IMG/VR virus record: IMGVR_UViG_3300006751_000037
Coordinates: 1 to 38,419 of that record
Reading direction: 5' to 3' (one strand)
Source: a virus
DNA: 38,419 nucleotides
Part shown: piece by piece, positions 1-38,419 of the stretch
Layout of the letters: each line of letters starts with the position of its first letter
How positions within the stretch are numbered: position 1 is the first letter of the stretch
Program-made: the position numbers and the translations under genes
Notes under the pieces: generated by a model
What the model was told of the DNA's origin: nothing
The model's database searches: none
Seen by the model: only the letters and a program-made list of their open reading frames with translations

Positions 1-7248: not shown

Positions 7249-8532
7249 ATGGCAAGCGCATCTAAGTCATCATTATATCAACATCTTACAATTAATAAGA
7301 ATGGCAAAACTGCTGATCTTAAAGGTAAAACTGTAAGACTTGATTATTACGAGAGTCTATATTCACCTATAGTTACTGCTACATTAATTTTTATGGATGC
7401 TGGTGGGTCTGTTGATGCTGATAAGGCACAGGATAGTAACCAAAGGAAGACTAATATAAAAGATGGATTGCCAATTACTGGTTTGGAAGACGTTGAGGTG
7501 CTTATAGAACATGTATCAGGAAAGTTAAATCTTAAAAGAAGACCACTTAAAGTTAATAGTGCTCCAACTGTATCTGGAGAATCTAATAGATCATCTACTA
7601 TGCTGTATATGACTTCTGATCCAGGAATTAAGAATAGTAATAGTGCAATATATAAAAAATTCAAGGGCAGAATTAGTGACACTGTTAAAAAACTTTTACG
7701 CAGTGAACTTGGGATAAGGAAATTTAAGATAGATTCTACTAAAAATACATATACCTTTATTGGAAAGGGTCAAGGTGCATTAGATATTATAACTTCTTTG
7801 TGTAGAAAATCTATTCCAGTCAAAGGAGATCCTGGATATTTCTTTTATGAAACGCAAGAGGGGCATAATTTTAAATCAATTGATACTTTGATTAGTGAAG
7901 GGAAGAAAAATATGAAGAATAATAGTTATAGATCTACTCATACATATACGTATTCGGGTGCATTAAAAGCAGGTGATGAAAATGATTATAAGATTTTAAA
8001 ACCTCCTGTAGTATCTAAAGATCAAGATATTATTGATTCTGTACAGTCTGGAACATATGCTAGTCGTAATGTTTTTGTTGATCCAAGAACATTAAAGAAA
8101 ACAGAACAAATTTATAGATTGGGTGAATCTGGAGCATCTAATACTCTTGGTAAGAAATCAGATTTAGCAGATAAACTTAAAGATGGAACTAAAACTAATT
8201 TTGTTGTTCAGGATATTGGTGGTTTAGATGCAGATCCTTCTGTAACTGAAAATAATGATCCTAGAGAATGGCAAGCTAAGTCTAGGATGAGATATAAACT
8301 CCTTCATTCTCAGATGGTTAATATTCAAGTTCCTTGTAATTTAGAATTAGTTGCTGGTGATGTTGTTAGGTGTGAATTTGAATTTCCTGGAGATAAAAAA
8401 GAGGAAGGTGTTGTTAGTCAACAAAGTAGTGGTAATTATCTTATTCTTCATCTTTGCCATCATTTTGATACTGAGAGATCATATACTGCTTTAACTCTTG
8501 CTCGTGATACTTATGGACTACATACTAAATAA
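7249..8532 (+). CDS. gp27-like baseplate hub protein, 427 aa
   Basis: The length is close to T4 gp27 (391 aa). The sequence has the hub-like course: LDYYESLYSPIVTATLIFMD (about 28-47), EDVEVLIEHVSGKLNLK, YKKFKGRISDTVKKLLRSELG, TYTFIGKGQGALDIITSLCRKSIP and DPGYFFYETQEGHNFKSIDTLI, ending in two beta-rich stretches (VNIQVPCNLELVAGDVVRCEFEF; SGNYLILHLCHHF). The 'GYFFYET..G.nFkSid.L' stretch is characteristic of gp27-type hub (gpD/VgrG-N fold) proteins. These form the trimeric hub ring to which the gp5 spike is attached, and a gp5-type gene is indeed next. A GGAGG ribosome site precedes the ATG. Confidence 0.75.
   Translation: MASASKSSLYQHLTINKNGKTADLKGKTVRLDYYESLYSPIVTATLIFMDAGGSVDADKAQDSNQRKTNIKDGLPITGLEDVEVLIEHVSGKLNLKRRPLKVNSAPTVSGESNRSSTMLYMTSDPGIKNSNSAIYKKFKGRISDTVKKLLRSELGIRKFKIDSTKNTYTFIGKGQGALDIITSLCRKSIPVKGDPGYFFYETQEGHNFKSIDTLISEGKKNMKNNSYRSTHTYTYSGALKAGDENDYKILKPPVVSKDQDIIDSVQSGTYASRNVFVDPRTLKKTEQIYRLGESGASNTLGKKSDLADKLKDGTKTNFVVQDIGGLDADPSVTENNDPREWQAKSRMRYKLLHSQMVNIQVPCNLELVAGDVVRCEFEFPGDKKEEGVVSQQSSGNYLILHLCHHFDTERSYTALTLARDTYGLHTK
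8525..8531 (+). promoter_or_regulatory. late promoter motif CTAAATA overlapping the hub gene stop
   Basis: CTAAATA runs into the TAA stop (8530-8532) of the hub gene and lies 13 bases before the ATG of the OB-fold gene. The leader would be very short, and the AAGGGG ribosome site begins where the motif ends, so this one is weaker than the others. Confidence 0.4.
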
Positions 8533-8544
8533 GGGGATTTTATA

Positions 8545-9357
8545 ATGGCAAAGAAGAAAAAACCTGATGAATTTTTTGGAGAAGATACCAAGTTTTGGAT
8601 GGGAAGGGTTGTAAGTGTTTCTGCCCAAAAGAAACAGATTGATGGTTATGGTTGGGGATGGAGATATAAGGTTCGCATTTTTGGTTCCTATACTGATCAA
8701 GATGTTAGTGATAGTGAAGTCCATACTGCAACTGCAATGCTTGGAGTTAGTGATGGTAGTGGTGGTGGAGGAAGATCTAGATCGTTAAGAATTACTCAAG
8801 GTGATATGGTGTTTGGATTTTATATGGCACCTGATGAGGGATTTCCTGTTATAATTGGAGTCTTTCCAAGGACAAGAGAATCAGAAACTAAGACTGGTTT
8901 TACTGGGGCAGTAAAGAAAGGATTAGCACCAGTTGAAATAAGTGAGCAAGGAGGTGCTCCTATTCCAGTTTTAAACGATAATAAGAATACAAAAGGACCG
9001 ACTAATCCATCTAAGTCAACTCCTGGAGATTTACTTCAAAAACAACTGGGAATAGATCCTAAGCAAATGCCACAGTTAGGTGCTATTCCAAATCCATTAA
9101 AACCATTAGCAGACAGAGGAAAGGAACTAATTGAGTCAGGTGGATTAAAAGATATAGCTTCTAAAATTTCTAAATCAGGATCATTGGGTAGTGGTTTTCC
9201 AATTAGTGCAGATACTATAAAAACTATTGGTAAAGATCTACCAGAAGTGATAACTGAATTTGTAAATGATCCAGCGACAGGAGATGCTGTTGCTGCTTCA
9301 ATAGATAATGTAAAAAGTGAGGTAGAGTATGCTGCTGGAAAATTGGGAATCTTCTAA
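8545..9357 (+). CDS. 5: gp5-type baseplate hub spike, OB-fold part, 270 aa
   Basis: Residues about 15-115 look like the gp5/gpV N-terminal OB-fold: FWMGRVVSVSAQKKQIDGYG, WRYKVRIFGSY, then AMLGVSDGSGGGG and RITQGDMVFGFYMAPDEGFPVIIGVFPRT. In T4, gp5 joins this OB-fold to a lysozyme domain and a C-terminal beta-helix. Here no lysozyme Glu-Asp-Thr core is recognisable in the remaining 150 residues, which are Pro/Gly/Lys-rich (about 115-200) then helical (ADTIKTIGKDLPEVITEFV). A beta-helix gene lies two genes on (11249), so the spike seems encoded in pieces. The number '5' rests on the OB-fold and on position after the gp27-like gene. Confidence 0.7.
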   Translation: MAKKKKPDEFFGEDTKFWMGRVVSVSAQKKQIDGYGWGWRYKVRIFGSYTDQDVSDSEVHTATAMLGVSDGSGGGGRSRSLRITQGDMVFGFYMAPDEGFPVIIGVFPRTRESETKTGFTGAVKKGLAPVEISEQGGAPIPVLNDNKNTKGPTNPSKSTPGDLLQKQLGIDPKQMPQLGAIPNPLKPLADRGKELIESGGLKDIASKISKSGSLGSGFPISADTIKTIGKDLPEVITEFVNDPATGDAVAASIDNVKSEVEYAAGKLGIF

Positions 9358-9361
9358 ACAT

Positions 9362-9369
9362 AATAAATA
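9362..9369 (+). promoter_or_regulatory. late promoter motif AATAAATA
   Basis: AATAAATA lies in the 34-base gap after the OB-fold gene, 22 bases before the next ATG (9392). It matches the NATAAATA late -10 element exactly and is one of the few promoter candidates in a true intergenic space here. Confidence 0.65.
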
Positions 9370-9391
9370 ACCTTATATATACTGACCATAA

Positions 9392-11245
9392 ATGACGACA
9401 GCAGCACCTCCTACTCTGAATTCTAAACAGGCAAAGTATTTTACGCAGCTTATAAAAGATAATCCAACAGATAAGTATTCGCAGAATATTATTAATACTG
9501 TTAAGAAGAGTTATCCTGCTTTGAATGATATATTACCTGAGAAACCTACTGGTGCTCAGGCATATTTGGAATACACTAACAGGATGAAAGAATATAAGAA
9601 TTTTGAAGCAGATAAAGTTACTCCTGCTTCTATTACTTCTGGAAATATAATTATTCTTGCTGATGCTCAACAGAATACCTTTATGGAGACCATTGAGTCT
9701 GATCTAGGTAATTTTATGGATAACATTACCAAAGCTGGAAATTTTGGTTTGAATATGTCAAGTGAAATTAATTCATTAACTAATAAAGTAAGTGGATCTG
9801 CAAAACAATTTATTGGACAAATTGGTAATTCATTAGCAGATAAATCAGTAGGATGGATTAAGGGCGGTATAAGCAAGTTAGAACTCTTTAGAAAGATTAC
9901 TAATCCAGTCCCTGCAGTTGCATTGGCGTTGACCATAATGGATCAGACAGCATTAATTAGTCCTGTTAAGAAACTTTTTGGTGCATTTGATTGTTTGACA
10001 TCAAAAATAAGTGATGCTTTAACAAATACTGTTAAGGATCTGCTTACTGGTATGGTTAAGAATGTTATTAACACTGCTGTTTGTGCTGTACAGCAATTTG
10101 TAGGTGCTTTAACAAGTAAGATCGCAGATATGATGAATGGATTTCTTGGTGGGTTTTTTGGTCCAGTTGAAAAAGTTTTCAGTTTAATTGGACATGCGAT
10201 GGATATTAAGGGTGCAATATTCGGTGGTATGAATATGATTAATAAGGTCGGTAACTTATTCAGATGTGCTAAACCAGCTAAGATGGTTGCTAGTCATAAA
10301 CATACAATAGATGTTGGTTCTGGTAAAAATTCTACTGACACAGAAACCCAGGCTAAGATGGATAAGACAATTGCTGCTGCTGGTAATGCTAATGCTTCTA
10401 AAGCAGCAAAGAAAGAAGGACTTGTATCAGGAATCACTGGCGGTTTAAGTAAATTTGAAGAACAGTATGGTGAATGGGGTATTTTTGGATCTAAAGTTAA
10501 AGATGCTGGTAATCAAGGTATAGGAAATTGTAATACTAGTAATCCATTTGCATGTGGTTCACCAAAAGTAGAATTTTTTGGTGGTGGAGGAGGAATTGGT
10601 GCTGCTGGTGATATAATACTTGGTAATTTTATTAACCATTTAGATAAAGAAGATATCTATGGGGATATTAAAAAAACTGGTAGTATAGTTGGTGTTAATA
10701 TAACGTCACCTGGTGAAGGTTATACTGAAGAACCGATGATAGCATTTACTGATAGTTGTAAACAGGGATATGGTGCATATGGTAGAGCAAAAATAGATTC
10801 TAATATTAATTCTCCTACTTATGGACAAGTGATTGATGTCATAGTTGATACTGAAGGAGAATATTATCCAACGGATAATTATCAAATAGTTGATAATATT
10901 CCTGATGATGAAGGAAATATTATTACTAATGTATTAGATGGTGAAAATAGTGAAGTTTATATTGATAATGTTATTATTGAGAACCCAGGAGTTGGATATA
11001 ATGAAGATGATGTTATTGAAGATTATGATGATCTTAAGCTAACTATTGATGATGGTAGAATTGTAGGAGTTGAAGTTATAGAACAATTGGGTTATAATAG
11101 TCTTCCAGAACTTAATATAGTATCAGAAACTGGAGGATTAGCAGTTCTTCATCCAATAATGAAAATTCGGAGAAGAACAAGACCTCAACTAGAAGTTATG
11201 GATCAGATCCAATGTATTGGTAATTTTCCTAGAGGTGAGGATTAA
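9392..11245 (+). CDS. virion structural protein (hub/spike-associated), 617 aa
   Basis: I do not recognise a T4 counterpart. Residues 1-85 are polar. Residues about 110-300 are Ala/Gly/hydrophobic and probably helical (SVGWIKGGISKLELF; VPAVALALTIMDQTALI; MADMMNGFLGG-like segments), the kind of sequence found in hub proteins. Residues about 430-605 contain a degenerate repeat built around a 'v.i..pGeGY..eP.i.f' unit: NITSPGEGYTEEPMIAF, VIVDTEGEYYPTDNY, VIIENPGVGYNEDDV and VIEQLGYNSLPELNI. Such GxGY units recur in marine phage tail fibres. The end is IQCIGNFPRGED. Its place between the OB-fold and beta-helix spike genes suggests it belongs to the hub/spike complex. Confidence 0.6.
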   Translation: MTTAAPPTLNSKQAKYFTQLIKDNPTDKYSQNIINTVKKSYPALNDILPEKPTGAQAYLEYTNRMKEYKNFEADKVTPASITSGNIIILADAQQNTFMETIESDLGNFMDNITKAGNFGLNMSSEINSLTNKVSGSAKQFIGQIGNSLADKSVGWIKGGISKLELFRKITNPVPAVALALTIMDQTALISPVKKLFGAFDCLTSKISDALTNTVKDLLTGMVKNVINTAVCAVQQFVGALTSKIADMMNGFLGGFFGPVEKVFSLIGHAMDIKGAIFGGMNMINKVGNLFRCAKPAKMVASHKHTIDVGSGKNSTDTETQAKMDKTIAAAGNANASKAAKKEGLVSGITGGLSKFEEQYGEWGIFGSKVKDAGNQGIGNCNTSNPFACGSPKVEFFGGGGGIGAAGDIILGNFINHLDKEDIYGDIKKTGSIVGVNITSPGEGYTEEPMIAFTDSCKQGYGAYGRAKIDSNINSPTYGQVIDVIVDTEGEYYPTDNYQIVDNIPDDEGNIITNVLDGENSEVYIDNVIIENPGVGYNEDDVIEDYDDLKLTIDDGRIVGVEVIEQLGYNSLPELNIVSETGGLAVLHPIMKIRRRTRPQLEVMDQIQCIGNFPRGED

Positions 11246-11248
11246 ATT

Positions 11249-11809
11249 ATGGCAGATGAGCAAAGGCAATATGATGTATTTGGAGAAAAGTTTTTAATAG
11301 AGACTAATACAGATCGATATAGTAAACCAGGTAAAGCTGCTTATTTTATGCAATCGCAGACAACAGATGGTATAAAATATAACCAATCTTTGCATGAAGG
11401 GAGTGGATTATCTCGTATTCATGCAGGTAAATCATTGCAAATAGATGTTGGTGGTGCTAATAGTGATGATGCTAATTCATTAATTATGATTGCTCATAAA
11501 GGTAATGCTTCTATTAATGCTGATGGTGGCAAACTTTTACTTAAAGCAAATGAGATTGTATTGGAAGCTAAAACTTTATTATCTCTTGGAGGTGCTACTG
11601 TCCAAGTTGGTTTTCCTCAAGGGGGAAGAACAGATCGTGTAGATATAACAGGACAAGCTGTAGAAGTAGCAACAAGAGGTGGAAATATTGGTGATCTTCT
11701 TAAAGTATCTAATAATATTATGGCTATGTCTGGAACACATGTTGTTTCAAAAATGATTGCAGGTGCTGCTAAAAGTGTAGGAAAGAGCTATTTGGGAGGA
11801 TTTGGGTAA
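11249..11809 (+). CDS. baseplate central spike beta-helix protein (gp5 C-terminal type), 186 aa
   Basis: The centre of this protein (residues about 65-140) has alternating short hydrophobic strands like the trimeric beta-helix of gp5/VgrG spikes: LIMIAHKGNASINADGGKLLLKA, NEIVLEAKTLLSLGGATVQVG and RVDITGQAVEVATRGG. The N-terminus (YDVFGEKFLIETNTDRYSKPG) and a short Gly/Ala C-terminus flank it. The likely role is the membrane-puncturing tip needle, carried in T4 by the gp5 C-terminal domain. It starts 3 bases after the previous gene with ATG 11249. A separate gene for the needle is a departure from the T4 layout. Confidence 0.6.
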   Translation: MADEQRQYDVFGEKFLIETNTDRYSKPGKAAYFMQSQTTDGIKYNQSLHEGSGLSRIHAGKSLQIDVGGANSDDANSLIMIAHKGNASINADGGKLLLKANEIVLEAKTLLSLGGATVQVGFPQGGRTDRVDITGQAVEVATRGGNIGDLLKVSNNIMAMSGTHVVSKMIAGAAKSVGKSYLGGFG

Positions 11810-11810
11810 T

Positions 11811-14348
11811 ATGTCAGCACAACTTCCTGATAATAGTAATACTGTTACTGGACAGTCCGTATTTGAAGATGTTTTCATTTATGGTAAATTAGAATATGAT
11901 TTTTCTGAGACCAGTGTATCCTTTAAGGATTTAAATGTTCCTGGTTGGATTTCTGTTGGATCAACCGCAACTTTTTCATCAGATGTAACGATTTCCTCTG
12001 ATTTAACAGTTAGAAATTTAACTGCATCAGGAAGTATAACAGCAGATAGTTATGAGAATTTTGTTTTTGCAGATTTACCTGTCGGAACTGCTGAAGAAAC
12101 TACATTTGGACCTAATAAGGTATTAACAGTTAAACATGATTCAAGTGGATATGAATTAGTTGATCCATCAATATTGACTGTCGTACAATTAAGAAGTACT
12201 GGTGTTATTGGAGATGATATAATTTATGAAGGAACTGGGTCAATAGTAGATAGTAAATTAGTAATTAGTGGTATATCGACTGGTAAGTTTTTGCAAAATG
12301 ATAAAGTAAAAGTATTTGGTGCTACGGTCACTAGCGATTCCACTGCTATTGCTGCTCCTGGTTCTAGTGCAAATAGTTCAGCAACAATTCCTGCTACTGG
12401 TGGTGCTACTACTAAAACTTATTATTATTGGGTTGCGGAATATAATTTAAGGAGTGGAATAGTTGGCCCAGCAGCACAAGCTTTACCTGCTGCAGGTATT
12501 AGTGGAACTACTCTTGATAATATGAATGCTGATTCTCATTCTTCATTAACACTTTCTAGGAGTAGTGTGAATAATGGACTATTAATATATCGTCAAGAAT
12601 TTACAGGAACTGGTAATGCAAGTAATGCAAATATTAATAATGCTAAGTTAATTGGTATATTGGGGAGAAAAGAATTAGGCAATTCTGCAACTTCTGCTAT
12701 TAACTGGAAGGATTATGGAAATTATGATCAGACTGCATGGGCAGGTAAAGGTGTAGATAATGAATTTATAGGAGCTGGAGCAACTACAAATCAAATTCAT
12801 TTTCCTGTCATTGCATCTACCTCATCACATAGGGGATGGGATATAGATGGAGTAGTTTCAATTGCTAATAGTAGTATTACTCTTAGTGGAAATTATAATT
12901 TAAATTCTGGTAATGCAGTAAAGGTAGTTCATGATAATACATATGCACTAAAAGAAGCAATTGATACTACAGTTGCTAATGGTGGAAATACACTTACTTT
13001 ATATGGAGGAACTTTTCTAACAAATAAATTAACTATTCCTACTAATTTTACTATTACTGGTAATGGTAAAAATACTATAATTAAAAAACAATATTTTGGT
13101 AATGATATTGATGATGGTGAAGGAAATTCATTAATGCTCAATGGTAATCTTGTTGGAATTGGAGTAACTAATGCAAAGGATATAACTATTCAAAATATAA
13201 CATTTGATGGTAATAATGTAAATAATATTAATTTTTCATCAGAAAGTGAGAATTATCTATTATTTCTTGAAGGGATAGAATCAGGTTTAATTAAAGATAT
13301 TGAGATTAGAAATAGTTCAGCTTCTGGATTATATCTCAATATGTCTAAACGTGTATCTGTTGAGAATTGTACTTTTGTAGATGGTTGTCTTTCTGATAGA
13401 GATTATTTTAGACCATTAAGTGCTCAAGGTTCTGAAGTATTCAGACTTAATGGGTGTCTTATTGAAAATTATCCTGGTTCTGTTGATGTTTCCTCTTCAA
13501 CAGTTGTTGCTGCTACTGGAAATATCATTAGAAATTGTGGTACAGGTCTTGAAGCATATGCTACTGGTAAGATTACGACTATTAATAATATTATGCTTGG
13601 CCCTGCTGATGAATGGTTACCTTCACCAGACATCTATGATAGTGATTGGGATGGTGTTAATATTACAGTTACTAAAGGATCCACTTTTGAAGGTCCAGTT
13701 CTTCAGTTCTTAGAGGATGGAGAAGCAAAGGATTTAAGAGCAACTCAACTTGATAGACTTATAGGTGGAATAGGTACTATGGTGGGATTGGGTGGAACCA
13801 ATGCCAATACAGTAAGTCTTGGTGCTACATTCTTACCTTTAAATCTCTTAACTCCAGAAACTGGAACATATGGAAAACAAAATGGTTATATCCAAGTAGG
13901 TTTAACTCCAACTCAGACTAATACTCTTGGGATTGGTTCTGTTTTGGGTTATAATATTAAAGCAATTGAATATCAGAGTGTTCCTACAGGTCTTTCAACT
14001 TATGTTGGAGTATCGACTGGAGTATGGGGTGGAGGTGGAGGTGCTACAATTGGATCTGGGTGTACTAATTATTTGATTACTCTTAAAGATTCGAATGATT
14101 TTAATTCATTTGCTGAAGGTGATATTATAAAATTGGTAGGACATGAAGCAACTCCCGATTTAGGTTCTCAAGAAATGACAGTTGGGAAGAAGACTGATGG
14201 AGTTCTTAAAAAGTTAGAGATGAGGTTTAATCCAAATCCAGGATCTACTGCTATAAACTCTAGTGGTGGAGCTAACGGTGAAGAAACTGGATACATATAC
14301 AAGAGGAAAGTATTTACTATCGCATACGGACGAGTCGGAGTCAACTAA
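11811..14348 (+). CDS. tail protein with pectin-lyase-like right-handed beta-helix, 845 aa
   Basis: I start it at ATG 11811, which has GGAGGA 10 bases upstream and overlaps no unusual codon; a TTG at 11802 would add three residues. Residues 20-75 are fibre-like (GWISVGSTATFSSDVTISSD). Residues about 380-630 have the pectin-lyase/pectate-lyase coil pattern: NTLTLYGGTFLTNKLTIPTN, FTITGNGKNTIIKK, DITIQNITFDGNN, LIKDIEIRNSSASGLYL, RVSVENCTFVDGC and FRLNGCLIENYPG. Such helices in phage tails are either polysaccharide-binding/cleaving spikes or structural stems; no clear catalytic Asp/Glu set can be named. The end (YKRKVFTIAYGRVGVN) touches the next gene, whose ATG follows the stop immediately. Confidence 0.7.
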   Translation: MSAQLPDNSNTVTGQSVFEDVFIYGKLEYDFSETSVSFKDLNVPGWISVGSTATFSSDVTISSDLTVRNLTASGSITADSYENFVFADLPVGTAEETTFGPNKVLTVKHDSSGYELVDPSILTVVQLRSTGVIGDDIIYEGTGSIVDSKLVISGISTGKFLQNDKVKVFGATVTSDSTAIAAPGSSANSSATIPATGGATTKTYYYWVAEYNLRSGIVGPAAQALPAAGISGTTLDNMNADSHSSLTLSRSSVNNGLLIYRQEFTGTGNASNANINNAKLIGILGRKELGNSATSAINWKDYGNYDQTAWAGKGVDNEFIGAGATTNQIHFPVIASTSSHRGWDIDGVVSIANSSITLSGNYNLNSGNAVKVVHDNTYALKEAIDTTVANGGNTLTLYGGTFLTNKLTIPTNFTITGNGKNTIIKKQYFGNDIDDGEGNSLMLNGNLVGIGVTNAKDITIQNITFDGNNVNNINFSSESENYLLFLEGIESGLIKDIEIRNSSASGLYLNMSKRVSVENCTFVDGCLSDRDYFRPLSAQGSEVFRLNGCLIENYPGSVDVSSSTVVAATGNIIRNCGTGLEAYATGKITTINNIMLGPADEWLPSPDIYDSDWDGVNITVTKGSTFEGPVLQFLEDGEAKDLRATQLDRLIGGIGTMVGLGGTNANTVSLGATFLPLNLLTPETGTYGKQNGYIQVGLTPTQTNTLGIGSVLGYNIKAIEYQSVPTGLSTYVGVSTGVWGGGGGATIGSGCTNYLITLKDSNDFNSFAEGDIIKLVGHEATPDLGSQEMTVGKKTDGVLKKLEMRFNPNPGSTAINSSGGANGEETGYIYKRKVFTIAYGRVGVN

Positions 14349-17300
14349 ATGCCTGATAACACAAATGTTAATAATAATGCGGCAGTTACCGTTGTAGGTA
14401 GAACTGCACCCGTTCCGCCTGGTCAACAAGTATCTGCTAAATCAATACCTGTTGTTGTTGCTAGTGACCAATCAACGATTCCTGTTGCTGAACAAAATAA
14501 GGTACAGTCAGAAGTTGCATTATCATTACTTGGTATTCCTAGATCAGAAGTTGCACTTGGTATTTTTGCAGATGTTAATACTTATGATGTAAACCCTACA
14601 GAATGGGCAGCAACACCAGAACAGTTTAAAACAGTTGCTAATGATGGTGCATATGCTGGTGTTGCTGCAACTATGGGTCATGGGTTAACGCACGTTCCAG
14701 CAGAGTCTGGAGCACTCTTAGAGGCACCTGCTGATGATAGTGCGTTATTAACTTCAAAAAGGTTTTTTAGATATCAACCAGGTCGTGTTTCTGCTGCTAC
14801 TTTTGGTGTTAAGACAACAACTATTGATAGTGCTGGAAAGGCATCAGATGGAATTGGTAATCCAGCAATTCGTAAATATGGTATTTTCGATAAGTATGAT
14901 GGGTATTATTGGGAAACAAGAAATAATGGTAAAGGAGATAATTTTTGCGTAGTTAGAAGAACACAATCTATTCCACAATTTAATCCATTAGGTTTCCCTA
15001 ACGTACAAACAGAAGATTATGGTGTTACTAATCCACCAGATCCTTTAGCACCTAGAGCTTCTGAATCAGACCCTACTGATGTTCCTACCAATCCAGTAGC
15101 AATTCCTGCAGGATATAAAAATAGAGAGTTTGGCGATTTGGTTATTCTTAGGGATAACTTAATAATGACCCATGCTGGTTGCTATGATCCAACAGTATTA
15201 CAACCAGAAAGTAAGGAAGATATTAGTGCAGTAACTACTACAACAGGCAATTCAATTCTTACCTTACCTAATGTAGCAAAACAAATTACAGACGCATCAT
15301 ATAATATTGATACTGGATTAATGACCATCACTACAGATGGTGCTCATGATTTTAATAAAGGTAAGTTTCTTACATTAACTGGCATAACAATGTCATGTAC
15401 TGTTACTGGGTCTGTTGTTAATAAGACATATCCTAATAGAGCAGATGAAAGATTTAATGGATTTAATGTAGTAAAAGTTAACTCAACTACTCAATTTGTT
15501 ATTAATTGTGGTATTTCTACTGTTCCTACAACATATGTTTCTGGTGGATGGGCAGTTGGATTATCTACTGCTCAGTATGTTAGATATACTAAAGGATTAA
15601 ATGCGGATCCAATATCAGGTTTATCAGATACTAAGATTTATAAACTTCATAATGTCACAGTTAATACTTCAACTGGAGTAACTACTGCTAGATTAATAAA
15701 CATAAGTTCTTCAGGGGAACAAGCAGTTACTGGTTTAACTGCTGGAACAGAATATACTAATCATAGTTTAATTACACCAGTCCCTTTTGTTCAACCATTG
15801 ACAAACAATATGGCAACTATTGTTGGTCGTGGAACTACAGTAAATTCTCAGCATACGAGATATACTTCAATAGAAACTAATGATGCAAATGCTGATTCTG
15901 CTGGAACAGGTATGTTCCCATATGTATATGAAAGTTCTACGGGTAGTAAGGAAGGTTATATTGATACTAGGGCATCAACATCATCAGAGTTATCCACACT
16001 TCAACAAGAAATTAATAATGTAAATGATGCATATCATAATTGGGTAAATCAGAATGTTGATATAGATTATTGGAATGTTTATGAATATCGTATTCCAAGA
16101 TCAAGGTTTAGTGGTGATAGATTAGATTATCTAACGGATACATTATTGTATAGTGATTCAGTAGCAACAAATAAACCTGGTGCTAAAGTTTTAGATTCTG
16201 CAACTAGTGCAGTATTAACTGATAGTAGTATTTGGGATCTTGCATTTGATAAGGTTACCATGTATAAGATTGAGTTCTCATGGTATGGTGCTGTTGGTGC
16301 TTTATTCCTTGCATATGTTCCTGTAAGTAATGGTGAAGCAAGATGGGTTCGAGTTCATCATTTAAGATGTTCTAATCAACTTAAGATGGCTTCTCTTGGT
16401 AATGCCACATTACCAATCACTTATATGATATATGGTGGTGGTGGAGCAAATTCTTTAGGGTATGCTAATAATCTCAGATTAGTTTCTCAATATGGTTCTG
16501 GTGCTGAATATATTATTAAGTATGGTGCTTCATATTACATTGATGGTGGAGATAGGGGAACTGTAAAATTATTCAGTCATGCTAATGATACTTCTAGTGA
16601 AGTATTTGGTAGTAAGAGAACTTTTGTTGTTGGAACAGGTGCTACTCATGTGGGACTAACAACTGCCATTGATGCAAATGAACCTTACATATATGCTGGA
16701 TCTAATTCTGGATTGTCAACTTCATATTATGTTGGTGCAAAGGTAGTTACTGGTCAAGTATTAGACCAGAATATTGAAATAACACACGTTGGTATTGCTA
16801 GTGATAGACTTTATTTAAATGCTCCTCTTAGTTCTGCTTTATCTGGTGGGCAGGTAATTACAATTATACCTCAACGTCCAGTATCTTTAGTGGGATTAAA
16901 ATGTAGAGATTTTATAGCAAGTAGCACTGGGCAATTGGTCAGAAATAGAACACAGGTTTATCCTACAAGATTATCAACTGGATCTACTAGTGGTGTTGCT
17001 AAATTGGATTTAATTAAATCTCCAGTATTTCAAACTGATGCAGCAGTAACTAATAGTAATGGTCCAATGTTACGTTCAAAAGTAAGTATTGGTAAGAGAG
17101 GAAAACCAACAAGGGTAGATGTTCCATTAACAACTTATGGTGGAGCACATACTTATGTTGGTGGTAATGTTAATGATATAGTTACTACTGATAATGGATC
17201 AACAACTTTTGATGTTCTTGCTACAGGAACAGCATATGATTCTACTACTGGATTATTGACGATAGGGATTAATGGTGGCACTAGTGCTTTTACAGTCGAT

Positions 17301-18437
17301 TCTACTACAGTTAGATTAAAGAAGAATACTTTTGCATTTACATGTAATTTAGATAATAATGCTTCTACTCATACATATCCACGTGAAATAGATCCAATAC
17401 GAGATCCTAATGATGGTGCTATTAATAATGGTACTTTAACTGTTACTAGTGGTACATCATATGATCCAGAAACAGGTATTATGACTGTTGTTTGTACAGG
17501 TAGTCATGGATTATCAAATGGTAATACTGTTCAGTTTAAACCACATTCATTAACTTTCAGTTGTGGTTATAATAATGCAACTGGTCAAGATGCAATAAAG
17601 ACATATCCTCGTGAATATGGTGGAGGTAATCCTGGTGGTGGATCAGATCCAGCATATCAGGGATGGTTATCAGTAACAGTTACTAATAGTACAACATTTA
17701 CTGTTCAGGTATTACCTGCTCAACCATCTACTAATACAAATGCACATACATTTGTTTCTGCAGAAGCTAATGGTATTCGTAAATCTGGTAATAATATATC
17801 AGGAGATTGGAGTAAGAATTTAATAGTTAGAGCTAAAACATCTACTACAATTAGCGTTCGTGTAACTAATTCTGATGATGTTGATACTGCTTCTTCTGCT
17901 GAATATGTTAGAGATATTGGAAGAGGAACTTATGGTTGGTTTAGAGGTTATTATATAAATGATCCAGCACAGAAAAAGATTTCTGTTCTAGGATTCCTTG
18001 AGAATAAAGGATATGACAGGACTAAGAATTTAACAGATAATGGATATACTTTCTATTCTTTAGCGTCTACTAGTGATGAAATCATGTTAATGGCTAATGA
18101 ACCATTCCTGAGAGAAGAAAATGTCAGCCCAGTTGGAACTCCAGTTGCTGGTGTAGGTACTGATTTTACAATGGATGGACTTTCTTCCATTAAAGTGGAT
18201 CAACAAGTTAGAAGTCCTGTTTCCAATACAGGAACAGTGATTGCAACAATATTTGTTCCTGCTTCTGGTGCGGAGTTTGATTTATCTCCATATTTTGATT
18301 ATAATAAAGAATATCTTTCATTCCCATTAACGGATAAAGTTGAAACTTTATATCTTTTGGCATCATCTCAGACTAATTATAATGCAGGAGATGCTGCAAC
18401 GGAGATCTCTGCAAGTTTAACTTGGGAGGAACAGTGA
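14349..18437 (+). CDS. giant tail/baseplate structural protein, 1362 aa (paralogue A)
   Basis: This resembles a large virion protein of marine T4-like phages. It shares with the next gene these blocks: SEVALSLLGIPRSEVALGIF (about 55-74), FFRYQPGRVSAATFGV (about 138-153), MYKIEFSWYGAVGALFLAYV with GEARWVRVHHL (about 637-670), YGASYYIDGGDRGT (about 725-738) and GLKCRDFIASSTGQLVRN. It also contains about three copies of a beta unit of form 'Y...TG..Ti...G.H....G......l.ftC......TYPR' at about 313-395, 950-1020 and 1031-1125. The motifs imply a multidomain baseplate wedge or short-fibre protein; which T4 wedge gene it replaces cannot be told by eye. Confidence 0.65.
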   Translation: MPDNTNVNNNAAVTVVGRTAPVPPGQQVSAKSIPVVVASDQSTIPVAEQNKVQSEVALSLLGIPRSEVALGIFADVNTYDVNPTEWAATPEQFKTVANDGAYAGVAATMGHGLTHVPAESGALLEAPADDSALLTSKRFFRYQPGRVSAATFGVKTTTIDSAGKASDGIGNPAIRKYGIFDKYDGYYWETRNNGKGDNFCVVRRTQSIPQFNPLGFPNVQTEDYGVTNPPDPLAPRASESDPTDVPTNPVAIPAGYKNREFGDLVILRDNLIMTHAGCYDPTVLQPESKEDISAVTTTTGNSILTLPNVAKQITDASYNIDTGLMTITTDGAHDFNKGKFLTLTGITMSCTVTGSVVNKTYPNRADERFNGFNVVKVNSTTQFVINCGISTVPTTYVSGGWAVGLSTAQYVRYTKGLNADPISGLSDTKIYKLHNVTVNTSTGVTTARLINISSSGEQAVTGLTAGTEYTNHSLITPVPFVQPLTNNMATIVGRGTTVNSQHTRYTSIETNDANADSAGTGMFPYVYESSTGSKEGYIDTRASTSSELSTLQQEINNVNDAYHNWVNQNVDIDYWNVYEYRIPRSRFSGDRLDYLTDTLLYSDSVATNKPGAKVLDSATSAVLTDSSIWDLAFDKVTMYKIEFSWYGAVGALFLAYVPVSNGEARWVRVHHLRCSNQLKMASLGNATLPITYMIYGGGGANSLGYANNLRLVSQYGSGAEYIIKYGASYYIDGGDRGTVKLFSHANDTSSEVFGSKRTFVVGTGATHVGLTTAIDANEPYIYAGSNSGLSTSYYVGAKVVTGQVLDQNIEITHVGIASDRLYLNAPLSSALSGGQVITIIPQRPVSLVGLKCRDFIASSTGQLVRNRTQVYPTRLSTGSTSGVAKLDLIKSPVFQTDAAVTNSNGPMLRSKVSIGKRGKPTRVDVPLTTYGGAHTYVGGNVNDIVTTDNGSTTFDVLATGTAYDSTTGLLTIGINGGTSAFTVDSTTVRLKKNTFAFTCNLDNNASTHTYPREIDPIRDPNDGAINNGTLTVTSGTSYDPETGIMTVVCTGSHGLSNGNTVQFKPHSLTFSCGYNNATGQDAIKTYPREYGGGNPGGGSDPAYQGWLSVTVTNSTTFTVQVLPAQPSTNTNAHTFVSAEANGIRKSGNNISGDWSKNLIVRAKTSTTISVRVTNSDDVDTASSAEYVRDIGRGTYGWFRGYYINDPAQKKISVLGFLENKGYDRTKNLTDNGYTFYSLASTSDEIMLMANEPFLREENVSPVGTPVAGVGTDFTMDGLSSIKVDQQVRSPVSNTGTVIATIFVPASGAEFDLSPYFDYNKEYLSFPLTDKVETLYLLASSQTNYNAGDAATEISASLTWEEQ

Positions 18438-18440
18438 TCT

Positions 18441-21400
18441 ATGACCAATGGAGGAAAGGATGTTAAGATTGGTCATGATAAACGGCCAATCTCTATTATT
18501 CCTGATAACAAGGAGCCTCTCTATAGTTTTGCAACAGGACAGAAATTACTTGATGAATATGGTAATGAATTACTTGTAGAGACTGATACTTATAATCTTA
18601 AAGATCAAGGATCTGATAGATCAACACCTATTGTTTTCCCATCAGAAGTAGATACTTATAATAGAATTGAATATGAGACAATTCTTAGTAATCAAACTAT
18701 AACTGTAAATTCCTTAGTTGGGAATCCAAATTTAATTTCTTTTGCTGTTCCTGGTAATGCTTCTGGCATTGTTACTACAGGAGATAAACTTAGTGGAGTT
18801 GGTATTCCTGATGGAACTATTTTCACTGGTGGAAGAGTTGGTGCAGGAGCATTTCGTGTATCAAATAATCTTGTAGGAATAGGTACAAGAGCTATAGATG
18901 TACTACGAAGATCTAATGCTGCTAAAAAGTCTGATCCTATTTGGAAGATACAAGAACAGTTTGCAGAATCTAGTGAAGTAAGTAGCACTTTACTTGGTGT
19001 CAATAGAGCAGAATTACAACTTAGTTTATTTTCTGATGTTTCTTCTTATGGTTTAGATATTGATGAGTTTGAATTTTCTAATTATAATACTGGTACTAGT
19101 CTTGGTTCTTGGAATCAAAGAGTAAACGAGGTATATGGGAAAAGATATTCTGGAAAACTTATTGAAGCAACTCAAGAATCTGCTATTAAGTTAGGAGGAT
19201 TTCGTGTTCCATATTCATTCCCATTTCCACCAGCAACTGCTGAATTGGGATGGTATAATGAGACTTTTTACAATCAATATATTAATTTTATAAATTTGGG
19301 TATTGATTTGTATAATTATTATGCTGGTAGTGCTGGTAATGCTTATCCTGCAGAATGGAAATCTCAATTTTTATCTCCTTCTGCGGCATATGTGGATAGT
19401 GGTGGTACGGTTAAGTATCCTGCAGGTACTGAAAGTTCTTTTGCTGCGATTGATATTTGGACCGAGACATGGAGATCAATATTAAAGCAAGAACTTAGAG
19501 ATCCAGTAACTAATCAAGTATTTCTTTTTGCAGATATCTTAGCATTATCAAACGATTTTGCAACTAAGTATCCTACTGCTACTGATATTAGACCTGGATA
19601 TAGTGATACTAATTCTTCATATTCTACTCTTCTTTCTAGAAGGGTTTTTAGATATCAACCAGGAAGAATAAGTGGATTTACCTTTGGTGTAAGATCATCT
19701 GTAGAATCAAATCAAGGATATAATATTGAATGGGGAATTGGTAATCCAACAGATCATTATCTATTTAAAATTAAGCAGGGAAACTTATACATTGTTAGGA
19801 GAAGTACCATTCCATTAAATGCTACTGCATTAGAAAGAAGTGGTCTTTCATTAATTGATCAAACATATGAAGGAACTGGTGATGGATTGGATAAACATCC
19901 AATTACTGGTGAACCGATGAAATATTATACAATTGAAGTTCCGCAGGATAATTTTAATGGTGATCCATTAAATGGTAATGGATTATCTGGGTATAATGTT
20001 AATCCTAAGAATGTTACCATGTGGAAAATTGAATTTGGTTGGTATGGTGCTATTGGGTGTAGATTCTATGGATATATTCCTGTTAGTGCTGGAGAAGCTA
20101 GATGGGTTGTTATACATACATTTATTATTGAAAACTCACTTAATCAACCATGTTTACAGGATTCTTATTTTAGATTGAGATATGTATTACATACTTATAA
20201 TACTGCTGATTTAAGAGAACCTCAATATGTTTATAAGTATGGATCTTCATATTATATTGATGGTGGTGATGAGGGAACACAAAGTATTAATTCATCAGCC
20301 AGTGGTAATAAAGTAATTAATACAACAAATGAAGAAACTTTATTAGGTATTACTTGTAAAGATCTTATGGTGAATAGTGTTGGTCAAGAGATAAAAAACA
20401 AGAAAACGCTTTTTCCAATATCAGCAACATTTACTTCAGATTCTTTATCAGAGATAAGAGTTCAAAGATGTAAGGCATGTCCTGGATTTGGTCATGTATA
20501 TACACCAGGATTGAAGACTGGGATTAATGGTAGATATATTAAAGTTGCTTTTATTGATGCTAATACGATAGTTGGTATAGACCCTACAACTGGATCTGGC
20601 ATTTCATTCCTTCCAGATGATGCTGGTGCAAAATTAATAGCACCTACACTTTGGAATACTTATCTAGTTAATCTTAGTGGGTCTGATGGTAGTGGTGGAT
20701 TTACACAGGCAAGAACAGCTGGATGGTCTGGTACTAGTGGTGGTAATTTGACTTTTAGAGATATTGCAGATGGATCTCTTTATTTGGATTCAACTAGTGG
20801 AAGTGCTGTTACTATATTATCAGATCCCAATGGAACTCAAGTATACCCACATCAGGTTAGATTAAGTAATTGGAATGATGCTACGGTTTCATCTACTGTG
20901 GAATTAACTGGATCAGAAATAACAATTCAATTTCTTAATCCAGATCCTAGAGATTCTTACAGCCACTATGCAGATTTTACTATTGGAGTTACGAATATAC
21001 AACCAGATATTGATCCAGGAACACCAACAGTTTTAGATGGGTGGAATATTGCGGGTATAAGCACTACTATTCTTCCAAATTCGAATATGCTTTATGATTA
21101 TCATTCCCATAGATATTCAAGTATTAATCAGGATGGAGTAGAAACAGGTGAAACTCATGGTGGTCAAAATCCAAATCCAAATATGGAAATAGATTTTAGG
21201 ATTCCTACTGTTGGTGGTATAGAAGGTGGATATTGTTCTAATGTTACTATAAAAGTTAATGATCCTCAATCAGTAACAGATTTAGAACAAGTAACTACAA
21301 ATCCATTAATTCCATCTCAAACAGGATTTTATCTTGTTAAAAATGGATCTTTTCCTGTTGGAATTTTATTTTCAACTGGAGAAGTTGTTATAGAAAATAA

Positions 21401-22043
21401 TGGGGTTCTTATTACCACACTTACATATCTTACGGAACCAAAATTTTGGGATGATGGTGGTACATATAAATCATTTATTGAGATAAGTGGTGATATTAGT
21501 GCATTTACTGCTGGTAATGTAACTAGTGGAATAGAGATAAAGATACGTCCTGTTAATTTAAAATCTAGTTCTAGAAATGTTACTAAGTTGTATAATTATA
21601 ATCCATATCCTCTTTATTTTGTTGCAAAGTTAGGAGATAATGCGGCAATTCATAATATTTCTATAAAGGAGAAAATAGGAGATTATACTCGAACTATTTC
21701 GCCAATATTTGCCTTGAGTACTAATGCCCAACTTACTAATGCTAGTAGTTTGGCAGAGTCTGATGGTTCTCCACCTACTAATTTTGTTGAGATTGATAGA
21801 TTGTCATCTGCTATAGTAGATAATCAAAATACACAGAGATTAAGAACATCCGAATTAAAGGATGTTTTCTATGTCGGTGAGAATGAAACTAAGAAAGTTG
21901 ATATGACTAAAGTATTTGGACCAAGTAAAACTGTTATAATGCCAACTAATAATAATATTGAAGCAACGTTTTTTACTGCTAAGAAAATAAAAGGAAGTGG
22001 TAATGGTAATATTCAAATGGGTCTTAATTACGGTGAGCAATAA
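18441..22043 (+). CDS. giant tail/baseplate structural protein, 1200 aa (paralogue B)
   Basis: This is a tandem paralogue of the preceding gene, with the same blocks in the same order: SEVSSTLLGVNRAELQLSLF, RVFRYQPGRISGFTFGV, MWKIEFGWYGAIGCRFYGYI with GEARWVVIHTF, YGSSYYIDGGDEGT and GITCKDLMVNSVGQEIKN. Unique parts are an N-terminal insert with a 'GDKLSGVGIPDGTIF' beta repeat (about 90-150), a Tyr-rich region (about 280-330) and a beta-rich C-terminal third ending GNIQMGLNYGEQ. The last base of its stop is the first of the next ATG (TAATG). A baseplate or fibre-base role is inferred from the family and neighbours. Confidence 0.65.
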   Translation: MTNGGKDVKIGHDKRPISIIPDNKEPLYSFATGQKLLDEYGNELLVETDTYNLKDQGSDRSTPIVFPSEVDTYNRIEYETILSNQTITVNSLVGNPNLISFAVPGNASGIVTTGDKLSGVGIPDGTIFTGGRVGAGAFRVSNNLVGIGTRAIDVLRRSNAAKKSDPIWKIQEQFAESSEVSSTLLGVNRAELQLSLFSDVSSYGLDIDEFEFSNYNTGTSLGSWNQRVNEVYGKRYSGKLIEATQESAIKLGGFRVPYSFPFPPATAELGWYNETFYNQYINFINLGIDLYNYYAGSAGNAYPAEWKSQFLSPSAAYVDSGGTVKYPAGTESSFAAIDIWTETWRSILKQELRDPVTNQVFLFADILALSNDFATKYPTATDIRPGYSDTNSSYSTLLSRRVFRYQPGRISGFTFGVRSSVESNQGYNIEWGIGNPTDHYLFKIKQGNLYIVRRSTIPLNATALERSGLSLIDQTYEGTGDGLDKHPITGEPMKYYTIEVPQDNFNGDPLNGNGLSGYNVNPKNVTMWKIEFGWYGAIGCRFYGYIPVSAGEARWVVIHTFIIENSLNQPCLQDSYFRLRYVLHTYNTADLREPQYVYKYGSSYYIDGGDEGTQSINSSASGNKVINTTNEETLLGITCKDLMVNSVGQEIKNKKTLFPISATFTSDSLSEIRVQRCKACPGFGHVYTPGLKTGINGRYIKVAFIDANTIVGIDPTTGSGISFLPDDAGAKLIAPTLWNTYLVNLSGSDGSGGFTQARTAGWSGTSGGNLTFRDIADGSLYLDSTSGSAVTILSDPNGTQVYPHQVRLSNWNDATVSSTVELTGSEITIQFLNPDPRDSYSHYADFTIGVTNIQPDIDPGTPTVLDGWNIAGISTTILPNSNMLYDYHSHRYSSINQDGVETGETHGGQNPNPNMEIDFRIPTVGGIEGGYCSNVTIKVNDPQSVTDLEQVTTNPLIPSQTGFYLVKNGSFPVGILFSTGEVVIENNGVLITTLTYLTEPKFWDDGGTYKSFIEISGDISAFTAGNVTSGIEIKIRPVNLKSSSRNVTKLYNYNPYPLYFVAKLGDNAAIHNISIKEKIGDYTRTISPIFALSTNAQLTNASSLAESDGSPPTNFVEIDRLSSAIVDNQNTQRLRTSELKDVFYVGENETKKVDMTKVFGPSKTVIMPTNNNIEATFFTAKKIKGSGNGNIQMGLNYGEQ

Positions 22044-24475
22044 TGGCATTAACTAACCCAAAAATATTTGGTCTAGAAGTAGATAGAAATCTAGCAGATG
22101 TAAAGAATACTAATACCGCATTAAGGTCATTAGATTTAGATATTAAAGATTTAGATGTTATTCGTGGTAGCCTTTCTGAGGGTATGTCGGAAAATGATTG
22201 GTTGAGTTTCTCTGGATTGAATATACCAATTTATAAAGAACTTGCTAGATATCTGGAAGACAGTGGTGCATCAAGTAGTTATTTGGATAAAAGAGCTGGA
22301 ACTAACATAATATTATTTGGAAATATAGATGTTAATGGTGCTCTAAGTGGTAATGCAATACGATATAGGTATGTAAAAGGATTAGGAACTAATAGTAGAA
22401 GTTTTGCAATAGCAGATATATCAACTTCTAGAATTAGTTCTTGGAGTTCTTCAGCTAGTCCTGTTATAGCAAGTTCTCCTATTTCATATGGAGCACAGGT
22501 AAAAGTTTCTACTGGTGGAAAATTGCAATTTGGTACTCAATCTGGTGCAAGTGGAAATAGATTGCAGACTACATTGACACCAGAGTTAAAAGAATTTGAT
22601 TCGGAGTTTCCTACACATAAGATTCAAACAAATATAGGTGGATCAACAGTAAATGTTTATGCAATGAAAGGAATACCAGTTGTTTGGAGTGTATTCTTTA
22701 GAAATGTAAATGCTGACATCTATCTATCTTCACTTACACAGAGTACTAAAGCAAGTTGGAAAGTTGAGCAAACTAGTGATTTAAGTAGATATACTAATTA
22801 TACGAATCAAGGTGGTACTCATACTTATATTAGATATAGATCTGTTGTATCAAAAGAAAGAAATATTAAATTTTATTATAATCCAGATAAGATAACTTCA
22901 ATTTCTCTTCATTGGGCAAATCTTGCAGAGTTACCTCCTGTTAAATTTAATAATGCAACCACTATAGCTTTTTCTCATAATAAATTAACAGTTTTTCCAG
23001 ATTTTACTGATTTAACTCCTATTGTGAGAACTCTAGAAGTTGGAAATAATCCATTTAGATATTCAGAAATTTCTACAGAGAGAAAGTTGAATAGTGCTAT
23101 TATTAATAAAATTCCTACTACTGTTACTAATCTTTATTTGGGTAGTACTTTTGGTGGATCTTTTGATAGTGATTTAATAGCAGATCGTCTTCCTAATCTT
23201 TCAACTCTTAATCTTAATAATCATTATGGTCCATCGTTTACTGCGGATAATACTACGGCAGTTCTTCCAAATGTGACTAGTAGTATATCAAATTATTATA
23301 TGTATCATAATAATTTTACAACAATAGATGGTAATCCAAGTGGAAGTAATATTAATATAATGCAAGCAACTAATTTATCTCAATTAACACTTCATTATAA
23401 TAGAGGTCTTAGTATAGATCCATTTACTCTTGCAAGTAATGTTCTTGATTATGTCAATATTAGTGTTACTGGTTTAAAATTACCTAATTTGAATAATAAA
23501 TCTATAAGATTAATGTATGCATATCATAGAGGTACTAGTGATACATTATTTGATGGAACTCAATATAAGTTTGATAATTGTAATAATTTAACAACATTAC
23601 ATTTATATAATTCTTGGGGTCTTACTGGACCATTTCCTAAATTTACAAATCCTGCTTTATCGTATTTGGACTTAAGATATTGTAGTATGTCTGGCGGTGA
23701 AATGAATCCAAATGGATCTACTAATACTACATATGTTCTTCCTGAATTTACTTTCCAGAATGCATCAAATCTTAGAGATTTTTATTGGTTTTCTCGTGGG
23801 TCTAATTCATTAGCTTCACCTATCCATCCAAATGCACTTTCGTTTTTACCGAATTTGTATCATGTCTATTGGATTACTTGGTATAGAACACCAGGAGCAT
23901 TACCTAATTTGGGTGGTAATCCTGCTTTACGTTATTGTAGATTCCCATATAATGCCTTTACTGGTAATATGCCAACATTTACTGGTAATCCAAGTATCTA
24001 TTATGTTGAATTGCAATATAATCAACTTAGTGGCAGTATTTCATCTCTTGCAAATTTAACTAATTTATATCAATTGAGATTGTATAATAATAATTTTACT
24101 GGAATTGGAACATTTGAGAATTGTACAAATTTGAGATATTTTTGGTGTCATAATAATCAGATCTCAGGAGAAATACCAGATTATAGTGGATGTCCTAGAT
24201 TATATTATCTTGTGATGTATAATAATCAATTATCAACTTATAAAGTAGGTGCATTTAAAAATATAACGCAAATAAGATATATCAATCTTCAGAACAATAA
24301 TTTAAATCAAACATCTATTAATAATATACTTGCAGATTTATATGATAATTATTTGGCTTCTCCAAGAGGTAGAGTTACTATAGACCTTCGTGGTAATACT
24401 TCTCCTACCAATGGTGGTAGTAATGAATATATACAGATATTAGAAACAAAAGGTTGGGATATTAGGCAGGATTAA
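22043..24475 (+). CDS. leucine-rich-repeat tail protein, probable receptor-binding, 810 aa
   Basis: Residues 1-30 (GLEVDRNLADVKNTNTALRSL at 10-30) match the N-terminus of the minus-strand PA14 protein position by position. Residues about 60-285 are beta-rich (GNIDVNGALSGNAIRYRYV). From about 285 to 780 runs a long array of leucine-rich repeats, for example ITSISLHWANLAELPPVKF, TIAFSHNKLTVFPDF, NLYQLRLYNNNFTGIGTF, NLRYFWCHNNQISGEIPDYS and LYYLVMYNNQLS. Several repeats carry the 'N.ltG.iP' form usual in plant-type repeats. The array ends with a capping segment (TIDLRGNTSPTNGG). LRR solenoids are protein-binding surfaces, so host receptor binding at the tail tip is the likely job; this is inference. 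Confidence 0.8.
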   Translation: MALTNPKIFGLEVDRNLADVKNTNTALRSLDLDIKDLDVIRGSLSEGMSENDWLSFSGLNIPIYKELARYLEDSGASSSYLDKRAGTNIILFGNIDVNGALSGNAIRYRYVKGLGTNSRSFAIADISTSRISSWSSSASPVIASSPISYGAQVKVSTGGKLQFGTQSGASGNRLQTTLTPELKEFDSEFPTHKIQTNIGGSTVNVYAMKGIPVVWSVFFRNVNADIYLSSLTQSTKASWKVEQTSDLSRYTNYTNQGGTHTYIRYRSVVSKERNIKFYYNPDKITSISLHWANLAELPPVKFNNATTIAFSHNKLTVFPDFTDLTPIVRTLEVGNNPFRYSEISTERKLNSAIINKIPTTVTNLYLGSTFGGSFDSDLIADRLPNLSTLNLNNHYGPSFTADNTTAVLPNVTSSISNYYMYHNNFTTIDGNPSGSNINIMQATNLSQLTLHYNRGLSIDPFTLASNVLDYVNISVTGLKLPNLNNKSIRLMYAYHRGTSDTLFDGTQYKFDNCNNLTTLHLYNSWGLTGPFPKFTNPALSYLDLRYCSMSGGEMNPNGSTNTTYVLPEFTFQNASNLRDFYWFSRGSNSLASPIHPNALSFLPNLYHVYWITWYRTPGALPNLGGNPALRYCRFPYNAFTGNMPTFTGNPSIYYVELQYNQLSGSISSLANLTNLYQLRLYNNNFTGIGTFENCTNLRYFWCHNNQISGEIPDYSGCPRLYYLVMYNNQLSTYKVGAFKNITQIRYINLQNNNLNQTSINNILADLYDNYLASPRGRVTIDLRGNTSPTNGGSNEYIQILETKGWDIRQD

Positions 24476-24477
24476 AA

Positions 24478-25413
24478 ATGGCACCAATACCAAATCAGGG
24501 ATACCGACAAGATTTAAGTTTACAAGAAACTCCTGCAGATGATACTGCATTGAATAATATTGGTGGTGCTGGTATAGCAGGTGATCTTAGAATTATACAA
24601 AATAATTTAAGAAATATATCTACTATTGGGTATAGTAGTCTTACTGATGGATTCTTTAGTTTTGGTTCAGATTATACTTTTACTAATGATGATCCACTTA
24701 CTGTTAGTCAGACAATAACATTTAGTGGTGAAGGAATTATTGGAGTGTCATCTACTTATTATGTTTGTAATTCTAATACAGTAGATAAATTTAAACTTTC
24801 TTTACGACCATCAATACATACATCTGGATTAAGTATAGTAGGATTTGCAGGAACGTCTAATACTAGGTTTAATTTTACTAGAAGTGATAAGGTTATAAGA
24901 GAGAATCTTGTTAATTTTGTTAATCCACCAAATTTAATGGATGATGATTTTAGAATCCTTGGTAATTATGATATTAATGGCGCATTTGATCAAACTTTAA
25001 CTAATGTAGAAACTACTAATTATTTTATTACTAAGAAATATAAAGGTGCAGAAGATACTACTAGTAATAAAGATATTAAAATGGAGGGGCATGTTTATGT
25101 TAAAGATCCATTAGCATTTAATGATAGTGGAACTGATTTATCTGATGCTAAATCTCCTGGAGTATTCATTGGCGATACTCGTGCATTTTCTAGTGATAAT
25201 AATCCTTGGTCAGAAGAAGGAGCAGCTGATGGAACTGGGCATTTGCAGACTGCTAGTAATGAAGTAGCTGTTGGTGAATTGAATTTTGTTAATAGTATAA
25301 CAGTTACAGGAATATCTAAAGTATCTGAATCATTAGGTGGTGTTACTTCTTATAGTCATAAGATGCCAGCAATTATTAATGGGGAAACTTATTATCTTTT
25401 ATTAAAACAATAA
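24478..25413 (+). CDS. tail structural protein with shared N-terminal tag, 311 aa
   Basis: I do not recognise a family. The N-terminus (GYRQDLSLQETPADDTALNNI at 8-28) is a looser version of the tag found in the LRR and PA14 proteins. A later motif, RILGNYDINGAF (159-170), echoes ILFGNIDVNGAL of the LRR protein. The rest is beta-rich and Asn/Thr/Ser-rich, with TITFSGEGIIGVSSTYYVCN and HVYVKDPLAF, ending GETYYLLLKQ. It could be a short fibre or spike. It starts 2 bases after the LRR gene and ends back-to-back with the minus-strand gene, with no base between the two stop codons. Confidence 0.6.
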   Translation: MAPIPNQGYRQDLSLQETPADDTALNNIGGAGIAGDLRIIQNNLRNISTIGYSSLTDGFFSFGSDYTFTNDDPLTVSQTITFSGEGIIGVSSTYYVCNSNTVDKFKLSLRPSIHTSGLSIVGFAGTSNTRFNFTRSDKVIRENLVNFVNPPNLMDDDFRILGNYDINGAFDQTLTNVETTNYFITKKYKGAEDTTSNKDIKMEGHVYVKDPLAFNDSGTDLSDAKSPGVFIGDTRAFSSDNNPWSEEGAADGTGHLQTASNEVAVGELNFVNSITVTGISKVSESLGGVTSYSHKMPAIINGETYYLLLKQ

Positions 25414-27615
25414 TTATTCGCACAGGAGTTTAAATGTTCCTGATGGTGTATCAATACTTACTCTACCACTAACTGTTTCGGTAAGACCAGAACTTAATGC
25501 TGTTATAGTACTAATACCAGTAGCAGTTAGAGTATCAAATTTTATATTTCCATTATCAACTTTCATACTAGGTCTAATAGATTTAGTTTCTAATCCTTCC
25601 TCAGTTGGAGTAAATGGTGGGGATGTATCTAATGGTGGGCAACATAATACTCTTTGATTTACATCACTACTTTCTCTTGTTGCTGTAACTTTTTCACCTT
25701 CCAGTAATTTTGCTGTTGTTGCATTGTTAATAGTAATATTATTACCAGGTGTACCAGTTATTGTAGTATTTGCTGCAAATTGTGATCCTAAAACAGAATA
25801 TGTTCCTGAACCTAGATCACTATTATTATCTACTCCAATTGTGGTATTTCCAGCATTAACATCAGCACTTACGATTAAACAAACAGTTTCTACTGGAGTA
25901 CAGAATGCACTTAGAGAATCATTTATTAATCCCCTATCTTGATAGAAATACATTTCTCTAGAACTAAGATTCTGAGATGGGAAAATCGTAACTTGTGAAC
26001 TGCTTCCCGTTGTTGTAATACCAGTTAATGCAGATACCCCATTACAAATCAGAATCATATTAGTTCTTAGATTTGTAGTATTACCACTTGATACCGTTAA
26101 AGTAGTTCCACTTGTAGATCCAGTTACATTTTTAACAAATCCACGATGATCTATAAAGGTGATTGTATTAGATCCACTAGCAGTCATATTATTATTTAAA
26201 ACTACAAAAGAATTATAGACAATATCATTAACTACAGTATCAGCAGCAATACCAGTTCCAAATACCCTATTTCCTACTTCTATACTTTCTGTATTACTTA
26301 CTGATAAGATAGGAGATCCACTAACTGTAGTATAGGTGCCTGTTCTTCTTTCTATTTCAGAGTATGCTTCCTTGGGTTTATATTTAATATCAATTTTTTT
26401 AGTGGATCTTAATTTAACATAATCTGTTTCACTTGCAGGAGTTGCTCCTGCATCAGTAAGACCAATTATACCTCCACCAAAAAGGACTGAAGTATCTAAG
26501 TATGTTGCAAATTCACCTTTTGCGGCATTAGTAAAATCATAAGCAGTATCATATAGGTAGGTAAATCTTAAATTTGCAATATAAGTTCCTGAACCAGGAC
26601 CAGTAAAATCAAAATTAATATTTTTATCTGCAGATGTGGATGATACTGATCGTGGAATAAAGTATCGGAATCTTATTGAGTATCTTTCTGTTTCTCTAAG
26701 AACATATGTTTGATGACTAGTGCTGGTAGATTGTCCCATTACTTTAGTAAATGTGACATCAGTATTCCAGGAACCAGTAATAGAATTAGTACCATCTGGT
26801 CTTTCAAATGTAATTACTCCAGTAGTTTTATCAATACCAGTTACTGCCGCATCTGCTTGTATATGATTTCCTGGTTCTGTTGCACTCATTCCAATGGCAA
26901 CATATTTTGTATTTGCTGGGCTATCTATAGTTAAGGTATTTCCAGCACTACTTGCTTCAGCAGCAAAAGTTCTTGCTATTCCTATATTCTGATGTTCTGT
27001 ATATTTTGTTCCTGAACCTGTGTTATGATAACTTTCAGTTTCAAAGTCAAATGTAAAGCAATTTGCACTAGATATATGAAATGTATGTAATCCTGTTTGT
27101 GTTGGTATGAAAAATCCTTCCCATTCAATTCCACCGTCTGCATCAGATGATGCTGGATCTAATTTATCAGTATATGTAAATTCACCATCTTGCCAAAAAT
27201 AATCTATTTTAAATGGACTTCCACTAAAAATATTTGCTGTATTTTCATCTACTTGATTAGAATCATAATAACTTGCTTTTAGTCCATTACCACCCTTTAG
27301 TCTTGGTTCTCCACTAAAGACTCTAAATTTGTCTAATTTGTTTTTATATGTTATTGGTGGTGAAACTGCAGAAGATGTTCCACTACTATTTGTACTTTCT
27401 GTTGCACTACCAATAACTTTTTGATATCCGTCAGGGCCTAAATTAGCATTCCATATATTTCTAATTGAATTTAAATCTTCACTTATATAATTGGCAGGAG
27501 ATGCTTTTGTAACTAATCCATCTAAAAGATTATTTAAGGCATCTTTTGCATTGCCAACATCTGAAAGATTATTGTCTCTTCGTATACCTATTCTTTGAAA
27601 TACTTTTTGCGGCAT
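25414..27615 (-). CDS. PA14-domain tail protein on the opposite strand, 733 aa
   Basis: Residues 1-30 carry the shared tag (GIRRDNNLSDVGNAKDALNNL at 10-30). Residues about 110-355 look like a PA14 domain, a carbohydrate-binding beta-barrel: GLKASYYDSN, FKIDYFWQDGEF, IEWEGFFIPTQTGLHTFHIS, and after an insert RYSIRFRYFIPRS and YIANLRFTYLYD. The insert (about 224-290) resembles three further beta repeats at about 435-488, 499-557 and 588-648 of the form 'G..L.V.....i..G..V.GtGI..dT.V..I'. A short end (IRPSMKVDNGNIKFDTL) suggests a trimer-forming tip. Similar PA14 proteins occur among tail proteins of T4-like cyanophages, where the gp10 number is sometimes used; a glycan-binding role is likely. 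Confidence 0.72.
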   Translation of the reverse strand: MPQKVFQRIGIRRDNNLSDVGNAKDALNNLLDGLVTKASPANYISEDLNSIRNIWNANLGPDGYQKVIGSATESTNSSGTSSAVSPPITYKNKLDKFRVFSGEPRLKGGNGLKASYYDSNQVDENTANIFSGSPFKIDYFWQDGEFTYTDKLDPASSDADGGIEWEGFFIPTQTGLHTFHISSANCFTFDFETESYHNTGSGTKYTEHQNIGIARTFAAEASSAGNTLTIDSPANTKYVAIGMSATEPGNHIQADAAVTGIDKTTGVITFERPDGTNSITGSWNTDVTFTKVMGQSTSTSHQTYVLRETERYSIRFRYFIPRSVSSTSADKNINFDFTGPGSGTYIANLRFTYLYDTAYDFTNAAKGEFATYLDTSVLFGGGIIGLTDAGATPASETDYVKLRSTKKIDIKYKPKEAYSEIERRTGTYTTVSGSPILSVSNTESIEVGNRVFGTGIAADTVVNDIVYNSFVVLNNNMTASGSNTITFIDHRGFVKNVTGSTSGTTLTVSSGNTTNLRTNMILICNGVSALTGITTTGSSSQVTIFPSQNLSSREMYFYQDRGLINDSLSAFCTPVETVCLIVSADVNAGNTTIGVDNNSDLGSGTYSVLGSQFAANTTITGTPGNNITINNATTAKLLEGEKVTATRESSDVNQRVLCCPPLDTSPPFTPTEEGLETKSIRPSMKVDNGNIKFDTLTATGISTITALSSGLTETVSGRVSIDTPSGTFKLLCE

Positions 27616-27629
27616 CTTGACTTTTTAGG

Positions 27630-27636
27630 TATTTAG
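27630..27636 (-). promoter_or_regulatory. late promoter motif CTAAATA for the PA14 gene
   Basis: On the minus strand CTAAATA ends 14 bases before the PA14 ATG (27615). This would let the inverted gene be expressed late on its own. The transcript leader would be only a few bases long. Confidence 0.5.
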
Positions 27637-27671
27637 GTTATAATATATAAAAATAGTTATTATTCAGAAAT

Positions 27672-27890
27672 ATGGATCCGCAGAAGGAATTACTTGAAGA
27701 TCTCTTAAAACAAAGAAAAGAACTACAAACAAAACTTGTTGAGATCCAGCAAGAACATAATACAATGAAAGAACAGTATATAAGGATGCAAGGTGCAATA
27801 GATGTACTAGAACATCTTTTAGGTGAAGTAAAAGATCCAGAGATACCACCAGAAGCATTTCCGCCATCACCAGTTGACACAGACTCCTAA
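27672..27890 (+). CDS. small coiled-coil protein, 72 aa
   Basis: I cannot assign a function. Residues 3-50 form a charged heptad-like helix (ELLEDLLKQRKELQTKLVEI, then QYIRMQGAIDVLEHLLG), followed by a Pro-rich tail (EIPPEAFPPSPVDTD). The ATG is 56 bases from the divergent PA14 start. Upstream lies only a weak TATAAAAATA (27646-27655) as a possible late element. Its last codons contain the -35 box of the promoter of the next genes. It may be a scaffold or assembly factor; similar short coiled-coil proteins occur in T4-like phages near tail genes. Confidence 0.7.
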   Translation: MDPQKELLEDLLKQRKELQTKLVEIQQEHNTMKEQYIRMQGAIDVLEHLLGEVKDPEIPPEAFPPSPVDTDS

Positions 27891-27902
27891 GTAGGGTATA
27901 AT
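27874..27902 (+). promoter_or_regulatory. consensus sigma70-type promoter, TTGACA-17-TATAAT
   Basis: TTGACA (27874-27879) is followed by exactly 17 bases and TATAAT (27897-27902), the full bacterial housekeeping consensus. The -35 box lies in the last codons of the 72-aa gene. A start site near 27909 would give a leader of about 14 bases to the ATG at 27923, preceded by GGGAGAA. A host-sigma promoter means early expression, unlike the surrounding late structural genes. Confidence 0.85.
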
Positions 27903-27922
27903 GACTTGATTGGGAGAATTCT

Positions 27923-28111
27923 ATGGATGATGATTTTATAAATCGCACTATTATTGATGTGTGTAATAGATCTTTTCTTCTTATTTCTGATGATGGAGAA
28001 GAGAGAGTAATAACGTGTGAAACAACTGAACAGTTTATGGATGTTAAAGAAGTAGTTCATAAATTACTTGAACCAAATAGAATAAAATATGCTAGATTAA
28101 AGATGGTCTAA
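27923..28111 (+). CDS. conserved hypothetical protein, 62 aa, behind the sigma70 promoter
   Basis: The protein is small and acidic: MDDDFINRTIIDVCNRSFLLISDDGEERVITCETTEQFMDVKEVVHKLL. It looks like a compact alpha/beta fold with strands RSFLLIS and ERVITCE and a C-terminal helix; no motif allows a function. A GGGAGAA ribosome site lies 7 bases before the ATG. Its TAA stop (28109-28111) lies within CTAAATA, a possible late promoter for the next gene. Because of its promoter it is expected to be expressed early. Confidence 0.7.
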   Translation: MDDDFINRTIIDVCNRSFLLISDDGEERVITCETTEQFMDVKEVVHKLLEPNRIKYARLKMV

Positions 28112-28130
28112 ATATCAAGACTGGATATTT
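28108..28130 (+). promoter_or_regulatory. CTAAATA motif and 7-bp inverted repeat before a 51-aa gene
   Basis: CTAAATA (28108-28114) includes the stop of the 62-aa gene. AAATATC (28110-28116) and GATATTT (28124-28130) form a perfect 7-bp inverted repeat with a 7-base loop, ending 5 bases before the ATG at 28136. It may be a late promoter, an mRNA hairpin affecting translation of the 51-aa gene, or an operator; the sequence does not decide. Confidence 0.35.
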
Positions 28131-28135
28131 ACACA

Positions 28136-28291
28136 ATGAGTAAGATTAAGTTAACTTTTGATGGATGTTATAATTATAAGAGACTTAAGAAGGAAGGTCT
28201 TATTGGTGATAAAGAGGAAATAAAAGAGTCTAAAATTAATGAAGTTGAATTTATCAAAATCCATACGGATTTAAACAACGACGCTTGCTAA
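28136..28291 (+). CDS. hypothetical protein, 51 aa
   Basis: This is a short gene with ATG 28136 and TAA 28289-28291. It encodes MSKIKLTFDGCYNYKRLKKE, then GLIGDKEEIKESKINEVEFI and KIHTDLNNDAC. It is Lys- and Glu-rich with no recognised motif. No good ribosome site precedes it, and an AT hairpin sits where one would be. It fills the space between two better genes in the same direction, 3 bases before the GTG of the next, which supports it being real. Expression with its neighbours from the sigma70 promoter is likely. Confidence 0.5.
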   Translation: MSKIKLTFDGCYNYKRLKKEGLIGDKEEIKESKINEVEFIKIHTDLNNDAC

Positions 28292-28294
28292 TCT

Positions 28295-28597
28295 GTGTAT
28301 AAAATCACTACTAAATTCTGTTGGTTTGATAGTGGTAACAAAATTGTGAAAATGTATTTCATTAATGAGATGCCATTCACTTTTGATGAGTTACCTGATG
28401 GACATTTATGGGATGAAGATCTATGTGAGATAGCAGATGAGAGTAGAGGGTATAGTGAAGATGATATGTACAAGTCTTTTAGTTATTTGGTAGAAGAAGA
28501 AGTTCATCCTGAGTTTTTTCCTCTAGAAATAGAAAATCCAGAGCTTTTACCCCCTGATATGGAGTATTATTATTCAGACGAAGATCTGGTGGAATAA
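28295..28597 (+). CDS. acidic hypothetical protein, 100 aa
   Basis: The GTG at 28295 gives MYKITTKFCWFDSGNKIVKM; an ATG at codon 20 (28352) is the alternative, but the upstream residues look like part of the domain (strand-turn-strand). The rest is very acidic and aromatic: INEMPFTFDELPDGHLWDED, then Glu/Asp-rich to the end (PPDMEYYYSDEDLVE). The strong negative charge and small size fit a DNA-mimic or protein-binding early phage factor, but this is speculation. Its stop lies inside the late promoter of the tail fibre gene. Confidence 0.65.
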   Translation: MYKITTKFCWFDSGNKIVKMYFINEMPFTFDELPDGHLWDEDLCEIADESRGYSEDDMYKSFSYLVEEEVHPEFFPLEIENPELLPPDMEYYYSDEDLVE

Positions 28598-28600
28598 ATA
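28593..28600 (+). promoter_or_regulatory. late promoter motif AATAAATA for the long tail fibre
   Basis: AATAAATA (with the TAA stop of the preceding gene at 28595-28597 inside it) lies 35 bases before the tail fibre ATG. A second, imperfect AATAAATC follows at about 28626. The full NATAAATA match and the position before a 6-kb structural gene support a late promoter. Confidence 0.65.
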
Positions 28601-28635
28601 AAACATAGAAATGTATTGACCAAAGAATAAATCCG

Positions 28636-31600
28636 ATGCCTCTTAATAAGCTGGAAAACTTTATAAAGAATACCGAGGGTCGTATTCTTTATGTTAATCC
28701 TAATGACCTTGATGCTACAGACGCAATATCAAATCAGGGTAATTCATTAACTCAACCCTTTAAGACGATTCAACGAGCGTTGCTTGAATCTGCTAGATTT
28801 TCTTACTTGAGAGGTAATGATAATGATATCATTGAGAAAACAACAGTCCTTGTATATCCTGGCGAACATGTAGTAGATAATAGACCTGGATATGGTATTA
28901 AAGTAGATCCTAGTAACTCTAGTGCAGCACAAGTAGTATCCCCTTCAGGAACTGTTTCACCTGCTACAACATTATCATTAACATTAACATCAGAGTTTGA
29001 TTTAACAAGAGAAGATAATATCCTTTATAAGTTTAATAGTATTCATGGTGGTGTAATTATTCCTCGTGGTACTTCTATTGTTGGACTAGATTTAAGAAAG
29101 ACTAAGGTTAGACCAAAATATGTTCCTAACCCAACAGATTCTACTGTCCCAGATAGTTCTATCTTTAGGGTAACTGGTGCATGTTATTTCTGGCAGTTCT
29201 CTATCTTTGATGGTGATGAGAGTGGAACAGTTTATACTGATAATACAGACTTCAGTTCTGCCAATAGATCAAAACCAACGTTCTCTCATAATAAGCTAAC
29301 TGTATTTGAATATGCAGATGGTATAAATGATCCTTCTGGATATACTAGAACTGACTTAGCAATGTATTATGCTAAGTTATCTAATGCTTATGGTGTAGAC
29401 TCTACTAGAGATATTGTAGCTGCTGACACTTATCCTACAAGTCTTGCTGGATTTGCTCCACAAAGACCTGAGTATGAAATTGTTGGTGCATTTGCTGCTG
29501 ACCCAGTTCAGATGGCATCAATTGAATCTGGTAGTGGTGGCACACCTGGTTCAATTATTACAGTTACAACGTCTACTGCTCATGGATTAAATGCAGAGAC
29601 ACCTATTAAGATTAAAGGTATTCCAGTTCCTGATTATAATATTTCAACTAAGGTTGCTAGTGTAATTAGCACCATTCAGTTCACATATATTATGCCATCT
29701 GTTAGGGTTAATTTACCTACTAATCCTAGTGCATCATCAGGAACAGTAACTATTGAAACTGATAACGTATCTGGTGCTTCACCTTATATCTTTAACTGCT
29801 CTATGCGTTCTGTATGGGGTATGAATGGTATGCTTGCCGATGGTAACAAGGCAACTGGATTTAAGTCAATGGTTGTTGCCCAGTTTACTGGTATTTCACT
29901 ACAGAAAGATGATAGAGCATTTGTAAAATATGATCAAACAAGTAGAACATATCAAGGTGTTAATATTAACTTAGTTAGGGGATCTAATCTATCTTCACAG
30001 TCATCCTCTACCGACTCTAGTAAGGTTTATCATTTAGATTCTCAAGCTGTTTATAGGAAAGATTGGGGAACCAGTCACATTAAGATTACTAATGATGCAA
30101 TTCTTCAGATAGTATCTGTGTTTGCTATTGGTTATCAGCAACACTTTGATGTAAGAACTGGTGGTGACGCATCAATTACTAACTCAAACTCTAACTTTGG
30201 TCAGATTTCACTATCTGCACAAGGATTTAAGAAAGAAGCATTTGATAAGGATAATACTGCATATGTTACTTCTGTTATTACTCCAAGGGCAGCAACAGGA
30301 TCACAAACTAGCATTGACTGGCAAGCAATCGATGTAGGTGTTACTACTGCTGTTGGTATTTCAAGTCATCTTTATATCTTAGGATTTAATAATCAGGATG
30401 ATCCACCTCCAACAGTTATTTTGGGATACCGTTTAGGTGCTAAACAGGATGATGAAATCAATGTAAAAATTTATGATGTAGCTGCCACTACGGATAGAAT
30501 TCGGACAGCACCAATTTACATGGTTGATAATGATACCAGTGCTGGATCTGGTACTACAGTTTCACAAGGAACAACATCTAAACAAAAGTCTTATACTGTT
30601 CAATCAGCAACTGTTGATAATAAACTTAATCTTGGAGCACACTCTCTTAGGACAGGTGAAAAGATACGAATTTTCAGTCATCAAGGTGATTTACCTGAGA
30701 ATTTAGAACCAAATACTGTATATTATGCTATTGACCAGCAGAATAATGCTGAAATTAAAGTAGCATCTAATAAAACAAATGCGGAGAATAATTCTTTCAT
30801 TACGATATATGGTGGATCTGGATTATATGTTGAAAGTAGAGTTCATGATAAAGATTCTGGTGATGTAGGACATCCAGTTCAGTGGGACTCATCTAATAAT
30901 CATTGGTATGTTCACGTTGGAACCAATAATTCCATTTATACTGATATATCAAATTATGGTCAATTTGGTAATATTGGTATTGGTGAAAAGACTCAAGTAT
31001 CATATGTTAGTAGAACTGATGACCAAAGAGGTCTTGATGAAAAGATCTATAAGTTACGTGTTGTAGTTCCTGCAGAGACTGTTAATGGTAAGAATCCTGA
31101 AGAAGGATTTATTATTCAGGAATCTAGTAGCACAGGAGCTAGTGCTGATACTGATTTTACTTTTACTTCACTAACTCCAGACCCAGAGAAAAAATATGGT
31201 GTTCTTAGGAATTTAAGACTTATTGATAAGTGTACAGTTTCTGCTAATGTTGTTACTGTAGAATGTGAAGTTCCCCATAATTTGAAAGTTGGTGAGCATG
31301 TTAATATTAAGAATGTATCAGATACCACTAATACTAATGGTTTATATGATACTGGATATAATGGAACATTTATTATATCAACTATCACTGATGAGAAAAC
31401 ATTTACTTATTCTGATACTGATGTAGATGGAGTTTCGCACACTATTCCTAGTGCATCTACTAATAATATATCTACGAGAAGTATAACTTCACCTAGATTT
31501 GAAAGGAATGATAATAGATCTAATTTCTACATCTATAGAAATGAGGTTATAACTCCTTATATTGAAGGTATTCAAGATGGTATCTATCACATATTTGTCA

Positions 31601-34600
31601 TAAAAGCAGATAACACTATTACTGAAGAGTTTACTGATCTTACTTATGGTCAGAATGTTGTTGATCTTTATCCACAAAGAGATAGAGATAATATTGAGGA
31701 CAATCCTCAAGCAGCACAATCTTTTGCTAAGAGAACTCCTATAGGTGATGTTGTTACTAATGAACTTAAGAAGAGTATAACAAGAGAATCTGTAAACCAA
31801 TTCTTAACAGATTTTGGTGCAGGTCATAGAATTACTGGCATATCAACATCAAATACTGCTTCTGTTCTTACATTTGATAGAAGGCATGACCTTCAAGGAC
31901 TTGTAAGTGGAACAATTACTGCGGGTTCTGGTTATACTAATGGAACTTACTATAATGTTAAGATCCTATCTGGTAACCAAGCAGGTAGTTGGAATGGAGC
32001 ACTTGCAACAGTAGTTGTATCTGGTGGACAAGTTACATCTGCTAAGATAACATCTGGTGGTTCTGGATATTCTGCTGGAACATATTTCTTTGAACAAGCA
32101 AAGATTAGTAATGGTAGTGCAGACGCAAGATTTGTCGTTTCTGCTGCTGGAATTAGTAATAACGATGGAGAGGTTCTACAGATTACAGGACTTACCACTA
32201 CTACTGATTGGCATACTTATATTGCTGATGTTCCTTCTTCAACAACCGTTTCTGTTGCTAGGACTACAGGAGATCCAATTGTTTCTCTTAATCAATATGC
32301 ATTAAATCTTGGCCCTTCTATAGCAGTAGGTTCTACAACTAACTCTCATACATCTGGTATTACAACATTCACCTGTTCTGTTGGTCATGGATTAGTTGCT
32401 GGTAATCAGTTTAGAGCTTTAGATACTAATAATAATAAACTTGGCGACTTCTATGTTAAAGAGAGAACGGGTGCTTTAACATTCTCTGCTAAGACAGCAG
32501 CTGGACTTAATACTACTGGTAACATTGGAGTTCCTACAAAGGTTCTAAGACTTGGAATGGCAGCTGCCGATGCAGTTTCTGATGATACTAATGAAAGTCT
32601 TGGTGCAAGAGGTGTTCCAGTATATGATGGGGAACAGGCAAAACTTGTTGCAAATGTAACAACTGGTAACACGATAAGAATACAAGTTCCAAGTTCTGGT
32701 ATAGGCACTGCTACTAGATTCCCAATGGGTTCTTATATCCAGATTGGTGGTGAGATAATGAGGATTACTAGTTCTACTATAACTGGTGCTTCTCTTGATA
32801 CTGTTGAAGTTGTTCGTGGTGCATTAGGAACTATTACAAAAAGTCATACTGCCAATGATCTGGTTAGAAAGATTAAACCATTAGCAGTTGAATTCCGTAG
32901 ACCATCTATTATTCGTGCATCAGGTCATACATTTGAATATGTTGGTTATGGCCCAGGTAACTATTCAACTGGTTTGCCTCAAGTTCAGGTTAGAACTTTA
33001 ACTGAAAGAGAAGAGTTCTTATCACAATCACAAGAAAGATCTTGTGGAACTGTTGTTTATACTGGTATGAATAACAGAGGTGACTTCTTTATTGGTAATA
33101 AGCGAGTTAGTTCTTCTACTGGTCAGGAAAGGACATTTGATGCTCCTGTTGCTACAATTACAGGTGAAGATCCTTCAAGACTATCAGTTATCTTTGATGA
33201 AGTAATTGTCAAGGAAAGATTGATTGTTGAGGGTGGTAAGACTAATAAGATTCTATCTCAGTTTGATGGCCCTGTAACATTCAATAAGGAAGTTAAGATT
33301 AATGATACTCTTACTGTTGTTGGTAATTTAAAATTAAATTCTCCTGTTGAGATCCTTTCTGATGTTCAATCGGTTAATAAAGATACTGGTTGTTTAGTAC
33401 TTGAAGGTGGACTTGGTGTTGAGAAGAATTTAAACGTTGGTGGTATTACTACCATTACTGATTATCTTAACGTAACTAATGGTGCTGTTATTTTAGAAGC
33501 AGGTAGTTCTAATGAAGGTTATCTGATTGACTCTGGTAATGACATTGAGATGAATCTTCACAGATCCACTGTGTCTGATCAACCAATAGTTCTTGATGTC
33601 ATAGATGGCAAGAGACTTGTTCTTGGTGCTAATGGCACTGGTAATGTTGAGATAAGAGATTCTGCTGCTGTAAATGGCGTTAGAAGAGCAATATTTACTG
33701 AGAATCAACAAGAATTGTACTATAATGGCAATGAGAAATTTGCCACAGCTCCAGGTGGTGCATTTGTAACAGGAAACTTCACTACTGACAGTTTCGAGGT
33801 TATAACTACATCAGTATTTGGTGGTTTGATATCGAATGATTCAAATTTAAGTAATGATGGTTGGTTAGCAGTTGGTTCAACAGCAACATTTGATGGAAAT
33901 GTTACTGCTCCATTATTCATAGGCAATCTTCAAGGTAATGCTGACACAGCATCTAACCTATCAGGTAATCCTAATCTTAATACTTCAGGTATCATTACAT
34001 GTTCAGTTCTTCATGCCACTAACACTGGTGCTGGTCATGGTAAGTATGTTGGAACTGGTGTTACTGTTGCAGGACATCTTTGGGTACAAGATGATTTACG
34101 TGTTAATGGTGTTACTACCTTTACGCAAAATGTTCATCTTTTAGATGATGATGTATTATACTTTGGTGGGTCAGCAGGTACAACTGATGGACTTGAAATT
34201 AAGCATAATAGTAATGAGAGTATTATAAGAGATTCTGGAACTGGTAATCTTCTTGTTCAAGGTGGTTCTACAATAAAAATCCAGAATACTTCAGCAGCCA
34301 ATAGTGCTGAGTTTGATGTTACTGCTGGTGTTAAACTTTACTGGAGAGGTTCTAATGATGGTGTTAAGTTTGAAACCCTTCAAGGTTCTAGTGGAAGTGC
34401 AGCAGCAAAAGTTCATGGTCAGTTAGATGTAACTGGTAATATTAGAGCATTTACTTCTGATATTAGACTTAAGACTAACATTGAACCAATCACTGATGCA
34501 TTATCAAAGGTTGACTCTTTAACTGGTTTCACTTATAATCACAATGAAATTGCTGCTGAATTAGGATTTGATACTGAAATTAGATATGCTGGTGTATCTG

Positions 34601-34758
34601 CTCAAGAACTTGAAGAAGTTCTACCTGAAGTAGTTTCTCCTGCTCCTGTTGATGAAGATTACAAGACAGTTGACTATGCACATATTGTGCCACTTCTAAT
34701 TGAAGCAATCAAAGAACTTAAAGCAGAAGTCGAGGAACTAAAGAAACATAGCCACTAG
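28636..34758 (+). CDS. long tail fibre protein with S74 intramolecular chaperone, 2040 aa
   Basis: The N-terminus (EGRILYVNPNDLDATDAI, then GNSLTQPFKTIQRALLESAR and VLVYPGEH) is typical of marine T4-like tail fibres and leads into a beta-helix-like stem. The middle has many beta repeats, including 'HGL....i.i.gi' blocks and ITAGSGYTNGTYY / ITSGGSGYSAGTYF. From about 1560 come fibre repeats (LEGGLGVEKNLNVGGITTIT; GWLAVGSTATFDGNV). The last 100 residues are a peptidase S74 chaperone: SDIRLKTNIEPITDALSKVD (Ser1941), GVSAQELEEVLPEVV, VDYAHIVPLLIEAIKEL, ending in a coiled coil. In this family the domain trimerises the fibre and cuts itself off before the Ser, which would leave a fibre of about 1940 residues. 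Confidence 0.88.
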   Translation: MPLNKLENFIKNTEGRILYVNPNDLDATDAISNQGNSLTQPFKTIQRALLESARFSYLRGNDNDIIEKTTVLVYPGEHVVDNRPGYGIKVDPSNSSAAQVVSPSGTVSPATTLSLTLTSEFDLTREDNILYKFNSIHGGVIIPRGTSIVGLDLRKTKVRPKYVPNPTDSTVPDSSIFRVTGACYFWQFSIFDGDESGTVYTDNTDFSSANRSKPTFSHNKLTVFEYADGINDPSGYTRTDLAMYYAKLSNAYGVDSTRDIVAADTYPTSLAGFAPQRPEYEIVGAFAADPVQMASIESGSGGTPGSIITVTTSTAHGLNAETPIKIKGIPVPDYNISTKVASVISTIQFTYIMPSVRVNLPTNPSASSGTVTIETDNVSGASPYIFNCSMRSVWGMNGMLADGNKATGFKSMVVAQFTGISLQKDDRAFVKYDQTSRTYQGVNINLVRGSNLSSQSSSTDSSKVYHLDSQAVYRKDWGTSHIKITNDAILQIVSVFAIGYQQHFDVRTGGDASITNSNSNFGQISLSAQGFKKEAFDKDNTAYVTSVITPRAATGSQTSIDWQAIDVGVTTAVGISSHLYILGFNNQDDPPPTVILGYRLGAKQDDEINVKIYDVAATTDRIRTAPIYMVDNDTSAGSGTTVSQGTTSKQKSYTVQSATVDNKLNLGAHSLRTGEKIRIFSHQGDLPENLEPNTVYYAIDQQNNAEIKVASNKTNAENNSFITIYGGSGLYVESRVHDKDSGDVGHPVQWDSSNNHWYVHVGTNNSIYTDISNYGQFGNIGIGEKTQVSYVSRTDDQRGLDEKIYKLRVVVPAETVNGKNPEEGFIIQESSSTGASADTDFTFTSLTPDPEKKYGVLRNLRLIDKCTVSANVVTVECEVPHNLKVGEHVNIKNVSDTTNTNGLYDTGYNGTFIISTITDEKTFTYSDTDVDGVSHTIPSASTNNISTRSITSPRFERNDNRSNFYIYRNEVITPYIEGIQDGIYHIFVIKADNTITEEFTDLTYGQNVVDLYPQRDRDNIEDNPQAAQSFAKRTPIGDVVTNELKKSITRESVNQFLTDFGAGHRITGISTSNTASVLTFDRRHDLQGLVSGTITAGSGYTNGTYYNVKILSGNQAGSWNGALATVVVSGGQVTSAKITSGGSGYSAGTYFFEQAKISNGSADARFVVSAAGISNNDGEVLQITGLTTTTDWHTYIADVPSSTTVSVARTTGDPIVSLNQYALNLGPSIAVGSTTNSHTSGITTFTCSVGHGLVAGNQFRALDTNNNKLGDFYVKERTGALTFSAKTAAGLNTTGNIGVPTKVLRLGMAAADAVSDDTNESLGARGVPVYDGEQAKLVANVTTGNTIRIQVPSSGIGTATRFPMGSYIQIGGEIMRITSSTITGASLDTVEVVRGALGTITKSHTANDLVRKIKPLAVEFRRPSIIRASGHTFEYVGYGPGNYSTGLPQVQVRTLTEREEFLSQSQERSCGTVVYTGMNNRGDFFIGNKRVSSSTGQERTFDAPVATITGEDPSRLSVIFDEVIVKERLIVEGGKTNKILSQFDGPVTFNKEVKINDTLTVVGNLKLNSPVEILSDVQSVNKDTGCLVLEGGLGVEKNLNVGGITTITDYLNVTNGAVILEAGSSNEGYLIDSGNDIEMNLHRSTVSDQPIVLDVIDGKRLVLGANGTGNVEIRDSAAVNGVRRAIFTENQQELYYNGNEKFATAPGGAFVTGNFTTDSFEVITTSVFGGLISNDSNLSNDGWLAVGSTATFDGNVTAPLFIGNLQGNADTASNLSGNPNLNTSGIITCSVLHATNTGAGHGKYVGTGVTVAGHLWVQDDLRVNGVTTFTQNVHLLDDDVLYFGGSAGTTDGLEIKHNSNESIIRDSGTGNLLVQGGSTIKIQNTSAANSAEFDVTAGVKLYWRGSNDGVKFETLQGSSGSAAAKVHGQLDVTGNIRAFTSDIRLKTNIEPITDALSKVDSLTGFTYNHNEIAAELGFDTEIRYAGVSAQELEEVLPEVVSPAPVDEDYKTVDYAHIVPLLIEAIKELKAEVEELKKHSH

Positions 34759-34760
34759 AT

Positions 34761-35456
34761 ATGAGTCACGTTTATAATGTTTTCCCAACTACCATTTATG
34801 TTGGGGAAGTGAATGATCACAAGAAGCATAAAGAAGAGTTCTATAAGGTTTATCATAAGTTCGACTATGAGGAGAACAAATATGATAATACTGTAAGTGA
34901 GAATACTGGTAAGGTATTGATTCATTTAGAGGATACATTAAATCCTTTATTTGAAGAGATTATATATGGTCACGTTAGACCATATATTTGTGATGTATTG
35001 AAATATAAGGATATTTTTAATTATGTAATAACTAAGAGTTGGTTATCAAGAACAAGAAAGAGTAATCATTGTATTCCTTGGCATATACATTCACCAAGTC
35101 AGATATCATTTGTTTATTATTTGAATATGCCACCCAATGCACATAAGTTAAAGTTTTGTGCTCCTTATACTCATTGGGAACCATTTTTAGGAATTTCTGG
35201 TAGTAATCGTCTTAAGGAAAGACGTATGGTTGAGGAATATAATGGTTTAAATTCAAATACATTTGAGATCTTACCACCAGAAGGTTCTATTGTTTTATTT
35301 CCAAGTAGAATACAACATACTACAGAATCAATTAACATAAATTTTACTGGAGAGAGGTTAGCAATAGTTGGAGATATTGTACTTACATTGAAGGAAGATC
35401 GTCCTATGGTTCATTCTATGGGGTTTATTGATCCACGATATTGGAAACAATACTAA
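34761..35456 (+). CDS. 2-oxoglutarate/Fe(II)-dependent oxygenase-like protein, 231 aa
   Basis: The pattern is of phage 2OG-Fe(II) oxygenases of the 'putative 2OG oxygenase' type: N-terminal VYNVFPTTIYVGEVNDH, the iron site around WHIHSPSQISFVYYLNMP (His108, His110), and a distal EGSIVLFPSRIQHTTESIN (His186) with GERLAIVGDIV (Arg199 as probable 2-oxoglutarate ligand). The start is 2 bases after the fibre gene stop, so it is cotranscribed with the fibre. Such enzymes hydroxylate proteins, nucleic acids or small molecules; the substrate cannot be read from sequence. The link to a fibre gene makes tail protein modification worth considering. Its stop is embedded in a late promoter. Confidence 0.75.
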   Translation: MSHVYNVFPTTIYVGEVNDHKKHKEEFYKVYHKFDYEENKYDNTVSENTGKVLIHLEDTLNPLFEEIIYGHVRPYICDVLKYKDIFNYVITKSWLSRTRKSNHCIPWHIHSPSQISFVYYLNMPPNAHKLKFCAPYTHWEPFLGISGSNRLKERRMVEEYNGLNSNTFEILPPEGSIVLFPSRIQHTTESININFTGERLAIVGDIVLTLKEDRPMVHSMGFIDPRYWKQY

Positions 35457-35459
35457 ATA
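35453..35459 (+). promoter_or_regulatory. late promoter motif CTAAATA before the gp38-like gene
   Basis: CTAAATA includes the TAA stop (35454-35456) of the oxygenase gene and lies 27 bases before the ATG of the glycine-rich adhesin gene, a normal distance for a short late leader. Confidence 0.55.
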
Positions 35460-35486
35460 ATAAAAAGCTAGAAATCTTTTTGACAA

Positions 35487-36602
35487 ATGCCTATTAATAA
35501 AAGTTCTGGAACTATAACTGCTGATGAGATACGGGATGAGTTTGGTCCTACTGGAACAGTAAGTTTTGCTGATTATAGAGTAAGTGAGACACATGGATCA
35601 CTTACAAACATGCCATTGGATAAGTTGGCAGGTGCTAATCAAGATAAAAATATACCTTCATCAGGTGTTCTTTCATTTAGTGATTTCTATAATTCAAGAG
35701 TAAATGTAGTTGTTAAGGTTAGTCAGGATGATGTAACAGCAACTGATGTATATGATAATAATAATTCATCTAAGGTGAAGGTTGTTGGTGGTCTTAGATC
35801 AAGACCTTCTAAATCTCAAACAGGTGGACGTAGAGTTTATATTAATGTTAATACAGAACTTGAATCTCCTGCAAATCATGAGGATCACAAGAAGCGTTGT
35901 ACATTAAGAACTGGTGAATGGGTAACTGGTCAGTTTAATAATAATGTTGGAACAGGAACTTCATTGTCAGTTGATATAGGATCTAGTGGAAAAATTTATG
36001 GAGCTGGTGGAAGAGGTGGAAATGGTGGTAATCATCGTGGACAGAATGGAAATGATGGTAGTAGTGCTTTAGGTATAGAATTTGGAGCATCAAATAATAA
36101 AGTCTTTATTAATAATGCAGGGTATCTCCAAGCAGGCTACGGTGGTGGCGGTGGAGGAGGAGGTGGATATGATGACCCAAATAAAGAATCTCATGACTAT
36201 GAAAATGCTGGTGCTGGTGGCGGCGGTGGTGCTGGTAAAATCCACGGAGAAGGTGGAGGAGGTGCTGAAGCAGGTAGTGGACATCAAGGAAGAGATGGAA
36301 GTGAAGGAGATGCTGAAGATGGTGGAGATGGAGGTGGAGCAAGTGGATATCCTGGTACTTCTGAGAAGGGAGGAGGTAATGAAGGATCAGGTGGTGCTGG
36401 TGGAGAAGGTGGTGGAGTAGGATCACCTGCAACTAATGGTGGTAATGCTTCAGGAAACTCTAGAAGGAATAGTGAGGGTGGTACCGCAGGTGAATCTGGA
36501 TGGGCTATATTAAATGAAAATGCTTCTAATTGTATTATTGTTACTGGTAGTGGGACAGTTGCTGATAATAAAATACAACATAACACAAATCCAGAAGATT
36601 AA
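35487..36602 (+). CDS. glycine-rich gp38-like tail fibre adhesin, 371 aa
   Basis: The N-terminal 75 residues have a duplicated 'SSG.(i/l)(t/s)..D' unit (SSGTITADEIRDEFG and SSGVLSFSDFYNSR), common in structural proteins of marine T4-like phages. Residues 75-170 are beta-rich. Residues about 170-335 are Gly-dominated: GAGGRGGNGGNHRGQNG, GYGGGGGGGGGYDD, GAGGGGGAGKIHGEGGGG, with Asp, Asn and Glu between. In gp38 adhesins of T4 relatives such motifs form a polyglycine-II sandwich at the fibre tip that binds the host receptor. A closing segment (GTAGESGWAIL) follows. Position after the long fibre and oxygenase fits a fibre-tip role. The repeats are diverse, so host-range variation here is plausible. 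Confidence 0.72.
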   Translation: MPINKSSGTITADEIRDEFGPTGTVSFADYRVSETHGSLTNMPLDKLAGANQDKNIPSSGVLSFSDFYNSRVNVVVKVSQDDVTATDVYDNNNSSKVKVVGGLRSRPSKSQTGGRRVYINVNTELESPANHEDHKKRCTLRTGEWVTGQFNNNVGTGTSLSVDIGSSGKIYGAGGRGGNGGNHRGQNGNDGSSALGIEFGASNNKVFINNAGYLQAGYGGGGGGGGGYDDPNKESHDYENAGAGGGGGAGKIHGEGGGGAEAGSGHQGRDGSEGDAEDGGDGGGASGYPGTSEKGGGNEGSGGAGGEGGGVGSPATNGGNASGNSRRNSEGGTAGESGWAILNENASNCIIVTGSGTVADNKIQHNTNPED

Positions 36603-36622
36603 TATGTAATTGGTTTTTTACT

Positions 36623-37189
36623 ATGAAAGATGGACTTTTAATTTATGATAATGTTTTCACAACAGAAGATTGTGAGAAATTTATTGATTATATGGATAAG
36701 CTAGAAGAACGTAGTTTATTATATCCAGATCCTAAATCAAATAAACTTCAGATAGATCATAGAGCAAATAATTTAGCTCATGAATATGATGTTGCCGCAT
36801 GGTCGTGGGTTGGTGAGAGATTTTTTCCTAAACTACAAACATGTATTGATCATTACATGTCAGAGTATGCTATTCTTCAGAGACAGAAATATCTGTATTA
36901 TGATGTTAAATTAAAAAAGATACCTGTAGGTGGTGGATTTCATGATTGGCATTGTGAAAACTCTAGTATAATCTCAGCTACAAGAACTTTAGTTGTACAA
37001 TTATATTTGAATACTATTCAAGAAGCAGGAGAGACTGAGTTTTTATATTTAAATAAAAGAGTTAATGCAGTTCAAGGTAGAGTTATTATATTTCCTGCTG
37101 GATTTCTACATACACATAGAGGTAATCCACCTATAGGTCAAACTAAATATATCGCAAGTACTTGGGGCATTCTTCAGTCAAAATCATGA
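36623..37189 (+). CDS. 2-oxoglutarate/Fe(II)-dependent oxygenase, 188 aa
   Basis: A clear double-stranded beta-helix oxygenase pattern: LLIYDNVFTTEDCEKFI at the N-terminus; GGGFHDWHCENSS (His110 and Glu112 as the HxD/E pair); TLVVQLYLNTIQEAGETEFLY; and GRVIIFPAGFLHTHRGNPPIG (His163 or His165 distal) then TKYIASTWG, where Lys175 occupies the usual 2-oxoglutarate-binding region. The family is frequent in T4-like cyanophages. Substrate unknown. It follows the adhesin gene by 20 bases and overlaps the next gene by four (ATGA). Two such enzymes flank the adhesin gene. Confidence 0.82.
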   Translation: MKDGLLIYDNVFTTEDCEKFIDYMDKLEERSLLYPDPKSNKLQIDHRANNLAHEYDVAAWSWVGERFFPKLQTCIDHYMSEYAILQRQKYLYYDVKLKKIPVGGGFHDWHCENSSIISATRTLVVQLYLNTIQEAGETEFLYLNKRVNAVQGRVIIFPAGFLHTHRGNPPIGQTKYIASTWGILQSKS

Positions 37190-37551
37190 ATGAAAAAATG
37201 AAAGTAATTTTTAAAATTGTGAAGCATGATCCAGTAACAAAAAGCATTGTGGTTCAATTTGCACGTAAGACTGCAATTAAACCTATTGATGAGTTTAGAA
37301 GAGGACGATTTAATTATGAAGGTAAATTAGATCTATATGATGGCGAAAGATTTACTAAGGATCTTATTACAAAGTTGGGTATGGATAGAATTATGAAACA
37401 AGAAAGGGATGATATTGTACTACGAGAAAATAATCCTGAAGTTTTGAAAGGTGAGTTTAATATAGATGATTTAATTGGTAGAGTATTTGAGGGAGAACCT
37501 GAAAACTATAATAAAATGTCTCCTATTCCAATGAGGAGGGTTGAACTATGA
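37186..37551 (+). CDS. hypothetical protein, 121 aa
   Basis: I choose ATG 37186 (MNEKMKVIFKIVKHDP), which overlaps the previous stop as ATGA, over a longer TTG start at 37162. The N-terminal half forms beta strands (KVIFKIVKHD, SIVVQFARKTAI); the rest is mixed and charged (DLYDGERFTKDLITKLGMDR, then FNIDDLIGRVFEG) and ends with a Met/Pro/Arg tail. No known motif is visible. It is coupled to both neighbours by four-base overlaps, so it belongs to the oxygenase operon. Confidence 0.7.
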   Translation: MNEKMKVIFKIVKHDPVTKSIVVQFARKTAIKPIDEFRRGRFNYEGKLDLYDGERFTKDLITKLGMDRIMKQERDDIVLRENNPEVLKGEFNIDDLIGRVFEGEPENYNKMSPIPMRRVEL

Positions 37552-38036
37552 GTACGTCTCCTAAGTATAAACGATTCCTTAAAAAAGTTGATAATGAGTT
37601 TGCAATTTGTGCAATAAGATGTGATAAAGATTGGATTGATATAGAACCAGTAAAAGAGAATTATGGATTATATCATTATTGTGTTTATGGGAGTGCGAGG
37701 TTTGGAATACCATTTCAAAAAGATTATGAAGAAATTAATCCTAAAGATTTCTTTAATATGAAAGAGTATTTGAATGACCATGTAATGCTTGAAGTATTTG
37801 AAGACTTTTATTGGATAGGATTTAATACATTAGATAAAGGTCAAGATTGGAATGGTAAATTAGTTACGGATGATATTCTTACAGTTGAAAAAGAATCTTG
37901 GATGATTTGTTTTGATGGACATCCTATAGTTAATAATAAAGAACTATCCAGATTTGATTATGCTCAAGTATATCCTGATAAGAAGTACGAGATTATCTTA
38001 AATAAGGGAGCTCTTGGATTGTTTACTAAGTGTTGA
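37548..38036 (+). CDS. hypothetical protein, 162 aa
   Basis: No confident family. It begins MSTSPKYKRFLKKVDNEFAI, with strands and Trp-containing turns (CDKDWIDIEPVKENYGLYHY; DFYWIGFNTLDKGQDWNGK), and a C-terminal part (WMICFDGHPIVNNKELSRFD, then KYEIILNKGALGLF) that recalls a cupin-type barrel end; this is a guess from pattern only. The ATG overlaps the previous stop (ATGA). Its 3' end overlaps the minus-strand halogenase-like gene by 11 bases, without a terminator. Confidence 0.65.
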   Translation: MSTSPKYKRFLKKVDNEFAICAIRCDKDWIDIEPVKENYGLYHYCVYGSARFGIPFQKDYEEINPKDFFNMKEYLNDHVMLEVFEDFYWIGFNTLDKGQDWNGKLVTDDILTVEKESWMICFDGHPIVNNKELSRFDYAQVYPDKKYEIILNKGALGLFTKC

Positions 38037-38419
38037 TATATTCTAAACGATCTTTAACTGTCATATTATTTTGATAATGGTATCTATAATTTTCAACTAA
38101 TTGTTTTGTATAGAATTCATAGTTTTTTATTTGCCATTCTTCTATTTTAGGAAGTTTACCTAGATATGGTTTATCATATCCAATTAGCATACTAGCCCAG
38201 TTATAACCATTAAGGTTAGTTTCTGCATGATATACCCATTCTTTTTTTAATTTCTTTTCAATCATATTTGACATTGATTCTAGTATATTTGTAGTATCGT
38301 ATGCTCTCCAATATTCTGTATCTGTTCTATCAGTTAATGTATAATGACCTAAAACATATTCCATTGTTTCATCTAAGAAATCTGCCATTACTTTACTTAA
38401 TATTATACTTCCCTTTGAA
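38026..38419 (-). CDS. probable flavin-dependent (tryptophan-type) halogenase, C-terminal part
   Basis: On the minus strand the frame stays open past ATG 38388 to the window edge, so this is the 3' end of a larger gene, about 130 codons visible. The visible part, FLDETMEYVLGHYTLTDRTD then TEYWRAYDTTN, matches the C-terminal 'hY..t.R.dt.yWr' pattern of tryptophan halogenase family proteins; the flavin-binding and catalytic residues would lie upstream, outside the window. Halogenase-like genes are known from T4-like cyanophages. If correct, it is an accessory enzyme. It converges on the plus-strand genes. Confidence 0.5.
   Translation of the reverse strand, partial: SKGSIILSKVMADFLDETMEYVLGHYTLTDRTDTEYWRAYDTTNILESMSNMIEKKLKKEWVYHAETNLNGYNWASMLIGYDKPYLGKLPKIEEWQIKNYEFYTKQLVENYRYHYQNNMTVKDRLEYINT

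Follow-up and report, generated by a model that had tools for sequence, protein, structure and literature searches.

Do three otherwise unrelated tail proteins, encoded side by side on opposite strands of a viral genome, begin with copies of one and the same segment, and if so, what purpose might such a segment serve? The question arises from a 38.4-kb IMG/VR viral record (38,419 nucleotides, hereafter "the window," meaning the whole stretch of DNA that was analyzed) that carries T4-like tail genes, as identified by PHROGs matches to baseplate wedge, tail tube, baseplate hub, and gp5-type hub/lysozyme families. A sequence-only reading of this locus had proposed that the three proteins carry a common docking tag, which plugs exchangeable recognition heads into a single socket on the virion.

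Three tail proteins with similar N-termini

Protein A (810 aa) is encoded on the plus strand at positions 22043 to 24475 and consists of an N-terminal tag, a middle region, and leucine-rich repeats (LRRs), whose top-scoring stretch lies at residues ~695 to 754 (24125 to 24304, plus strand; Pfam LRR_4 and LRR_8, with E 2e-16 for LRR_4). Protein B (311 aa; 24478 to 25413, plus strand) combines a tag with a beta-rich body, as judged from its open reading frame (ORF), its orthologues, and a structural model with a pLDDT of 62. From the same kinds of evidence (model pLDDT 72), protein C (733 aa; 25414 to 27615, minus strand) is assigned a tag, a PA14/GLEYA lectin-fold domain, and further beta domains. 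The tags correspond to residues 1 to 61 of A (22043 to 22225, plus strand), residues 1 to 45 of B (24478 to 24612, plus strand), and residues 1 to 71 of C (27403 to 27615, minus strand).

Other tail genes lie on both sides of this block. Between positions 14349 and 22043, 5′ of A, proteins of 1362 and 1200 aa each carry a phrog_1645 stretch, and their order matches that of the S-TIM5 genes AEZ65692-93; the conserved tail block thus extends beyond the three tagged genes. Farther upstream (8545 to 11245), consecutive ORFs of 270 and 617 aa each match a portion of one gp5 hub/lysozyme PHROG (phrog_1922), in succession, and gp5 is thus apparently split in two genes. P-HM2 likewise has two adjacent genes that are both annotated as gp5. 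On the other side of the block, positions 28636 to 34758 encode a 2040-aa tail fiber with a C-terminal Peptidase_S74 (intramolecular chaperone) domain and without the tag.

Ten identities between A and C had been claimed for the first 30 residues (G10, D14, N16, L17, D19, V20, N22, A26, L27, and L30), and all are present in an ungapped alignment. Among the 378 N-terminal pairs in the window, A and C form the top pair, with the runner-up reaching 7 identities. Only 9 of 200,000 shuffles reach 10 identities, and therefore ~0.02 chance pairs are expected at this level over all 378 pairs. We gathered orthologues of A, B, and C by scanning viral contigs and prepared profiles from their first 90 residues, wherein the A and C families are represented by 32 and 36 sequences, respectively. 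When these two profiles are compared by hhalign, 60 columns align with a score of 53.7 (E 5.2e-10), whereas the maximum among 100 column-shuffled profiles is 18.3. The match is thus well beyond that of random segments, and the similarity of the two tags, as measured by their family profiles, is stronger than is visible from the single sequences.

Protein B had been said to carry a looser version of the tag, situated two residues earlier. Its motif is indeed offset in this manner, and the profile of B aligns with that of C over 38 columns (residues ~5 to 42) with a score of 40 (E 3.1e-7; null maximum 18.0). The looser tag therefore holds when B is compared with C, whereas the score of B against A (18.0 vs a null maximum of 15.8) is marginal by itself. 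Full-length profile comparisons limit the A–C match to residues 1 to 61 of A and 1 to 71 of C and the C–B match to residues 6 to 60, and they yield for A and B only a weak match located elsewhere than the tag. With matches confined to the N-termini in this way, the proposal of one N-terminal module common to three otherwise unrelated tail proteins is borne out, with the B–A link being the marginal one.

The tag consensus reads G[LI]....NLsDv.N...ALnNL, then DL..IRg, and continues in A and C with a less conserved g.t..D...l tail. Pfam and PHROGs scans of the tags gave no meaningful match. The first 30 to 60 residues rank among the more conserved stretches inside each of the three families, a property that is not unique to the tag, as residues 91 to 150 of A exceed the A tag in conservation. 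On the strength of the profile comparisons, A and C carry homologous copies of the module, which lies at the very N-terminus, and the copy in B is probably homologous as well.

Distribution and gene order among relatives

The order and strands of the block (A and B on one strand, C on the other) are kept in 47 of the 47 distinct viral records with a complete set of the genes. Most of the other records contain the block in part, which is expected of contig ends. Orthologues of A occur in ~45 viral records and in the cultured cyanophages S-TIM5 and S-TIM54, which share the three-gene layout, as do the contigs L166 to L169. The three S-TIM5 orthologues bear the annotation of virion structural proteins. 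The B and C genes converge, with ends that most often overlap by 12 nt. The right-hand neighborhood of the block varies, because three contigs (L004, L005, and L007) have a helicase-like ORF (411 aa) 3′ of C, in place of the small ORFs and the 2040-aa tail fiber of the window.

A search with a profile of the tag had been suggested as a check. When all S-TIM sequences are left out of the joint A and C tag profile, it still recovers both genes of S-TIM5, A at E 8e-11 and C at E 7e-6, with no other match in 172 kb. Over 13 whole records, S-TIM54 and contigs of 236 and 152 kb among them, tag matches correspond to A, to C, and weakly to B, with one additional stray weak match. Scans of viral contigs with single tags likewise found A or C only, within the same three-gene block. 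As far as these profile matches indicate, the tag is essentially confined to the A, B, and C genes in whole records.

We also used tblastn to compare A, B, C, and the C tag with 50,697 phage records. At 1e-5, this search returned nothing for the three proteins, and relaxing the threshold to E 10 brought up no match to the C tag. With the A tag, weak matches appeared in the same collection, of which those to S-TIM5, S-TIM61, and S-TIM66 are genuine; a match in Rhizobium phage RHph_Y68 runs antisense to the gene there and was rejected as a chance event. Profile searches found no A/B/C block in P-HM2, S-SKS1, S-CBS4, or single-cell virus AG-345-L05 regions, and no description of the three-gene module was found in the literature searched.

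Across clades, the three bodies have distinct histories. Between the window group and S-TIM5, A aligns over nearly its full length (E 1.5e-25) and has LRRs in both, and B aligns weakly at the tag and a downstream stretch. An unrelated body for S-TIM5 B was considered and dropped, as weak similarity returns at residues 143 to 267. C matches over residues ~6 to 121 and nowhere else: beyond this segment, S-TIM5 C has no detectable similarity to C of the window, and it gives no Pfam PA14 match. Slot C alone is therefore indicated, from sequence comparison, as a place where the body may have been replaced or have diverged very deeply behind a constant N-terminus. Conservation restricted to residues 6 to 121 is the pattern predicted for a conserved anchor whose attached body evolves rapidly. 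When the comparison is confined to the small S-TIM5 clade, the tags of the three proteins fail to detect one another.

Possible roles of the common module

The structural model of C includes a confident domain at residues ~104 to 364 (26524 to 27306, minus strand), which matches PA14, Flo, and Epa lectin domains as well as some other PA14-fold proteins (Foldseek probability 1.00; VIA-align Z 13 to 17). As modeled, the C body belongs to the PA14 beta-sandwich class and carries a PA14/GLEYA lectin-type fold, although a shared fold is not proof of sugar binding. The B model is poor, and its resemblance to a barrel like that of ubiquitin-E1 FCCH (Z about 7) is too weak for use. In both models, the tag is predicted to form two short helices at corresponding places (residues 21 to 29 and 33 to 44 of B; residues 23 to 32 and 45 to 52 of C), followed in C by a helix at residues 61 to 67. 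The low pLDDT of the tag in both models counts against its reading as an anchor, and helices of such low confidence would fit a segment that takes on order only within a complex.

The sequence CTAAATA, a putative T4-type late promoter, is located on the minus strand at positions 27630 to 27636, 14 nt 5′ of the C start codon. It is rarer in the window than expected by chance (8 copies vs 16; positions 2301, 3103, 3779, 8525, 27630, 28108, 35453, and 37143), and all 8 copies reside 12 to 30 nt 5′ of a gene start in the correct orientation. The related sequence (C/A)TAAATA recurs ~21 to 24 nt 5′ of many C orthologues, and exact CTAAATA precedes one A orthologue and no B. CTAAATA is thus likely to be the T4-type late promoter of this phage, and its position fits a separate transcript for C. 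Another candidate, TATAAATA, is absent from the window, and CTAAATA is the better of the two.

The explanation that we favor, and to which we attach about an even chance, is that A, B, and C form a fixed trio of tail proteins in which a paralogous N-terminal anchor is joined to specialized, outward-facing bodies, such that the three constitute a set and not alternatives to each other. They would belong to the baseplate periphery or fibers of a marine, cyanophage-like lineage related to S-TIM5, and each would start with a copy of one ancestral module of ~45 to 70 residues. This module would comprise a short extended segment with NLsDv.n...AL.NL, the first helix included, followed by a second helix with DL..IR. 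As the proximal anchor, it would dock the proteins to the virion, wherein A, B, and C, probably as trimers, assemble on the same or equivalent tail sites. The LRRs of A, the PA14/GLEYA lectin fold of C, and the beta-rich body of B would then face outward to bind the cyanobacterial surface. Such an arrangement would mark A/B/C as an uncharacterized tail module that is probable host-contact machinery and that occurs both in cultured cyanophages of the S-TIM5 type and in dozens of contigs from viruses. It would also provide concrete candidates for cyanobacterial receptor binding, namely an LRR virion protein, a PA14/GLEYA-fold protein, and a small beta protein.

The sequence-only reading went further in proposing an interchangeable docking cassette, wherein a single tag receives heads that are freely recombined. 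The C protein of S-TIM5 speaks for this proposal, as its body is unrecognizable relative to that of the window, yet its tag and linker are conserved. However, variable heads behind a constant anchor are not seen among close relatives, where all 47 complete records retain the same three families in one order. Moreover, slot A is occupied by an LRR protein even in S-TIM5, B retains its weak downstream similarity between clades, and no tag was found before other domains within reach of the profile searches and single-tag scans. The exchange of heads is thus highly improbable. The main rival to an anchor, which we rate as less likely, is that the tag is a copy of a widespread tail-fiber repeat (NLsDl.n..tAr.NLgl) that organizes or trimerizes the chain at the start of a fiber, serving as a building block that entails no common socket. 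When the joint tag profile is searched against the PDB, its one significant match is the short tail fiber gp92 of 9zd7 (E 2.4e-4), which runs via several internal NLaDv.n...Ar.NLgl repeats over tag columns ~5 to 34. The tag conforms to the NLsDl repeat pattern of tail fibers (NLsDv.n...A..NL; not a Pfam family), and an NLsD-type motif also opens the SHSML-45 tail fiber. At a loose threshold, the first 39 residues of this fiber match 360 phage records, among which many carry a tail-fiber annotation. By its motif, the first half of the tag is of a known type of widespread fiber element, and it speaks for a structural or trimerizing role as much as for an anchor.

What this fiber repeat does not account for is that the tag is single-copy and always N-terminal, that its second half (DL..IRg...G.t..D) falls outside the repeat yet is common to A and C, and that none of the window's other tail proteins has the motif. 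In addition, the Pfam family PF03406 (Phage_fiber_2) has no match at E 10 in S-TIM5, S-TIM54, two tagged viral records, or SHSML-45, nor in the tags. Particular to A, B, and C, as far as the alignments reveal, is the combination of a single N-terminal motif copy with a second conserved helix, common to three genes, which shows how a tail-fiber motif of a common type can come to serve anew as one N-terminal module at paralogous positions. We consider it unlikely that the tags of A, B, and C instead bundle with each other as a hetero-oligomeric N-terminal hub carrying three bodies. If they did, each tail attachment site would show a composite adhesin, with LRR, PA14-lectin, and beta-rich arms presented jointly to the cyanobacterial surface. 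The three genes always co-occur in one copy each and in fixed order, which such a hub would explain, and the short helices in the B and C models have conserved hydrophobic positions. Nevertheless, adjacent tail genes are usually co-conserved anyway, and C, encoded on the other strand and preceded by a promoter-like element of its own, may be made in amounts that differ from those of A and B.

Comparison with known phage systems

The fixed trio that we favor has a counterpart in the Aurunvirus members S-TIM5 and S-TIM54 (AEZ65694-AEZ65696 and UYE97282-UYE97284), which share the three-gene block, its strands, and the tags in A and C. Their proteins are larger, however, and their C body lacks detectable similarity to that of the window. 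The first half of the tag, NLsDv.n...A..NL, is held in common with gp92 of 9zd7 and with T5-like fiber N-termini, but the gp92 repeats are internal to the fiber, in contrast to the single N-terminal copy and second conserved helix of the tag.

In phage T4, gp9 and gp10 have related N-terminal parts, and the gp10-gp11-gp12 unit assembles together (PMC3004832). If they lie at the baseplate periphery, A, B, and C would resemble these T4 proteins as neighbors that have a related N-terminal part and assemble together, and they differ in that the bodies of A and C are LRR and PA14 domains. T4 baseplate chains are absent from the PDB matches of the tag profile and of the B and C profiles, and a distant homology is possible.

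Phages with multiple receptor-binding proteins (RBPs), such as Klebsiella phages and K1E/K1-5/SP6, carry several RBPs that have a short conserved N-terminal sequence, thought to be an attachment point, and differing bodies (PMC6872550). These N-terminal peptides can be as short as 7 to 11 residues and are thought to be seated on T4gp10-like branching proteins (PMC6872550). The phage represented by the window agrees with these systems in that several of its tail proteins have a common N-terminal sequence on unrelated bodies, with the link between B and A again marginal. It departs from them in the greater length of the module (~45 to 70 residues), in the assignment of one fixed body to each slot, and in that no gp10-like domain was seen here. 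The module most probably serves to attach all three host-contacting parts in a common manner, a concept already familiar from other phages.
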